DNA of 64,000 nt from Aerophototrophica crusticola (lineage in GTDB: Bacteria > Pseudomonadota > Alphaproteobacteria > Azospirillales > Azospirillaceae): assembly GCA_001939945.1 (NCBI GenBank), contig MOEB01000010.1, positions 62,001 through 126,000 of the forward strand, in the 5' to 3' direction. The first letter of the stretch is position 1, and every line of letters begins with the position of its first letter. Made by a program: the position numbers and the translations under genes. Under the pieces are notes generated by a model. It did not search any database. It was not told where the DNA came from and worked only from the letters and a program-made list of their open reading frames with translations. Positions 1 to 64,000 of the stretch are shown here, piece by piece.

Positions 1-440
1 TGGTGGTGGGCGGCCTGACCACCCGCAACCCCACCTCCGTCGGCCAGGAAAAGGCCCTGACCTCGGCCGAGCCCGCACAGGGCGTGCTGCGCATCACCCG
101 CCACCCCTTCCTGTGGGGCGTGGGGCTGTGGGCCCTGTCGCACCTGGTGCCCAATGGCGATCTGGGCGGCCTGCTGTTCTTCGGCACCCTGGCCGCCCTG
201 GGCATCGTCGGCGCCCTGTTGCTGGACGCCAAGAAACGGGCCGGCGGTGGGCTGGACTGGGAACGGTTCGAGCTGACCACCGGCTTCGTCCCCTTCAGCG
301 CCATCCTGGCCGGCAAGCAGAGCCTGGCCCGGGCGGCGGGGGAGTTCGGCCTGTGGCGGCTGGTCGTGGTCGTGGTGCTCTACGGCGCCCTGCTGCACCT
401 GCACCCCTGGCTGTTCGGCGTGCCGGCGATCCCGGGGTGA
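1..440 (+). CDS. NnrU family membrane protein (3' fragment)
   Basis: This is the C-terminal about 145 residues of an integral membrane protein; the 5' end lies outside the window. The reading frame is open from base 3. The stretch containing RITRHPFLWG followed by a tryptophan/leucine-rich helix and a HLVPNGD turn is typical of the NnrU family, linked to nitrite/nitric oxide respiration in some bacteria and to carotenoid or isoprenoid isomerisation by its Z-ISO relatives. Three hydrophobic segments are visible, at about 37-50, 54-74 and 118-138 of the fragment. Codon use is high-GC, like the chromosome. Which NnrU role applies cannot be told from the fragment. Confidence 0.75.
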   Translation, partial: VVGGLTTRNPTSVGQEKALTSAEPAQGVLRITRHPFLWGVGLWALSHLVPNGDLGGLLFFGTLAALGIVGALLLDAKKRAGGGLDWERFELTTGFVPFSAILAGKQSLARAAGEFGLWRLVVVVVLYGALLHLHPWLFGVPAIPG

Positions 441-522
441 AACAGGATTTGGGAGTTGACATTAGAGAAATGTTTATGGTTTGTTCGGCGCTTGCCGATT
501 GCATTTAGAATGGAGTCTCGCA

Positions 523-1020
523 GTGTTTATGGCTAATCAAATTAGATCTGACACAATTAAAAATTTGAAACCGGGAACTGTTTTTGCAAAAAGAGTGTCT
601 TCGGGATTTAAACTGTTCATGAGAGCTGTCGAAATTGGCGAGGAAGGAACTGAGACACATTGCATAATCATGTTAGACGGGGAGATGTCTAATGGGAATC
701 AATATTTCCCACTCAGCCAAACGAGAAATGATCCAGTCATATATTATCCAGATGCGTTTATTGAATTCTCGGTATTTGGTGAAAAATGGAAAATGGCAAC
801 AGATAGCTTTAGATACTCCTTTGACGTGATTTTGAGTGACGGGAGTGCGTATTTTGTTTTTGGTTATGGAATGGGCGAGATCGGTCATTTGAATATCAGC
901 ACTGGAGTTATTGATTTTTCGGAAAAGATCATTGCCAATGTCACGAGGGAATACAAAATTCTGAGCCAAAACCCGGGTGATGCCGAGCCAACGATTCTAT
1001 TCGAACGGAAAGATCAATGA
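523..1020 (+). CDS. AT-rich hypothetical protein overlapping a HigA-type gene
   Basis: This encodes a protein of about 165 residues that I do not recognise. It is much more AT-rich than every neighbour and uses A/T-ending codons, so it looks recently acquired. The sequence alternates hydrophobic and polar residues with many aromatics and suggests a beta-rich soluble domain; there is no signal peptide or membrane segment. A TGGAG at 511-515 lies 7 bases from GTG 523 and 13 from the in-frame ATG at 529, so either could be the start. Its stop overlaps the start of the HigA-like gene (ATGA at 1017), implying translational coupling. A partner toxin of a new type, or an unrelated cargo gene, are both possible. 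Confidence 0.65.
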   Translation: MFMANQIRSDTIKNLKPGTVFAKRVSSGFKLFMRAVEIGEEGTETHCIIMLDGEMSNGNQYFPLSQTRNDPVIYYPDAFIEFSVFGEKWKMATDSFRYSFDVILSDGSAYFVFGYGMGEIGHLNISTGVIDFSEKIIANVTREYKILSQNPGDAEPTILFERKDQ

Positions 1021-1364
1021 TTCCTAGTCTGAATCATGGTGCCGCGGGGCTTAATCTCCGTGCCACCGACAAATGTCCCCCGATCCATCCCGGCGAAATC
1101 CTAGCTGATGATCTTGAAGCCATAGGCATGAGTGCCTGGAAGTTCGCGGGGCACATCGGCGTGCCCCCAACAGCCATCTCGGGCCTCCTCAAAGGCAAAC
1201 GCCGGGTGGATGGAGCCATGGCCCTCCGCCTCGGCCGCGTCTTCGGGACCAGCTCCGAATACTGGGAACGGCTCCAGGCCAACTATGAGCGCAAGGTCGC
1301 GCTGGCGGAACTGGGGCCGAAGCTGGACGCGATCACGCCGTTGGTGGACAGTCCCGCCGCCTGA
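1017..1364 (+). CDS. higA: HigA family antitoxin / XRE-type regulator
   Basis: This 115-residue protein carries the HigA signature: an HPGEIL motif at about 24-29 followed by a helix-turn-helix (about 38-65) with an AISGLLKGKRRV recognition helix and the family's TSSEYWERLQANYE segment. HigA antitoxins neutralise RelE-fold HigB toxins and repress their own operon. No HigB-like gene precedes it. Instead it overlaps by four bases (ATGA) an AT-rich gene with no similarity to HigB that I can see. The first 20 residues extend beyond the usual HigA N-terminus, but no other start codon is available before the HPGE motif. It may be an orphan antitoxin, or act with the upstream gene. Confidence 0.85.
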   Translation: MIPSLNHGAAGLNLRATDKCPPIHPGEILADDLEAIGMSAWKFAGHIGVPPTAISGLLKGKRRVDGAMALRLGRVFGTSSEYWERLQANYERKVALAELGPKLDAITPLVDSPAA

Positions 1365-1436
1365 TCCCATCGCCCGGCTTCCTTCCCCGCGGCCTTCCTG
1401 CCATGCTCCCGGCAAAACACCGGGAGGATTGAGGTT

Positions 1437-3137
1437 ATGGCGGAGAGCGCTGCCGATTACGCGCCCACGGCCCGCGGCACCAACCTGTTCGAGACGGACA
1501 CCAACCTGATCCGCCTGCTGGAACGGCGGGCGCCGGAGGTGCTGGAGCGGCATGAGGAGCGGCTGGCCGACTTCGGTGCCTGGGCCGGCGGGCCCCTGGA
1601 CGCCCAGGCCGAATACACAGACCGCTTCGCGAACCCGAAGCTGGACCCCTACGGCCCAAATGGCGAGCGGACGGGCCGCGTCGTTTTCAACAGCGACTAC
1701 CTGGCCTGCCATGCGGAGGCGTACCGGCGCGGCGCCGTCGGGCTTCCTTACCTGCCCGGGGGCGACGGCAGCCACCTGCCCTGCTTCACCATGGGCTATT
1801 TGCTGTCCCACAGCGACATCGCGATCCACTGCCCGGTGACCATGACCGGGGCGGTGGCCTATGTGCTGGACAGGCTGGCCCCCAACGACGTCCGCGCCCG
1901 CTACCTGCCCGAGCTGACCCGCATGGACGGCAAGGCCCTGTCTGGCGGCACCTGGGCGACCGAACTCCACGGCGGCTCCGACGTGGGCGCCACGACGACG
2001 ACGGCCGAGCGGCGCAATGACGGCTTCCGCCTGCACGGGCTGAAGTGGTTCACCAGCAACGCCGGCTCCGGCCTGGCCCTTGCCACGGCGCGGCCGGAAG
2101 GTGGGGATGGCGGCGGGCGGGGCCTGGGCTGCTATCTGGTGCCCAGCCATTTGGACGACGGCACCCCCAACCATTACCGTCCCCGCCGACTGAAGGAGAA
2201 GGCGGGCACCCGCGGCCTCGCTACGGCCGAGCTGGACCTGAACGGCGCCTGGTGCGTGGAGGTGGCGGGGGCGCCCGACGGGCTGAAGGTGATGATGGCG
2301 GCGCTGGAGTACAGCCGCATCCACAATGCCGTGGGCAGTGCGGGGATGCACCGCCGCGCCTTCCTGGAATCCGCGGGCTGGGCCACCCACCGGTCCGCCT
2401 TCGGCCAGCCCATCCGCCGCTACCCCATGGTGCAGGACCAGCTTCTCGACATGCAGATGGAGCTGGAGGCGGGCACCGCCCTGGCCTTCGAATCGGCCCT
2501 GGCTTTCGATGCCAGCCTGTCGGACGAGGGCGCCCATGACTGGCTGCGCCTCGCCACGGCACTGGCCAAGTACCGCACGGCGGAGCAGTGCGTGAAGGCC
2601 TGCCGCCAAGCGGTGGAGATCGTCGGCGGCAACGGCTACACGGAGGAATACCCTACCGCGCGCCTGTACCGGGACTGTTTGGTCACCGCCGTGTGGGAAG
2701 GCCCGGCCAACATCCAGGCGCTGGAACTGCTGCGCCTCGTGGCCGGCAAGCGGGCGGGGGACCAAGTGTTCCTGGCCCGCGTCGGCACAATCCTGTCCGA
2801 CCTGCCCCCGGCCGCCCAGGAGCCGGCGGCGGAAGATGTCTCCGCGATCCTGGAAGGGGCGGTGGAGGAATGCAGGGCGGCGCTTTCCTACCTGCGCCAG
2901 CGCCCGGAGGAAGGGCCGCGCCATGGCCGCCGCCTGCTGGACCTGATGGCCGACACCCTGGCCGCGGCGCTGCTGTGTGAGGAGGCGGTGTACGACCTTG
3001 CCCTGGGTGACCGGCGCAAATGGCTGGTGGCCAGCCGCTTCACCCGCAAGGTGCTGGGCCGCGCCGACCCGATCACCGCGGACATCGACCCGGCGAACGC
3101 CGAGTTCGACGCCGTGCTGGCCTATGAGGCGGTGTGA
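1437..3137 (+). CDS. AidB-like acyl-CoA dehydrogenase
   Basis: This 566-residue flavoprotein of the acyl-CoA dehydrogenase superfamily is close in length and layout to E. coli AidB (about 541 residues). It has an N-terminal helical domain, a beta domain containing [18 protein letters not shown] at about 165-183, and a C-terminal helical FAD domain with [14 protein letters not shown] near 395-410. AidB-type proteins bind FAD and, in E. coli, DNA, and belong to the adaptive alkylation response. Others act as short-chain acyl-CoA dehydrogenases. A GGAGG just upstream and a GAGG nearer the ATG support the start. The gene is monocistronic, with a GC hairpin at its stop. Assignment to the AidB-like branch is good; the substrate is unknown. 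Confidence 0.85.
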
Positions 3138-3158
3138 CGGGGGGCCGCGTCCCCCGTC
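3136..3158 (+). terminator. Hairpin at the stop of the AidB-like gene
   Basis: GACGGGGG (3136-3143) pairs perfectly with CCCCCGTC (3151-3158) across a 7-base loop, starting inside the TGA stop. There is no T-run, so it would be a stem-only or Rho-assisted terminator separating this gene from hslVU. Confidence 0.4.
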
Positions 3159-3160
3159 AG

Positions 3161-3188
3161 CTTGATCCCCCCTGGCGCCTCCCCACAT
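3161..3188 (+). promoter_or_regulatory. Probable sigma-32 (heat-shock) promoter of hslVU
   Basis: CTTGATC at 3161-3167 and CCCCACAT at 3181-3188 are separated by exactly 13 bases. The RpoH consensus is CTTGAAA, 13-14 bases, CCCCATNT. The site lies 30 bases upstream of the hslV start, and hslVU is a classic RpoH target, so position and sequence agree. It has not been tested. Confidence 0.6.
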
Positions 3189-3217
3189 ACCCTGCATCGC
3201 ATCCCGACAAGGTTCCC

Positions 3218-3778
3218 ATGAGCTACCCGCACCAGCCCCACGACCCCATCCAGTGGCACGGCACCACCATCATCTGCGTCCGCAAGGGCGGGCAGGTGGT
3301 CATCGCCGGCGACGGCCAGGTCTCCATGGGGCAGACCGTGATGAAGTCCAACGCCAAGAAGGTGCGCCGCCTGGCCGGTGGGTCCGTGATGGCCGGCTTC
3401 GCCGGCGCCACCGCCGACGCCTTCGCCCTGTTCGAGCGGCTGGAGGCCAAGCTGGAGCAGCATCCGGGCCAGCTAACCCGCGCGGCGGTGGAGATGGCGA
3501 AGGACTGGCGCACCGACCGGTACCTGCGCCGGCTGGAGGCCATGATGGCCGTGGCCGACCGCGACGTCTCCCTGGTCATCACCGGCAACGGCGACGTGCT
3601 GGAGCCGGAGGACGGCATCATCGCCATCGGCTCCGGCGGCAACTACGCCCTGGCCGCCGCCCGGGCGCTGGCCGACCGCGAGGACATGGACGCCGAGGCC
3701 ATCGCCCGCAAGGCCATGAAGATCGCCGCGGACATCTGCGTCTACACGAACAACTCCCTGACGTTGGAAAAGATCTGA
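3218..3778 (+). CDS. hslV: ATP-dependent protease, proteolytic subunit HslV
   Basis: HslV is the threonine peptidase of the HslVU (ClpYQ) protease. It forms a double hexameric ring that degrades unfolded proteins fed by HslU. From ATG 3218 the product is 186 residues, near the usual 175-185. Residues 16-17 are the TT pair that becomes the mature N-terminus, with T16 the nucleophile after removal of a 15-residue propeptide. The [13 protein letters not shown] block and the [14 protein letters not shown] motif are family hallmarks. An upstream in-frame extension exists but would exceed the family length and overlap the promoter. hslU follows after 4 bases. Confidence 0.97.
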
Positions 3779-3782
3779 GCCC

Positions 3783-5099
3783 ATGACGGCCTTCTCCCCC
3801 CGCGAGATCGTCTCCGAACTCGACCGCTTCATCGTCGGCCAGCAGGACGCCAAGCGCGCCGTGGCCATCGCGCTGCGCAACCGCTGGCGCCGGCAGCAGC
3901 TCCAGAGCCCCCTGAAGGAGGAGGTGCTGCCCAAGAACATCCTGATGATCGGCCCCACCGGCGTCGGCAAGACGGAGATCGCCCGGCGCCTTGCCAAGCT
4001 GGCGGCGGCCCCCTTCCTGAAGGTGGAGGCGACCAAGTTCACCGAGGTCGGCTATGTGGGCCGCGACGTGGAGCAGATCGTCCGCGACCTGGTGGAGATC
4101 GCCATCGGCCTGACCAAGGAGAAGCTCCGCAAGGAGGTGGCGGGCAAGGCCGAGCTGCGGGCGGAGGACCGGGTGCTGGACGCCCTGTGCGGCACCGACA
4201 GCCGGCCAGAGACGCGGGCCAAGTTCCGCAAGATGCTGCGGGAAGGCACGCTGAACGACAAGGAGATCGAGGTCCAGGTGGCGGACAGCGCCGTGCCTGG
4301 GCTGCCGACCTTCGACATACCGGGCATGCCCGGCTCCCAGATGGGCATGGTCAACCTTGGCGACATTTTCGGCAAGGCGCTCGGTGGCGGCCGGACCAAG
4401 ACACGCCGCATGACCGTGGCGGAGAGCTACGACGTGCTGATGGCGGAGGAGTCGGACAAGCTGCTGGACCAGGAAAAGGTGGTGGCGGAGGCGATCCACA
4501 CCACCGAGCAGTCCGGCATCGTCTTCCTGGATGAAATCGACAAGATCACCGCCCGCTCGGAGCACCGGGGCGGGGCCGACGTCAGCCGTGAGGGCGTGCA
4601 GCGCGACCTGCTCCCCCTGATCGAGGGCACTACGGTCAACACCAAGCATGGCCCGGTGAAGACCGACCACATCCTGTTCATCGCGTCCGGCGCCTTCCAC
4701 ATCGCCAAGCCCAGCGACCTGCTGCCGGAGTTGCAGGGCCGCCTGCCCATCCGGGTCAACCTCCAGCCCCTGACCCGCGACGACTTCCGCCGCATCCTGA
4801 CGGAGCCGGAGGCGTCGCTGATCAAGCAGTACGTGGCCCTGATGAAGACGGAAGAGGTGGAGCTGGTCTTCACCGACGACAGCATCGACGAGCTGGCCAC
4901 CCTGGCGGCGGAGATCAACCGGACGGTGGAGAACATCGGCGCCCGCCGCCTGCACACGGTGCTGGAGCGCCTGCTGGAGGAGATCAGCTTCAGCGCCACC
5001 GAGAAGGGCGGCCAGACCATCACCATCGACGCGGCCTATGTCCGCGCCCAGCTCCAGGGCCTGGCGCAGAACACCGACCTGAGCAAGTTCATCCTGTAG
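3783..5099 (+). CDS. hslU: ATP-dependent protease, ATPase subunit HslU
   Basis: HslU is the AAA+ unfoldase that recognises, unfolds and translocates substrates into HslV. The 438-residue length is typical. The Walker A motif GPTGVGKT lies at 57-64 and Walker B ([10 protein letters not shown]) near 247-256. Between them is the family-specific I-domain of about 110-240. The C-terminus ends in LSKFIL, the tail that docks between HslV subunits and activates the protease. It is the second gene of the hslVU operon and is likely induced by heat through the promoter at 3161. Confidence 0.97.
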
Positions 5100-5125
5100 T
5101 GCCGGGCGCCGTCCGTGGGACAAGA

Positions 5126-5266
5126 TTTTCACGGACGGCACGGACATGCCACGGATATCCACGGACGGGAAGAATTGCCTTCGGCATGATGCCGCTCCAC
5201 CCGAGCGCCGCAGGCAGCCTTATTTTGTCCGTGCTGTCCGTGGAGTGTCCGTGCCGTCCGTGAAAA
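5126..5266 (+). repeat. CACGGAC-type inverted repeat element, copy 1
   Basis: A 20-bp perfect inverted repeat, TTTTCACGGACGGCACGGAC (5126-5145) against its complement at 5247-5266, continues inward as a degenerate array of CACGGAC heptamers on both sides of a loop of about 55 bases. Related elements occur at 41891-42315 and 61237-61382. It sits between the ends of the convergent genes hslU and the glycerophosphodiesterase, so it could also act as a bidirectional terminator. Confidence 0.8.
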
Positions 5267-5279
5267 CGGGCCCCACGCC

Positions 5280-6152
5280 TCACACCCTCGCCTTCACCAG
5301 CGCCTCCGGCGTGTCGGTGAACACGCCCGTCACGCCCCAGCCCAGCACTTCCTTGGCCGCCGCCGGGTTGTTGACGGTGTAGGCCAGCACGGGCCGGCCG
5401 GTGGCGCGGTACTCGGCGATGGTCTGCGCCGTCTCCCGCCTTGCATTCACGTGGATGGTGGCGGCGCCCAGCGCGTCGGCCTGGGCGGCCCAGTCGGCGG
5501 GGCGGCGGTCCACCAGGTAGCCGATGGGCCAGGCGGGCACCACTTGGCGGGCCATGGAGAGTGCTAGCGGGTCGAAGCTGCTGACCAGGGGCGGGGGCCG
5601 GTCCTGGGGCCAGATGCCCAGGGCCATGGACAGGGCGATGCCCGCCGTCTCCTCCGCCCGGCCGGGGCAGGGCTTGATCTCTAGGTTGATGCCCAGGCCC
5701 AATTCCAGGCACAGCTCCAGCGTCTCCGACAGGGCGGCCACCCGCTCCCCCTTGAAGGCGGGGTGGAACCAGCCGCCGGCATCCAGCTTGCGCAGCTCCT
5801 CGAAGCTGCGGGCCGATACGGGGCCCTTGGCGTCCGTGGTGCGGTCCAGCCGGTCGTCATGCATCAGGATCGGCACGCCGTCGGCGGACAGCTTGACGTC
5901 CACCTCCACCCAACTGGCGCCCTGGGCCGCCGCCACGCGGATGGAAACCAGCGTGTTCTCCGGCGCGTGCTTGGCGGCACCACGGTGGCCGATGATGCGG
6001 GGCAGGGCCAGCTCGGCGGATGGGCCCGGCGCTGATGCCGGCAACGGGGCCGGGGCGCCAGGGGGTGCGTCCGCCGGCGGTGGGGCGGCGCCCGTCTGGC
6101 CGGGGGCGCGGGGCTTGGACAGGGCCGGGAGGACCCGGTGCAGGAACCTCAC
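5280..6152 (-). CDS. Glycerophosphodiester phosphodiesterase
   Basis: This hydrolyses glycerophosphodiesters to glycerol-3-phosphate and an alcohol. The 290-residue product has a proline/alanine-rich N-terminal stretch (about 15-48) before the catalytic TIM barrel. GHRG is at 55-58, the APENT metal site near 63-67, VEVDVKLSADGVPILMHDD at about 82-100 supplies the acidic metal ligands and second catalytic His, and LEIKP follows. I chose GTG 6152, which overlaps the TGA of the upstream gene (GTGA). A longer frame from 6206 would run well into that gene. The first 13 residues may form a weak signal or membrane anchor. Confidence 0.88.
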   Translation of the reverse strand: MRFLHRVLPALSKPRAPGQTGAAPPPADAPPGAPAPLPASAPGPSAELALPRIIGHRGAAKHAPENTLVSIRVAAAQGASWVEVDVKLSADGVPILMHDDRLDRTTDAKGPVSARSFEELRKLDAGGWFHPAFKGERVAALSETLELCLELGLGINLEIKPCPGRAEETAGIALSMALGIWPQDRPPPLVSSFDPLALSMARQVVPAWPIGYLVDRRPADWAAQADALGAATIHVNARRETAQTIAEYRATGRPVLAYTVNNPAAAKEVLGWGVTGVFTDTPEALVKARV

Positions 6153-6574
6153 TCCAGCCCCATGCTCTTGGCCATGGTCAGGACCTCCCGGCAGGGCTCC
6201 AGCCACATGCGGTACAGGGGGCTGTCCTGGGCCAGCACCTCGGTGGCTTGGCTGCGGGCCGTCTCCAGCTCCTTCTCCACCGCCGCGGGCTCGGGCCCGT
6301 TCCGCTGGGCGGCCTGGAAGGCGACGGAGCGGTAGGCGCGGGCGCGACCCTCGATGTTGGGGGCCGTGTCCGGCTCCACCCGCTTGGCATGCTGGGCCAG
6401 GGCCTCATGCAGCCCGCCGCAACGGGCGGCAGAGATGCTCAACAGCTTCCACTGGGCCGGGGGCACGTCGGGCAGGACGTTGTCCGAGGGGGCCGGTTGG
6501 GCCTGGGCTTGGGCCAGGGCGGGCAGCGGGGTGAAGGCAAGCAGGCAGGCGGTCACGAGGGCAGTGCGTCGCAT
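6149..6574 (-). CDS. Secreted hypothetical protein
   Basis: This 141-residue protein is predicted to be periplasmic. Residues 1-23 form a clear Sec signal (MRRTALV, hydrophobic core, then PALAQA). The mature part is helical and charged, with two cysteines near 49 and 128 that could form a disulphide. I recognise no family. ATG 6574 is preceded by AGGA at suitable spacing; an upstream in-frame start would bury the signal peptide. The 3' end overlaps the glycerophosphodiesterase start by four bases, so the two are probably co-translated. Confidence 0.7.
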   Translation of the reverse strand: MRRTALVTACLLAFTPLPALAQAQAQPAPSDNVLPDVPPAQWKLLSISAARCGGLHEALAQHAKRVEPDTAPNIEGRARAYRSVAFQAAQRNGPEPAAVEKELETARSQATEVLAQDSPLYRMWLEPCREVLTMAKSMGLE

Positions 6575-6760
6575 CGGGTGTCCTGGATGCTGCGGGTCCA
6601 CAGGATTAAGGACCATACCCGAGGGAGGGGCAAAGGGCGATAGGGGGTGCGCAGCCTATCCGGTCGGGTGGGGGCGCCTGTGCCGGCAAGCGTCGGCCGG
6701 ACGGGGGCGTGTTCCCGACACGGGGTGCCAAACGGGAACTGCCACAGGATAGGGAAAGGG

Positions 6761-7171
6761 TTACTGCACCTTGCCCGTCTGCAAGGTACCGGTGACGCTG
6801 CCGCCGTCGGCGATGGCGATGCGGCCATAGCGGATGGTGCCGTCCACCTGGCCGGTCTCTCCCACGGACAGGGTGCCGGTGATCTCCAGCGTGCCGGTGG
6901 CGCGGCCGTTGACGCGCATGGTCTCCACCTTGGCGGTGCCCTCGAAGTGGCCGCCCTCGGCGATCTCCAGGATCTTGATCTCGGTCAGGGTCACGTCCAC
7001 CAGCCGGCCGGCCACATGCAGCGTGTGGCAATGGCTGATCTTCGCCCCCTCGATCCGCGCCTCGGTGGAGATGGTGGTGATGCCGCCGGTGGAGGGGCCG
7101 GTGCTCACGGACTCTGCCGCACCGTTCAGGCCGGGGCGCTGGAAGGACCGCGGATCCAGGATGTCGCTCAT
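6761..7171 (-). CDS. Bactofilin family cytoskeletal protein
   Basis: This 136-residue protein has a disordered N-terminus (1-30) followed by a bactofilin/DUF583 core of short beta repeats from about 33 to 130, for example HVAGRLVDVTLTEIKILEIA and GTLSVGETGQVDGTI. Bactofilins polymerise without nucleotides into right-handed beta-helical filaments that position cell-wall or polar machinery. Many are membrane-linked through a short N-terminal motif, which is not obvious here. The usual partner, an M23 peptidase (LmdC type), is not adjacent. GGGAG lies about 10 bases before the ATG. Confidence 0.85.
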   Translation of the reverse strand: MSDILDPRSFQRPGLNGAAESVSTGPSTGGITTISTEARIEGAKISHCHTLHVAGRLVDVTLTEIKILEIAEGGHFEGTAKVETMRVNGRATGTLEITGTLSVGETGQVDGTIRYGRIAIADGGSVTGTLQTGKVQ

Positions 7172-7325
7172 CGGTACACGCTCTCCCCCTCGGCGCCGGC
7201 TCCCGACCGGGCCTCCCTCGTCAGGGTGATAGTGATACGGCGAACGGGTTAAATCCGCAACGCCTGTTGCCCCTTCCGGGGGCGGATGTCACGGAACCGG
7301 GGGAGCGTGGCGGTTCCCCGGATCT

Positions 7326-7415
7326 GGCTTCCGGTTCTTGGAAGCCCGGTCCGGCGACGACGGCCGCCGCGCGGGCCCCCCTCGCGCAAAGCATGGGCGC
7401 CCGGCGCTTGAGGGA
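7326..7415 (+). repeat. Multi-hairpin element, degenerate copy (family of four)
   Basis: The order of parts matches the copies at 20733, 54439 and 59168: a first hairpin (GGCTTCC 7326-7332 with GGAAGCC 7340-7346), CCGGCGAC, a GC stem, GCGCG/CGCGC, CAAAGC, then GGCGCCCGGCGCTTGAGGG. It lies in the 385-base gap between the divergent bactofilin and argD genes. The sequence is decayed but the architecture is kept. I see no gene in this gap. Confidence 0.6.
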
Positions 7416-7556
7416 ACTGCCTAGGACCCCAGGGCACGGGTGCGTTGCGGTCCCCCGCGTTGACAGGGGGCGCCGCAGCGCACAATCTCCGTCCTTTCCT
7501 GCGGATTTTCGAAGGATTTGCGCCGCGGGAACAGGCTTTTGAAGGAGTACGGTCCG

Positions 7557-8729
7557 GTGATCCCTGTCGTGATGCCCACCTATGCCCGCATCGACGTGGT
7601 GTTCGAGCGGGGCGAAGGCGCGTATCTGTGGGATACCACGGGCCGACGATTCCTGGACTTCACCAGCGGCATCGCGGTGAACGCCCTCGGCCACGCGCAT
7701 CCTTACCTGGTGCAGAAGCTGACCGAGCAGGCGCACAAGCTCTGGCACACCAGCAACCTGTTCCGGGTGGCGGGGCAGGAAAGCCTGGCCAAGCGGCTGA
7801 CGGAGCTGACCTTCGCCGACACGGTGTTCTTCACCAACTCGGGCGTGGAAGCGTGGGAATGCGCGGTCAAGGTGGTGCGCAAGTACCAGCATGACACCGG
7901 CCATCCGGAGAAGACCCGCTTCATCGTCGCCGGCGGCGCCTTCCACGGGCGCAGCACCACGGCCATCGCTGCCGCCAAGTCGGAAAAGATGGTGGGCGGC
8001 TTCGGCCCCCTGCTGGACGCCTTCGACCAGGTGGCGTTCGACAATCTGAATGAGCTGCGCGCCGCCATCACGCCCCAGACCGCCGCCATCATGGTGGAGC
8101 CCATCCTGGGCGAGGGCGGCATCCGCCCGGCCAGCGTGGAATATTTGCGCGCCCTGCGGGAGACGGCGGACGAGTTCGGCCTGTTGCTGGTGTTCGATGA
8201 GATCCAGTCGGGCGTGGGCCGCACCGGCAGGCTGTTCGCCCATGAATGGGCAGGCATCACCCCAGACGTGATGCCCATCGCCAAGGGCATCGGCGGCGGC
8301 TTCCCCGTAGGCGCCTGCCTGGCGACGGAGAAGGCGGCCGTGGGCATGGTCCCCGGCACCCATGGCAGCACCTTCGGCGGCAACCCCCTGGCCATGGCCG
8401 TGGGCAACGCCGTGCTGGACGTGGTCACCGCCCCCGGCTTCCTGGAGCAGGTGCAGGCCACCGGCGCCAAGCTGGAGGCAGCGCTGAAGGGGCTGGTGGA
8501 ACGGCACCCGGGCGTGCTGGCGGAGGCCCGCGGCAAGGGCCTGATGCTGGGGCTGAAGTGCGTCACCCCCAACGCGGAGCTGGTGACCCGGCTGCGCGAC
8601 AACGGCCTGCTGGTGGTCGCCGCCGCCGACAACGTCATCCGCGTCCTGCCGCCCCTGACCATCGGCGACGCGGAGATCGCGGAGGCCGTCTCCATCATCG
8701 ACAAGACCTGCCGGGAGGTGCTGGCATGA
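7557..8729 (+). CDS. argD: Acetylornithine aminotransferase
   Basis: This class III PLP aminotransferase converts N-acetylglutamate semialdehyde to N-acetylornithine in arginine synthesis, and often also serves lysine synthesis as succinyl-DAP aminotransferase. The product is 390 residues from GTG 7557. GAAGGAG at 7541-7547 favours this start over an upstream in-frame one. The [10 protein letters not shown] motif, [13 protein letters not shown] and the PLP lysine at about 243 ([15 protein letters not shown]) are all present. It overlaps argF by ATGA, and argD-argF-hslO is a common alphaproteobacterial order. Confidence 0.96.
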
Positions 8730-9643
8730 GCCCGGCAAAGAAGGTTCGCCATTTCCTGGACATCCACCAGCATGACACCGCGGCCCTCCGCGGCATGCTG
8801 GACCACGCGGCGGTGCTGAAGCGGTCGAAGGGCCACGCGAAGCCCTTCGCCGGCAAGACCCTGGCCCTGATCTTCGAGAAGCCCAGCACCCGCACCCGGG
8901 TCAGCTTCGAGGTGGGCATGCGCCAGCTGGGCGGGGAGGTGGTCACCCTCACCGGCAAGGAGATCCAGCTCGGCCATGGGGAGACCATCGCCGACACGGG
9001 CCGCGTGCTGTCGCGCTTCGTGGACGTGATCATGCTGCGCACGGACGACGAGGCGAAGCTGCACGAGCTGGCGTCCTGCGCCACGGTGCCGGTGATCAAC
9101 GGCCTGACGGATGTCAGCCACCCCTGCCAGATCATGGCCGACATCCTGACCTTCGAGGAGCGGAAGGGCTCCATCGAGGGCAAGGTGGTCTGCTGGTCCG
9201 GCGACGCCAACAATGTCTGCCAGAGCTGGATCCACGCGGCGGTGCGCTTCGACTTCGAGCTGCGCATCGCCTGCCCGGACGAGCTGCGCCCCACCGACGC
9301 GACCCTGGACTGGGTCCGGGCGGAGGGCAAGGGCAAGGTCATCGTCTCCACCGACGCCGCCGCCATGGCCAGGGGCGCGGACGCCATCGTGACCGACACC
9401 TGGGTCAGCATGCACCACGCGGACGGGGAGCGGCGGCACAACCTGCTGAAACCCTACCAGGTCAACGAACAGTTGATGGCATTGGCGAAACCAGACGCCA
9501 TATTCATGCACTGTCTCCCCGCCCACCGCGGCGAGGAGGTCTCTGCCTGTGTCATGGACGGGCCCCAGTCGGTCATCTGGGACGAGGCGGAGAACCGGAT
9601 GCACGCCCAGAAGGGCATTTTGAGCTGGTGCCTGAATACATGA
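8726..9643 (+). CDS. argF: Ornithine carbamoyltransferase
   Basis: This makes citrulline from ornithine and carbamoyl phosphate. The 305-residue product has the carbamoyl-phosphate motif STRTR at 54-58, HPCQ near 132, the ornithine loop (DTWVSMHH region) and the HCLP motif near 265. The start ATG 8726 overlaps the argD stop, and the stop overlaps the hslO start, so the three genes are tightly coupled. The same frame is open far upstream through argD, but this is an out-of-frame artefact. Confidence 0.96.
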
Positions 9644-10617
9644 CCAAGAGCAACGGAGCGGCGGGCGCCCCCCGCCGCGACACCGATCCCGTCATCGCCA
9701 ACGTCGACGTCGTCCTCCCCTTCCAGCTTGAACAGTCCGGCTTCCGCGGCCGGCTGGTCCGGCTCGGGCCGGGGCTGGACGAGATCCTGAACCGCCATGC
9801 CTACCCGGCGCCGGTGGCCCAGCTGCTGGCGGAGACCATCGTGCACGCGGCTGCCCTGGCCGCGAACCTGAAGTATGACGGCATCTTCACCCTCCAGACC
9901 AAGGGCGACGGGCCGGTGGCCTATACGGTGGCGGACGTGACCAGCGTCGGCGACCTGCGCGGCTATGCCCGGTTCGACGGCGACCGGTTGACGGAGCAGC
10001 AGTCCCACAAGGGCTTCCTGCCGGACCTGGGCTCCCTCCTGGGCAGCGGCTACTTGGCCTTCACCGTGGACCAGGGGGAGCACACCGAGCGCTACCAGGG
10101 CATCGTGGAGCTGCGCGGCAGCGGCCTGTCCGACGCGGTGCGCCACTATTTCCGCCAGTCGGAACAGGTGGCCACGGGCATCAAGGCCATGGCCGGCAAG
10201 GATGCGGACGGCAAGTGGGTCGGCGGCGCCGTCCTGCTGCAGGCCCTGCCGCCCGACGACGTGGCCCTGGCCGCCGACCACCAGGCCGGCAGCCGGGAAG
10301 AGGACTGGAACCGCGCCATGATCCTGCTGGACACGGTGACGGAGAAGGAACTGCTGGACAGGACCCTGCCCGCCGACGTGCTGGCCTACCGCCTGTTCCA
10401 TGAGGAAGGGCTGCGCCTGTTCGACCGGCGGGAACTGCGCCCGGGCTGCCGCTGCTCCCGCGAGCGGGTGGTGAACGCGCTCCAGTCCATCCGGCGGGAG
10501 GAGCTGGACGACATGCGCGTGGACGGCAAGGTCGTGGTCACCTGCGAGTTCTGCAACAGCGCCTACGCCTTCGACGACGCGGACCTGGACACGGTCTATG
10601 GCGGTGCGGCGTTCTGA
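9640..10617 (+). CDS. hslO: Redox-regulated chaperone Hsp33
   Basis: Hsp33 is a cytosolic holdase switched on by oxidation plus heat, when it releases zinc and forms disulphides. The product is 325 residues from ATG 9640, a little longer than the usual 290. The C-terminal redox switch is intact: CxC at 270/272 and CxxC at 302/305. ATG 9640 overlaps the argF stop (ATGA); a GTG 12 bases earlier is possible. Linkage to argF is conserved in this class. The repeat immediately downstream may end transcription. Confidence 0.95.
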
Positions 10618-10640
10618 TATCGCGACTTTCGAATTCGAAA

Positions 10641-10726
10641 GTAGGTCGGATTAGCAGCCCCCCGGCCGCGTAATCCGACGGCGATTCCTGTTGGTCGTCG
10701 GATTACGCTACGCTAATCCGACCTAC
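10641..10726 (+). repeat. GTAGGTCGGATTAG palindromic element, copy 1
   Basis: A perfect 15-bp outer inverted repeat (GTAGGTCGGATTAGC at 10641-10655 and its complement at 10712-10726) encloses an 11-bp inner one (CGTAATCCGAC 10669-10679; GTCGGATTACG 10697-10707). The transcript would fold into a long two-part hairpin. Other copies are at 13680 and 48315. It starts 24 bases after the hslO stop. Similar elements are widespread in proteobacteria. Confidence 0.9.
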
Positions 10727-10745
10727 GATGGGAGCTTGACGGGCC

Positions 10746-11060
10746 ATGGACACGATCACTGACGCGCGGCGGCAGGCCGGGATGGAGTTGCAGGCCCTGG
10801 CGGAGGAGTTCGAGGGCAGCGACGAATCCGCCTTCCGCCGTTCCCGCATCGCCTGCTGGGTGGTGACGGCCGCGGCCGGCCTGATCGCCCTGGTCTTCCT
10901 GCTGGCGGCGGCGGATTGGCGCTATGTGCTGCTGCTGTGGTTCACCGTCAGCGCCCTGTCCTGGCTGACCTACTTCCTGTCCGTCCGCCGCCAGCGGGCC
11001 CAGACCGCCCGGCTGCGGGACATGGCGAACCGCTGGCTGGGCGTGAAGCCGGTGGTCTGA
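10746..11060 (+). CDS. Small two-helix membrane protein
   Basis: This 104-residue protein has a charged N-terminal helix (1-30), two membrane segments at about 35-55 and 60-80, and a basic C-terminal tail (RRQRAQTARLRD). I recognise no family. The ATG is only 20 bases past a palindromic repeat, and GGGAGC lies just upstream as a possible ribosome-binding site. Codon use and composition are like neighbouring real genes. Function unknown. Confidence 0.6.
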   Translation: MDTITDARRQAGMELQALAEEFEGSDESAFRRSRIACWVVTAAAGLIALVFLLAAADWRYVLLLWFTVSALSWLTYFLSVRRQRAQTARLRDMANRWLGVKPVV

Positions 11061-11387
11061 GGCGAGGCGTCCCCCATGCTACATGAGCACAATCAGGGGG
11101 TGATGCGGAAATGCCAGCCCCGTCTGCAAAGGATTTGTTGAGACAGTTTCTCAAGCGTTGGAAAGTTGCCAACCCGAACCGTCCCCCGTATCGTCCCGTT
11201 CGGAAACTTGGCCGCCACCTTTTCGGATAATGCGCGGCCGGGTCTCCCAACCAGGGGTCCGTCCGGCCTGTCACAGGGCCGCGGACAGGGGCGCGGCCAA
11301 CCGTTTCGTCCCCACAAATCCTGAATACACAGGGATGATCGGCAGCCGGCGTCATCGTTCGAACCAAAATCGGAACGGGGTCGCCTC
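11061..11387. other. Upstream region of the TonB receptor gene
   Basis: This 327-base gap holds no convincing gene. It contains a dyad, TTGAGA-N5-TCTCAA at 11138-11154, in a locally AT-richer patch about 235 bases before the receptor start. The dyad could be an operator or a small hairpin. No Fur box is recognisable to me. Confidence 0.35.
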
Positions 11388-13673
11388 ATGAGTATGGGTA
11401 CGGGTTCGCTGGCCAGGCTTCTGCTGGCCGGCAGCGCAGTGGTGGGCCTGACGGCCGCCACCACGTCCGCCGCGCACGCGCAGCAGCCGACGCAACAGGC
11501 GGCCGTGCTGGAAGAGATCATCGTCACCGCCACCAAACGGGCGGAAAACCTGCAGGAGGTGCCGGTATCCGTCGGCACCGTCGCCCCGGACAAGCTGGAA
11601 GCGGTCATGTCCGCCGGCGTGGACCTGCTGGCCCTGTCGGGCTCTGTCCCCAGCCTCTACGCGGAGTCCACCTTCGCCCGCACCTTCCCGCGCTTCTACA
11701 TCCGCGGCCTGGGCAACAGCGACTTCGACCTGAACTCCACCCAGCCGGTGGGCGTGGTGCTGGACGAGGTAGTGCAGGAAAACCCGCTGCTGCGCGGCTT
11801 CCCGCTGTTCGACATCGCCCGGGTAGAGGTGCTGCGCGGGCCCCAGGGCACCCTGTTCGGCCGCAACACCCCGGCGGGCACCATCAGCTTCATCTCAAAC
11901 AAGCCGTCGGAGAAGACGGAGGCCTACTTCAACGCCTCCTACGGCAAGTACAACACGCTGGAGACGGAGGGCGCGGTGGGCGGAGCCGTGATCGACGGCG
12001 TGCTGTCCGCCCGCCTGTCCCTGCTGTATGAGCGCCGGGACGACTTCGTGGACAACACCTTCACCGGCGAGGACGACGCGCTGGGCGGCTACAACGAGGC
12101 GGCGGCCCGGCTACAGTTCCTGTACGACAAGGGCGGCCCGCTGACGGCCCTGTTCAACGTCCATGCCCGCGACCTGGACGGCACGGCCCGTATCTTCCGC
12201 GCCAACATCATCCAGCGCGGCAGCAACGACCTGGTGCCCGGCTTCCGGCGGAACCAGGTGTTCCAGAACGGCCAGAACGACCTGGACGTCAGCAGCCGCG
12301 GCGGCAGCCTGCGGGTGGAGTATGATCTCGGCTCCGTCCTGCTGACCTCCATCACCGGGTACGAGACGGTGGAGGTCTATACCCGCGGCGACATCGACGG
12401 CGGCGTCTCCGGCACCGGGCCGGGCTTCATCCCGTTCGACAGCGAGACAGCGGACGAGATCCCCGACCACGCGCAATGGACACAGGAAGTCCGCCTGACC
12501 AGCCAGGGCAGTGGCCCGTTCCGTTGGCAGGCCGGCGTCTTTTATTTCAACGAGGACGTGGACGCTCGCGGCTATTCCTATGGCAACCCCACGGACCCGC
12601 GCGGGATCAGCCATTTCATCGACAGCAACCAGGAATCCACCAGCTGGGCTGTGTTCGGCCAAGCCAACTATGACATCACCGACCAGCTCACCCTCACGGG
12701 CGGCCTGCGGTACAATGATGACGAGAAGGACTACACCGTGTCCCGCACGGTGCGGCCGGGGGCCTTCGTCCCGGCCTCGGGCCCGGTGGGGACCCGGACC
12801 GGCGCCGCCTCCGTCTCCGGTGACCGCATCACCTGGGACGTCAGCCTGACCTACAAGGCGACGGACGACATCAACCTGTTCGGCCGCGTCGCCAGCGGCT
12901 ACCGGGCGCCGTCCATCTCCGGCCGCGTGCTGTTCCCGGCCAACCTCACCGGCGGGGCCAGCCTGAACTCCGACATCAGCACGGCGTCGGCGGAAAAGAT
13001 CATGTCCTATGAGGCGGGCGTGAAGTCCGACCTCTGGGGGAACAAGGCCCGCCTGAACCTCACCGGCTTCTATTCGGACATCAAGGACCAGCAGTTCGTC
13101 GCGGTAGGCGGGGCCACCAACGTGACCCGGCTGCTGAACGCCGACAAGGGCATCGCCTATGGCTTCGAAGCGGAGCTGGAGCTGCTGCCCGTCGACAACC
13201 TGCTGCTGACCGGCGGCCTATCCTACAACTACACGGAGATCGACGATCCCAACCTGCCGGTGGCGCCGTGCGGCGGCGGGTGCACCGTGACCGATCCCCT
13301 GTTTTCCGCCACCAGCACCAACGTGCGCATCGACGGCAACCCGTTCCCCAACGCGCCCAAGTGGCTGTTCACCGCCACGGCCCGCTATTCCATCCCCTTG
13401 GGCACGGGCGAGGCTTACATCTTCACGGACTGGAACTACCGCTCCAAGGTCAACTTCTTCCTGTACGAGTCGCGGGAGTTCCAGAGCGACAGCAAGATCG
13501 AGGGCGGCCTGAAGATCGGCTACCTGTCGGAGGGCGAGCGGTTCGGCTTCGCCGTGTTCGGCCGCAACATCACCAACGCCAAGGAACTGGAAGGCGCCAT
13601 CGACTTCAACAACCTGACCGGCATCGTGACCGAGGCCCCGTTCTATGGGGTCGAGGTGACGGCGAAGTTCTGA
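11388..13673 (+). CDS. TonB-dependent outer-membrane receptor
   Basis: This 761-residue outer-membrane beta-barrel imports a ligand with energy from TonB. It has a signal peptide (about 1-31, ending AHAQ), a TonB-box region EEIIVTATKR at about 42-51, and a plug domain (about 55-170) with VEVLRGPQGTLFGRNTPAG. The barrel ends in the expected C-terminal phenylalanine (VEVTAKF). The sequence resembles the large unspecialised receptor group common in alphaproteobacteria. Ligand unknown: no TonB/ExbBD, siderophore gene or sigma/anti-sigma pair is near. It precedes the urease operon, separated by a palindromic repeat. Confidence 0.92.
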   Translation: MSMGTGSLARLLLAGSAVVGLTAATTSAAHAQQPTQQAAVLEEIIVTATKRAENLQEVPVSVGTVAPDKLEAVMSAGVDLLALSGSVPSLYAESTFARTFPRFYIRGLGNSDFDLNSTQPVGVVLDEVVQENPLLRGFPLFDIARVEVLRGPQGTLFGRNTPAGTISFISNKPSEKTEAYFNASYGKYNTLETEGAVGGAVIDGVLSARLSLLYERRDDFVDNTFTGEDDALGGYNEAAARLQFLYDKGGPLTALFNVHARDLDGTARIFRANIIQRGSNDLVPGFRRNQVFQNGQNDLDVSSRGGSLRVEYDLGSVLLTSITGYETVEVYTRGDIDGGVSGTGPGFIPFDSETADEIPDHAQWTQEVRLTSQGSGPFRWQAGVFYFNEDVDARGYSYGNPTDPRGISHFIDSNQESTSWAVFGQANYDITDQLTLTGGLRYNDDEKDYTVSRTVRPGAFVPASGPVGTRTGAASVSGDRITWDVSLTYKATDDINLFGRVASGYRAPSISGRVLFPANLTGGASLNSDISTASAEKIMSYEAGVKSDLWGNKARLNLTGFYSDIKDQQFVAVGGATNVTRLLNADKGIAYGFEAELELLPVDNLLLTGGLSYNYTEIDDPNLPVAPCGGGCTVTDPLFSATSTNVRIDGNPFPNAPKWLFTATARYSIPLGTGEAYIFTDWNYRSKVNFFLYESREFQSDSKIEGGLKIGYLSEGERFGFAVFGRNITNAKELEGAIDFNNLTGIVTEAPFYGVEVTAKF

Positions 13674-13679
13674 CGCCTG

Positions 13680-13773
13680 GTAGGTCGGATTAGGAGCCGC
13701 GAGGCTCCGTAATCCGACGCCGGCGGCCGCAAGGCCGTCGGATTACGCGCCGCCCGGCGCTAATCCGACCTAC
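13680..13773 (+). repeat. GTAGGTCGGATTAG palindromic element, copy 2
   Basis: The outer arms GTAGGTCGGATTAG (13680-13693) and CTAATCCGACCTAC (13760-13773) are perfect, and the inner CGTAATCCGAC/GTCGGATTACG pair is conserved. The loop sequence differs from the other copies. It starts 6 bases after the receptor stop and ends 17 bases before a small ORF leading into ureD. Confidence 0.9.
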
Positions 13774-13790
13774 GAATCTGGAGGATGCGC

Positions 13791-13913
13791 ATGCCCTGGA
13801 CACGCTGGGCTAGCCGGTTCCGCGTCTGGTGGTCGGCACGGCCGGCCCACGGCCCCGCGGCCGTCGGGCTGGCGGAGTGCGGCGCGCCCCTGTTCGACCC
13901 CCCGCGCCGATGA
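13791..13913 (+). CDS. 40-residue ORF translationally coupled to ureD
   Basis: A short open frame begins at ATG 13791 behind a strong GGAGGA (13780-13785) and ends in a TGA that overlaps the ureD ATG (ATGA at 13910). The product would be about 40 residues, starting MPWTRWASRFRVWW, tryptophan- and arginine-rich, with a proline-rich tail. I recognise no family. The ribosome-binding site and the overlap suggest it is translated and feeds ribosomes into ureD. It could equally be a non-functional upstream frame. Confidence 0.45.
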   Translation: MPWTRWASRFRVWWSARPAHGPAAVGLAECGAPLFDPPRR

Positions 13914-14788
13914 GGGACGGGGAGAGCCCTGGCCTTCCCGGTCCCACCCGGTTGCAACGGGTGGACGGTGCCGCCCGCATCGCGTTCAAGGCGGCGCCGG
14001 GCGGGGCCACCGTCCTGGACGACCTCTACCAGCGCGCGCCGGCGCGGGTGCTGTTCCCCGACGTGGATGCGGGCGAGCCGCCCCAGGCCGTGCTGCTGAC
14101 CACCAGCGGCGGCCTGACCGGGGGCGACCGCCTGTCCATCGACGCCGCCGTGGGCCCGGGCGGGGCGGCCATCTTCGCCACCCAGGCGGCGGAGAAGCTG
14201 TACAAGGCGCGGGATGGGGAGGGGGACACCCACGTCTCCGTCACGGTCACCGTCGGCCCCGGCGCCTGGGGAGAGTGGCTGGCGCAGGAGACGATCCTGT
14301 TCGACGGCGCCCGCCTGCGCCGCTCCCTCACCGCCGACCTCGCCCCCGACGCCCGGCTGCTGGCGACGGAGAGCGTGGTGCTGGGCCGCGCCATGCATGG
14401 GGAAAGCCTGCGGACGGGGTTCCTGCACGATTCCTGGCGGGTCAGGCGCGGTGGACGGCTGGTCTGGGCGGACGCGCTCTGCCTGTCCGGCGACATCCCC
14501 GGCCTGCTGGCCCAACCCTTCGGCTTCGGTGGGGCCATCGCCTGCGGCACCCTGCTCTATGCCGGGCCGGACGCGGCGGCCCACCTGGACAGGGCGCGGG
14601 ACCTGCTGGCACCCTGCCTGGGCAATGACCTGAGGGGTGGGGCCACCTGCCTGGACGGGCTGCTCATCATCCGGCTGCTGGCGGACAGCGCCATCGCCCT
14701 GCGCCGGGGCACCATGGCCGTCGCGTCGGGCCTGCGCGCCGCGGCCGGGGGCCTGCCGGCCCGGCTGCCTCGGGTCTGGACCTGTTAG
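13910..14788 (+). CDS. ureD: Urease accessory protein UreD
   Basis: UreD binds apo-urease and, with UreF and UreG, helps deliver nickel to the active site. The 292-residue product contains the family blocks [29 protein letters not shown] and the region around [16 protein letters not shown] chose ATG 13910 because an earlier in-frame start would add an unconserved arginine-rich stretch overlapping the 40-residue ORF. ureA follows after 11 bases. Confidence 0.93.
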
Positions 14789-14799
14789 GGGGGACTGAA

Positions 14800-15102
14800 T
14801 TGAACCTGACCCCCCGCGAGAAGGACAAGCTGCTGGTGGCCATGGCCGCCATGGTGGCGCGGCGGCGCCTGGAACGGGGCGTGAAGCTGAACCACCCGGA
14901 GGCGGTGGCCCTGATCACCGACACGGTGGTGGAGGGCGCGCGGGATGGGCGCAGCGTGGCGGACCTGATGCAGGCGGGGGCGCAGGTGCTGACCCGCGAC
15001 CAGGTGATGGAGGGGGTGGCGGAGATAATCCACGAAATCCAGGTGGAAGCCACCTTCCCCGACGGGACCAAGCTGGTCACCGTCCACCAGCCGATCCGCT
15101 GA
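14800..15102 (+). CDS. ureA: Urease gamma subunit
   Basis: UreA is the 100-residue gamma subunit of the urea amidohydrolase. The canonical N-terminus [12 protein letters not shown] begins at a TTG codon (14800); no ATG or GTG fits, and AGGGGGG lies just upstream. The [10 protein letters not shown] and [22 protein letters not shown] motifs are intact. The UUG start may lower gamma-subunit output relative to UreB and UreC, or be compensated by the strong ribosome-binding site. Confidence 0.97.
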
Positions 15103-15113
15103 GGGAGGGCGCC

Positions 15114-15434
15114 ATGATCCCGGGCGAAATCATCACCGAAGACGGCGACATCACCCTCAACGCCGACCGGCAGGCCATCACCCTTACCGTCGCCAACACC
15201 GGCGACCGGCCGGTGCAGGTGGGCAGCCACTACCATTTCTTCGAGGTCAACCCGGCCCTGTCCTTCGACCGGGCCGCCGCCCGGGGCATGCGCCTGGACA
15301 TCCCCGCCGGCACCGCCATCCGGTTCGAGCCGGGGCAGGAGCGCAGCGTCCAGCTGATCCCCTATGCCGGGTCCCGCCGCGTCATCGGCTTCCGCGGCGC
15401 GGTCATGGGCGACCTGGACACGAAAGGACCCTGA
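15114..15434 (+). CDS. ureB: Urease beta subunit
   Basis: This 106-residue beta subunit has the expected MIPGEI start and conserved [28 protein letters not shown] and RFEPGQ motifs. GGGAGG precedes the ATG. UreA and UreB are separate genes here, as in most bacteria outside Helicobacter. It lies 3 bases from ureC. Confidence 0.97.
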
Positions 15435-15437
15435 GCC

Positions 15438-17150
<1,713 letters not shown>

Positions 17151-17207
17151 GGCACGGTTTCGGTCATCTTTTGATGTAGTTATTGATGCCTACTAGCGGG
17201 GCCAACC

Positions 17208-17408
17208 ATGCGAACGACCGTGACAATCGATGACGAGTTGTTGGCGAAGGCCAAGCGGTATGTCGACATCCAGGAAACCTCGGCCCTGTTGAACAAGGCT
17301 CTGAAGACGCTTGTCGAATTGGAGGCGTCCCGTCGACTGGCCCGGCTGGGAGGCAGTGATCCGGACCTTGTGGTCCCACCGAGACGTCGGCCGGATGATG
17401 ACGAATGA
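17208..17408 (+). CDS. vapB: VapB-type antitoxin
   Basis: This 66-residue antitoxin starts MRTTVTIDDELLAKA, typical of the ribbon-helix-helix VapB group that pairs with PIN-domain toxins. Its acidic/basic C-terminus (PPRRRPDDDE) would bind the toxin. It begins 57 bases after ureC and overlaps vapC by four bases (ATGA at 17405). It is therefore inserted inside the urease operon between ureC and ureE, on the same strand. Confidence 0.88.
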   Translation: MRTTVTIDDELLAKAKRYVDIQETSALLNKALKTLVELEASRRLARLGGSDPDLVVPPRRRPDDDE

Positions 17409-17776
17409 TCCTGGTCGACACGAACATCTGGGTGGACCATTTCCGAGACACCGACCCGTTGCTGGACTGCCTGCTCGGTAAGGGGATGGTGGGGACACAC
17501 CCCTTCATCCTGGGTGAACTCGCCATGGGGAACTTCCGACGGCGTGCCACCATCTTCGATGAGTTGTCCAACCTTCCGGACGTGCGCGTCTGCCCGGACG
17601 AGGAGGTCATGGAGTTTATCGAGACCAGAAATCTCTTCGGTCGCGGGCTCCGTTTTGTCGACGCCCATATCCTGGCTGCCGTCAAACTCTGGCCTGGGAC
17701 GTCGTTGTGGACACGGGATCGAAGGCTGCGCATGGCTGCAGAAGAACTTGGCGTCGCAGCCAAGGTGCTGAACTGA
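17405..17776 (+). CDS. vapC: VapC-type PIN-domain ribonuclease toxin
   Basis: This 123-residue PIN-domain protein keeps the acidic catalytic set: D5 in VDTNIWVDH, E38 in LGELAMG, D86 in FVDAHILA and D105 in WTRDRRL. VapC toxins cleave tRNA or rRNA when freed from VapB. Its TGA shares a base with the ureE ATG (TGATG at 17774-17778), so ureE translation is probably coupled to toxin translation. An intact toxin inside a metabolic operon is unusual. Confidence 0.9.
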   Translation: MILVDTNIWVDHFRDTDPLLDCLLGKGMVGTHPFILGELAMGNFRRRATIFDELSNLPDVRVCPDEEVMEFIETRNLFGRGLRFVDAHILAAVKLWPGTSLWTRDRRLRMAAEELGVAAKVLN

Positions 17777-18267
17777 TGACCACCCTTCCCCGCGCGACCG
17801 ACATCCTCCCCGCCGGCTCCTGGGACCCGGGTACCGCCGCCGACCGGATCACCCTGGACTACGACTCCCGCCACCGCCGCCGGTTCCGGCTACGGGCGGC
17901 GTCTGGGTTGGAGTTCCTGTTGGACCTGCCGCGGGCGACGGCCTTGCGGCAGGGGGATGGGCTGCGGCTGGAGGATGGGCGGGTGGTGCTGGTGCAGGCG
18001 GCACCGGAGCCGCTGGTGGAGGTGACGGCGCGGGATGCCGCCACGCTGGTGCGGCTGGCGTGGCACCTGGGCAACCGGCATCTGCCGGCGCAGTTCGACG
18101 GGGACCGCATCCTGATCCGGGACGACCATGTGATCGTGCTGATGCTGCATGGGCTGGGGGCGATCGTCCGCCCGGTGCGCGCGCCCTTCGACCCGGAATC
18201 CGGCGCCTATGCCGGGGGCGGGCACCACCACCACGGCCATGGGCACGACCACTCCCATGGCCCCTGA
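17776..18267 (+). CDS. ureE: Urease accessory nickel-binding protein UreE
   Basis: UreE is the nickel metallochaperone of urease maturation. The 163-residue product ends in a histidine-rich tail ([17 protein letters not shown], about 147-163) that would store or bind nickel. The core contains LRDGDGL-like and AWHLGNRHLPAQ motifs, including the conserved metal-binding His. ATG 17776 overlaps the vapC stop. The 3' end overlaps ureF by 11 bases. Confidence 0.95.
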   Translation: MTTLPRATDILPAGSWDPGTAADRITLDYDSRHRRRFRLRAASGLEFLLDLPRATALRQGDGLRLEDGRVVLVQAAPEPLVEVTARDAATLVRLAWHLGNRHLPAQFDGDRILIRDDHVIVLMLHGLGAIVRPVRAPFDPESGAYAGGGHHHHGHGHDHSHGP

Positions 18268-18937
18268 CGGCGCCCTTTACCGCCTGCTGGCATGGACCTC
18301 CCCCTCCTACCCGGTGGGGGCGTTCAGCTACAGCCACGGGCTGGAATGGGCCGTGGAAAGCGGGCAGGTGAGGGACGCGGCGGGCCTCGTGGACTATGTC
18401 GCCGCGGTGCTGGGGCGGGGCGGGGCCTGGGTGGACGCGGTGCTGTTCGCCGCCACCTGGCGGGCCGCGGCCAACCCGGGGGCGCTGGACGAGCTGGCCG
18501 ACCTCGCCGCCGCCTTCCGCGCCTCCTCGGAGACGGCGTTGGAGGCGCGGCAGCAGGGGCAGGCGTTCCTGACCGTCACCGCGAAGGCCTGGCCGCATCC
18601 CTGGCTGGACGCCTTCGCCAAGCGCCGCGCGGGCTTACCCGTCGCCCACTGCACCGCCATGGCCCTGGCCTGCGCCGCCCATGGGGTGCCGCTGGAGCCG
18701 GCGCTCCATGCGTACCTGCACGGGGTCTCGGCCAATTTGGTCTCAGCCGGGGTGCGGCTGGTGCCGTTGGGGCAGACGGACGGGCAGATCGCCACCGCCC
18801 GCCTCGCCCCCGTGGTCGCCGCCGTCACGGAACGGGCCCTGGCCGCGGACATCGCCGACCTGGGCACGGCGGCGCCCGGCCTGGAACTCTGCTCCCTCGC
18901 CCACGAAACCCAGTATACGAGGCTGTTCCGCTCATGA
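18257..18937 (+). CDS. ureF: Urease accessory protein UreF
   Basis: UreF (226 residues) joins UreD and UreG in the GTP-dependent nickel-insertion complex. The conserved [19 protein letters not shown] block sits near 13-31, and the C-terminal [16 protein letters not shown] is typical. ATG 18257 lies within the end of ureE, and the stop overlaps ureG (ATGA). Confidence 0.94.
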
Positions 18938-19599
18938 CCGCATCCCCTGGAAACGGCCCCCTGCGGGTGGGCATCGGCGGGCCCGTCGGGTCTGGCAAGA
19001 CGGCGCTGACCGACCGTCTCTGCAAGCTGCTGCGCGGCCCCTATGACGTGGCCGCCATCACCAACGACATCTACACCAAGGAGGACGCGGAGTTCCTGAC
19101 CCGCTCCGGTGCCCTGGTGCCCGACAGGATCATGGGCGTGGAGACCGGCGGCTGCCCGCACACCGCGATCCGGGAGGACGCGAGCATCAACCTGGCCGCC
19201 GTGGACCAGATGAGCGCCCGCTTCCCCGGGCTGGAACTGATCTTCATCGAGAGCGGCGGCGACAACCTTGCCGCCACCTTCAGCCCGGAGCTGGCGGACA
19301 TCACCATCTACGTCATCGACGTGTCGGCCGGGGACAAGATCCCCCGCAAGGGCGGCCCCGGCATCACCCGGTCCGACCTGCTGGTGATCAACAAGATCGA
19401 CCTGGCCCCGCTGGTGGGCGCCTCGCTGGAGGTGATGGACCGGGACGCGCGGAAGATGCGGGGCGAGCGGCCCTTCCTCTTCACCAACCTGAAAGAAAAC
19501 AAGGGCGTGCATGAGATCGCCCGGTTTATCATCCGCACCGGCGGCCTGCCCGACCGGCCCCTGCCGGAGGTGGTCCCGGCGGCGGTGGGGACGGACTGA
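18934..19599 (+). CDS. ureG: Urease accessory GTPase UreG
   Basis: UreG is the SIMIBI-class GTPase whose GTP hydrolysis drives nickel transfer into urease. The 221-residue product has a P-loop GGPVGSGKT at 15-23, the metal-binding CPH motif in [14 protein letters not shown], and an NKID guanine-specificity motif. ATG 18934 overlaps the ureF stop. The frame stays open upstream through ureF but that part is not real. It is the last gene of the urease operon; a LysR gene follows after 19 bases. Confidence 0.97.
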
Positions 19600-19618
19600 C
19601 GAAGGCGAGGGGAGTGGG

Positions 19619-20551
19619 GTGCCCGATACCGACGACATGGCGATCTTCGCCCGGGTGGTGGAACTGGGCAGCCTGTCCGCGGCCGGGCGATCCCTGCGCA
19701 TGTCCCCGGCCCTGGTCAGCAACCGCATCGCCCGGCTGGAGGGACAGTTGGGCGTGCGTCTGCTCAACCGCACCACCCGCCGGGTGGACTGCACGGCGGA
19801 GGGCGCCGGCTTCTATGAGCATTGCCGCGGAATCCTGGCCCAGCTTGAGCAGGCCCGCAGCGAGCTGGCGGAGCGCACCACCAAGCCCACCGGCCCCATC
19901 AAGGTGACGGTGCCCTGCGGCTTCGGCCGGATGTACGTGGCCCCGGCCATCCCGGCGTTCCTGGAGCGCTTCCCGGACCTTCAGGTGCGCCTGGACCTGA
20001 CCGACCGGCTGGTGGATTTGATCGAGGAGCAGGTGGATTTGGCCATCCGCATCGCGGCGCTGGAGGACAGCACGGCCATCGCCCGCACCCTGGCCCCCAA
20101 CCGCCGGGTCATCGTCGGCGCGCCCGCCTACCTGGACCGTCGCGGCCGGCCACGCACGCCAGAGGATCTGTTCGAGCACAACTGCCTGCTCCTGCGCTTC
20201 CCCGGCTCCCAGCAATACCGCTGGACCCTGGGCACGCCCGACGGGCCCGTCACCCTGCCCGTGTCCGGCACCATGGATGCCAGCAACGGGGAGGTCCTGC
20301 GCGACTGGTGCCTGGCCGGCCACGGCTTGGCGCTGAAATCCCTGTGGGAGGTCTGGCAGGACATCCGCGACGGAAGGCTGGAGGTGGTCCTGCCCGACCA
20401 CCCGCCCCCCGGCCACTCCATCACCGCCCTATACCCCCACGGCCGTTACCTGCCGGTCCGCGTTCGCGTGCTGATCGACTTCCTGGTGGAGCTGTTCGGG
20501 CCGGTGCCGCCGTGGGAGCGGGAATGGGTGCTGCCGGCGGGGGGTGGCTGA
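19619..20551 (+). CDS. LysR-type transcriptional regulator
   Basis: This 310-residue LysR regulator has an N-terminal winged helix-turn-helix (VVELGSLSAAGRSLRMSPALVSNRIARLE, about 10-40 in part) and a type 2 periplasmic-binding-like effector domain (about 92-300). GTG 19619 follows GAGGGGAG; ATG 19637 is an alternative. It is oriented with the urease operon and lies before the purine genes, so it could control either. LysR proteins usually control divergent neighbours, which this one lacks. Effector unknown. Confidence 0.9.
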   Translation: MPDTDDMAIFARVVELGSLSAAGRSLRMSPALVSNRIARLEGQLGVRLLNRTTRRVDCTAEGAGFYEHCRGILAQLEQARSELAERTTKPTGPIKVTVPCGFGRMYVAPAIPAFLERFPDLQVRLDLTDRLVDLIEEQVDLAIRIAALEDSTAIARTLAPNRRVIVGAPAYLDRRGRPRTPEDLFEHNCLLLRFPGSQQYRWTLGTPDGPVTLPVSGTMDASNGEVLRDWCLAGHGLALKSLWEVWQDIRDGRLEVVLPDHPPPGHSITALYPHGRYLPVRVRVLIDFLVELFGPVPPWEREWVLPAGGG

Positions 20552-20554
20552 GCG

Positions 20555-20722
20555 TCAACCCTCGTGCCGTTGCGCCAACTGAGCATCCTTTGAGGCGATA
20601 TTCGCGATGGCCCGGTCCAGGGCATTGACCGCGTCACGGCTGCTCTCAGCATATCGGCGTGCCAACTCGGCAATGATGGGGCGTTTATCGAGTTTCGCGA
20701 GGATTGCACGTTCCTGTTGCAT
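20555..20722 (-). CDS. 55-residue hypothetical protein
   Basis: This short ORF begins at ATG 20722 behind a GGGGGA and encodes a helical, charged product starting MQQERAILAKLDKRP and ending QLAQRHEG. Its composition (Ala, Arg, Asp, Glu) suggests one or two amphipathic helices. I recognise no family. It is convergent with the LysR gene, and a multi-hairpin element begins 11 bases upstream of it, which may carry or interrupt its promoter. Confidence 0.5.
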   Translation of the reverse strand: MQQERAILAKLDKRPIIAELARRYAESSRDAVNALDRAIANIASKDAQLAQRHEG

Positions 20723-20732
20723 GCGGTCCCCC

Positions 20733-20890
20733 GTCTTATACCAAGCGCATGAGTTTCTGACTCATGCGCTTGGAGGCCGGCGACTGCCGGCCCGCGGGCC
20801 CATGCCCGCGTGAGCCAAGCCGCCGGATGGCGGCGCCCGGCGTTTGAGGGGCCGTTGATCGGTCACGATCAACGGCGGCTGGTATTAGAC
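20733..20890 (+). mobile_element. Multi-hairpin MITE-like element, best copy (11-bp terminal inverted repeats)
   Basis: This 158-base element is bounded by GTCTTATACCA (20733-20743) and TGGTATTAGAC (20880-20890), which match as inverted repeats at 10 of 11 positions. Inside are consecutive hairpins: CCAAGCGCATGAG with its complement (to 20773), GGCCGGC/GCCGGCC (20775-20792), CGCGGGC-CCAT-GCCCGCG (20793-20810), GCCGCC/GGCGGC, and CCGTTGATC/GATCAACGG. It encodes no protein. Related copies are at 7326, 54439 and 59168 (inverted). The terminal repeats suggest a non-autonomous mobile element; no matching transposase is in the window. Confidence 0.7.
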
Positions 20891-20924
20891 GTGTGTATGA
20901 TGAGATGTCGGCAATGAGTAACTG

Positions 20925-21434
20925 TCAACCCACCAGATCCCGCAGCCGCAACAGCGCGATCCGCTCCACCTGGGCCAGGGCGGTGGCGAACTCCGTCTCA
21001 GCGTCGTTGTGGATGCGCGCCTCGAAAGCCTCCAGGATCTCGCCCCTGGTCTTCCCCTTCACGGCTAGGATGAAGGGGAAGCCGAACTTGGCGGTGTAGG
21101 CCCCGTTCAGTTCGGTGAAGCGGGCGAACTCTGCCGGGCTGCACTTGTCCAGGCCGGCGCTCGCCTGCTCGGCCGAGGACGCGGCGGTCAGTTCCCCCGC
21201 CATCGCCAGCCGCCCCGCCAGGTCCGGGTGGGCGCGCAGCAAGGCAAGCTGCCGTTCCCGCGGTGCCGCCCGCACCACGGCGGCCAACGCTTCGTGCAGG
21301 CCGTCGGCCGTGTCCCAAGCGCTCCGGTCGCCCCCGCCGGCCAGCGCCCCTTCCGCCACCCAGGGCGAATGTTCGAACACCCCGCCGAAGCGGGCGACGA
21401 AGGCGGCATCGTCCATCAGGGAAGGCTTTGTCAT
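20925..21434 (-). CDS. uraD: OHCU decarboxylase
   Basis: This decarboxylates 2-oxo-4-hydroxy-4-carboxy-5-ureidoimidazoline to S-allantoin, the last step of urate conversion. The 169-residue product has the catalytic HPDLAG motif (H69) and the FGFPFILAVKGKTR block near 128-141. ATG 21434 is chosen; GGAG lies about 10 bases upstream, and longer frames add nothing conserved. It is divergent from uraH, with about 180 bases between them, a likely regulatory region for the purine locus. Confidence 0.93.
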   Translation of the reverse strand: MTKPSLMDDAAFVARFGGVFEHSPWVAEGALAGGGDRSAWDTADGLHEALAAVVRAAPRERQLALLRAHPDLAGRLAMAGELTAASSAEQASAGLDKCSPAEFARFTELNGAYTAKFGFPFILAVKGKTRGEILEAFEARIHNDAETEFATALAQVERIALLRLRDLVG

Positions 21435-21614
21435 CGGGCGGGGCTCCACATCCTGTTGCCCCGATCTTGCTTGGCTTGCCCGGCCCTGTTCATGGCGAAA
21501 TGCTTGAAAGTCTTTCAGCGGGCAAACCGGTGTGCGTTGCGGAAACGGGCTTGCTACCTTACCGGATCGGGCCGGAACCTGACCGGCAGCGAAGCCCATG
21601 ACCAGGGAGCGGGG

Positions 21615-21968
21615 ATGAGCGGGGATCGGCGGCTGACCACCCATGTGCTGGACCTGACCCATGGCACGCCCGCGGCGGGCCTGTCCATCACCCTGTTCGC
21701 GCTGGAAGGGGGGCGCCGCCGGGTGGCAAGTGCCGTCACCAACGCCGACGGCCGCTGCGACGGGCCTCTGCTGGCGGGCGATGCCTTCGCGTCAGGACTT
21801 TACGAGCTGGTCTTCGACGTGGGCCGTTACTTCAGGGACCAAGGCGTGCCGGGCCCCGCCTTCCTGGAGGAGGTGCCCATCCGCTTCGTGGCGGCGGAGG
21901 GGCGGCAGCACTACCATGTGCCGCTGCTGGTTTCGCCCTATGGCTATTCCACCTACCGCGGCAGCTAG
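21615..21968 (+). CDS. uraH: 5-hydroxyisourate hydrolase (transthyretin-like)
   Basis: This hydrolyses 5-hydroxyisourate, the urate oxidase product, to OHCU. The 117-residue length is typical. The family's N-terminal LTTHVLDLTHGTPA motif and the diagnostic C-terminal YRGS tetrapeptide are both present. There is no signal peptide, so it acts in the cytoplasm. GGAG sits 6 bases before ATG 21615. xdhA follows after 15 bases. Confidence 0.95.
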   Translation: MSGDRRLTTHVLDLTHGTPAAGLSITLFALEGGRRRVASAVTNADGRCDGPLLAGDAFASGLYELVFDVGRYFRDQGVPGPAFLEEVPIRFVAAEGRQHYHVPLLVSPYGYSTYRGS

Positions 21969-21983
21969 GGAAGGGGCCGGGCC

Positions 21984-23429
21984 ATGCGGAATGAGGTGCG
22001 GTTCCTGCTGGGCGATGAGCCCGTGACCCTCACCGGCGTGGACCCCACCACCACGCTGCTGGACTGGCTGCGTGACCAGCGCCGCCGCACCGGCACCAAG
22101 GAAGGCTGCGCGGAGGGCGACTGCGGCGCCTGCACCGTGGCGGTGGGCAAGCCCGTGGACGGCGGGATCGAGTATGAGGCGGTGAACGCCTGCATCCGCT
22201 TCCTGCCCACGCTGGACGGCACCCGCGTGCTGACGGTGGAGGATTTGGCCAAGGACGGCACCCTGCACCCGGCCCAGCAGGCCATGGTGGACTGCCATGG
22301 CAGCCAGTGCGGCTTCTGCACCCCCGGTTTCGTCATGTCCCTGTGGGTCCTGCACCAAGACGGCCCCGCCTCGCCCCAGCGGGTGGATGATGCCCTGGCC
22401 GGTAACCTCTGCCGCTGCACCGGCTACCGTCCCATCGCCGACGCGGCCCAGAAGATGGCGGAGCTGCCGGCCCCGCCACGGGATGAGACGGCGGCCCTGG
22501 CCCGGCTCCAAGCCTGGGCGGACGGGCAGACCCTGGACGTCTCCGCCAACGGCCAGCGCTTCGTCGCGCCCACCACCCTGGACGAATTCTGCGACCTGGC
22601 CGCCGCCCATCCGGACGCCTGCATCCTGTCCGGCGGCACCGACGTGGGCCTGTGGGTGACCAAGCAGCTCAAGCGCCTGGGCACCGTCATCTACACTGGC
22701 AAGGTGGCCGGGCTGGACGCCATCACCGACGCCGGCGACCACCTCCGCATCGGCGCCGCCGTCACCTATACTCAGGCGCAGGATGCCCTCGCCGCCCTCT
22801 ACCCCGATATGGGGGAGCTGGTGCGCCGCATCGGCGGGCAGCAGGTGCGCAACATGGGGACCATTGGCGGCAACGTCGCCAACGGCTCCCCCATCGGCGA
22901 CACGCCCCCGGCCCTGATCGCCGCCGGGGCGGGGCTGGAGCTGCGGTTGGGGCGCGGCGTGCGGGTGATCCCGCTTGAACGCTTCTTCCTGGACTACCGG
23001 AAGCAGGACCGCTGGCCGGGGGAGGTGGTGACCGCCATCCTGCTGCCGAAGCCTGCCCCGGGCAGCCAGTTCCGCGCCTACAAGGTCTCCAAGCGCTTCG
23101 ACCAGGACATCTCCGCCGTCTGCGGCGCCTTCTCCATCCAACTTGATGGCGGGGTGGTGCGGGCGGCCCGCCTCGCCTATGGCGGCATGGCCGGGGTGCC
23201 GAAGCGGGCGGCGAACGCGGAGGCCGTGCTGGTGGGCCGGCCCTGGGACGAAGCCGCGGTGCGGGACGCCATGGCCGCCCTGGCCCAGGATTTCACCCCC
23301 ATGTCCGACATGCGCGCCAGCGCCGCCTATCGGGCCAAGGTGGCGGCCAACCTGCTGTACCGCTGCTGGCTGGAGACGGCGGCCGCCCTGCCCATGCGCC
23401 TCACGGGGCGGGAGGTGGCGCATGCGTGA
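21984..23429 (+). CDS. xdhA: Xanthine dehydrogenase small subunit (2Fe-2S/FAD)
   Basis: This is the electron-transfer subunit of the heterodimeric xanthine dehydrogenase. Its 481 residues contain a plant-type 2Fe-2S domain with C42, C47 and C50 (GCAEGDCGAC), a second 2Fe-2S domain with CGFCTPGFVMS and CRCTGYRPI, then the FAD-binding domain (about 190-360, with GGNVANGSPIGD) and its C-terminal cap. It passes electrons from the molybdenum subunit to NAD. It overlaps xdhB by 8 bases. Confidence 0.96.
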   Translation: MRNEVRFLLGDEPVTLTGVDPTTTLLDWLRDQRRRTGTKEGCAEGDCGACTVAVGKPVDGGIEYEAVNACIRFLPTLDGTRVLTVEDLAKDGTLHPAQQAMVDCHGSQCGFCTPGFVMSLWVLHQDGPASPQRVDDALAGNLCRCTGYRPIADAAQKMAELPAPPRDETAALARLQAWADGQTLDVSANGQRFVAPTTLDEFCDLAAAHPDACILSGGTDVGLWVTKQLKRLGTVIYTGKVAGLDAITDAGDHLRIGAAVTYTQAQDALAALYPDMGELVRRIGGQQVRNMGTIGGNVANGSPIGDTPPALIAAGAGLELRLGRGVRVIPLERFFLDYRKQDRWPGEVVTAILLPKPAPGSQFRAYKVSKRFDQDISAVCGAFSIQLDGGVVRAARLAYGGMAGVPKRAANAEAVLVGRPWDEAAVRDAMAALAQDFTPMSDMRASAAYRAKVAANLLYRCWLETAAALPMRLTGREVAHA

Positions 23430-25752
23430 CGAGCCCAAGCTGCCCGGCAACACCACCCTGGTCCACGAACCCCGCCCCCATGACAGCGCCATCCGCCATG
23501 TGACGGGGGAGGCGCTGTATGTGGACGACATCCGGGAACCCGCCGGCCTGCTCCACCTCTGCCTCGGCCTGTCGGAACGGGCGCATGCCAGGGTGTTGTC
23601 CCTGGACCTGACCGCGGTGCGCACCCACCCGGGCGTGGTGGCGGTGCTGACGGCGGCGGACGTGCCGGGGGTGAACGACATCTCCTGCATGGGCCGGATG
23701 GACGAGCCGCTGTTTGCCGACACCCTGGTTGAGCATGTCGGCCAGCCCCTGTTCGCCGTGGTGGCGGAGACGCGGGACGCCGCCCGCCGCGCCGCCCGGC
23801 TGGCCCGGGTGGCGTATGAGGATTTGCCGGCCATCCTGGACATTCCGGCCGCGAAACAGGCCGGTGCCGCCGTCGTCTTCCCGCCCATGACGCTGAGCCG
23901 GGGCGACGCCGCTTCCGCCATCGAAACGGCGCCCCATTCCGTAACCGGAACAGTGGTGATGGGCGGGCAGGAGCATTTCTACCTGGAAAGCCAGGTGGCC
24001 ATGGCCCTGCCGGGGGAGGGGGGGGAGATGATGCTCCACGTCTCCACCCAGCACCCCAGCGAGGTTCAGCATGTGGTCGCCCATCTGCTGGGCCTGCCTA
24101 CGGCGCTGGTGACGGTGGAGGTCCGCCGCATGGGCGGGGCCTTCGGCGGCAAGGAGACCCAGGCGAACCTGTTCGCCGCCACGGCCGCCCTGGCCGCCCA
24201 CCTCACCGGCCGCCCGGCCAAGCTTCGCCCCGACCGCGACGACGACATGGTGCTGACCGGCAAGCGCCATGACTTCCAGGTGGACTATCGGGTGGGCTTC
24301 GACGGCCAGGGCCGCATTTTGGGCGCCGACTTCCTGTTCGCCGCCCGGGCCGGCTATGCGGCGGACCTGTCCGGCCCCATCACCGACCGGGCCCTGTTCC
24401 ACTGCGACAACGCCTATTCCTATGGCGCCGTCCACGCCACGTCCTTGGCGCTAAAGACCCACACCCAGTCCAACACCGCCTTCCGCGGCTTCGGCGGGCC
24501 CCAGGGAATGGTGGCGGCGGAGCGGGTGGTGGAAGAGGTGGCCTACAGCCTGGGCCTCGACCCGCTGGACGTGCGCAAGGCCAACCTCTACGGCCCCGGC
24601 CGGAACGTGACCCCCTACCATCAAGTGGTGGAGGATTGGGACGTGCTGGCGGCCATCATCGACCAGCTCGAATCCGAAAGCGACTACCGCGCCCGCCGGG
24701 CCGACATCCGCGCCTGGAATCAGGCCAGCCCCGTGCTGAAGCGCGGCATCGCCCTGACACCCGTCAAGTTCGGCATCAGCTTCACCAACACCGCCTACAA
24801 CCAGGCCGGCGCCCTGCTGCATGTCTATCGTGACGGGTCCGTCCACCTGAACCATGGCGGGACGGAGATGGGCCAGGGCCTGTTCACCAAGGTGGCCCAG
24901 GTGGTGGCGCAGGAGCTGGGCATCGGCCTGGACCGGGTGCGCCTGATGGCCACCAACACGGCGAAGGTGCCGAACACGTCGGCCACCGCCGCCAGCTCCG
25001 GCTCCGACCTCAACGGCATGGCGGCCCGTGACGCCGCGCAGACCATCAAGGCCCGCCTCACCGCCTTCGCCGCGGAAAAGTACGGGGTGGATGGGGCAGA
25101 CGTACGCTTCGCCGACGGGCGCGTACGGGTAGGGGCGGCGGCCGATCTGGCCTTCGCGGAACTGTTGGAACTGGCCTACCAGGCCCGGGTCCAGCTCTCC
25201 GCCACCGGCTTCTACAAGACGCCCAAGATCCATTGGGACCGCAAGGCAGGCCGCGGCCGGCCCTTCTACTACTTCGCCTGCGGGGCATCGGTGTCGGAGG
25301 TGACCATCGACACGCTGACGGGCGAGTACCGGGTGGATCGGGTGGACATCCTGCACGATGTGGGCCGCAGCCTGAACCCGGCCCTCGACATCGGCCAGGT
25401 GGAGGGCGGCTTCGTCCAGGGCATGGGCTGGCTGACGACGGAGGAGCTGTGGTGGGACGCGGCGGGCCGCCTGCGCACCCACAGCCCCAGCACCTACAAG
25501 ATCCCCGCCTGCTCCGACCGTCCCCGTATCTTCAACGTCAAGCTCCTGGACGGCCACCCGAACCGGGAAGAGACGATCCATCGGTCCAAGGCGGTGGGGG
25601 AGCCGCCCCTGATGCTGGCCATCAGCGTGCTGCATGCCCTGTCCGACGCGGTCGCCAGCGTGGCGGACCACAGGCACCCGCCCCGCCTGGACGCCCCAGC
25701 CACCCCCGAACGGGTGCTGATGGCGGTGGAGCGGCTGAAGGGGCTGGCATGA
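23422..25752 (+). CDS. xdhB: Xanthine dehydrogenase large subunit (molybdopterin)
   Basis: This molybdopterin-binding subunit hydroxylates hypoxanthine to xanthine and xanthine to urate. The 776-residue product has RMGGAFGGKETQ and FRGFGGPQGM molybdopterin-contact motifs and the catalytic glutamate in VGEPPLML at about E727. The start ATG 23422 lies inside the end of xdhA; the frame extends further upstream only as noise. The stop overlaps xdhC (ATGA). Confidence 0.96.
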   Translation: MRDEPKLPGNTTLVHEPRPHDSAIRHVTGEALYVDDIREPAGLLHLCLGLSERAHARVLSLDLTAVRTHPGVVAVLTAADVPGVNDISCMGRMDEPLFADTLVEHVGQPLFAVVAETRDAARRAARLARVAYEDLPAILDIPAAKQAGAAVVFPPMTLSRGDAASAIETAPHSVTGTVVMGGQEHFYLESQVAMALPGEGGEMMLHVSTQHPSEVQHVVAHLLGLPTALVTVEVRRMGGAFGGKETQANLFAATAALAAHLTGRPAKLRPDRDDDMVLTGKRHDFQVDYRVGFDGQGRILGADFLFAARAGYAADLSGPITDRALFHCDNAYSYGAVHATSLALKTHTQSNTAFRGFGGPQGMVAAERVVEEVAYSLGLDPLDVRKANLYGPGRNVTPYHQVVEDWDVLAAIIDQLESESDYRARRADIRAWNQASPVLKRGIALTPVKFGISFTNTAYNQAGALLHVYRDGSVHLNHGGTEMGQGLFTKVAQVVAQELGIGLDRVRLMATNTAKVPNTSATAASSGSDLNGMAARDAAQTIKARLTAFAAEKYGVDGADVRFADGRVRVGAAADLAFAELLELAYQARVQLSATGFYKTPKIHWDRKAGRGRPFYYFACGASVSEVTIDTLTGEYRVDRVDILHDVGRSLNPALDIGQVEGGFVQGMGWLTTEELWWDAAGRLRTHSPSTYKIPACSDRPRIFNVKLLDGHPNREETIHRSKAVGEPPLMLAISVLHALSDAVASVADHRHPPRLDAPATPERVLMAVERLKGLA

Positions 25753-26660
25753 CGGAACCCCTGTCCCAAACCTTAAGCACTTGGCTCTCCCGCGGAGACG
25801 CCGCCGTGCTGGTCCGCGTCGCCGCCGCCAGGGGCTCCACCCCGCGGGAAGCGGGGGCCTGCATGCTGGTGGGCCCTGTCCGCCTCGCCGGCACCATCGG
25901 CGGCGGAAGGCTGGAGTGGGAGGCGGTGGGACAGGCACGGCGCATCCTGGCCGGCATCGCCGACCCCGGCCCGCTGGACCTGCCCCTGGGGCCCAAGCTC
26001 GGGCAATGCTGCGGCGGCCTGGTCACCCTGACCTTCGAGCAAGCGGATGCGGGCACCGTACGTGCACTGGAGGCTTCGGAGCGTACGGCCGCGCATGCTC
26101 TGCCGTCCGTGTACGTCTTCGGCGCCGGCCATGTGGGCAAGGCCCTGGCCACGGCCCTCTCCCCCCTGCCGCTCTGCACCGTCTGGGTGGACAGCCGGGC
26201 GGAGGAATTCCCTGACCGCCTGCCTCCCGGCATCGCCAAGCGCTGTGTGCCCGACCCCTTGGCGGAGGTCGCCGCCGCCCCGCCGGGCGCCGCGCTTTTG
26301 GTACTGACCCACTGCCACGACCTGGACTTCGCCCTGGCCGGGGCAGCGCTGCGCCGGGGCGACCTCTCCTATGTCGGCCTGATCGGCTCCGCCACCAAGC
26401 GGGCCAAATTCCTCCGGGGCTTCCGGGGCGCCGGCGGCACGGCGGAACAGGCGGGCAAGCTGGTCTGCCCCATCGGCGGCGACAGGGTGCGCGACAAGCG
26501 CCCCGCCGTCATCGCCGCCCTCGCCGTGGCCGAGGTGCTGACCGCCCTCGCCACCCGCCAGCCCACGGCGGAGGCGCCGGGCCGCACGTGCCTCGCCTGC
26601 AAGCCGGGGGAGCGGTGTATGGACGCCGCACCGCCGCAGAAGACGGGTTTTCCCGGCTAG
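25749..26660 (+). CDS. xdhC: Xanthine dehydrogenase accessory protein XdhC
   Basis: XdhC binds the molybdenum cofactor, promotes its sulfuration and inserts it into the large subunit. The 303-residue product has the N-terminal RGSTPREAGACMLV segment (about 29-42), a Rossmann-type VFGAGHVGKALA near 120, and a C-terminal cysteine cluster (CLAC...CMDA). It closes the xdhABC operon. A gap of about 175 bases separates it from the chemoreceptor gene. Confidence 0.94.
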   Translation: MTEPLSQTLSTWLSRGDAAVLVRVAAARGSTPREAGACMLVGPVRLAGTIGGGRLEWEAVGQARRILAGIADPGPLDLPLGPKLGQCCGGLVTLTFEQADAGTVRALEASERTAAHALPSVYVFGAGHVGKALATALSPLPLCTVWVDSRAEEFPDRLPPGIAKRCVPDPLAEVAAAPPGAALLVLTHCHDLDFALAGAALRRGDLSYVGLIGSATKRAKFLRGFRGAGGTAEQAGKLVCPIGGDRVRDKRPAVIAALAVAEVLTALATRQPTAEAPGRTCLACKPGERCMDAAPPQKTGFPG

Positions 26661-26834
26661 CAAATTCGGGTTAATCCGGCGAGCAAGGCAGCCCGGAGAG
26701 ACGCGGCTATCCTGTCAGCTTATCCCTACCATCCATATGGCGATTGTCCTACGACCCCGGTCCCGGGCTTGTCCCCTTCGCGTCCGCAAAAATCTTAAGG
26801 GCTGTTTTCGCCATGTGGGCAAGGGGGACAGGGC

Positions 26835-28547
26835 ATGCGGCTCGCGAACATGAGGATCTTGGGCAAGCTGATGGTGCTGGTGGGACTGCTGACCGGGGTG
26901 ACCCTGGTGGTCAGCACCGTCAGCGTCATTGAGTTGGACCAGCTGGGCGACGCCACGGTGGAGGTGGGCACCGTCTCCCGGCTTGCCGTGACGGGGGCAC
27001 GGGCCAACCAGAATGTCATCGCCATGAACCGGGGGGAATTCCGCGCCGCCGCCGACCCCTCCGCCGACCAGGTGGCGGAAGTCCGCAGGACCATGGACGA
27101 ACAGCGCAGGGAGTATGAGGACCGGCTTGCCCGCCTGCGCGCCGCCGTTGGCGACGATCCCCAAGCCCGGGCCCTGGTCGCCAAGGTGGAGGCCGCCTAT
27201 GCCACCTACGGCAAGGAACTGGAGGATACCTTCGCGGTCATCGACCGGGTGGGCGGCCAGGTAACCCTGTCGGACGCCCAGCAGGCCATCCGGGACAGCG
27301 CCCTGGCCAGCCGTGCCGCCGCGACCACCCTGCAGGCGGAGATGCGGCAGCTCAACGACCATTTGATCGCCCGGGCGGAACGCACCATGGCAAAGGCGGA
27401 AGACACTGTCGGCACGCTCCAGATGGTCATGCTCGCGGTGGCCGGCCTGGGCGTGGTGGGCGGTTTCGCGGCGGGTTACCTGTTGGCCCAATACGGCATC
27501 TCCCGCCCCATCGCCCGATCGGTGGATGAGCTGAACCGGCTGGCCTCCGGCGACCTGTCAGTTACCGTCCAAGGCGCCGACCGCGGGGACGAGATCGGGG
27601 AGATCGCCCGCGGCCTTGCCGTCTTCCAGGACAACATGCGCCGCACCCGGCAGCTCGAGCAGGAAGCCAAGGAGCAGGAGGCCCGCGCCGCGGCCGAGCG
27701 CCGCCAAGCCATGCTGGCCCTGGCCGACCAGTTCGAGGGCTCGGTCAAGGGCGTGGTGCAGGCCGTATCCACCGCTGCCAACCAGTTGCAGGCCAGTGCC
27801 CAGAGCATGTCCGCCGTGGCGGAGCAGGCCAACCGCCAGTCCGCCGCCGTGGCCGCCGCCACGGAACAGGCCTCCAGCAACGTCCAGACCGTCGCCAGCG
27901 CCGCGGAAGAGCTGTCCGGTTCCATCCAGGAGATCAGCCGGCAGGTCGTGGAGTCCTCCCGCATCTCCCAAGAGGCGGCGGGGGAGGCCCAGCGCACCAA
28001 CCTGACCGTGGGCGGCCTGTCGGAGGCGGCGGAGCGGATCGGCGAGGTGGTGGGGCTGATCAGCGACATCGCCGCCCAGACCAACCTGCTGGCGCTGAAC
28101 GCCACCATCGAGGCCGCCCGGGCGGGGGAGGCCGGCAAGGGCTTCGCCGTCGTCGCCAGCGAGGTCAAGCAGCTCGCCAACCAGACCGCCCGGGCGACGG
28201 AGCAGATTGCCGCCCAGGTGGCGGGGATTCAGTCCCAGACCGGCGGCGCCGCCGCGGCCATCGGAGGGATCAGCGAGACCATCACCCGGGTGAACGAGAT
28301 CGCCGCCTCCATCGCCGCCGCCATGGAGGAGCAGACCGCCGCCACACAGGAGATCGGCCGCAACGTCCACCAGGCCGCCAGCGGCACGGCGGAGGTGGCC
28401 AGCAACATCGCCGGCGTCAGCCAAGCGGCGGCGGAGGCCGGCAGCGCCGCCGCCCAGGTGCTGGGCGCCGCCACCAGCCTGTCAGGGGAGGCGACCCGGC
28501 TGTCGCGTGAGGTGGACGCCTTCATCGCCCGTATCTGGGCGGCCTGA
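26835..28547 (+). CDS. Methyl-accepting chemotaxis protein
   Basis: This 570-residue chemoreceptor has a first membrane helix (about 12-32), a periplasmic region of about 160 residues that is all-helical and looks like a four-helix-bundle sensor, a second membrane helix (about 195-217), a HAMP domain (about 218-270) and a cytoplasmic signalling domain. The tip contains [20 protein letters not shown]. There is no C-terminal NWETF-like CheR tether. Its position between xdhC and puuD, on the same strand, suggests it senses purines or their breakdown products. That is inference; the ligand is not visible in the sequence. Confidence 0.93.
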
Positions 28548-28684
28548 GCGGGATCGGGCGGGGGCAGGGCGCTACCCCATTCCCCCGCACTTCCTTGAAA
28601 GTGCTTTAGGCGCCAAGCCCTTCCGCGGGAACACGGCCTGCCCGACACTGGCCCTTCCTCGGACCCCGCCGGGAAGGGCCGCGC

Positions 28685-29884
28685 ATGGAACTGATGTTGT
28701 GGGAGTGGTTGGGCACGCTGGTGCGGTGGCTGCACGTCATCGCGGCCATCGCCTGGATCGGCTCCAGCTTCTACTTCATCCACCTGGACCTGTCGTTGCG
28801 GAAGCGGGCCGGCCAGGCGGAGGGGGTAATGGGGGAGGCCTGGCAGGTCCATGGCGGCGGCTTCTACCACATGCAGAAATACGGCGTGGCCCCGGCGCGG
28901 ATGCCGGAGGAGCTGACCTGGTTCAAGTGGGAGGCCTACACCACCTGGCTCAGCGGCTTCGCCCTGCTGGTGGTGGTCTATTACGTGGGCGCCGCCACCT
29001 ACCTGGTGGACCCGGCCGTTGCCGCCCTGTCGCCGATGCAGGCGGTGGGCCTCAGCGTCGGCGGCATTGTCCTGGGCTGGCTGGCCTATAACGGCCTCTG
29101 CCGGTCGCCCCTGGGGAAGAGTGACCTCTGGCTCGGCCTCGCCACCTACGGCTTCCTGGTGCTGGCCGCCTGGGGCTTCGCGCAGCTCTTCTCCGGCCGC
29201 GGCGCCTACATGCAGGTGGGGGCCATGGCGGGCACCATGATGGCGGCCAACGTGGCCATGGTCATCATCCCCAACCAGCGCAAGGTGGTCGCCGACCTCC
29301 TCAATGGGCGCTGCCCCGACCCGAGCCTGGGCAAGCAGGCCAAGCAGCGGTCCCTGCACAACAACTTCCTGACGCTGCCCGTCGTCTTCCTGATGCTGGG
29401 CAACCACATGCCCCTGGCCTTTGGCAGCCCCTACGCCTGGGTCATCGTCGCCCTGGTCCTGCCGGTGGGCGCCGCCATCCGGCACTTCTTCAACAGCTGC
29501 CACGCCGGCAAGCCTACCCCATGGTGGACCTGGGGCGTGGCCGCGGCGGGCATGGCCGGCGTCATCGCGCTGAGCATTGCCGGCACCGCACACGCCGCCG
29601 AACCGCCGAAGGGCATGACTGCCGAGGGCTTCGCGGCGGTGGAGGAGATCGTGACCACCCGCTGCTCCATGTGCCACGCGGCCCAGCCCGCCTGGGACGG
29701 CATCGTCGCCCCGCCCAAGGGCGTGCGGCTGGACAGTGCCGATGCCATCGCCCGGCACCTCATCCAAGTGCGGGTGCAGTCGGCATTGACCCATGCCATG
29801 CCCCCCGCCAACGTGACCGAGATGACGGCGGAGGAGCGCGCCATCCTCCGCGCCGCCACCGAAAACCTCCGCCCCGGCTGGTGA
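28685..29884 (+). CDS. puuD: Membrane-bound urate oxidase with cytochrome c domain
   Basis: PuuD oxidises urate to 5-hydroxyisourate and passes electrons to the respiratory chain through a fused cytochrome c, unlike soluble uricase, which makes peroxide. The 399-residue product has about eight membrane helices (about 8-310), with HVIAAIAWIGSSFYFIHLDL at the N-terminus. A C-terminal periplasmic cytochrome domain follows, with heme motif CSMCH at 327-331 and a downstream Met in THAMPPAN. It sits 3 bases from puuE and forms one operon with the following genes. Confidence 0.92.
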   Translation: MELMLWEWLGTLVRWLHVIAAIAWIGSSFYFIHLDLSLRKRAGQAEGVMGEAWQVHGGGFYHMQKYGVAPARMPEELTWFKWEAYTTWLSGFALLVVVYYVGAATYLVDPAVAALSPMQAVGLSVGGIVLGWLAYNGLCRSPLGKSDLWLGLATYGFLVLAAWGFAQLFSGRGAYMQVGAMAGTMMAANVAMVIIPNQRKVVADLLNGRCPDPSLGKQAKQRSLHNNFLTLPVVFLMLGNHMPLAFGSPYAWVIVALVLPVGAAIRHFFNSCHAGKPTPWWTWGVAAAGMAGVIALSIAGTAHAAEPPKGMTAEGFAAVEEIVTTRCSMCHAAQPAWDGIVAPPKGVRLDSADAIARHLIQVRVQSALTHAMPPANVTEMTAEERAILRAATENLRPGW

Positions 29885-29887
29885 GCC

Positions 29888-30802
29888 ATGGCCCCAGACT
29901 ACCCCCGCGACCTCATCGGCTACGGCCAGCACCCGCCCCACGCCCAATGGCCCGACGGTGCCCGCATCGCCCTCCAGTTCGTCGTGAACTATGAGGAGGG
30001 GGGCGAGAACTGCATCCTGCACGGGGATAAGGCGTCGGAGGCCTTCCTGTCAGAGATCGTGGGCGCCCAGGCCCTGCCGGGCGTACGCCACATCAACATG
30101 GAAAGCATCTACGACTACGGCGCCCGCGCCGGCTTCTGGCGGCTGCACCGGCTGTTCACGGAGCGGCAGGTCCCGGTGACCGTCTTCGGCATCGCCATGG
30201 CCATGGAGCGCAACCCCGAGGCCGTGGAGGCCATGCTGAAGGCGGATTGGGAGATCGCCAGCCACGGCTACCGTTGGATCGACTACCAGTTCATTCCGGA
30301 GGAGGTGGAGCGCGAACACATCGCCACCGCCGTGGAGATACAGCGCCGCCTGACCGGGGCGGCGCCCAAGGGCTTCTACCAGGGCCGCTGTTCCCCCAAC
30401 ACGCGGCGCCTGGTGATCGAGCATGGCGGCTTCACCTACGACGCCGACGCCTATGACGATGAGCTGCCCCATTACGTGACCAACGAGGCCGGCCGCATCC
30501 TGGTGGTGCCCTACACGCTGGACGCCAACGACATGCGCTTCGCCACGCCGCAGGGCTTCAACAGCGGCGACCAGTTCTATGCCTACCTCAAGGACAGCTT
30601 CGACCTGCTGTACGCGGAAGGCGCGAAGGCGCCGAAGATGATGAGCGTCGGCCTGCATTGCCGCCTGGTGGGCCGCCCCGGCCGGGCGGCGGCGCTGGCC
30701 CGCTTCCTGGACTATGCCCTGTCCCACGACCGGGTCTGGTTCGCCCGCCGGATCGACATCGCGGAGCATTGGCTGAAAACCCACCCGGCGGAGGGCGCAT
30801 GA
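29888..30802 (+). CDS. puuE: Allantoinase, polysaccharide-deacetylase family
   Basis: PuuE hydrolyses S-allantoin to allantoate without the usual amidohydrolase fold. The 304-residue product has the NodB-like core: VNYEEGGENC near the start, IASHGYRWIDY around 119-129, and GRCSPNTRRL. The active-site His positions resemble known PuuE proteins. It overlaps the allantoate amidohydrolase gene by ATGA at 30799. With PuuD, UraH and UraD it completes the route from urate to allantoate. Confidence 0.93.
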   Translation: MAPDYPRDLIGYGQHPPHAQWPDGARIALQFVVNYEEGGENCILHGDKASEAFLSEIVGAQALPGVRHINMESIYDYGARAGFWRLHRLFTERQVPVTVFGIAMAMERNPEAVEAMLKADWEIASHGYRWIDYQFIPEEVEREHIATAVEIQRRLTGAAPKGFYQGRCSPNTRRLVIEHGGFTYDADAYDDELPHYVTNEAGRILVVPYTLDANDMRFATPQGFNSGDQFYAYLKDSFDLLYAEGAKAPKMMSVGLHCRLVGRPGRAAALARFLDYALSHDRVWFARRIDIAEHWLKTHPAEGA

Positions 30803-32061
30803 CCGCGGCGGTGACGGCGGAGGACGCCGCCCGCCTGATGGCGCGGCTGGACCAGCTCGCCAGCTTCACGGAGGTGCCGGGCCAGCTCACCCGGCCCTAC
30901 CTGTCCCCCAGCCACCGGGCCGCGGCGGGGCAGGTGGCGGCCTGGATGCGCGACGCGGGCATGAAGGTCAGCCTGGACCCGCTGGCCACCGTGGTGGGCC
31001 GGTATGACGGCACGGACCCTGCCGCGCGCACCCTGCTGGTCGGTTCCCACATCGACACGGTGCGGGACGCCGGCAAGTATGACGGGAACCTGGGCGTGCT
31101 GCTGGGCATCGGGCTGGTGGAGGCGCTGCACCGGTCCGGCACCCGCCTGCCTTTCGCGGTGGAAATCCTGGCCTTCGGGGATGAGGAAGGGGTGCGCTTC
31201 CCCGGCACCCTGCGCGGGTCCGCCGCCGTGGCCGGCACCCTGACCGACGCGCAGTTGGACGTGGCCGACGCCGACGGGGTGACCGTCCGCCAAGCCCTGC
31301 GGGAGGTTGGCTGCGACCCCAGCGCCTATCCCACCGCCGCCCGCCGCCGCGACGACCTGCTGGCCTTCCTGGAGGTGCATATCGAGCAGGGCCCGGTGCT
31401 GGAGGCGGAGGACCTGCCCGTGGGCATCGTCACCGCCATCGCCGCGGCGAGCCGGTTCGAGGCGACCCTGTCCGGCACCGCCGGCCACGCCGGCACCGTG
31501 CCCATGCGCCTGCGCCAGGATGCCCTGGCCGCGGCGGCCGAGTGCGTGCTGGCGGTGGAGCGGATCTGCGCTGCGCGGCATGAGCTGGTGGGCACCGTCG
31601 GCCGGATCGAGGCCCTGCCGGGGGCGGTGAACGTGATCCCGGGGCAGGCGCGCTTCAGCCTGGACCTGCGCGGCCCCACCCATGCGGAGCGGGACAGTGC
31701 CTGGGGCGTGATCCTGGCGGAGTGGGAGGCCATCTGCCGCCGCCGCGGCACCGCCCTGTCCGTCCGGCAGACCCACGGCCATGACGGCTGCACCTGCGCC
31801 CCCTGGCTGATGGACGCCATGGGGGCCGCCATCGCCCGGGCCGGCATCCCGCCCTTCCGCCTGCCCAGCGGGGCCGGCCACGACGCCATGTCCCTGGCCG
31901 GCCTGACCGACGTGGCCATGCTGTTCGTCCGCTGCGCCGGCGGTATCAGCCACAACCCCGCCGAAAGCATCACCGAAGGTGACGCGCAGGTGGCCCTATC
32001 CGTGATGCTGGACTTGGTCCAGTCCCTGTCCCCCATTCCGCCTGCCCGAGAAACCACATGA
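30799..32061 (+). CDS. Allantoate amidohydrolase-type M20 enzyme
   Basis: This 420-residue protein belongs to the hydantoinase/carbamoylase branch of M20 metallopeptidases, which includes allantoate amidohydrolase (AllC/HpxK) and ureidoglycolate amidohydrolase. The metal-binding motifs GSHIDTV (about 77-83) and GDEEGVRFPGT (about 125-135) are present, as are HIEQGPVLE and the dimerisation-domain histidine region GTAGHAGTVPM. Immediately after puuE, its natural substrate is allantoate, giving ureidoglycine, ammonia and CO2. The start overlaps puuE and the stop overlaps the next gene (ATGA). Confidence 0.9.
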   Translation: MTAAVTAEDAARLMARLDQLASFTEVPGQLTRPYLSPSHRAAAGQVAAWMRDAGMKVSLDPLATVVGRYDGTDPAARTLLVGSHIDTVRDAGKYDGNLGVLLGIGLVEALHRSGTRLPFAVEILAFGDEEGVRFPGTLRGSAAVAGTLTDAQLDVADADGVTVRQALREVGCDPSAYPTAARRRDDLLAFLEVHIEQGPVLEAEDLPVGIVTAIAAASRFEATLSGTAGHAGTVPMRLRQDALAAAAECVLAVERICAARHELVGTVGRIEALPGAVNVIPGQARFSLDLRGPTHAERDSAWGVILAEWEAICRRRGTALSVRQTHGHDGCTCAPWLMDAMGAAIARAGIPPFRLPSGAGHDAMSLAGLTDVAMLFVRCAGGISHNPAESITEGDAQVALSVMLDLVQSLSPIPPARETT

Positions 32062-33287
32062 CTGCCGACGCCATCGCCCGCCTCGACCGCTTCGTGACCG
32101 AGCATCTGGACCAGGAGGTGGAGTTCCTTCGCCAAGTGGTGCGGGTGCCCAGCGACAACCCGTCCGGCAACTGCGCCCCCCACGCCGCGGCCACCGTACC
32201 CTTGCTGGAAGCGCTGGGCTTCACGGTGGAGCAGCACCCGGTCCCGGCCGACCTGGTGAAGGCCGTGGGCATGGTCAGCGCCACCAACCTCATCGTCCGC
32301 CACCGCTTCGGCCCCGGCCCGACCATCGCCCTGAACGCCCATGGCGACGTGGTCCCGCCGGGGGAGGGCTGGACGGTGGACCCCTATGGCGGGGTGGTGC
32401 GGGACGACGCCCTCTATGGCCGCGGCGCCGCCGTCTCCAAGTCCGACTTCGCCACCTACGCCTACGCCCTGCTGGCCCTGAAGTCCCTGGGCGAGCCGCT
32501 GGCCGGGACGGTGGAACTGCACCTGACCTACGATGAGGAGACGGGTGGGGAGATCGGGCCCAAATGGCTGATCGAGCAGGGCCTAACCAAGCCGGACTTG
32601 GCCATCTGCGCCAGCTTCGCCCACAGCGTGGTGGTGGCCCACAATGGCTGCCTGCACCTGGAGGTGAAGGTGCGCGGCAAGATCGCCCACGCGGCCCTGC
32701 CCCATACCGGCCGTGACGCGCTGGAGGCGGCGACGGCAATCCTCAACGCCCTCTATGCCTACCGCAAGGGCCTGTCGGCCACGACATCGTCCGTCAACGG
32801 CATCACCCACCCGACCCTGGTGGTCGGCCTGATCAAAGGGGGCGTGAACACCAACGTGGTGCCGGACCTGGTCACCCTGCGCCTGGACCGCCGCATGGTG
32901 CCGGAGGAAGACGCGGCGAAGGCCGAGCAGGCCCTGCGCGACGTGATCGCCCGGGCCGCCGCCACCCTGCCCGGCATCACGGTGGAGGTGACCCGCGTCC
33001 TCCTCGCCAAGCCCCTCGCTCCCCTGCCGGGGTCCGACCGGCTGGCCGGGGTGCTGGCGGTGGAGGCGGAGCGGCTGCTGGGCCACCCCGTGCCCCAGGT
33101 GGGCGTCCCCCTCTACACCGACGCCCGCCACTATGCCGAGGCCGGCATCCCCACCGTCCTGTTCGGCGCCGGCCCCAAGACCATCCTGGAAGCCGGCGCC
33201 CATGGCGCGGACGAGCATGTCAGGATCAGTGACCTGGAGGCGGCGACCAAGGCCGTGGCCGCGGGGCTGTACCGGCTGATGGCATAG
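32058..33287 (+). CDS. M20 family peptidase, ArgE/DapE-like
   Basis: This 409-residue zinc hydrolase belongs to the ArgE/DapE/CPG2 branch. It shows NAHGDVVPPGEGW (metal His/Asp) near 94-106, the YDEETGGEIGP block near 158-168, and the lid-domain HAALPHTGRDALE. It is translationally coupled to the allantoate amidohydrolase gene (ATGA at 32058) and ends the purine operon. The known late-step genes (ureidoglycolate lyase allA, ureidoglycine aminotransferase) are absent, so it may cleave ureidoglycine, ureidoglycolate or a side product. Its branch is not the one containing characterised ureidoglycolate amidohydrolases. Function is open. Confidence 0.85.
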   Translation: MTADAIARLDRFVTEHLDQEVEFLRQVVRVPSDNPSGNCAPHAAATVPLLEALGFTVEQHPVPADLVKAVGMVSATNLIVRHRFGPGPTIALNAHGDVVPPGEGWTVDPYGGVVRDDALYGRGAAVSKSDFATYAYALLALKSLGEPLAGTVELHLTYDEETGGEIGPKWLIEQGLTKPDLAICASFAHSVVVAHNGCLHLEVKVRGKIAHAALPHTGRDALEAATAILNALYAYRKGLSATTSSVNGITHPTLVVGLIKGGVNTNVVPDLVTLRLDRRMVPEEDAAKAEQALRDVIARAAATLPGITVEVTRVLLAKPLAPLPGSDRLAGVLAVEAERLLGHPVPQVGVPLYTDARHYAEAGIPTVLFGAGPKTILEAGAHGADEHVRISDLEAATKAVAAGLYRLMA

Positions 33288-33419
33288 GGGGCGTGACGCG
33301 GGGGTAACCCCGAAACAACCCGCCGCCTGCCTTGGGGATAGCTGGGGTGCGGGCGGGGGGCGTGGTTCCCTGGTGGGTGGAGGCGCCAGAACCTCCGCCA
33401 CCAATGGGAGGATACCCCC

Positions 33420-35702
33420 TTGACCCAGCCCCTTCCGGTCGGGCGCCGGCGCCTTGCCGCCCTTGCCCTGGCCGCCATCTTGGCGGCGCCCCTGCCGTTC
33501 GCCGTACCAGCCACCGCGCAGACCACCGCCACCCTTTCCCCCGCCACCATCACCTGGGACCAGTACGGCGTGCCGCACATCCAGGCGGACACGCTGGAAA
33601 GCGCCGTCCGGGCCCTGGGTTATGCCCAGATGGAGGCCCATGCCGAGCTGCTGCTGACCAACGTGGCCCGCGCCCGCGGCCGGGCGGCGGAGTACATCGG
33701 CGTCGGCCAGAACGGGGTGAACCTGCAAAGCGACCGCTTCGCCCGCGCCGTGGGCATCCCGGCCCGGGCGGCACAGTGGCTGCAAGAGGGCAGCCCCCGC
33801 CAGAACGCCATCCTGGAGGCCTTCGCCCGCGGGGTGAACGAGTATGCGCAAGGGGCCGGCGGGGCCACCATCTCCCCCCTGCTGCGCCAGGTGCTGCCGG
33901 TCACGCCGGCGGACCTGCACGGGCTGACCCTCTACAGCATCCACTATACCTTCCTGACGGAGAACGCGAACGTCCCCGGCCAGGTGGCAAGCTGGGAAGG
34001 GGGCCAGTCCGCCAGCCTGCCGGCACAGGGGGGTGAGGGGCCGGGCTCCAACGCCTTCGCCCTGGGACCCACCCGCACCCAATCCCGCAACGCCATCCTG
34101 ATGGGCAACCCGCATTTGCCCTTCGGCTCCGCCGTGCCGGCCCAGGGGCTGGAGCTGTACCAGTGGTTCGAGGCGCACCTGCGGTTCGGCGAGACCAACG
34201 CCTATGGCGCCACCTTCATCGGCGCGCCCTTCATCGGAATTGGCTTCAACCAGGACCTGGGCTGGACCCACACCAACAACACCATCGACAACGCCGACCT
34301 GTATGAGGTGCAGCTCACGCCCGAGGGCGGCTACGTCTTCGACGGGACTGTCCGCCCGCTGGAGAACATCCGGGTGGAGACGCTGCGGGTCCGCCAGCCC
34401 GACGGCACGGTGACGGAGCAGCAGCTCACCCTGGCCGGCACCATCCACGGCCCCCTCGTCTCCCGCCGTGCCGACGGCAAGGCCCTGGCCCTGCGGGTGG
34501 CGGGGGTGGAGGAGGAAGGCATCGTCGAGCAGTACTGGGACATGATGCTGGCCGGGAACCTGGAGCAGTTCCAGGCGGCCCAGCGCCGGTTGCAGATGCC
34601 CTTCTTCAACGTCATGTACGCCGACCGGTTCGGGGAGATCTTCTACCTGTTCGGCGGGCGCCAGCCCCGGCGGCCCTATGGCACCACCGACGATTGGGAC
34701 GGCATTATCGACGGTTCCACCAGCGGCACGCTGTGGACCGACATCTTGTCGTTCGAGGAGCTGCCACAGGTGGGCGACCCGCCCTCCGGCGTGCTGCACA
34801 ACTGCAACGACCCGCCCTGGACCAGCACCTTCCCTCAGGTCATCCGCGCGGAACAGTACCCGGCCTGGGTCTCCCCGGTGGAGATGTTCCCCCGGGCACA
34901 GCATTGCGCCCTGGCGCTCCAGTCCCAGCGCCGCTTCACCGCGGACGAGGTTCGTCGGGCCAAGATGTCCGGTCGGATGCTGCTCGCCGACCGGGTGCTG
35001 GGCGACCTGACCAAGGCGGGCTACACTTCCGCCGACCCCGCCGCCCGGCGCGGCGCCCGCGTGTTGCAGACTTGGGACCGGGAAACGAGGGCCGACAGCC
35101 GCGGCGCCGTGCTGTTCCAGCGCTGGTTCGAGCTGTTCGTGGCCGACCCGGCGGCCCCCCAGGGCACCTGGCGCGGCTATCCCGCCTTCGACGTGCCCTG
35201 GGACCCCGACAAACCCCTGACCACCCCCCGCGGCATCCAGGACGAGGGCCGCGCGGCACTTGCCCTGGCCAAGGCGGTACGGGAACTGGAGGCGCAGTAC
35301 GGCACCCCCTATGTGGCCTGGGGCCAGGTGAACCGCGGCATCCTGTTCGGCCGCGGGCCGGAGTTCTTCCCCACCGGGCCGCTGGCCGACATCGCCGGCA
35401 ATGGCGGGCCGGGGGATTTGGGCACCCTGCGGGTCGCCTATTTCTCCCCCCTCGGCGACGGGCGAAGCTTCTTCGTGGGCGGGGACAGTTACGTGCAGGT
35501 GGTGGAGTTCGCCCCCACCGGACCCAAGGCGCGGACCGCCCTGACCTATGGCAACAGCAGCCGCCCTGGCTCCCCCGACATCACCGACCAGCTCCGCCTG
35601 TATGAGCGGCGGGAACTGCGCAAGGTGGCCTTCACGCCGGAGGAGGTGGCCGCCGCAGGGGTGCGGACGGTACAGCTCCCCGCCCTGGCGGACGGGAGCT
35701 GA
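33420..35702 (+). CDS. Penicillin acylase family Ntn hydrolase (AHL/aculeacin acylase-like)
   Basis: This 760-residue secreted protein has a signal peptide at about 1-34 ending ATAQT. It is made as one chain that self-cleaves: the linker GEGPGSNAFAL places the nucleophilic serine at about 210, the N-terminus of the beta subunit. GPTRTQSRNAIL-NPH and THTNNTIDNADLYE are typical of acylases that act on N-acyl homoserine lactones, aculeacin or penicillins. Translation starts at TTG 33420, with GGGAGGA 7 bases upstream; no ATG/GTG fits. It is a possible quorum-quenching or scavenging enzyme; the substrate is unproven. Confidence 0.88.
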   Translation: MTQPLPVGRRRLAALALAAILAAPLPFAVPATAQTTATLSPATITWDQYGVPHIQADTLESAVRALGYAQMEAHAELLLTNVARARGRAAEYIGVGQNGVNLQSDRFARAVGIPARAAQWLQEGSPRQNAILEAFARGVNEYAQGAGGATISPLLRQVLPVTPADLHGLTLYSIHYTFLTENANVPGQVASWEGGQSASLPAQGGEGPGSNAFALGPTRTQSRNAILMGNPHLPFGSAVPAQGLELYQWFEAHLRFGETNAYGATFIGAPFIGIGFNQDLGWTHTNNTIDNADLYEVQLTPEGGYVFDGTVRPLENIRVETLRVRQPDGTVTEQQLTLAGTIHGPLVSRRADGKALALRVAGVEEEGIVEQYWDMMLAGNLEQFQAAQRRLQMPFFNVMYADRFGEIFYLFGGRQPRRPYGTTDDWDGIIDGSTSGTLWTDILSFEELPQVGDPPSGVLHNCNDPPWTSTFPQVIRAEQYPAWVSPVEMFPRAQHCALALQSQRRFTADEVRRAKMSGRMLLADRVLGDLTKAGYTSADPAARRGARVLQTWDRETRADSRGAVLFQRWFELFVADPAAPQGTWRGYPAFDVPWDPDKPLTTPRGIQDEGRAALALAKAVRELEAQYGTPYVAWGQVNRGILFGRGPEFFPTGPLADIAGNGGPGDLGTLRVAYFSPLGDGRSFFVGGDSYVQVVEFAPTGPKARTALTYGNSSRPGSPDITDQLRLYERRELRKVAFTPEEVAAAGVRTVQLPALADGS

Positions 35703-35722
35703 GCGGCATCTAGCAAGGATGG

Positions 35723-35753
35723 CCCCACCCGGCCAGGCGTCGGCCGGGTGGGG
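35723..35753 (+). terminator. Strong GC hairpin after the acylase gene
   Basis: CCCCACCCGGCC (35723-35734) and GGCCGGGTGGGG (35742-35753) form a perfect 12-bp stem with a 7-base loop, 20 bases past the stop. It is not followed by a T-run. Confidence 0.6.
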
Positions 35754-35756
35754 GGT

Positions 35757-35953
35757 GGGACAAGGGAAAAGGTTGAGGTCGAACGGCATCGCCGCGTCCC
35801 CTCCCCCTGAGGGGGAGGGACAGGGAGAGGGGTTGGGCCCTCTCCGAAGATGGAAACCTGCGGCTAGGCTCCTGCTGTCCTGGTCGCGCCACCCCTCTCC
35901 CTGTCCCTCGCCCCCTGGGAGAGGGGACGGAACGGCACGGTTCGACTTGTCCC
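35757..35953 (+). repeat. CCCTCTCC-type inverted repeat element
   Basis: GGGACAAG (35757) to CTTGTCCC (35953) bound a 197-base imperfect inverted repeat. Arms of about 65-70 bases share GTCCCCTC, CAGGGGG/GAGGGGG and the block GAGGGACAGGGAGAGGGG. Elements of this kind are dispersed in many high-GC proteobacteria. It fills most of the 341-base gap before the next gene; the remainder (35954-36043) holds nothing I recognise. Confidence 0.75.
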
Positions 35954-36043
35954 AATATCGAAATCCAGTTTGGCAGCAAGCCTGTTGGCGCTTGCCCGAA
36001 GCACGGGTGAAGCGGCAGATTTCCTGGACGAATAACGCCCCCT

Positions 36044-36271
36044 TCAATCCGGCGGCAGGGTCTGCTCGCTCTTGCCCAGGATCTGCGAACCGGCGCCGCC
36101 CTCGGTGGCGTCCTTCTTGTTGGCCTGGGCCTGCTCCGTCTCCCGCCGCTTGGCGGCGTCCCCGCCCATCAGCCGCTCCGCCTCCTCGGCATTGTCCTTG
36201 GGGTTGCTCCGCAACGCATCGGCGAAGGGGGATTGGCCCTCGGCGCCGGGCTTGCTGCTGTCCGCTGCCAT
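36044..36271 (-). CDS. Small hydrophilic hypothetical protein
   Basis: This 75-residue, strongly charged protein is probably disordered and has no cysteine, signal or membrane segment. ATG 36271 has a perfect GGAGGA ribosome-binding site, which makes it a credible gene despite its size. Segments such as DALRSNPKDNAEEAERLMGG suggest one helix. The gene upstream on the same strand begins only 50 bases away, so they may be co-transcribed. No family recognised. Confidence 0.65.
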   Translation of the reverse strand: MAADSSKPGAEGQSPFADALRSNPKDNAEEAERLMGGDAAKRRETEQAQANKKDATEGGAGSQILGKSEQTLPPD

Positions 36272-36320
36272 GATGGTCCTCCGGTGGGTGGTGTCGCACC
36301 CCCCAACAGGCGGCGGGGCC

Positions 36321-37694
36321 TCAGCGTTTCAGCTTGCGCAGCAGGGCGCCCGCGTCTTCCGACATGCCGAAGCGGCGGCACAGCTCCAGGGCCGGGGCCA
36401 CCTGGCCGGCCATGGCGCGGCGGGCCTGGGGGGCCAGGTCGGCGTTGCGCAGGTAGCGGTCCACCTGTTCCGCCACCTTCTCCCCCAACCGGAACCGGGC
36501 GCGGGCGGCGCGGCTGTTCTTCTCGCCCGTGTCGGCCAGGGCCAGCAGCAGCGGCAGCGCCAGGGACAGCCGGGGCAGCAGCCGGGCGGCACGGGCCTGC
36601 TTGTCCGGCGGGCCCAGCATCACGTCATGCAGATCGTCCAGGTAGCTGTCGCAGGCCCGTTCCACATGCTCCATCGGCACGCGGCGGGGGATGGCGTCGA
36701 ACACGCCGCGCACCACGGGCTTGCCGTCCCGCACCGCCGTGAACAGGGGCACCCGGGCCAGCCGCTCGGTCAGGCGGCTCAACCCCGCCAGGGCTTCGGC
36801 CATGTCGGACAGGGTTTCCGCCGGCTGGCTGCGGGGCGGCTTGGCCAGCGCCTCCGCCACCTGGCGGGCCAGCCGGTCGCAACGGTGGGCCAGCCATTGC
36901 GCCGCCAGGCTGTCCGGCGCCGACAGCGTGTCGAAATGGAAGGGGAAGGCGTCGATCACGTCGATGGGGGCGGCCGTCATCTCGAACAGGTACAGGATGT
37001 ACAGGTCGAACTGCTCCTCCAGCCGCTCATAGACCACGTACCAGTTGGTGTGCAGCCGCAGGGACTGGACGGTGCTGGGGCCGACCCCGCTGACCTGCTG
37101 GAAATAGCGCACATTGGGCATGATCAGCCGGTGCCACTTCAGCACCTGTGCCAGGAAGGCCAGGCAGGGCAGGTCCCCCGGCTGCACCCCCGGCACCGCC
37201 TTCAGGTCGGCGTTGTTCAGGAAGAAGGCCGCCAGGTCGCCCACCTGGGTCGCCACCCGGTCCAAGGCCGCCATATCGTCGTCGAACAGGGCCACCAGGT
37301 GTCGGCGGCGGAGCTGGTCCACCAGGTCATGGTTCCCCGCCTCCAAGGCCGCCCACAGGGGCGCCAGCACCCGGCGGGGCACGATCCAGGGGGCGGCGGG
37401 GTCCGCCAGGGGCCGGTCGGCCAGGAAGCGGTGGGCGGGCAGCCAGGCCAGCCGCTCCACCCCCAGCACCCGCGGCGGCCGCACCTGCCGCAGCCGTGGG
37501 CGCAGCACCGACAGCAGCTCGGGCGGGGAGCCTTCCAGCAGCCCCTCGAACTCCAGCGATCGGGCCAGCTTCACTACGTCCGCGTCCGACAGGGCCGCCA
37601 GGGCGCGGGCCTGCGCCTCGGCGCTGCTGGCGGTGCGGAAGGCCTCCTGCCGGGCGGGGGACAGGTCGGTCGGGGCGGCGGGCGATCCGGTCAT
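36321..37694 (-). CDS. Large helical hypothetical protein
   Basis: This 457-residue cytoplasmic protein is leucine-, alanine- and arginine-rich and almost entirely helical. It has no signal peptide, membrane helix or metal motif that I can identify. The middle has aromatic-rich segments (about 205-265, LHTNWYVVYERLEEQFDLYILYL in part), and the C-terminal third looks like helical repeats. I recognise no family. An opposing frame of similar length exists on the + strand but reads as a low-complexity shadow. The minus frame has natural amino-acid composition and starts at ATG 37694. Confidence 0.75.
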   Translation of the reverse strand: MTGSPAAPTDLSPARQEAFRTASSAEAQARALAALSDADVVKLARSLEFEGLLEGSPPELLSVLRPRLRQVRPPRVLGVERLAWLPAHRFLADRPLADPAAPWIVPRRVLAPLWAALEAGNHDLVDQLRRRHLVALFDDDMAALDRVATQVGDLAAFFLNNADLKAVPGVQPGDLPCLAFLAQVLKWHRLIMPNVRYFQQVSGVGPSTVQSLRLHTNWYVVYERLEEQFDLYILYLFEMTAAPIDVIDAFPFHFDTLSAPDSLAAQWLAHRCDRLARQVAEALAKPPRSQPAETLSDMAEALAGLSRLTERLARVPLFTAVRDGKPVVRGVFDAIPRRVPMEHVERACDSYLDDLHDVMLGPPDKQARAARLLPRLSLALPLLLALADTGEKNSRAARARFRLGEKVAEQVDRYLRNADLAPQARRAMAGQVAPALELCRRFGMSEDAGALLRKLKR

Positions 37695-37894
37695 CGGGTC
37701 CCAGGGTGGCGGCGATTACATGCATGACTATACAACCGGGCTAAGCCGGCCGGTACCGGAAAGCGGTGCCCGGCGTACCCTTTGGCCGGGTCCGCTCCCG
37801 CCCCGGGGCAGGGGTCCACCCTTGCCCCGGGCCGCCGGGGCCGCGTAGGCTGGCCGCCCCGGGGCCCTGGCCCCGCAAGAAGACGGGGGACGGG

Positions 37895-39718
37895 ATGCTG
37901 GGACGGCGCGGATTCCTGTGTGCCTGCTGCGGCTTGGCCGGCTACGCCCTGGTGGGCGGCCGGCTGGAGGCGAGGGCAGCCGCCCCCGCAGCCGGGCAGG
38001 GGGACGCGGATCTCTACCGCTTCCTGGAAGACAGCTTCCAGGCCGCCGTCGCCCGGTCGCATGAGACGCGCACCTGGCTGGGCCTGCCCGGCGACCATTC
38101 CGCCTGGGACGACATCGGCGAGGCGGGCGCCGCCGCGGACGCCGCCTTCGCCGAAGCGCAGCTCACGGCCTTGCGCAAGCACGACCCCGCGGGCCTGTCC
38201 GACGCCGCGCGGCTGGACCGGCAGCTTTATGAGCAACGGCTGCTCGGCCAGCTTGAGGCCCATCGCTGGCGGCTGAACTCCTACCCGGTGGAGCATTTCA
38301 ACGGCCGCCACGGCGCCATCGTGGACCTGCTGAGCGGCACCCACCCCATCCGTGACGCCCGCGACGCCCAGGCCTGGATCACGCGGGTGCGGGCCGTGCC
38401 CGGGGCGGTGGACCAGTTGCTGGCCGCGCTCGAGGTGCGCGCCGCCCGGGGCGTGCTGCCGCCGCGCTTTTCCTTGCAGAAGTCCCTGGATGCCGCCCGC
38501 AACGTCCTGTCCGGCCGGCCTTTCACGGCGGGGCCGGGGGACAGCGCCCTGCTGGCCGCCTTCGGCCGCAAGCTGGACGCGCTGAAACTGCCGCCGGCGG
38601 AATCGGAAGCGCTGATGGCCAAGGCCGCCGCCGCCCTGTCCGACAGCTTCGCTCCCGCCTGGACCCGCCTTGCCGCGGGGCTGGAGGGGCTGGTCGCCCG
38701 GGCCACGGACGATGACGGCGTCTGGAAGCTGCCCGACGGGGCCGATTTCTACCGCTACTGCCTGAAGGACCACACCACCCTGGACCTGGACCCGGAGCAG
38801 GTCCACGCCCTGGGCCTGTCGGAGGTGAAGCGCATCCAGGCTGACATGGCGGAGATCCAGGCCAAGGTGGGCTTTAAGGGCTCGCTCCAGGATTTCTACC
38901 GCTTCCTGCGCACCGACGACCGTTTCTACTACCCGGACACGGATGCGGGCCGCGCCGGCTACATCCGCGATGCCAGCGCCATCCTGGACGGGCTGAAGGC
39001 CGTGCTGGACGGCCAGTTCGGCCTGAAGCCCAAGGCCCCGCTGGAGGTGCGCCGCTTCGAGCTGTACCGGGAGGCGAGCGAGACCATCGCCCGCTACGGC
39101 CGCCCGGCGGCTGACGGTTCCCGCCCCGGCACCTATTACGTCAACCTGTCCCGCATGCGGGAGATGCCCAAGTACCAGATGGAAGTGCTGGCCTTCCACG
39201 AGGGCATCCCCGGCCACCACATGCAGATCGCGCTCGCCCAGGAAATGTCCGGCCAGCCCACCTTCCGCCGGTTCGAGTTCCACACGGCCTATGGCGAGGG
39301 CTGGGGCCTGTACAGTGAGCGGCTGCCGAAGGAGCTGGGCTTCTACCAGGACCCCTACAGCGACTATGGCCGCCTGACCTTCGAGCTGTGGCGCGCCGTG
39401 CGGCTGGTGGTGGACACCGGCATCCACGCCAAGCGCTGGACCCGGCAGCAGGCCATGGACTATTTCACCGCCAACCTGGCCTTCACGCCAGAGGTGGCAG
39501 AGCGGGAGGTGGACCGTTACATCGTCTACCCCGGCCAGGCCTGCGCCTACCATATCGGCCTGCTGGAGATCCTGAAACTGCGGGACCGGGCGCGCGGCGC
39601 CCTGGGCCCCCGCTTCACCGCGGCCAGCTTCCACGACGCGGTCCTGGGCAGCGGGTCGGTGCCGCTGCCGGTGCTGGGCCAAGTGGTGGACGCCTGGGTC
39701 GCCAAGACGAAAGCCTGA
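37895..39718 (+). CDS. DUF885 family metallohydrolase, paralogue 1
   Basis: This 607-residue DUF885 protein is predicted to be exported. The N-terminus MLGRRGFLCACCGLAG is a Tat-like or lipoprotein-like signal with adjacent cysteines. The zinc-binding motif HEGIPGHHMQ begins at H435 and is followed by GEGWGLYSERLPKELG, which contributes the third ligand. DUF885 proteins are M32/M3-like helical metallopeptidases or esterases of mostly unknown role. GACGGGGGA precedes ATG 37895; an upstream frame is low-complexity. A paralogue follows after 11 bases. Confidence 0.88.
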   Translation: MLGRRGFLCACCGLAGYALVGGRLEARAAAPAAGQGDADLYRFLEDSFQAAVARSHETRTWLGLPGDHSAWDDIGEAGAAADAAFAEAQLTALRKHDPAGLSDAARLDRQLYEQRLLGQLEAHRWRLNSYPVEHFNGRHGAIVDLLSGTHPIRDARDAQAWITRVRAVPGAVDQLLAALEVRAARGVLPPRFSLQKSLDAARNVLSGRPFTAGPGDSALLAAFGRKLDALKLPPAESEALMAKAAAALSDSFAPAWTRLAAGLEGLVARATDDDGVWKLPDGADFYRYCLKDHTTLDLDPEQVHALGLSEVKRIQADMAEIQAKVGFKGSLQDFYRFLRTDDRFYYPDTDAGRAGYIRDASAILDGLKAVLDGQFGLKPKAPLEVRRFELYREASETIARYGRPAADGSRPGTYYVNLSRMREMPKYQMEVLAFHEGIPGHHMQIALAQEMSGQPTFRRFEFHTAYGEGWGLYSERLPKELGFYQDPYSDYGRLTFELWRAVRLVVDTGIHAKRWTRQQAMDYFTANLAFTPEVAEREVDRYIVYPGQACAYHIGLLEILKLRDRARGALGPRFTAASFHDAVLGSGSVPLPVLGQVVDAWVAKTKA

Positions 39719-39729
39719 AGGGGAAGGGG

Positions 39730-41592
39730 ATGAGCATGCCCATGATGAACCGCCGCGCCCTGCTGGCCGGGGCCGCGGCCCTGGCGGCCGTTCCCGCCCT
39801 GCCGTCCCTGGCCCAGGTGCCCCTGCCGGGGCCGCTGGACCTGACCGCCGCCGCCAAGCCCAAGGACAAGGGCGACGTGGCGGCCCTGGCGGAGTTCTTC
39901 GAGCAGGTGTTCGAACAACAGGCGGCCCTGTCGCCGGAGTTCCAGACCCAGCTCGGCCTGAGGACCAACTACGACAAGTGGGACGACCGCTCCCCCGCCT
40001 TCCGTGACGCGCGGCTGGCGCGCACCAAGGACGCCCTGGCCCGGTTGCGGGCGGGCTGGGACCCGGCCCGGCTGCCGGAGGCGCACCGGGTCAACTTCCG
40101 CATCTTCGAGGCCCAAGCGGAGCGGGAGGTGGAGGAGGGGCGCTGGCGCGACCACGAATACGCCCTGTCGCACCTGTATGGCCGCCACACCGGCGTCCCC
40201 AGCTTCCTGATCAACCAGCACCGGGTGGACACCCCCGATGACGCCCGCGCCTATGTGGCCCGGCTGGAAGGCGTGCCACTGGTCCTTGGCCAGGCGGTGG
40301 AGCAGGCGCAGCGCAGCGCCGCCAAGGGCATCGTCCCGCCCCGGTTCAGCCTGGAGAAGATGCTGCCCGACGCCCGCGCCGTCGTCACCGGCGCGCCCTT
40401 CGACAACGGCCCGGACAGCAGCCTGTGGGCCGACATCAAGAAGAAGGTGGGCGCGCTTCCTGCCGACGAGGCCCAGAAGCAGGCCCTGCTGAAACAGGCG
40501 GAATCCGCCCTGACTGGCAAGGTCAAGCCGGCCTACGACCAGCTCATATCCGCCATGGAAGCATTGGCCGCCAAGGCCACGGACGATGACGGCGTCTGGA
40601 AGCTGCCGGACGGGGAGGCCTATTACCGCTTCACCGTGCGGGAGGCCACCACCGTGGACATGGCGCCGGAGGAGGTCCACCAGGTGGGCCTGCAAGAGCT
40701 GCGCAAGCTGCAGGATGAGATGCGCGGCGTGATGAAGGCGGTGGGCTTCAAGGGGGAGCTGAAGGAATTCTTCAATTATCTGCGCACCGACGACCGCTTC
40801 TACTACCCCAACGACGATGCGGGCCGCGCCGCCTACCTCAAGCAGTGCGAGCAGGTGCTGGCCGACTTCCGCCCCAAGCTGGATGAGATGTTCATCACCA
40901 AGCCCAAGGCGGAGCTGGTGGTGAAGCGGGTGGAGCCGTTCCGGGAAAAATCCGCCCCGCCGGCCTTCTACAACCGCCCCGCCCTGGACGGGTCGCGGCC
41001 CGGCATCTTCTACGCCAACCTCGCCAACATGCGGGAGATGGCCAAGTGGCAGGTGGACGCCATCGTCTACCATGAGGGGCTGCCGGGCCACCACATGCAG
41101 ATCGCCATCGCCCAGGAACTCCAGGACGTGCCCACCTTCCGCAAGTTCGTCGGCTTCGGCGCCTATTCGGAGGGCTGGGGCCTGTACAGCGAGCGGCTGC
41201 CGAAGGAGATCGGCTTCTACAAGGACCCCTACAGCGACTTCGGCCGGCTGAGCCTGCAAGCATGGCGCGCGGTGCGGCTGGTGGTGGACAGCGGCATCCA
41301 CGCCAAGAAATGGACGCGGGAACAGGCTATCCAGTTCTTCGTGGACAACACCCCCCTGTCGCGGGAGCAGTGCACGCGGGAGATCGACCGCTACATCGTC
41401 AACCCCGGCCAGGCCACCAGCTACTTCATCGGCCTGCTGAAGATCCTGGAGCTGCGGGACAAGGCCAGGCAGGCCCTGGGGCCGAAGTTCGACCTGCGCG
41501 GCTTCCACGACGCCGTCCTGCGCAGCGGCGCCGTCCCCCTGCCGGTGCTGGGGGAGCAGGTGGAAGGGTGGGTAAGGTCCGTCAAGGCATGA
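39730..41592 (+). CDS. DUF885 family metallohydrolase, paralogue 2
   Basis: This 620-residue tandem paralogue of the preceding gene shares the same domain order. It has a signal peptide (MNRRALLAGAAALAAVPALPSLAQ, about 1-30 in part), zinc motif HEGLPGHHMQ starting at H448, then SEGWGLYSERLPKEIG. The catalytic half and C-terminus are very similar to paralogue 1, while the first 150 residues diverge, as after an old tandem duplication. AAGGGG precedes ATG 39730. The stop overlaps the next gene by ATGA, so three genes form one operon. Confidence 0.9.
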   Translation: MSMPMMNRRALLAGAAALAAVPALPSLAQVPLPGPLDLTAAAKPKDKGDVAALAEFFEQVFEQQAALSPEFQTQLGLRTNYDKWDDRSPAFRDARLARTKDALARLRAGWDPARLPEAHRVNFRIFEAQAEREVEEGRWRDHEYALSHLYGRHTGVPSFLINQHRVDTPDDARAYVARLEGVPLVLGQAVEQAQRSAAKGIVPPRFSLEKMLPDARAVVTGAPFDNGPDSSLWADIKKKVGALPADEAQKQALLKQAESALTGKVKPAYDQLISAMEALAAKATDDDGVWKLPDGEAYYRFTVREATTVDMAPEEVHQVGLQELRKLQDEMRGVMKAVGFKGELKEFFNYLRTDDRFYYPNDDAGRAAYLKQCEQVLADFRPKLDEMFITKPKAELVVKRVEPFREKSAPPAFYNRPALDGSRPGIFYANLANMREMAKWQVDAIVYHEGLPGHHMQIAIAQELQDVPTFRKFVGFGAYSEGWGLYSERLPKEIGFYKDPYSDFGRLSLQAWRAVRLVVDSGIHAKKWTREQAIQFFVDNTPLSREQCTREIDRYIVNPGQATSYFIGLLKILELRDKARQALGPKFDLRGFHDAVLRSGAVPLPVLGEQVEGWVRSVKA

Positions 41593-41864
41593 CGCTGCTG
41601 GATTTAGGTGCCGCCACGACCCTGGCCGCCCGCTTGGTGGCCGAACGGCAGACGGAGCAGACCGGTCCCCTCGTGCTCGGCGACCCGGTCGAGTTCCAGG
41701 ACGGCTGGCTGTTCCCCTACCAATCGTCCTGGGCCCTGGACGGGGACGAGGAGGCCGAGCTGTCCGGCTTCGGCCCGATCTTCGTGCGCCGCACCGGCAC
41801 CTGGTTCGAGGTGCCGGCGTATTACGACGTGGGCGAGTTCCTGGGCCGGCTGGGGGTGCGGTGA
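41589..41864 (+). CDS. Imm35/YrhB-like small protein
   Basis: This 91-residue protein has the pattern of the YrhB/Imm35 domain: a short N-terminal helix, then DGWLFPYQSSWALDGDEE, the GFGPIFVRRTG strand pair and a C-terminal helix around YYDVGEFLGRLG. Members include heat-stable chaperone-like YrhB of E. coli and predicted immunity proteins of polymorphic toxins. It overlaps the DUF885 gene by ATGA. No toxin gene is nearby, so an immunity role is not supported by context. The family call is by pattern and moderate. Confidence 0.6.
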   Translation: MTLLDLGAATTLAARLVAERQTEQTGPLVLGDPVEFQDGWLFPYQSSWALDGDEEAELSGFGPIFVRRTGTWFEVPAYYDVGEFLGRLGVR

Positions 41865-41890
41865 CCGGCGTGGGTCCTTGGTGCTATCGA

Positions 41891-42315
41891 GGCGGTTGGG
41901 CTTGGGGAGGCCTCACGGCCATTGACACGGACGACACGGATGCCGCTGCGCGGCCACGGATGACACGGACGCGCCAACGGTGCCGGTCGTGCGCTGACGG
42001 TGCCGTCGGTGCGGCGAAGCCGCAATAAACCTCATGGGGGTGGTAGCCTGCCTACGGCGTACACGAATAGACACGAATGAGCAGGATCGACAGTAATAAA
42101 GAAAAATTAGGATAGGTTGCCTGCGGCGCTAAAAAATATCTTTCGTCAGTAATATCTTTATTCGCGTTTATTCGTGTCCATCCTTTTGATTCATGTACGC
42201 CGTAGGCCACCCCCGGCTCGAGCACCATCACCTTGTCCGTGTCGTCCGTGGCCGCGCCAGCGGCATCCGTGTCGTCCGTGTCAACGGCCGTAACCCCTCC
42301 CCAGGCCCGACCGCC
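41891..42315 (+). repeat. Nested long inverted repeat (CACGGAC type with inner palindrome)
   Basis: The outer arms, about 88 bases each (41891-41978 and about 42228-42315), match closely in inverted orientation, including TTGACACGGACGACACGGAT and GGGCTTGGGGAGG/CCTCCCCAGGCCC. Inside lies a second inverted repeat, CCTACGGCGTACACGAAT near 42054 against ATTCATGTACGCCGTAGG near 42188, around an AT-rich centre (about 42095-42175). The frame open on the minus strand across 42052-42327 arises from the repeat. This fills the gap between the Imm35-like and MepK-like genes. Confidence 0.85.
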
Positions 42316-42333
42316 CTCGTCCCGCACCCCAAC

Positions 42334-42906
42334 CTACCGCGTGCGCCACGTCCGCACGGGCCCCGTGTCGATATGCGTGTGGCCGGTGGAGGGGTAGTAG
42401 GCGGCGCCGCCGCGTTGCATGGTTTTGGCGATCTCCGCCAGGGCGCCGCCGGGCAGGACGGGGACCTTGAAATCCAGCGCCTTGCCTTGCAGGTGGAAAC
42501 TCTCCCGCGCCGCGCCGCCGTTCTGCTTGACCAGTTGGGCGTTGCTCTGGGGCGAGCGGTAGCCGGAGGAGACGTGCACCTCCGTCGTGGGCGGCAGGCC
42601 GGTGCGGTAGAGCAGGTCGAAGACGAAGTCCAGCAGCAGCGGGTCGATGCCTGCCACCTCCCCGCTGTTCCGGTCGCGCAGCAGCAGGTTCACCTTCTCC
42701 AGCGCCCGCTTGTCGTAGCCGCCATTGTGGAAATAGACCACGTCCGCCCGCTCCCCGCTCTGGGGATGCACCAGCACCACCCGGCGCACGTCCGGCAGGG
42801 GCGGCAGGTCAGGCGGCGGCCCCTCCTCCGGCACCGGGGCGCGGGCGGCGCAGGCGGCGAGGGCCAGGGGGAACAGCAGGGAAAAGGCGCGGCGGCTGAG
42901 GGGCAA
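42334..42906 (-). CDS. MepK/YcbK-like (DUF882) murein endopeptidase lipoprotein
   Basis: This 190-residue member of DUF882, the peptidoglycan cross-link endopeptidase family of E. coli MepK, has conserved metal-site elements SGYRSPQSN, HLQGKALDFKVP and HIDTGPVRTW. From TTG 42906 the N-terminus is PLSRRAFSLLFPLALAAC, a twin-arginine signal with a lipobox-like LAAC. GGAGG sits 6 bases before the TTG. A GTG 39 bases upstream is also in frame, but it has no comparable site and would extend the signal. It probably acts in the periplasm on DD- or LD-crosslinks. Confidence 0.85.
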   Translation of the reverse strand: MPLSRRAFSLLFPLALAACAARAPVPEEGPPPDLPPLPDVRRVVLVHPQSGERADVVYFHNGGYDKRALEKVNLLLRDRNSGEVAGIDPLLLDFVFDLLYRTGLPPTTEVHVSSGYRSPQSNAQLVKQNGGAARESFHLQGKALDFKVPVLPGGALAEIAKTMQRGGAAYYPSTGHTHIDTGPVRTWRTR

Positions 42907-43064
42907 GGCGCTCCTCCGGGAAACGGGCAGGGTCCCTTTTAGCACGAAAGGGTTAGGGAACTGCTAGCGGGTGCTTGGCCCGTCGGCTAGGGCGTGTCGG
43001 TTTGGGGAAGGGGTTTGCCGTCGGGCACCTTTCCAGCCGCCGTGCGCGCCGTGAAGGGGTATTG

Positions 43065-43285
43065 GGAACGCAGAGGACGCAGAGGGCCGCAGAGGACACA
43101 GAGGGTTTGCGGTACCCTGGAGCATTGCCTTACCGCCAGGAGCATCGTGCCCGATTTGATCCCTTGGGTGGGAACCGCCCGCGTCCCAAGCCGAACCCAT
43201 CCCTGTCCTCACCGGCCATCCCTCTCATCCCTGTTCTTGTAAGTTCCTCTGTGTCCTCTGCGGCCCTCTGCGTCCTCTGCGTTCC
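43065..43285 (+). repeat. Perfect 40-bp inverted repeat (GCAGAGGAC type)
   Basis: Bases 43065-43104 (starting GGAACGCAGAGGACGCAGAG) and 43246-43285 are exact reverse complements over 40 bases, with a 141-base spacer. Each arm is itself an array of CAGAGG units. The element lies between the divergent starts/ends of the MepK-like and P-type ATPase genes, in a gap of about 450 bases with no gene that I can support. Confidence 0.9.
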
Positions 43286-43353
43286 AAGTCAGCACGCCAT
43301 CCTCTGGCGAACCGCCCAGGACTTTGCCGCGGGTGCTTCCATGAGGGTACGGG

Positions 43354-46044
43354 TCATCCCCACCGCCGCACCACCACCTTCTCCCCCTCCACCAGCAGGA
43401 ACAGCACCACCGCCAGCCCGGCCAGCGCCAGCCAGTCCCCCGCGGGGGTGCCCATGGTGCCGAACACGGCCTGCAGCGGCGGGGCGTAGGTGAAGGCGAG
43501 CTGGAGGGCCAGGACCAGCGCCACGGCCGCCAGGGTCAGCCGGTTGCCCGCCAGCGTGTCCCGCCGGAAGGCGCTGGCCAGCAGGGAGCGGCAGTTGAAC
43601 AGGTAGGCCGCCTCGAACAGCACCAGGGCGTTCACCACCAGGGTGCGGGCCTGCTCCACCGGGCGGCCGTCGGCCAGGGCCTGGAAGAAGACCAGGGCGC
43701 AACCCGCCACCATCAGCCCGGTGACGAAGCCGATGCGCCAGACCAGGAAGCCGGACAGCAGCGGCACCCGCGGCGGCCGGGGCGGGCGGGCCATCAGGCC
43801 CGGGTCCGCGGGGTCGAAGGCGATGGTCAGGGACAGGGTCACGGCCGTGACCAGGTTCACCCACAGCACCTGCAAGGGCGTCACCGGCAGCAGGGTCCCG
43901 GCCAGCACCGCCAGCACGATGGTCCCCGCCTGGCCGAAGCTGGTGGGCAACACATAGGTCAGCGCCTTGCGGAGGTTGTCGAAGACCGTCCGCCCCTCCT
44001 CCACCGCATGGACGATGGTGGCGAAGTTGTCGTCGGCCAGCACCATGTCGGCGGCCTCCTTCGCCACCTCCGTGCCCTTGGCGCCCATGGCCACGCCCAC
44101 GTCGGCGGCCTTCAGGGCCGGGGCGTCGTTAACCCCGTCGCCGGTCATGGCGATGATGCCCCCGTCCCGGCGCAGCGCGTCCACCAGCCGGATCTTGTGC
44201 TCCGGCGTGGCGCGGGCGAAGACGGCGTTGTCCCGGGCCGCCCGCGCCAAGCCGTCATCGTCCAGCGCGTCCAGCTCGGCCCCGGTCACCACCCCGCCCC
44301 GTATGCCTACGGACTCGGCGATGGCCTTGGCAGTGCGGCCATGGTCGCCGGTGATCATCTTCACGGCGATGCCGGCGGCGGCGCACTGGCCCACGGCGCG
44401 GCGCGCCTCCTCCCGCGGCGGGTCGATCAGCCCCACCAGCCCCAGCAGCACCAGGCCCCCGTCCAGGTCGCGGACCTCCAGCACCTCCGCCGCGTCCATG
44501 GGCTTGTAGGCCACCGCCAGCACCCGCTGCCCCTCCGCCGCCAAGCGCTCCACCCGCGCCGTCCAGGCGGCATGGTCCAGGGGGCGGAGGCCGTCCGGGT
44601 GCTCCTCCAGGGCGGCGCGGGCCAGGATCGCCTCCGGCGCGCCCTTCACATAGGCCGTGGACGCCCCGCCCGGCGGCCGGTTCAGGGTGGCCATGAAGGC
44701 CCGGTCGCTCTCGAACGGCACGGCGTCCAGCCGCCCGTGCCCGGTGCCCCCGTCCGCCAGGGGCAGCCCCGCCTTGCCGGCGAAGGCCAGCAGCGCCCCG
44801 TCCACCGGGTCGCCCTGCACCGTCCAGTCGCCGTCCACCTTCACCAGTTGGGCGTCATTGCACAGCAACCCGGCCCGGGCCAGGTCGGCCAGCAGGGCAG
44901 GGGACCCGTCCCCCTCCGCCAGCGCCAGCGCTCCCTCGGGCGCATAGCCCACGCCCTCCGCCCGCCACATCGCGGTGCCGGCCAGGGCGGTGCGGACCGT
45001 CATCTCGTTCCGGGTCAAGGTGCCGGTCTTGTCGGTGCAGATGATGCTGACGGCGCCCAGGGTCTCCACCGTCGGCATGTGGCGGATGATGGCCTTGCGC
45101 CTTGCCATGCGGGTCACGCCGATGGCCAGGGTCACGGTCAGGATGGCGGGCAGCCCCTCCGGGATGGCGGCCACGGCCAGCCCCACCGCCGCCTGGAACA
45201 TCTCCGTCGCCGTATAGCCGCGGAACAGCACGCCGACGGCAAAGGTCAGCCCGCCCAGCACCAGGATGGCGGCGGTCAGCCAGCGGCCGAAGCTGCCCAC
45301 CTGGGCCATCAGCGGCGTCTCCCCGTTGTCCGTCCCGGCCAGCAGGCGGCCGATGCGGCCCAGTTCCGTGGCGTCCCCCGTGGCCGCCACCACCCCCAGC
45401 CCGGCCCCGCGGGTCACCAGCGTGCCGGAAAAGGCCACGGAATGCCGGTCGCCCAGGGCGGCGGAGGGGGCGGCTGGGTGGCTGGCCTTGGGGGAGGCGA
45501 CGCTTTCCCCCGTCAGGGCGGATTCCTGCACCTCCAGCCCCTTGGCCTCCAGCAGGCGCAGGTCGGCGGGAACCTTGTCCCCCGCCGCCAGCACCACCAC
45601 GTCGCCGGGCACCAGGCTCTCGGCCGGGACGGTCTGCCGCTCCCCCGCCCGCAGCACGGCGGCCTGGGGGGACAGCATGTCGCGGATGGCGTCCAGCGCC
45701 TGCTCCGCCTTGCCTTCCTGGACATGGCCGATCAGGGCGTTGATCAGCACCACGGCCAGCACCACGGCGGCATCCGCATACTCCCCCAGCAGGGCCATCA
45801 CCAGGGCGGCCGGGATCAGGATGGCGATCAGGGCATTGGCGAACTGGCGCAGGAAGCGGCGCAGGGCGGACACCCGCGGCGGCGGCGTCAGCCGGTTGGG
45901 GCCGTGCAGGGACAGGCGCCGCGCGGCTTCGTCCCCGGCCAAGCCTTGCCCGCTGCTGCCCAGATGGGCCAGCACCTCTTCCCCCGGCAGGGCATGCCAG
46001 TCGGGCGGCAGGGCGGGGGGCGCTTGCGGGCGGGTGGCGGGCAT
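43354..46044 (-). CDS. P2-type cation-transporting P-type ATPase
   Basis: This 896-residue ion pump is in the layout of bacterial Ca/Mg P2 ATPases. It has an N-terminal cation-ATPase domain, the actuator TGES at 178-181, the PEGLP transmembrane-4 motif at 295-299, the phosphorylated aspartate D338 in CTDKTGTLT, MTGDGVNDAPALK in the hinge, and ten likely membrane helices. In TM6 the segment WVNLVTAVTLSLT replaces the NLVTDG of calcium pumps, so one classic calcium ligand is alanine, and TM5 (YVLPTSFGQAG) also differs. The transported ion is therefore uncertain. AAGAAGGGA precedes the ATG. Confidence 0.92.
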   Translation of the reverse strand: MPATRPQAPPALPPDWHALPGEEVLAHLGSSGQGLAGDEAARRLSLHGPNRLTPPPRVSALRRFLRQFANALIAILIPAALVMALLGEYADAAVVLAVVLINALIGHVQEGKAEQALDAIRDMLSPQAAVLRAGERQTVPAESLVPGDVVVLAAGDKVPADLRLLEAKGLEVQESALTGESVASPKASHPAAPSAALGDRHSVAFSGTLVTRGAGLGVVAATGDATELGRIGRLLAGTDNGETPLMAQVGSFGRWLTAAILVLGGLTFAVGVLFRGYTATEMFQAAVGLAVAAIPEGLPAILTVTLAIGVTRMARRKAIIRHMPTVETLGAVSIICTDKTGTLTRNEMTVRTALAGTAMWRAEGVGYAPEGALALAEGDGSPALLADLARAGLLCNDAQLVKVDGDWTVQGDPVDGALLAFAGKAGLPLADGGTGHGRLDAVPFESDRAFMATLNRPPGGASTAYVKGAPEAILARAALEEHPDGLRPLDHAAWTARVERLAAEGQRVLAVAYKPMDAAEVLEVRDLDGGLVLLGLVGLIDPPREEARRAVGQCAAAGIAVKMITGDHGRTAKAIAESVGIRGGVVTGAELDALDDDGLARAARDNAVFARATPEHKIRLVDALRRDGGIIAMTGDGVNDAPALKAADVGVAMGAKGTEVAKEAADMVLADDNFATIVHAVEEGRTVFDNLRKALTYVLPTSFGQAGTIVLAVLAGTLLPVTPLQVLWVNLVTAVTLSLTIAFDPADPGLMARPPRPPRVPLLSGFLVWRIGFVTGLMVAGCALVFFQALADGRPVEQARTLVVNALVLFEAAYLFNCRSLLASAFRRDTLAGNRLTLAAVALVLALQLAFTYAPPLQAVFGTMGTPAGDWLALAGLAVVLFLLVEGEKVVVRRWG

Positions 46045-46407
46045 GGCGTCCCTTCTTGTCGCGGGCGGGCCCGGTGACCTTTGTCAGGGCGAACGGTTCG
46101 CCGCATTGATCGACCTCAATCCCGGCCGGACCAAGCCCCACCACCCCCCTCCGAAATCGCCACAAGGCGGTATCGCTTTTGCTTTGACTTGCCCCAGGGG
46201 GTGGGCTAACCATCCATTCCGCCAAAGGCCCGCTTCCCCGAGAACCCAAGGCGTTCTCCGCCGCCCGTCCCCCGGGCGACGTCCGGGTGACCCAACCGCG
46301 GCATCTACCCCGGACCGAGCAACGGTTTGGTGCGGCCTCCCCGGCCAGCCCGACCGGATTCTCCCCTCCCCCGACCATCCCCCCGCAGCCTCAGACACGC
46401 ACCATCC
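46045..46407. other. Divergent intergenic region and rho leader
   Basis: This 363-base region separates the P-type ATPase and rho starts. I see no gene. A possible promoter for rho has TTGACT at 46184-46189 and, 17 bases on, TAACCA (46207-46212); the -10 match is poor. rho usually autoregulates through its leader, and the C-rich, G-poor stretch 46260-46400 would suit Rho loading. That is inference. Confidence 0.35.
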
Positions 46408-47673
<1,266 letters not shown>

Positions 47674-47699
47674 CCGCCAAAGGCAGGCGCAAGGGGCAG

Positions 47700-47727
47700 G
47701 GGGCGCTTCGGCGCCCCTTCGCTTTTT
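47700..47727 (+). terminator. Intrinsic terminator of rho
   Basis: GGGGCGC (47700-47706) pairs with GCGCCCC (47711-47717) across a TTCG tetraloop, followed by TTCGCTTTTT. It lies 27 bases after the rho stop. Confidence 0.85.
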
Positions 47728-48125
47728 CAGGACTACGCGAGGCCTTGCCGGGTGCCAAGGGGCGGGAGCCCGTCCTTGGCCGTCAGGAATGGTGTCTTCA
47801 TATTAGTTTTTTCTGGTTTTCCGCCCGAAAGGGGTGAAGGCCGAACGGTTCGTCTCTTCGGCCTAGGCGTGACCGCGCGCACAGCCGTCCCCGGTCGGGG
47901 CGGCCAGGATGCGGGTGCATCGGCGCACCCCCGTTGCCGGGCCGACCCTGCCCTTTGCGGGCTTGCATCCAAGGTTCCCGCCGCATCGTAGGGGGTAACG
48001 AGGTAAGCCAAGCGTCCGGGCGGGTTATCCCCGCGCGACTTTGCTTTTGGCGGGTGCGTTGCGCGATAGTTGGACGAATCGGCGGTTGTGGCGGCCCTAG
48101 GCGGCCAGGTAGCACGGAGGGCACG
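47728..48125. other. Intergenic region without a recognised gene
   Basis: This gap of about 400 bases has a short AT-rich patch at about 47798-47822 and a hairpin GGCCGAA/TTCGGCC at about 47840-47863. Several GC inverted repeats follow. The frames open here read as low-complexity shadows. A small RNA is possible, but I recognise no family (not tmRNA, RNase P or SRP RNA). Confidence 0.3.
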
Positions 48126-48311
48126 ATGGAGAACCGGACGGACGCATTCCTGTACCCCGGCGAGCCCCGCCTGCGGGAGCTGCTGGACGACCCCTTGGTG
48201 CACATGGTCATGGCCCGCGACGGGGTCTACCCGTCGGAGGTGCTGGCCCTGGTCCAGGACGTGGCCCGCCGCCGCGCCAACCAGTGCGAGGAGCGCCGGG
48301 CCGTCGCGTAA
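48126..48311 (+). CDS. Small hypothetical protein (61 residues)
   Basis: This hydrophilic, helical protein begins MENRTDAFLYPGEPRLRELL and ends in an arginine-rich tail. GGAG lies 6 bases before ATG 48126. The compact sequence without low complexity and the regular upstream signal make it a plausible gene. Function unknown. A palindromic repeat begins 4 bases after its stop. Confidence 0.55.
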   Translation: MENRTDAFLYPGEPRLRELLDDPLVHMVMARDGVYPSEVLALVQDVARRRANQCEERRAVA

Positions 48312-48314
48312 ATC

Positions 48315-48399
48315 GTAGGTCGGATTAGCGGCCGCAAGGCCGCGTAATCCGACGTCGCACGGGTCAGCTGTCGGATTACGCCCCGCTAATCCGACCTGC
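48315..48399 (+). repeat. GTAGGTCGGATTAG palindromic element, copy 3
   Basis: GTAGGTCGGATTAGCGG (from 48315) is complementary to CCGCTAATCCGACCTGC (48383-48399) with one mismatch, and the inner CGTAATCCGAC/GTCGGATTACG pair is conserved. It occupies the whole space between two convergent genes, the 61-residue ORF and hemJ, so it would form a hairpin at the end of both transcripts. Confidence 0.9.
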
Positions 48400-48404
48400 G
48401 ACCC

Positions 48405-48836
48405 CTAAAACGGCTTCACGATCACCAGGATGACCACGCCGACCATCAGCGCGGTCGGCACCTCGTTCATGATGCGGAAGAACTTCTGCGGCCGGGCCCG
48501 CTCGTCCCGCTCGAACTCCTTGCGCCACTTGGACATCATGCCGTGCATGGCGGCCAGGCCCAGCACCAGCAGGACCTTGGCGTGCAGCCAGCCCTGGCCC
48601 TTCAGCCAGCCCGGTTCCATGGCCACCAGCGTGATGCCCAGGATGAAGGTGGCGATCATGGCCGGGGTCATGATGGCCTTCAGCAGCCTGCGCTCCATGA
48701 CCTTGAACCGCTCCGACTCTGCCGAGCCGGGCTCCGTCTCCGTGTGGTAGACGAACAGCCGGGGCATGTAGAGCATCGCCGCCATCCAGGCGATGATGGC
48801 GATGACGTGCAGCGCCTTGACCCAAAGATAAGCCAT
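48405..48836 (-). CDS. hemJ: Protoporphyrinogen oxidase HemJ
   Basis: HemJ is the integral-membrane protoporphyrinogen IX oxidase used by most alphaproteobacteria in place of HemG/HemY. The 143-residue product has four membrane helices. The family's essential residues are visible as H10 (KALHVIAIIAW) and K87 (WLHAKVLLVLG). MYMPRLFVYH and the C-terminal NEVPTALMV are typical. rho lies about 730 bases away, and hemJ-rho proximity is common in the class. Confidence 0.93.
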   Translation of the reverse strand: MAYLWVKALHVIAIIAWMAAMLYMPRLFVYHTETEPGSAESERFKVMERRLLKAIMTPAMIATFILGITLVAMEPGWLKGQGWLHAKVLLVLGLAAMHGMMSKWRKEFERDERARPQKFFRIMNEVPTALMVGVVILVIVKPF

Positions 48837-48915
48837 GTCCGCGGGCTCCCGGTCCCTTGTGGTTGCCCGGCTTATAAGCGAGGACGGGCATTCCCGCCAC
48901 CCATCCGCGCACGCC

Positions 48916-49479
48916 TCACGCCACGACCGTCAGCCACGGCCAGCGCGCCCGGTAGCTGGCCAGCTTCTCCGTCAGCCGGGGCGGGTTGTCGATGGCGGGG
49001 TTGGGCCGCAGCACCCCGTCCCACAGCTCATCCAGCCCGTACGGCGCGTACACCTCCCCCACGCCGCCTCGCCCGTCCGGCGTGACACCGACGCAGGTGC
49101 AGGCCACCAGGAACCGGTCGATGCCGTCGCGGGCGGATGTCAGCGCCGGGTAGGGCCGGCCGAACCGCCCCTCGTACCACAGGTGCACCCGCGCCTGGTT
49201 CCGCACCTCCACCACCGCGCCCAGGTCGGCGTACAGCGCCTCTGCCGCCCGGATGGCCCGGTCCTCGGCCCCGTAGCTGGTGTCCGGGTCGAAATAGAAG
49301 ACGTCGTAATCCTTGACGCCATGGTCGGCAGGCAGGCCGGACCGGTGGTTCCACACCGCCTGGTACACGCACCCCGCCACCAGGTGCGCCTGGGGCAGCC
49401 CCAGGGCAGGCAGCCGCTCCAGCACCGCCCGGTTCACCGGGTTGGAGAGGGCGAGGGCGGCGAGGGTGTCGGGGCTCAT
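48916..49479 (-). CDS. Nucleotidyltransferase-fold protein (DUF925 type)
   Basis: This 187-residue protein has the pattern of the NTP_transf_6/DUF925 family: GLPQAHLVAGCVYQAVWN, then VKDYDVFYFDPDTSYGAED, which supplies the acidic metal-binding pair, and VEVRNQARVHLWYEGRFG. These proteins belong to the polymerase-beta nucleotidyltransferase superfamily; their substrate is unknown. ATG 49479 is chosen; ATG 49491 is possible. It is divergent from the toxin-antitoxin pair, with 84 bases between. Confidence 0.82.
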   Translation of the reverse strand: MSPDTLAALALSNPVNRAVLERLPALGLPQAHLVAGCVYQAVWNHRSGLPADHGVKDYDVFYFDPDTSYGAEDRAIRAAEALYADLGAVVEVRNQARVHLWYEGRFGRPYPALTSARDGIDRFLVACTCVGVTPDGRGGVGEVYAPYGLDELWDGVLRPNPAIDNPPRLTEKLASYRARWPWLTVVA

Positions 49480-49563
49480 GACCCCCGGCATAGGGCCGTG
49501 CCGGACCCGGCGCAAGGGCCTATGCCTTGCCGTGGGGGCTCGCCTTGGGTACCCTCAGCTCCC

Positions 49564-49821
49564 ATGAACGCCATCACGCGCATCGTCCTGGCCGGCGACC
49601 TGCCCGAAGCCCTGCGCGGGGACCTGGACCCCGCCGCCCTGGTGCGCGTCACCGTGGCGCCCGAGCCCGACCGCCAGGCCCAGGTGGCCGCCTTCATGGA
49701 AGCATGCGACCGGCTGAGCGATGAGGCGCAGCGCAATGGCCTGACCGAAGAGATCCTCCAGGAAATCCTGGACGAAGCCAAGGCGGAACGCATTGCCGCC
49801 CGTGCCCGGGGTGAGCGGTGA
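49564..49821 (+). CDS. Probable antitoxin of a PIN-type toxin-antitoxin pair
   Basis: This 85-residue protein has a helical C-terminal half (LTEEILQEILDEAKAERIAAR) of the type seen in antitoxins next to PIN_3 toxins. The N-terminal half is short and lacks a clear DNA-binding motif. Its stop overlaps the toxin gene by GTGA at 49818. The call rests on size, the coupling and the partner. Confidence 0.7.
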   Translation: MNAITRIVLAGDLPEALRGDLDPAALVRVTVAPEPDRQAQVAAFMEACDRLSDEAQRNGLTEEILQEILDEAKAERIAARARGER

Positions 49822-50237
49822 TCTTGGGCCCCAGGGTCACCTTCGATACCAATGTTATCGTCAGCGCCGTCCTGTTCAAGAACTCGGTCCCCCGCCGGTG
49901 CGTGGATCATGTGCGGGTGCGTGGCAGCTTGATCCTGTCCGTGCACCTTCGGGCCGAACTGGTCGATACGCTGCACCGTCCAAAGTTCGACCGGTACGCG
50001 CCATTGGCTGAGCGCCTGTCTTTCCTGGGCCTCATCGCGTCGCCGGAGGACGATTTGATGATCTCCGCCGCCTCGGGCCTCTGCCGGGATCCAAAGGACG
50101 ACATCGTGCTCGCCACCGCGGTCGCCGGTGGGGCCGACTTCATCGTGACCGGGGATGACGACCTTCTCGCCCTGGTGGAGGTGCGGTCCATCCCCATCCT
50201 CACCCCCGCCGCCTTCCTCGCCCACGTCGCCCCCTAA
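49818..50237 (+). CDS. Putative toxin, PIN_3 / TIGR00305-like family
   Basis: This 139-residue PIN-domain protein shows FDTNVIVSAVL (D10), an ELVDTL segment, DPKDDIVLATAVAGGADFIVTGDDDLL and ILTPAAFL, the signature set of the putative PIN toxin family. All acidic catalytic residues are present. GTG 49818 overlaps the antitoxin stop. It ends 24 bases before the ahcY operator palindrome. Confidence 0.88.
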   Translation: MILGPRVTFDTNVIVSAVLFKNSVPRRCVDHVRVRGSLILSVHLRAELVDTLHRPKFDRYAPLAERLSFLGLIASPEDDLMISAASGLCRDPKDDIVLATAVAGGADFIVTGDDDLLALVEVRSIPILTPAAFLAHVAP

Positions 50238-50260
50238 CCGGCACGCACCTCTCATATACA

Positions 50261-50278
50261 CATAAAGATATCTTTATG
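50261..50278 (+). promoter_or_regulatory. 18-bp perfect palindrome upstream of ahcY
   Basis: CATAAAGATATCTTTATG is a perfect palindrome in a short AT-rich island, 118 bases before the ahcY ATG. It has the size and symmetry of an ArsR-family repressor site. SahR, an ArsR-type S-adenosylhomocysteine sensor, controls ahcY in several proteobacteria, and my memory of its motif is similar but not certain. No ArsR-type gene is in the window. Confidence 0.55.
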
Positions 50279-50291
50279 CTTGCTAGGTCCC

Positions 50292-50377
50292 GTCGCCGCT
50301 GGTACACCCAGCCCCAGCCGGCGCCCGGGAACCCAGGCGCTTGTCCGGGGGCTGCCGTCCCCGGGCCACCAGACGAC
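50292..50377 (+). promoter_or_regulatory. Foldable ahcY leader, candidate structured RNA
   Basis: GTCG (50292-50295) and CTGGT (50299-50303) can pair with CGAC (50374-50377) and ACCAG (50368-50372), closing a loop that holds further GC hairpins, for example CCGGGG/CCCCGG around 50345-50364. It ends 19 bases before the ahcY start. I do not recognise a SAH, SAM-II or other known riboswitch core; high GC content makes chance pairing likely. Confidence 0.3.
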
Positions 50378-50396
50378 TGTTTCCGAGGGACCGAGC

Positions 50397-51698
50397 ATGA
50401 GCGCCACCGCCTTCACCGACTACCGGGTCAAGGACATCTCCCTGGCCGAGTGGGGCCGCAAGGAGATCAACATCGCCGAGACCGAGATGCCAGGCCTGAT
50501 GGCCCTGCGCGAGGAGTTCGGCGCCTCCCAGCCGCTGAAGGGCGCCCGCATCGTCGGCTGCCTGCACATGACCATCCAGACCGCCGTCCTGATCGAGACG
50601 CTGACGGCCCTGGGCGCCTCCGTGCGCTGGTCCTCCTGCAACATCTTCTCCACCCAGGACCAGGCCGCGGCCGCCATCGCCGCCGCCGGCATCCCCGTCT
50701 TCGCCTGGAAGGGCATGAACGAGGAAGAGTTCTGGTGGTGCATCGAGCAGACCCTGCGGGGCCCGGACGGCTGGACGCCGAACATGATCCTGGACGATGG
50801 CGGCGACGTCACCCAGATCATGCACGACAAGTACCCGGAGATGCTGGCCGAGGTGAAGGGCCTGTCGGAGGAGACCACCACCGGCGTGCATCGGCTGTAT
50901 GAGATGATGAAGAAGGGCACCCTCAAGGTCCCGGCGATCAACGTCAACGACAGCGTCACGAAGTCCAAGTTCGACAATCTGTATGGCTGCCGCGAGTCCC
51001 TGGTGGACGGCATCCGCCGCGCCACCGACGTGATGATGGCCGGCAAGGTCGCCGTCGTCGCCGGCTTCGGCGACGTGGGCAAGGGCTCTGCCGACAGCCT
51101 GCGCAGCCAGGGCGCCCGCGTCCTGGTGACGGAGATCGACCCGATCTGCGCGCTGCAGGCCGCCATGCAGGGCTACCAGGTGGTCACGATGGAAGAGGCC
51201 GCCCCCGTGGGCGACATCTTCGTCACCGCCACCGGCAACGTGGACGTGATCACCCTGGACCACATGCGCGCCATGAAGGACCGGGCCATCGTCTGCAACA
51301 TCGGCCACTTCGACTCCGAGATCCAGATCGCCTCCCTCCAGAACTACAAGTGGGAGGAGGTGAAGCCGCAGGTGGACGAGGTGGTGTTCCCCGACGGCAA
51401 GCGCCTGATCGTCCTGGCCAAGGGCCGCCTGGTGAATCTGGGCTGCGCCACCGGCCACCCCAGCTTCGTCATGTCCGCCAGCTTCACCAACCAGGTGCTG
51501 GCCCAGATCGAGCTGTGGACCAACCACAAGAACTATGAGAACAAGGTCTACGTGCTGCCGAAGCACCTGGACGAGAAGGTGGCCCGCCTGCACCTGGCCA
51601 AGATCGGCGTGAAGCTCACCGAGCTGACCCCCGCCCAGGCCCAGTACATCGGCGTGGAGAAGGCCGGCCCGTTCAAGCCGGACCACTATCGTTACTAA
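50397..51698 (+). CDS. ahcY: S-adenosylhomocysteinase
   Basis: This NAD-dependent enzyme splits S-adenosylhomocysteine into adenosine and homocysteine, removing the inhibitor of methyltransferases. The 433-residue product has [16 protein letters not shown], the Rossmann [14 protein letters not shown] near 218-231, [11 protein letters not shown], and the C-terminal KPDHYRY that reaches the partner active site. Start ATG 50397 matches the usual [13 protein letters not shown] start and follows GAGGGA. The gene probably ends at the terminator at 51728. Confidence 0.98.
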
Positions 51699-51727
51699 GA
51701 ATTTCCCTCACATTTGTGGGAAATGCG

Positions 51728-51761
51728 GGGGCGCGGCCATCCGGTCGCGCCCCTTTCCTTT
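51728..51761 (+). terminator. Intrinsic terminator of ahcY
   Basis: GGGGCGCG (51728-51735) pairs with CGCGCCCC (51746-51753) across a 10-base loop, followed by TTTCCTTT. A second short stem, ATTTCCC/GGGAAAT (51701-51724), precedes it. Confidence 0.8.
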
Positions 51762-51838
51762 GCGGCAGGCAGAAATCCCACGGAATTTTTCCGGAATAGG
51801 CCTGCCCGCCTTGCATTCTGCCACACCGCTTTACTAGA

Positions 51839-54340
51839 TTGGTTCCTGTGACGACACCGCCCACGGGGACATACCTCGCGGGCATCGGGGCCGCCATCCT
51901 GGTGCTCGCGGGGCTCATCCTGCTCGCTCTGTCCAAGGGGACCGCGGGGCCGCTGCCCTATGCCCTGGCCGCGGGCCTGTCGGTGGCGGGTGCCCTCTGG
52001 TGCCTCTACCGCCTGCGCCGGGTGCTGCGCGCCGCCGGGCGGCAGGTGGTGGACGCGGGTGCTGAGGCGCAGCGCATGAAGGCCATGGTCGGGGCCATGC
52101 CCGACCCCTGGTTCGCTTGGGAGATGGGGCCGGACGGCCGCGTCGGCGCCCATGCCGGCAGCGAGGATTTTGCCGCCATGCTGGGCCTGTCCCGGGTGGA
52201 CAGCCTGGACATGGTGGAACAGGCCCTGGCCCCGTCCGATGCCGCCGCCCTGCACGGGGTGGTGGCCCACCTGCGGGAAACGGGCCAGCCTTTCCTGATC
52301 ACCGTCCGCCTCGCCGACGGCAGCCGCACCTTCCAGGCGGCGGGCGGGCGCGGGCACCAGGCCGGCGGCGGCGCCCTGGACGTGCTCTGGCTGCGCGACG
52401 CGACCCCCCAGGCGGCGGCGGAACTGCGGCTGGCCAGCGCGCGGGCCGAGGCGGAGCGGGAACGCCGGCACCTGTTGGACAGCCTGGATGCCCTGGCCCT
52501 GCCGGCCTGGCAGCGGGGCCGCGACCTCAGCATCACTTGGTGCAACCGCGCCTTCGCCCGGCTGGTGGACACCACGCCGGAGCGGGTGGTTGCGGAACAG
52601 ATGGAGCTGCCTACCTCGGGCTTCGCGGAGCCGGCCCGCGGCCTCGCCCTGGTGGCGCGGGAACGGGGCGCCGCCATCACCGAGGCGCGCTTCGTCGTGG
52701 TGGAAGGGGACCGCCGCCTGTTCGAGCTGACGGAGATGCCGGTGGCCAGCGGCGGCTTCTTCGGCTTCGCCGTGGACCGCACCCGGGAACGGCACTTTGC
52801 CGACGAGTTGGACCGCCATATCGGCGCCCATGCGGAGGTGCTGGAGCAGCTCGGCTCCGCCATCGCCATCTATGGCCCGGACACGCGGCTGAAATTCTAC
52901 AACCAGGCCTATGCCCGCCTCTGGGGCCTGGACGAGGGCTGGCTGCGCACCGAGCCGCCCTATGGCGAGGTGCTGGAGGATTTGCGCGCCCGCCGCAAGC
53001 TGACGGAGGAGGCGGACTTCCCCCGCTGGAAGCGTCAGATGCTGGGCCAGTTCACCAGCCTGATTGAGCCCCAGGAGGATCTGGTCCACTTGCCGGACGG
53101 GCGGACCCTGCGGTCCCTGTCCGTGCCGCACCCGTTCGGCGGGCTGATGTTCGTGATGGAGGACGTCACCCACACGCTGGCGCTGGAATCCTCCTACAAC
53201 ACCCTGATGGCCGTGCAGCAGGAAACGCTGGACAATCTGGCCGAGGGGGTGGCCGTGTTCGGCGGCGACGGGCGGCTGAAACTGTCCAACCCGGCTTTCG
53301 CCCGGCTCTGGCGCCTGGGGTCGGATGTGCTGCGCGGCGAACCCCATGTGGGCGAGGTGGTGGAGGCGGTGCGCGGCCTGCTGCACATGGGCGGCGACTG
53401 GCGGGAACAGAAGGGCGAGCTGGTGGCCCGGCTGCTGGACCGGGAAGGGACGTCGGGCCACATCAACTGCTCCGACGGCACGGTGGTGCGCTACACCCAG
53501 GTGCCGCTGCCCGACGGGGCGGTGCTGCTGTCCTGCCTGGACATCACGGACACCGTGCGGGTGGAAAAGGCCTTGCGCGCCAGCAACGAGGCGCTGGAGA
53601 CGGCGGACCGGCTGAAGTCCGAATTCATCGCCAACGTCAGCTACCAACTGCGCACGCCGCTGAACGCCATCATGGGCTTCGCGGAAATCCTGCATAACCA
53701 GTATTTCGGGGAACTGAACGTCCGCCAGCTCGAATATGCCCGCGGCGTGCTGGAGGCCAGCCGCCGCCTGCTGGCGCTGGTGAACGACATCCTGGACCTG
53801 GCCACCATCGAGGCCGGCTTCATGGTGCTGGAACGGGAACCGGTGGACGTGGCCCAGCTCCTCCACGGGGTGGCGGGCCTGACCCGCGACTGGGCGCGCA
53901 AGCAATCCCTGGACCTGCGGGTGGAGGTGCATGACGGCATCGGCACCCTGTCGGGGGACGAGAAGCGGCTGAAGCAGGCCCTGTTCAACCTGGTCAGCAA
54001 CGCCATCAAGTTCACCCCCGCCGGCGGCCGAATCACCCTGTCCGCCGTCCGCACGCCCGACGCGGTGACCCTGGCCGTCAGCGACACCGGCATCGGCATC
54101 CCCCAGGGGGACCGGCAGCGGGTCTTCGGCCGGTTCGAGCGCGGCCAGGGCCCCGCCAACGGCTCCGGCGCCGGCCTCGGCCTGTCCCTGGTCAAGAGCT
54201 TCATCGAGCTGCACGGCGGCAGCGTGTCCATGGAAAGCACCAACGGCGTCGGCACCACCGTGCGCTGCCGCCTGCCGGTGGACCTGCCCGACGGGGGCGG
54301 CGGCAGTCTCACCCCGGCCATCACCCAGGCGGCGCAGTAG
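51839..54340 (+). CDS. divL: DivL-like PAS sensor kinase with tyrosine at the phospho-acceptor site
   Basis: This 833-residue membrane protein has two N-terminal helices (about 14-32 and 40-58), four PAS-like regions (about 75-190, 210-300, 320-430, 455-560), a HisKA-like dimerisation domain and an HATPase domain (N-box NLVSNAIKF, DTGIGIP, GAGLGLSLVKSF). The H-box reads NVSYQLRTPLNAIMGF: codon 602 (TAC at 53642) is Tyr where histidine kinases have the phosphorylated His. Caulobacter DivL, which controls CckA and CtrA, has the same replacement and a similar domain order. The start is TTG 51839 or GTG 51848; neither has a strong ribosome-binding site. Confidence 0.85.
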   Translation: MVPVTTPPTGTYLAGIGAAILVLAGLILLALSKGTAGPLPYALAAGLSVAGALWCLYRLRRVLRAAGRQVVDAGAEAQRMKAMVGAMPDPWFAWEMGPDGRVGAHAGSEDFAAMLGLSRVDSLDMVEQALAPSDAAALHGVVAHLRETGQPFLITVRLADGSRTFQAAGGRGHQAGGGALDVLWLRDATPQAAAELRLASARAEAERERRHLLDSLDALALPAWQRGRDLSITWCNRAFARLVDTTPERVVAEQMELPTSGFAEPARGLALVARERGAAITEARFVVVEGDRRLFELTEMPVASGGFFGFAVDRTRERHFADELDRHIGAHAEVLEQLGSAIAIYGPDTRLKFYNQAYARLWGLDEGWLRTEPPYGEVLEDLRARRKLTEEADFPRWKRQMLGQFTSLIEPQEDLVHLPDGRTLRSLSVPHPFGGLMFVMEDVTHTLALESSYNTLMAVQQETLDNLAEGVAVFGGDGRLKLSNPAFARLWRLGSDVLRGEPHVGEVVEAVRGLLHMGGDWREQKGELVARLLDREGTSGHINCSDGTVVRYTQVPLPDGAVLLSCLDITDTVRVEKALRASNEALETADRLKSEFIANVSYQLRTPLNAIMGFAEILHNQYFGELNVRQLEYARGVLEASRRLLALVNDILDLATIEAGFMVLEREPVDVAQLLHGVAGLTRDWARKQSLDLRVEVHDGIGTLSGDEKRLKQALFNLVSNAIKFTPAGGRITLSAVRTPDAVTLAVSDTGIGIPQGDRQRVFGRFERGQGPANGSGAGLGLSLVKSFIELHGGSVSMESTNGVGTTVRCRLPVDLPDGGGGSLTPAITQAAQ

Positions 54341-54438
54341 AAGCGATCAACTTGCCCCTTGCCTGCCTGGAACGAGCCAACCCCTCTGGTTGGGCAGTAT
54401 CTGGCATAAGGCACCACGGAAGCTGAACAGCAGGACTT

Positions 54439-54521
54439 TACCAAGCGCATGAGTTGTTGGATCATGAGCTTGGAGGCCGGCGACTGCCGGCCCGCGGGCC
54501 CTTGCCCGCGTGAGCCAAGCG
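54439..54521 (+). repeat. Multi-hairpin element, truncated copy
   Basis: ACCAAGCGCATGAG starts a first hairpin, followed by GGAGGCCGGCGACTGCCGGCC, CGCGGGC-CCTT-GCCCGCG and TGAGCCAAGC, as in the copy at 20733. The distal GCCGCC hairpin and the right terminal repeat are missing. The element stops exactly at the end of the next gene (stop at 54522). Confidence 0.75.
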
Positions 54522-54788
54522 TCAGGACGGGCGGCCTTCCCGCCTTTGCCGTGCCATCTCTGCCAAGGACACCCCGACAAGGCCCAAAGCGGACCCAATG
54601 CTGACCATGCTCAGGATGTTGCGGTTCTCACGGTGGCTTTCGGCATAGGTCTGCATGATCTCGGGCACGGACAACCGCGCCAATTCCTTCAAAGGCGCCG
54701 CGGGCTCCCGACTTCCGAAGAAGAACACGATTGCCGCGCAAGCCATGACCCCCGTCAGAAACGCCCGCGCAGCCCTCAGCAAACCCAT
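54522..54788 (-). CDS. Small two-helix membrane protein
   Basis: This 88-residue protein has membrane segments at about 6-24 (FLTGVMACAAIVFFFG) and 60-78 (MVSIGSALGLVGVSLAEM), with a polar loop between and an arginine-rich tail. ATG 54788 has AGGGGA 8 bases upstream; a longer frame from 54851 lacks support. No family recognised. Confidence 0.6.
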   Translation of the reverse strand: MGLLRAARAFLTGVMACAAIVFFFGSREPAAPLKELARLSVPEIMQTYAESHRENRNILSMVSIGSALGLVGVSLAEMARQRREGRPS

Positions 54789-54880
54789 GGTATTTTCCCC
54801 TAACGTTCTGCGGAGGATGACACGCCACAGGCACTCGTCAAGGTGGTGCAAATGTATGTGGCAGCGCGGATCGCCACCTC

Positions 54881-55597
54881 CTACTCATGATCCGTCACCC
54901 CCACCTGCTGGCATTGGCGCAGCAGGGGGCAGGTGGAACAGCGCGGGGCCACCCCGGTGCAGATGTGCTTGCCGAAGGGCACCAGCCGTTCGTTGATCTC
55001 CACCCGATAGGTGCGGGGCAGGATGGCCTCCAGCGCGGCCAATGTCGCCTCCGGCGTCTTTGTCGCCACATAGCCCCAGCGGTTGGTTACCCGGTGGACA
55101 TGGATGTCCACGGCGATCACCGGCAGGCCATAGCCGATGCCCAGGGCCAACCCGGCGATCTTCGGGCCGACGCCGCGGAAGGCGGTCAGCCCCTCCAGCG
55201 TGTCCGGCGTCCGCCCGCCATGCTCCTCCGCGATGCGGCGGGACAGTTCCTTGATGTCCCGCGCCTTCGGCTCCGGGAAGGTGGCGCCGTGGATCAGTTC
55301 CACGATCCGCTCCTCCGGCAGGGCGGCCATGGCCCCCGGCGTGTTCGCCACCGCGAACAGGCGCAGCGACACGGGCAGGCTGACCTCATCCCGCGTGCGG
55401 GCGGAGATCAGGGCTGAGACCAACTGCTCGAACGGCGTGCCATGCCCCCGGTCCCGCAGCTCGAACATGGCCGCCTTGGGCAACCCGGCCGTCGCCTCCC
55501 GCAACAGGCCGAACACCAGGTCGATGTCGAACGGATCCTTCCCAGGGGGCGGGACGGGGTCGGGTCCTGGGTCTGGCTGGCGTGCGGCGCGGGGCAT
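54881..55597 (-). CDS. nth: Endonuclease III
   Basis: This DNA glycosylase/AP lyase removes oxidised pyrimidines. The 238-residue product has a proline-rich N-terminal extension (1-20), the helix-hairpin-helix FRGVGPKIAGLAL with the catalytic lysine, the catalytic aspartate in IAVDIHVHRVTNR, and a C-terminal 4Fe-4S motif C-x6-C-x2-C-x5-C (CTGVAPRCSTCPLLRQC). The HVHRV and TKTPEATLAALEAILP variants differ from the E. coli type but keep the active residues. Start ATG 55597. Confidence 0.95.
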   Translation of the reverse strand: MPRAARQPDPGPDPVPPPGKDPFDIDLVFGLLREATAGLPKAAMFELRDRGHGTPFEQLVSALISARTRDEVSLPVSLRLFAVANTPGAMAALPEERIVELIHGATFPEPKARDIKELSRRIAEEHGGRTPDTLEGLTAFRGVGPKIAGLALGIGYGLPVIAVDIHVHRVTNRWGYVATKTPEATLAALEAILPRTYRVEINERLVPFGKHICTGVAPRCSTCPLLRQCQQVGVTDHE

Positions 55598-56003
55598 GGG
55601 GGCACTCGGCTTGCCTGTGGGGCTGCCAACAGGGCCTCGTGCCTGGAATTCCTTCGCCTGTCCCGGGCTGCTGGCGGCGGGTGGGGCAGATGGGCGCGGG
55701 GTGGTGGGGGAACAGGATTGGCTGGATTGCGTGGGTATAAGAGAAGTGGGAAAATATTGAAAAAACGGGTCTGTAGATATCTTCGGAATCCTGCGAACGA
55801 GGATCTGCTTATTTTTGCTGGATGCAGAATGTCTTGTCCTCCTATCTATGAAGTCCTTTTGCTTCGTTGCATCCGTGTTTCCCTAACCATCCCTCCGCCT
55901 GGACAGCTGTCCTAAAGCATGCCATCCTGTCCGCCTGCGCTTTCCCGGCGCGGCGGTTCTTGGAAATGTGAATATGCCTGTAAAAGCCTTGCTGAGTATC
56001 CCT
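55598..56003. other. AT-rich intergenic DNA upstream of lutA, first part
   Basis: From about 55735 the composition shifts to AT-rich (for example GGGAAAATATTGAAAAAACG), unlike the surrounding chromosome, and stays mixed to 56130. Frames across it do not look like proteins. No RNA gene recognised. It may be regulatory, or the residue of a decayed insertion. Confidence 0.4.
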
Positions 56004-56119
56004 TAACTTTACCAAACCCGGACCCGGTAAAGTTAGTCACCTTAAGACCATTTCCCTAGCCAAATCAGGCACATATAACTTTATCTCGGTAAAGTTAAGC
56101 GTCAAATCAGGTAAAGTTA
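56004..56119 (+). promoter_or_regulatory. Five-copy GGTAAAGTTA operator-like array
   Basis: Decamers GGTAAAGTTA occur at 56026, 56088 and 56110 on the + strand. The complement TAACTTTACC lies at 56004 and a one-mismatch TAACTTTATC at 56076. They form two divergent pairs with 12- and 2-base spacers plus one single copy, and AAATCAGG also repeats at 56062 and 56104. This looks like a multi-site operator for the lutABC operon, 149 bases downstream. The binding protein is unknown. Confidence 0.6.
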
Positions 56120-56267
56120 AGGTCAACTTAGTCAAGCGACGTCAAGCATCCACCCCTGCCGCCTTGTGCCTGGCGGGGCTTGTGGGCGGATGGGCGCGCG
56201 GGTGATCCCGCAACGCAGCCATCGGTGCCGTTGCCCTGCGGGGGGCGCGTCCCTATTCTCCTTCCCC

Positions 56268-57056
56268 ATGAACAGCTTCCCCGAAAAACCCCGTCCCCGC
56301 GTCGGCCTGCTGGTCACCTGTCTGGTGGACCTGTTCCGACCCTCCGTCGGCTTCTCCGCCGTCAAGCTGCTGGAGGATGCCGGCTGCGACGTGGTGGTGC
56401 CGGAACAGACCTGCTGCGGCCAGCCCGCCTGGAACAGCGGCGACCGGGCCGACACGGTGGCCCTGGCCAAGGCCGTGATCCAGGCCTTCGAGGGCTGCGA
56501 CTATGTGGTGGCGCCCAGCGGCTCCTGCGCCGGCATGCTGCGCAAGCACTACCCGGAAGCCCTGGCGGATGAGCCGGACTGGGCGCAGCGGGCCCATTTC
56601 CTGGCAAGGCGCACCCATGAGCTGGTGTCCTTCCTGGTGGATGTCCGCGGCATGCGGGGCGTGCAGGCAAGCTACCCCGGCACCGTCACCTACCATGACA
56701 GCTGTTCCGGCCTGCGGGAGCTGGGGGTGAAGGCGCAGCCGCGGGAACTGCTGGCCAGCGTCAAGGGCCTGTCCCTGACCGAGCTGCCGGAGGCGGAGGT
56801 CTGCTGCGGCTTCGGCGGCACCTTCTGCGTCAAGTACCCCGACATCTCCGCCAAGATGGTCAGCGACAAGGCCGCCCACATCACCTCCACCGGGGCTGAC
56901 ACGCTGCTGGCGGGGGACATGGGCTGCCTGATGAACATGGCCGGGCGGCTGCAACGGCTGGGCAGCCCGGTGAAGGTGCGCCACGTGGCAGAGGTGCTGG
57001 CCGGCGACATCTCGGCACCGCCCATCGGCCAAGGGGAAGGGGAGATCACGCGATGA
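56268..57056 (+). CDS. lutA: Lactate utilization protein A (Fe-S, CCG domains)
   Basis: LutA, LutB and LutC form the L-lactate dehydrogenase complex that oxidises lactate to pyruvate. The 262-residue product has two CCG cysteine-rich domains: EQTCCGQPAWNSGD with downstream SGSCAGM, and EVCCGFGGTFCVKYPDIS. It starts at ATG 56268; the upstream in-frame extension is low-complexity. It overlaps lutB by ATGA. No LutP permease or LutR regulator is adjacent. Confidence 0.92.
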   Translation: MNSFPEKPRPRVGLLVTCLVDLFRPSVGFSAVKLLEDAGCDVVVPEQTCCGQPAWNSGDRADTVALAKAVIQAFEGCDYVVAPSGSCAGMLRKHYPEALADEPDWAQRAHFLARRTHELVSFLVDVRGMRGVQASYPGTVTYHDSCSGLRELGVKAQPRELLASVKGLSLTELPEAEVCCGFGGTFCVKYPDISAKMVSDKAAHITSTGADTLLAGDMGCLMNMAGRLQRLGSPVKVRHVAEVLAGDISAPPIGQGEGEITR

Positions 57057-58483
57057 GGTCCACCGCCCACGCCTTCAAGGAAAACGCCCGGACCGCCATG
57101 GCGGACCCGGACCTGACCAAGGCCCTGACCAAGTTCAAGACCGGCTTCCCCCTGAAGCGCGCCCAGGCCGTCGCCGCCCTGCCGGAGTTCGAGGCCCTGC
57201 GCGACGCCGGCAAGGCCATCAAGGACCACACCCTGGCCCACCTGGACCTGTACCTGGAGGTCTTCGAGCAGAACGTGCGGGCCCGGGGCGGACACGTGCA
57301 CTGGGCGCGGACGGCCGCGGAGGCGAAGGAGATCATCCTGCGCCTCTGCCGGGAGGCCGGCGCCAAAATGGTCACCAAGGGCAAGTCCATGGTGTCGGAG
57401 GAGGTAGGCCTGAACACCGCCCTGGAGGCGGAAGGCCTGGAGGTGGTGGAGACCGACCTGGGCGAGTACATCCTGCAAATCCGCAAGGAGGCGCCCAGCC
57501 ACATCATCGCCCCGGCCCTGCACCTGTCGAAGGAGCAGGTGGCCGACGACTTCCGCCGGGTCCACACCCACTTGGCCAGCGACCGCAAGCTGTCGGAACC
57601 CGCCGACCTGCTGACCGAGGCGCGGGTGCTGCTGCGGGACAAGTTCCTGAACGCCGAGGTGGGGATCACCGGCGCCAACTTCCTGATCGCGGAAACGGGC
57701 AGCACCGTCATCGTGACCAACGAGGGCAATGGCGACCTGACCCAGACCCTGGCCAAGACCCACATCGTCCTGACCAGCATCGAGAAAGTGGTCCCGACGC
57801 TGGAGGATGCCTCCACCCTGCTGCGGCTGCTGGCCCGCTCCGCCACGGGGCAGGAGTTCTCGACATACACCACCTTCTCCACCGGCCCGCGCCGGGCGGA
57901 CGACCTTGACGGGCCGGAAGCCTTCCATGTGGTGCTGCTGGACAATGGCCGCAGCGCCCTGCTGGGGACGGAGATGCAGGAGGCGCTGCGCTGCATCCGC
58001 TGCGGCGCCTGCATGAACCACTGCCCCGTCTACCATGCCGTCGGCGGGCACGCCTATGGCTGGGTCTATCCGGGCCCCATCGGCGCGGTGGTGGACCCGG
58101 CCCTGCTGGGCATCGCGGAGGCGCGGCACCTGCCCAACGCCAGCACCTTCTGCGGCCGGTGCGAAAGCGTCTGCCCCGTGCGCATCCCCCTGCCGAAGCT
58201 GATGCGCCTGTGGCGGGAGAAAGAGTTTGAGGGCAAGCTCAGCCCGCCGGCCCAGCGCTGGGGCCTGGGCGTCTGGGCCTTCGTCGCCCGGCGTCCCGGC
58301 CTCTACCGCCTCGCCACCGGCCTGGGCATGCGGGTGCTCGGCATGGCCGGGGCCAAGCGGGGCCGCTTCCGCAGCCTGCCCCTGGCGGGCGCCTGGACCG
58401 CGGCGCGGGACTTCCCCGCCCCGGCGGGCAAGACCTTCCAGGAGCTGTACAAGGCCCGCCGGACCGGAGTCCACCATGGCTGA
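57053..58483 (+). CDS. lutB: Lactate utilization protein B (iron-sulfur)
   Basis: This 476-residue subunit has the LUD domain (about 60-290, with TKGKSMVSEEVGLN and AETGSTVIVTNEGNGDL) and two 4Fe-4S motifs, CIRCGACMNHCPVY near 318-331 and CGRCESVCPVRIP near 368-380. It transfers electrons from lactate oxidation. ATG 57053 overlaps lutA and the stop overlaps lutC by 8 bases, a typical tight operon. Confidence 0.94.
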   Translation: MRSTAHAFKENARTAMADPDLTKALTKFKTGFPLKRAQAVAALPEFEALRDAGKAIKDHTLAHLDLYLEVFEQNVRARGGHVHWARTAAEAKEIILRLCREAGAKMVTKGKSMVSEEVGLNTALEAEGLEVVETDLGEYILQIRKEAPSHIIAPALHLSKEQVADDFRRVHTHLASDRKLSEPADLLTEARVLLRDKFLNAEVGITGANFLIAETGSTVIVTNEGNGDLTQTLAKTHIVLTSIEKVVPTLEDASTLLRLLARSATGQEFSTYTTFSTGPRRADDLDGPEAFHVVLLDNGRSALLGTEMQEALRCIRCGACMNHCPVYHAVGGHAYGWVYPGPIGAVVDPALLGIAEARHLPNASTFCGRCESVCPVRIPLPKLMRLWREKEFEGKLSPPAQRWGLGVWAFVARRPGLYRLATGLGMRVLGMAGAKRGRFRSLPLAGAWTAARDFPAPAGKTFQELYKARRTGVHHG

Positions 58484-59153
58484 CGACGCCCGCAGCGGCA
58501 TCCTGGGCACCATCCGCCGCGCGGTGGAGGGCCAGCGGGACGAGGCGGCGGCCCGCGCCGCCGTGGCCGACCGGCTGGCCCGCCATGCCCGCAACGTCAT
58601 CCCCCTGCGCGCCCAGCTCCCCCCCGCCCAGCAGGTCGAGCTGTTCCAGCGCATGGCCCAGGCGGTGGGCGCCACGGTGGAATTGGTGACCGACCCGGCC
58701 CGGGTGCCGCACATGGCTGCCGACTACCTGTCCAACCACAATTTGCCCGCCCGGGTGCGGGTGGCGCCGGACCCGCTGCTCCAGTCCCTTCCCTGGGACC
58801 GGCGGCCCATGCTGGAGGTGGCCTTCGGCCGGGCCACGGCCGACGACCAGACCAGCCTGACCACTGCCGTGGCGGGGGTGGCGGAGACGGGCACCCTGAT
58901 GCTGGCCAGTGGGCCGGACCAGGCCACCACCCTGGCCTTCCTGCCCACCAACCATGTGGTGCTGCTGCCCCTGTCCCGGCTGGTGGGCACCTATGAGGAA
59001 GGTTGGGACATGCTGCGGGCCCGCGGCCGCGGCCAGCCCCGCACGGTGAACTTCGTCACCGGCCCCTCCCGCACCGCCGACATCGAACAGACCCCCCAGG
59101 TGCACGCCCACGGTCCCGGCCGCCTGCACATCCTCCTGCTGGCGGATATGTGA
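58476..59153 (+). CDS. lutC: Lactate utilization protein C
   Basis: This 225-residue LUD-domain protein is the third part of the LutABC complex. It has the C-terminal block AETGTLMLASGPDQATTLAFLP, then RTADIEQTPQVHAHGPGRLHILLL. ATG 58476 lies within the end of lutB; the frame open upstream is a shadow. A multi-hairpin element starts 14 bases after the stop. Confidence 0.92.
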   Translation: MADDARSGILGTIRRAVEGQRDEAAARAAVADRLARHARNVIPLRAQLPPAQQVELFQRMAQAVGATVELVTDPARVPHMAADYLSNHNLPARVRVAPDPLLQSLPWDRRPMLEVAFGRATADDQTSLTTAVAGVAETGTLMLASGPDQATTLAFLPTNHVVLLPLSRLVGTYEEGWDMLRARGRGQPRTVNFVTGPSRTADIEQTPQVHAHGPGRLHILLLADM

Positions 59154-59167
59154 TGGGTTTCTTTGCG

Positions 59168-59274
59168 CCCTCAAGCGCCGGGCGCCGCCATCCGGCGGCT
59201 TGGCTTACGCGCCCATGGGGGCGCGGGCCGGCGGTCGCCGGCCTTGTCAGGCGCCCATCCGGGATGGGCACCTG
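59168..59274 (-). repeat. Multi-hairpin element, inverted copy
   Basis: Read on the minus strand it has the same order as the copy at 20733: a first hairpin (AGGTGCCCAT/ATGGGCGCCT, a different sequence), GGCCGGCGACCGCCGGCC (59226-59243), CGCGCCC-CCAT-GGGCGCG (59208-59225), AAGCCAAGCCGCCGGATGGC and GGCGCCCGGCGCTTGAGGG. The third stem differs from copy 1 by compensatory changes while the CCAT loop is kept. It ends 2 bases before the TTG start chosen for the Smr gene. Confidence 0.8.
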
Positions 59275-59276
59275 CC

Positions 59277-59900
59277 TTGTCTAAGGGCCGCCGCACCCCC
59301 AGCGCGGCGGAGGTGGAGCTGTGGCGCACGGTGATGCGCGACGCCGTGCCCCTGCGCACCGCCCGCCTGGGCAAGGCGCAGGCCCTGGCCCAAGCGGCCC
59401 CCACGCCCGCCCCCCAGCCACCCCCGCCGCCGGGGCCCGTGGCGAAGGCGCCCGCCAAGGCGCCGCCGCCCTTCAACGTGGCCGAACGCATGGCCCAGCT
59501 CCTGGCCGCCGTGCCGGTGAAGGAAAAAGCCGCCGTCACCCTCAACCTCGCCCCCGCCCCCCTCGGGCCGAAGTCCGGCATCGATAAGCGCACGGACGAG
59601 AAGGTCCGCCGCGGCAAGCTGCCGGTGGACGGCCGCATCGACCTGCACGGCATGACACAGGGGGAGGCCCACGACGCCCTGCTGGGCTTCGTCCGCCGCA
59701 GCCATGACCAGGGCCGCCGCCTGTTGCTGGTCATCACCGGCAAGGGCGGGGCCCCGCGCGGGGAGGGCATCCTGCGCAGCGCCGTCCCCCGCTGGCTGAA
59801 CGAGGCCGCCTTCAAAAGCCTGGTCCTCGCCATCCACCAGGCCCAGCCCCACCATGGCGGCGGCGGGGCCTATTATGTCTTCCTGAGGCGGCGGCGCTGA
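59277..59900 (+). CDS. Smr domain protein
   Basis: This 207-residue protein has a proline/alanine-rich linker (about 40-75) and a C-terminal Smr domain (about 115-205) with the DLHGMTQGEAHDALLGF motif, VITGKGG and a late HHGGGGAYYVFLRR. Smr domains cleave or nick nucleic acids, for example stalled mRNA. The start is TTG 59277 (SKGRRTPSAAEVELW follows), because the frame upstream is a multi-hairpin repeat and no ATG/GTG fits before the conserved N-terminus. No strong ribosome-binding site is visible. Confidence 0.83.
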   Translation: MSKGRRTPSAAEVELWRTVMRDAVPLRTARLGKAQALAQAAPTPAPQPPPPPGPVAKAPAKAPPPFNVAERMAQLLAAVPVKEKAAVTLNLAPAPLGPKSGIDKRTDEKVRRGKLPVDGRIDLHGMTQGEAHDALLGFVRRSHDQGRRLLLVITGKGGAPRGEGILRSAVPRWLNEAAFKSLVLAIHQAQPHHGGGGAYYVFLRRRR

Positions 59901-59973
59901 GTCGAAGCCGTCTTGACTCCCCCGGCAACCTCCCCTAGAACCCCCGGCCCTTTGCCGGACGGGAGGTGCTGTG

Positions 59974-61230
59974 ATGGTCGCGTGTGGGCTCGATTTCGGC
60001 ACGTCCAACTCCACCCTCGGCGTCGCCCTCGCGGATGGCGCGCGGATGCTGCCGCTGGAAGGGGACGACACCACCCTGCCCAGCGCCATCTTCTTCGACT
60101 TCGAGGCACACCGCCCCAGCTTCGGCCGGGCGGCCCTGGCGGCCTATGTGGCGGGGGGCGAGGGGCGGCTGATGCGGTCCCTGAAGTCCGTCCTGGGCAC
60201 CAGCCTGATCGATGAGGAAACCCTGCTGGGCCGCCGCCGGGTGGGCTTCCGGGAAGTGATCGGCCTGGTGGTTCGCCACATCAAGGCCACGGCGGAGGCC
60301 CATGGGGGGCGTGAGCTGACCCAGGTGGTCCATGGCCGCCCGGTACACTTCGTGGACGGGGACGAAGCCGCCGACCGCCGCGCCCAGGACGCGCTTGAGG
60401 ACATCGCCAAGGCGGCGGGCTTCACCGAGGTGTCCTTCCAGTACGAGCCCATCGCCGCCGCCCTGGCCTATGAGGCTGAAATCAACGCGGAGCAGGTGGC
60501 CCTGATCGCCGACATCGGCGGCGGCACGTCCGACTTCTCCATCGTCCGCATCGGGCCGGAGCGGTCGGGCAGATCGGACCGGGCGGACGACATCCTGGCG
60601 AACGACGGGCTGCGCATCGGCGGCACCGACTTCGACCGGCTGCTGAGCCTGGAGGCGGTGATGCCGCACCTGGGTTACCGGGCGCCACTGCGGCGGGCCG
60701 GGTTGCTGACGCCCAACCACTGGTACGCGGACCTGGCCACCTGGGCCAAGATCAACTTCCTCTACACCCCGCAGATGCTGGCGGAGGTGCGCCGCGTGGC
60801 GCGGGAGGCGGTGGCGCCACGGCTGCTGGACCGCCTCGCCACCGTGCTGGATCAGCATCTGGGCCATGCCCTGGCCATGCGGGTGGAGGCGGCGAAGATC
60901 GCCCTGTCCGGCAGCCCGTCGCTGGACATCGACCTGTCCCTGGTCGAGCCCGGGCTGGACGCACCCGCCACCCGTGGCCGGTTGGGGGAGGCGATCGCGG
61001 AGCCGGTGGACCGGCTGGCGGCCATGACGAAGGACTGCCTGCGCCAGGCCGGGCTGAAGGCGGCCGACGTGGACGCCGTCTTCCTTACCGGCGGCTCCAC
61101 CCTGCTCCCCGCCGTCCGCGGCGCCATCACCGCCGAGTTGCCGGAGGCGCGGGTGGTGGAAGGCGACAAGTTCGGCGCCGTGGGCCTGGGCCTGACCATC
61201 GAGGCGGGGCGGCGGTATGGGGCGGCGTAG
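59974..61230 (+). CDS. yegD: Hsp70 family chaperone, YegD-like
   Basis: This 418-residue Hsp70-type ATPase has the phosphate-1 motif GLDFGTSNSTLG near the N-terminus, phosphate-2 ADIGGGTSDFSIV, and the adenosine motif LTGGSTLLPAV. There is no C-terminal peptide-binding domain, as in E. coli YegD. Inserts (for example AAPLRRAG, TPNHWYADLATW) mark the YegD branch. The GGGAGG sits 7 bases before ATG 59974, better than for the GTG three bases upstream. Its substrate is unknown. Confidence 0.88.
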   Translation: MVACGLDFGTSNSTLGVALADGARMLPLEGDDTTLPSAIFFDFEAHRPSFGRAALAAYVAGGEGRLMRSLKSVLGTSLIDEETLLGRRRVGFREVIGLVVRHIKATAEAHGGRELTQVVHGRPVHFVDGDEAADRRAQDALEDIAKAAGFTEVSFQYEPIAAALAYEAEINAEQVALIADIGGGTSDFSIVRIGPERSGRSDRADDILANDGLRIGGTDFDRLLSLEAVMPHLGYRAPLRRAGLLTPNHWYADLATWAKINFLYTPQMLAEVRRVAREAVAPRLLDRLATVLDQHLGHALAMRVEAAKIALSGSPSLDIDLSLVEPGLDAPATRGRLGEAIAEPVDRLAAMTKDCLRQAGLKAADVDAVFLTGGSTLLPAVRGAITAELPEARVVEGDKFGAVGLGLTIEAGRRYGAA

Positions 61231-61236
61231 GGCCGT

Positions 61237-61382
61237 TCACACGGACTGCACGGACACGCCACGGACGACACGGACGGCAGAAAGCCGGTCGGCCAGCCCT
61301 GGAGACGTCGCTTTCCTGCCTGCGGCGCAGCCCTTATCCTCCTGTCCGTGCCCGTCCGTGGAGTGTCCGTGTCGTCCGTGTC
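61237..61382 (+). repeat. CACGGAC-type inverted repeat element, copy 3
   Basis: Left arm 61237-61280 (TCACACGGACTGCACGGACA...) and right arm 61342-61382 (...GTCCGTGTCGTCCGTGTC) are imperfect inverted repeats built from CACGGAC units around a loop of about 60 bases. It starts 7 bases after the Hsp70 stop and ends 36 bases before the XRE gene. Confidence 0.8.
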
Positions 61383-61418
61383 CCCCATCCATCCCCCAGG
61401 CCGAGGGGAAAGTCAGCC

Positions 61419-61769
61419 ATGACCCCCTTCGGTGAGCGCGTGCGGCAGTTGCGGGCCCGGAAGGGCGTGCAGTTGAAGGAGATGGCGGCGGAGCTGGAGA
61501 TCAGCTCGGCCTACCTGTCCGCCCTGGAGCATGGCCACAAGGGCGTGCCCTCGCCCATGCTGGTGCGGCAGATCTGCGGCTATTTCGGCCTGATCTGGGA
61601 CGAGGCGGAGGAGCTGGAGCGGCTGGCCGCCCTGTCCGACCCGCGCGTGGTGGTGGATACGGCCGGCCTGACCCCCGACCACACCCTGGCCGCCAACCTG
61701 CTGTCCCGGCGCATCGCCAAGCTGGACGCCGACACGGTTGGGACATTGCTTGACCTGTTGCGGCGTTAG
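61419..61769 (+). CDS. XRE family transcriptional regulator
   Basis: This 116-residue protein has an N-terminal Cro/C1-type helix-turn-helix (about 5-62; VRQLRARKGVQLKEMAAELE then SAYLSALEHGHKG) and a short helical C-terminal half that may dimerise. It carries no effector domain. It precedes the Fur/Mur gene by about 105 bases on the same strand. Targets unknown. Confidence 0.9.
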   Translation: MTPFGERVRQLRARKGVQLKEMAAELEISSAYLSALEHGHKGVPSPMLVRQICGYFGLIWDEAEELERLAALSDPRVVVDTAGLTPDHTLAANLLSRRIAKLDADTVGTLLDLLRR

Positions 61770-61874
61770 GCGGATTTGCCGACCCGGTTTTCCTGGACGG
61801 AAGGTTTGCCCCTCGCTTCCGACCGGTCTATTGTCCATATGAGTGATGTAGCCGCCCGGTCCCGGAGTTCAGCC

Positions 61875-62321
61875 ATGCCGTCCCGCCTCGAACAGCTCTG
61901 CCTGCAGAAGGGCCTGAAGATGACCGAGCAGCGGCGCGTCATCAGCCGCGTGCTGTCGGAATCCCATGACCATCCGGACGTGGAACAGGTCTACCGTCGT
62001 GCCTCGGCCCTGGACAACAACATCTCCATCGCCACGGTCTACCGGACCATGCGCCTGTTCGAGGAAGCCAACGTCATCGAGCGTCTGGACTTCGGCGACG
62101 GCCGCGCCCGGTATGAGGAGGCGAAGGAGGAACACCACCACCATCTGATCGACGTGCAGACCGGTGAGGTGGTGGAGTTCGCCAGCGATGAGCTGGAGCG
62201 CATCAAGGAAAAGATCGCCGACGAGTTGGGCTACAACCTGATCGGCCACCGGCTGGAGCTGTACGGCGTGCGCAAGAACGCCGCCGGCAACGGCAAGGCC
62301 GCTGGCAACGCCAAGTCCTGA
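61875..62321 (+). CDS. fur: Fur/Mur family metal-responsive regulator
   Basis: This 148-residue Ferric Uptake Regulator-type protein has a winged helix (MTEQRRVISRVLSESHDHPDVEQVY in part) and a dimerisation domain with EEHHHHLIDVQTGEVVEF. It lacks the structural CxxC zinc motifs of E. coli Fur (VQTG at the usual CVKCG place), as in alphaproteobacterial Mur/Fur proteins that often answer to manganese. GGAG lies 7 bases before ATG 61875; an upstream ATG 61839 has no such site. Iron versus manganese cannot be decided here. Confidence 0.88.
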   Translation: MPSRLEQLCLQKGLKMTEQRRVISRVLSESHDHPDVEQVYRRASALDNNISIATVYRTMRLFEEANVIERLDFGDGRARYEEAKEEHHHHLIDVQTGEVVEFASDELERIKEKIADELGYNLIGHRLELYGVRKNAAGNGKAAGNAKS

Positions 62322-62332
62322 AGGGAACCAGC

Positions 62333-62566
62333 GTGCGTCGACCGCGGATGACGGCCCTGCCGGCCTGTGGGCCTTCCTCGGACGGCGATTGCTGCCGCCC
62401 GGCGGTCCAACGCGCCTACCGTGAGCTGCTGGCCAAGGGGGAACCCGACCGGTACTGCTATGAGGCGGCCATGACCGTCTATCGCTGGCACCACCCGGAA
62501 ACTCCGCCCGAGTCTGCCGACAGCATCGTCACCGCGTGGGTGGCGGCGACGGACACCCGGCACTGA
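62333..62566 (+). CDS. Small cysteine-containing hypothetical protein
   Basis: This 77-residue protein from GTG 62333, 11 bases after the fur stop, has AAGGGA upstream. It has CGPSSDGDCC near 12-21 and a further cysteine in RYCYEAAMTVYRWHHP, which could bind metal. The start and spacing suggest co-transcription with fur/mur. No family recognised. Confidence 0.6.
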   Translation: MRRPRMTALPACGPSSDGDCCRPAVQRAYRELLAKGEPDRYCYEAAMTVYRWHHPETPPESADSIVTAWVAATDTRH

Positions 62567-62676
62567 CCGCCCGAGCGCCCCGGAAAAAAGCGCGCGCCCC
62601 TGTCGGCCCCGGCCGCCCCCGCCCGTCCTAGGGCCAACAAGGGCCCCCGGCGGGCCCGGCACCCAGGGAGTGGTCG

Positions 62677-63366
62677 ATGCGCAAGCTCATGGTTTCCACC
62701 TTCGTCAGCCTGGACGGCGTGATGCAGGCCCCCGGCGGCCCGGACGAGGACCCCCGCGGCGGGTTCACCCTTGGCGGCTGGACCGTCCCCTATTTCGACG
62801 AGGCGCTGGGGGCGGAGATGGACGACATCTTCGCCCAACCCTTCGACCTGCTGCTGGGCCGGCGCACCTACGACATCTTCGCCGCCCACTGGCCCCATGT
62901 GCCGCTGGAGCCGGGCCAGCCGGGCTATGACCCCGGCAGCGTGGACATCGCCCGCAAGTTCAACGCCTGCGCCAAGCATGTGGCGACCCATCGGCCGGAG
63001 TCCCTGGCCTGGCAGAACAGCCACGCCCTGGGCCCGGACGTGGCCGCCGCCGTGCGGGTGCTGAAGGGGCAGGACGGGCCGACCCTGCTGGTCCAGGGCA
63101 GCAGCGAGCTGCTCCAGATCCTGTTCGCCCACGGGCTGGTGGACGAGGCGCGGCTGCTGGTCATGCCCGTGGTGCTGGGCAAGGGGCTGCGCCTGTTCGG
63201 GGGCGGGGCCCTGCCGGCTGCTTTCCACCTGACCCACAGCTTCGCTACCCCCGCCGGCGTGCTGGTCGCCCGCTACCGGTTGGCGGGGGAAGTACAGACC
63301 GGTTCCTTCGCCCTGGAGGTACCGACGGAGGCAGAGGTGGAGCGGCGGCAGGCGCTGGGCGGCTGA
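62677..63366 (+). CDS. RibD C-terminal / dihydrofolate reductase-like protein
   Basis: This 229-residue dihydrofolate-reductase-fold protein belongs to the RibD_C group. It starts MRKLMVSTFVSLDGVMQAPGG and has LLLGRRTYDIFAAHW, a TLLVQGSSELLQILFAHGLVDE NADPH-binding block and MPVVLGKGLRLFG. Members reduce pterin- or pyrimidine-like substrates, but most have no known role. GGGAG precedes ATG 62677. It is convergent with the transporter gene. Confidence 0.9.
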   Translation: MRKLMVSTFVSLDGVMQAPGGPDEDPRGGFTLGGWTVPYFDEALGAEMDDIFAQPFDLLLGRRTYDIFAAHWPHVPLEPGQPGYDPGSVDIARKFNACAKHVATHRPESLAWQNSHALGPDVAAAVRVLKGQDGPTLLVQGSSELLQILFAHGLVDEARLLVMPVVLGKGLRLFGGGALPAAFHLTHSFATPAGVLVARYRLAGEVQTGSFALEVPTEAEVERRQALGG

Positions 63367-63401
63367 CGGCGCCTGCCGCGGCCGGGTGGCTGGGGGGCGC
63401 C

Positions 63402-64000
63402 TCACCCCAGCCAAGCCTGCCAGAGCTTGGCCATCTCGTAATAGATCGGCAGGCCCAGCAGCAGGTTGAAGGGGAAGGTCAGGCCCAGGGACCCCGTCAG
63501 GTAGATGCTGGGGTTGGCCTTGGGGAAGCTGGCCCGCACGGCGGCGGGGGCGTCGATGTAGCTGGCCGACGCCGCCACCGCCCCCAGCACGAAGGCCCCG
63601 CCCAGGGACAGGCCTGCCAGGGTGCCCAGCAGGGTGCCGATGGCCCCGTGCACCAGGGGCACCAGGATGGCGAAGGCCAGCATGACCCAGCCCACCCGCG
63701 CGAACTCCCGCAGCTGGCGGGCGGCGGTCATGCCCATCTCCAGCAGGAACAGCACCAGGAAGCCGCGGAACAGCCCCTCGAAGAAAGGTTGGATCTGAGC
63801 ATAGCCCGTGTCGGTGGTCAGCATGCCCATGGCCATGCCGCCGCCCAGCAGCACGATGCCGCGGGACCGCAGGGTGGACAGGAACAGGTCGCGGAAGTCG
63901 CTCTGCCCCATCTCCGCCCGGCCGGTGGTGTAGCGGCCGATCAGCAGGGCGATGATGATGCCCCATTCCATCAGCGCCACCAGCCCGGTCATGAACCCCT
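63402..64000 (-). CDS. SbtA-type sodium-dependent bicarbonate transporter (3' part)
   Basis: This is the C-terminal about 199 residues of a DUF897/SbtA permease; the 5' end is beyond the window. Six or more membrane segments are visible. LLEMGMTAARQLREF near the middle, GAVAASASYIDAPAAVR and PSIYLTGSLGLTFPFNL are family motifs. SbtA imports bicarbonate with sodium in cyanobacteria; the alphaproteobacterial relatives are less studied. The frame is open at the window edge and the stop is at 63402. No PII-like SbtB is visible downstream. Confidence 0.88.
   Translation of the reverse strand, partial: GFMTGLVALMEWGIIIALLIGRYTTGRAEMGQSDFRDLFLSTLRSRGIVLLGGGMAMGMLTTDTGYAQIQPFFEGLFRGFLVLFLLEMGMTAARQLREFARVGWVMLAFAILVPLVHGAIGTLLGTLAGLSLGGAFVLGAVAASASYIDAPAAVRASFPKANPSIYLTGSLGLTFPFNLLLGLPIYYEMAKLWQAWLG

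Follow-up and report, generated by a model that had tools for sequence, protein, structure and literature searches.

The 146-bp element at positions 20739–20884 (+ strand) of the window, the window being the whole 64-kb stretch of DNA analyzed, is likely a non-autonomous, MITE-like mobile repeat that inserts at TNA targets with a transposase supplied in trans, and whose fold is under selection. By the tests and searches made, it is best read as belonging to a new family of structured MITE-like elements, outside the REP families and Rfam 15. Like a MITE, the repeat is short (146 bp), multicopy (at least 150 copies), non-genic according to our gene finder, and bordered by a duplication of fixed length (3 bp, TNA).

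Architecture, copies and spread of the repeat

The element begins with TACC, ends with GGTA, and is a full-length member among at least 150 scored matches in its own genome. Its limits are marked by a TTA repeat on both flanks (20736–20738, in the context C-TTA, and 20885–20887, in the context TTA-G), which the sequence check and the duplication statistics indicate to be a target-site duplication. The terminal inverted repeat does not have the 11 bp of the original prediction: the two ends share five exact bases (TACCA/TGGTA), and eight of the first 14 bases match overall. To the left lies an ORF with LysR domains that ends at 20551, and to the right a convergent ORF (20925–21662, − strand) with an OHCU decarboxylase domain.

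All modules lie on the + strand. The order starts with H1, a long and variable outer hairpin (CCAAGCGCATGAG/CTCATGCGCTTGG, 20741–20773), followed by H2 with a GACY loop (GGCCGGC-GACT-GCCGGCC, 20775–20792) and H3 with an nCAT or nCGT loop (CGCGGGC-CCAT-GCCCGCG, 20793–20810). Next come the conserved linker AGCCAAG (20813–20819), whose last G is the foot of H4; H4 itself, with loop GGAT (GCCGCC-GGAT-GGCGGC, 20819–20834); the conserved tail GCCCGGCG..TGAGGG (20835–20850), of the general form GCCCGGCGNNTGAGGG; and the outer hairpin H5 (GCCGTTGATCG/CGATCAACGGC, 20851–20876). The outer hairpins were recognized by stem scoring (against controls for H1) and ssDNA folding, H2 by covariation and ssDNA folding, and H3 and H4 by covariation, which is strong in both and for H4 is seen in own-genome and foreign copies. 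The G+C content of the core is about 80%. As ssDNA, the 146-bp element folds at −65.4 kcal/mol, compared with −34.5 kcal/mol for shuffled sequences (z −10.0), and none of 200 shuffles was as good.

Four copies with the same hairpin order had been proposed in the window, which holds in part: all four places exist, and a covariance model of the core, run over 159 kb, gives each of them a score, but the whole core is present only at 20733 and 59168. The first of these cores (20774–20850, + strand) scores 103.8 bits. The second (59168–59244, − strand, 97.2 bits) has an exchanged H3 stem and an H1 hairpin of different sequence (CAGGTGCCCATC/GATGGGCGCCTG, 59248–59274, − strand), and TACC/GGTA ends were not seen on it. 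The copy at 54439–54552 (+ strand; model match 54474–54552, 58.6 bits) retains the TACC end, H1, H2 and H3 and is cut after H3, where it decays. The copy at 7326–7414 (+ strand) is decayed, with H1 at 7326–7346 and a core remnant without H4 at 7351–7414 (30.7 bits, E 1e-4 in this 159-kb search). The exchange of the third stem between CGCGGGC/GCCCGCG and CGCGCCC/GGGCGCG with the CCAT loop kept, pointed out at the outset, was confirmed, and the genome contains several stem types of this sort. The first hairpin had been said to keep its fold with differing sequence; this is true of 98 of 152 own copies, which score above the 99th percentile set by 304 control stretches; the other 54 do not reach it.

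A 77-nt core query found at least 46 matches in the own genome (best 40 of 268 candidates scored). The covariance model R1, built from 19 copies, found at least 150 at E ≤0.1 in 6.06 Mb (best 150 of 19548 candidates scored); from 51 plus 121 model matches, we kept 153 and dropped 19 as opposite-strand echoes or weak second matches. At E ≤0.001, R1 matched 21 of 40 genomes (own included). Every one of the 10 same-genus genomes searched had a match, and six of 13 other genomes of the same family had none. The pattern AGCCAAGN5GGATN5CGCCCGGCG retrieved at least 113 stretches among named genomes, and the matches listed come from Niveispirillum, Nitrospirillum, Azospirillum, Magnetospirillum, Telmatospirillum, Novispirillum, Falsiroseomonas, Roseococcus, Sphingorhabdus and Erythrobacter, plus a MAG labelled Kiloniellales. 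A slightly looser core pattern hit 16 of 289 genomes of the class (own included), in 10 families, and its reversed control hit none in any genome; the spread is patchy, several of the 16 genomes having just one or two matches.

No Rfam 15 family fell on the core, whether in the window at gathering score or, at E ≤1, at four own loci and eight loci of other genera, and among the literature matches listed no title or abstract describes the repeat family. Elsewhere in the window, Rfam reports 5_ureB_sRNA (64.9 bits, 15592–15877, − strand) antisense to a large ORF (15438–17150, + strand), which is perhaps mere coding similarity.

Copies vary in their parts. A second class has a CCGGCGGCGAC core, an H1 of the form AGAGCGTGTTTACG... 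and an H5 of the form GGCTAGACCCG...; its linkers and tail are those of the window type and its ends differ, and a clear target duplication was not seen in it. H1 is absent from some copies, and others carry an extra hairpin ahead of the tail; this optional hairpin (GAGCCTGCCCCGG...) occurs with both core classes, at L027, L059, L111, L116, L078, L119, L108, L122, L039 and L083. By eye, a long-range inverted repeat near ACCTCAAG...CTTGAGGT, in which the TGAGG tail takes part, appears to close the copies at two Sphingomonadales loci (L191, L203). Tandem core arrays with a period of about 88–115 bp occur in relatives (L290, L291, L293). On the complete chromosome of G005 (contig C1), 37 copies on the + strand and 29 on the − strand look blocky, in strand runs that are possibly replication related; 12-kb GC-skew samples gave no clear replichores in this genome.

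Covariation and the probable folding of one strand

The 119 own copies aligned to R1 conserve the three core stems: pairing holds in 98.9% of 2339 cells, and two-sided change is seen at 14 of the 20 core pairs. Their covariation score is 0.409, which no shuffle reaches, kinship being ignored; shuffled partners give 0.094 and slid partners no more than 0.066. Because this alignment leans to the model, we turned to H4 in foreign copies, using a pattern that fixed the loop and flanks and left five bases per arm free. Watson-Crick pairs filled 576 of 600 free cells (96%) in the 120 distinct contexts of 131 matches, and 90.8% of cells in 39 distinct stems, against 48.6% (maximum 60%) with partners shuffled, kinship again being ignored. 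The equivalent shuffling in the 119 own copies brought standard pairing down to 79.5%, and by these two comparisons GC bias alone does not account for the stems. Outside the core, 109 strong H1 hairpins of own copies are built on 49 different 6-nt feet. The selection on structure put forward in the original prediction is thus upheld by covariation in own copies and by the unbiased foreign test, and selection on the fold appears well supported.

Two-sided changes could also stem mostly from quasi-palindrome DNA repair, in which template switching copies one arm onto the other, rather than from selection on the fold; the element would then be an ordinary palindromic MITE, an explanation that we consider unlikely. 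The stems are near perfect, with G.U in just 26 of the 2339 cells, and they change mainly by G-C to C-G flips with few intermediates. Since G.U is rare and such flips are frequent, DNA-level arm copying may account for some of the two-sided changes. As a test for RNA, G.U against A.C is mixed: the ratio is 26:10 in the core of own copies and 32:13 in strong H1 hairpins, 51:57 once weak H1 hairpins are included, 29:26 in H5 and 4:4 in foreign H4, the last two being in favor of arm copying. Arm copying leaves unexplained, however, why loops and unpaired segments (AGCCAAG, GCCCGGCG..TGAGG) are common to different orders, although some of these positions were preset by the scan pattern, and tandem G.A mismatches persist against it in one polarity.

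These mismatches (CGAG...CGAG) occur in H3 of 24 of 119 foreign copies, with a GGA/GGA form in four, and in H4 of four foreign copies; many of the copies, from MAGs and Sphingomonadales, do not count as independent cases. Tandem mismatches of the complementary type were absent from the copies examined with control patterns. Because the tandem G.A mismatches keep to one polarity, it is probably one strand that folds. We infer that the fold would act single-stranded, either as ssDNA while the element moves or in transcripts at gene ends, where it might serve as terminator, as insulator or as the transcript end.

Insertion at TNA and candidate mobilizers

Our survey of ends covered 250 copies (153 own, and 97 foreign with full flanks), of which only 30 distinct rows show both TACC and GGTA in range. 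Their flanks read TNA (left, T in 29 and A in 28; right, T in 28 and A in 25), preceded by C in 15 rows and followed by G in 19. The flanking 3-mers are identical in 15 of the 30 rows, compared with a shuffled mean of 5.6 (fraction 5e-5), and in seven of 13 under a stricter count; 4-bp duplications were found in none of the 30. One element (L005:1466-1611) is nested in the tail of an older copy, its insertion site being the TGA within a tail of the GCCCGGCG..TGAGGG kind, and its flanks, CGA and TGA, are a TGA duplication with one change. Near-identical copies also occupy different sites. Past mobility had been suspected from the ends of one copy, with target-site duplications as the feature to look for; the 3-bp TNA duplications, the nested insertion and the near-identical copies bear this suspicion out on a much larger set of copies, and mobility appears well supported. 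A check for empty sites in the same genus gave, as best listed gene-only match, 71% over 212 bases (G004), the query being swamped by the repeat.

In another genome, G043, the end motif TNATACCNNCGAGCC occurs at 538 places, against one for the reversed control, and TACCNNCGAGC stands at both ends of 16 pairs, which were found by searching for that motif. Duplications are present in six of eight core copies (shuffled mean 2.2); the 15 scorable end pairs taken together exceed chance weakly, with eight matching 3-mers where shuffling gave 4.4 on average and 10 at most. The same genome holds, at 17 places (L318-L334), a form of about 100 bp that lacks H3 and H4 and has the same internal junction throughout, with matching 3-mers in six of 12 scorable cases (shuffled mean 2.6). 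That this form is found at 17 places suggests that the core is dispensable for movement; recurrent deletion after insertion is the other reading of it.

In the mechanism that we propose for a MITE-like repeat, a putative transposase acting in trans would recognize ends starting TACC/GGTA, and insertion at C-TNA-G would duplicate the TNA. The interior hairpin series (H2, H3, AGCCAAG, H4 and GCCCGGCG..TGAGGG) would be maintained by selection acting on how one strand folds. The transposition itself would be of the DDE type. A 3-bp TNA target duplication is known from the IS1031 group of the IS5 family, which the repeat resembles in this respect. Unlike that group, the repeat could be paired with no transposase whose ends match: PF13359 has no match in the own genome and PF01609 a single one. 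This last match, considered as an IS5-like partner, is an IS whose ends are unlike those of the repeat (L240, G000:C272, small, near the contig end). Other leads yielded no autonomous element among the end motifs read. The ends searched for in the own genome gave 28 places, whose inverted pairs are listed about 150 bp apart; of the unpaired places among them, the one read, on C273, is a decayed copy. A 683-bp end pair in G043 contains an older copy plus other DNA.

A REP-type TnpA had been suggested as the mobilizer, and this idea fared poorly: PF01797 (Y1/RAYT) has no match in the own genome, nor in nine of 10 same-genus genomes, the tenth (G010) giving one marginal match of 24.5 bits. A REP/BIME or REPIN family moved as ssDNA by a RAYT (Y1 HUH) transposase would share with our repeat its palindromic, intergenic, high-copy nature and its one-polarity fold, and one genome with at least 119 repeat matches (G015) does hold two Y1 matches. 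Yet the repeat core was not found at the six of seven Y1 loci scanned, the A1 consensus has neither a GTAG nor a CGTC tag on either strand (at consensus level), and Y1 transposases are not known to produce a 3-bp duplication. The lack of a RAYT match in the own genome argues in particular against a classical REP, and we regard this origin as most improbable. REPs are described as palindromes of 20–40 bp with a GTAG or CGTC end, those of the CGTC kind predominating in alphaproteobacteria, with stem variants and no known dedicated transposase (PMC3733652). Compared with REPs as presented there, our repeat is likewise palindromic and present in high copy, but it has up to five hairpins, a tag-free consensus, other conserved segments and TNA duplications (PMC3733652).

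Gene context and relation to known repeats

Genes were called with a simple codon-score gene finder, and none of the 152 own copies lies inside a predicted gene. Once the element length is subtracted, and with gaps of any size counted, 13 of 117 gaps with a copy are divergent, compared with 48 of 213 copy-free gaps (p 0.012); for convergent gaps the figures are 41 of 117 and 29 of 213 (p 1e-5). When a 100-bp threshold is applied, again with length removed, the divergent depletion remains (10/56 vs 40/110, p 0.019) and the convergent enrichment is no longer significant (10/56 vs 10/110, p 0.13). The uncorrected test (convergent 51/143 vs 10/110; divergent 13/143 vs 40/110) overstates both effects, because the element lengthens its own gap. 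Within tandem gaps, 47 copies are sense and 37 antisense (p 0.33), a near balance that does not indicate an mRNA role.

These positions bear on whether the repeat is instead a structured RNA, cis-acting or small, that spread by ordinary duplication, with incidental TACC ends. The avoidance of divergent gaps would suit such an RNA, as would the conserved unpaired segments and a one-polarity fold with tandem G.A. We nevertheless hold it to be very unlikely: it must contend with the TNA duplications, the nested insertion and near-identical copies at different sites, as well as with the missing sense bias (47 vs 37) and the absence of any Rfam family on the tested copies.

Stop codons recur at set distances from the core. 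Among 102 upstream genes that point at the element, 11 stop 35 nt short of the core; all 11 use TGA or TAA, and in six TACC follows directly. Another 11 end 29 nt before it, eight of them with TAG. On the other side, the stop lies 34 nt from the core in seven genes (six use TGA or TAA, and four have GGTA before it) and 42 nt from it in eight, all with TAG. Because TAA and TGA are themselves TNA sites, insertion into a stop codon would restore the stop and do little harm, and a number of copies sit exactly there; the TNA target would thus be a simple reason for tolerated stop-codon insertions. Gene context is not the main support for the mobile-repeat reading.

The BOX elements of Streptococcus pneumoniae appear to be closest in behavior (PMC3049150). 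They are modular and interspersed, are predicted to form stem-loops if transcribed, are thought to be parasitic, and often supply the stop codon of a neighboring gene (36 of 58 overlapping CDSs) (PMC3049150). Our repeat is similarly modular, interspersed and stem-loop-forming, with stop codons at its edges, but differs from BOX as portrayed there in host phylum, sequence and modules, in a core that occurs in genomes from at least 10 families of a class and in its observed TNA duplication (PMC3049150).

Bacterial MITEs are typically AT-rich, and the TIRs of QMITE2 measure 23–29 bp (PMC10969869). The likeness to them lies in a short, non-coding, intergenic repeat with apparent terminal repeats, target duplications and stable secondary structure; the difference lies in a core of about 80% G+C and in the 5-bp exact TIR of the window copy (PMC10969869). 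A further difference from MITEs is that, in the foreign copies read, the interior of the present repeat looks better conserved than the ends. One might go further and see here a class-wide selfish element whose one-polarity folded module would be recognized single-stranded, as RNA or ssDNA. The fold and not the ends would be lasting, and the end hairpins would be interchangeable and recruited to different transposition systems in each lineage; this we hold to be possible but doubtful.

Bacterial MITEs are usually seen as remnants in decay whose ends are what hold them together. The structured MITE-like repeat described here has an interior that occurs in genomes from at least 10 families of a class, clear covariation and tandem G.A motifs, and it is the ends and outer hairpins that vary. 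A core covariance model would label many intergenic regions that are now without annotation, and it becomes possible to test an old question, whether the folded interior of repeats like this one does anything for the element or the host.
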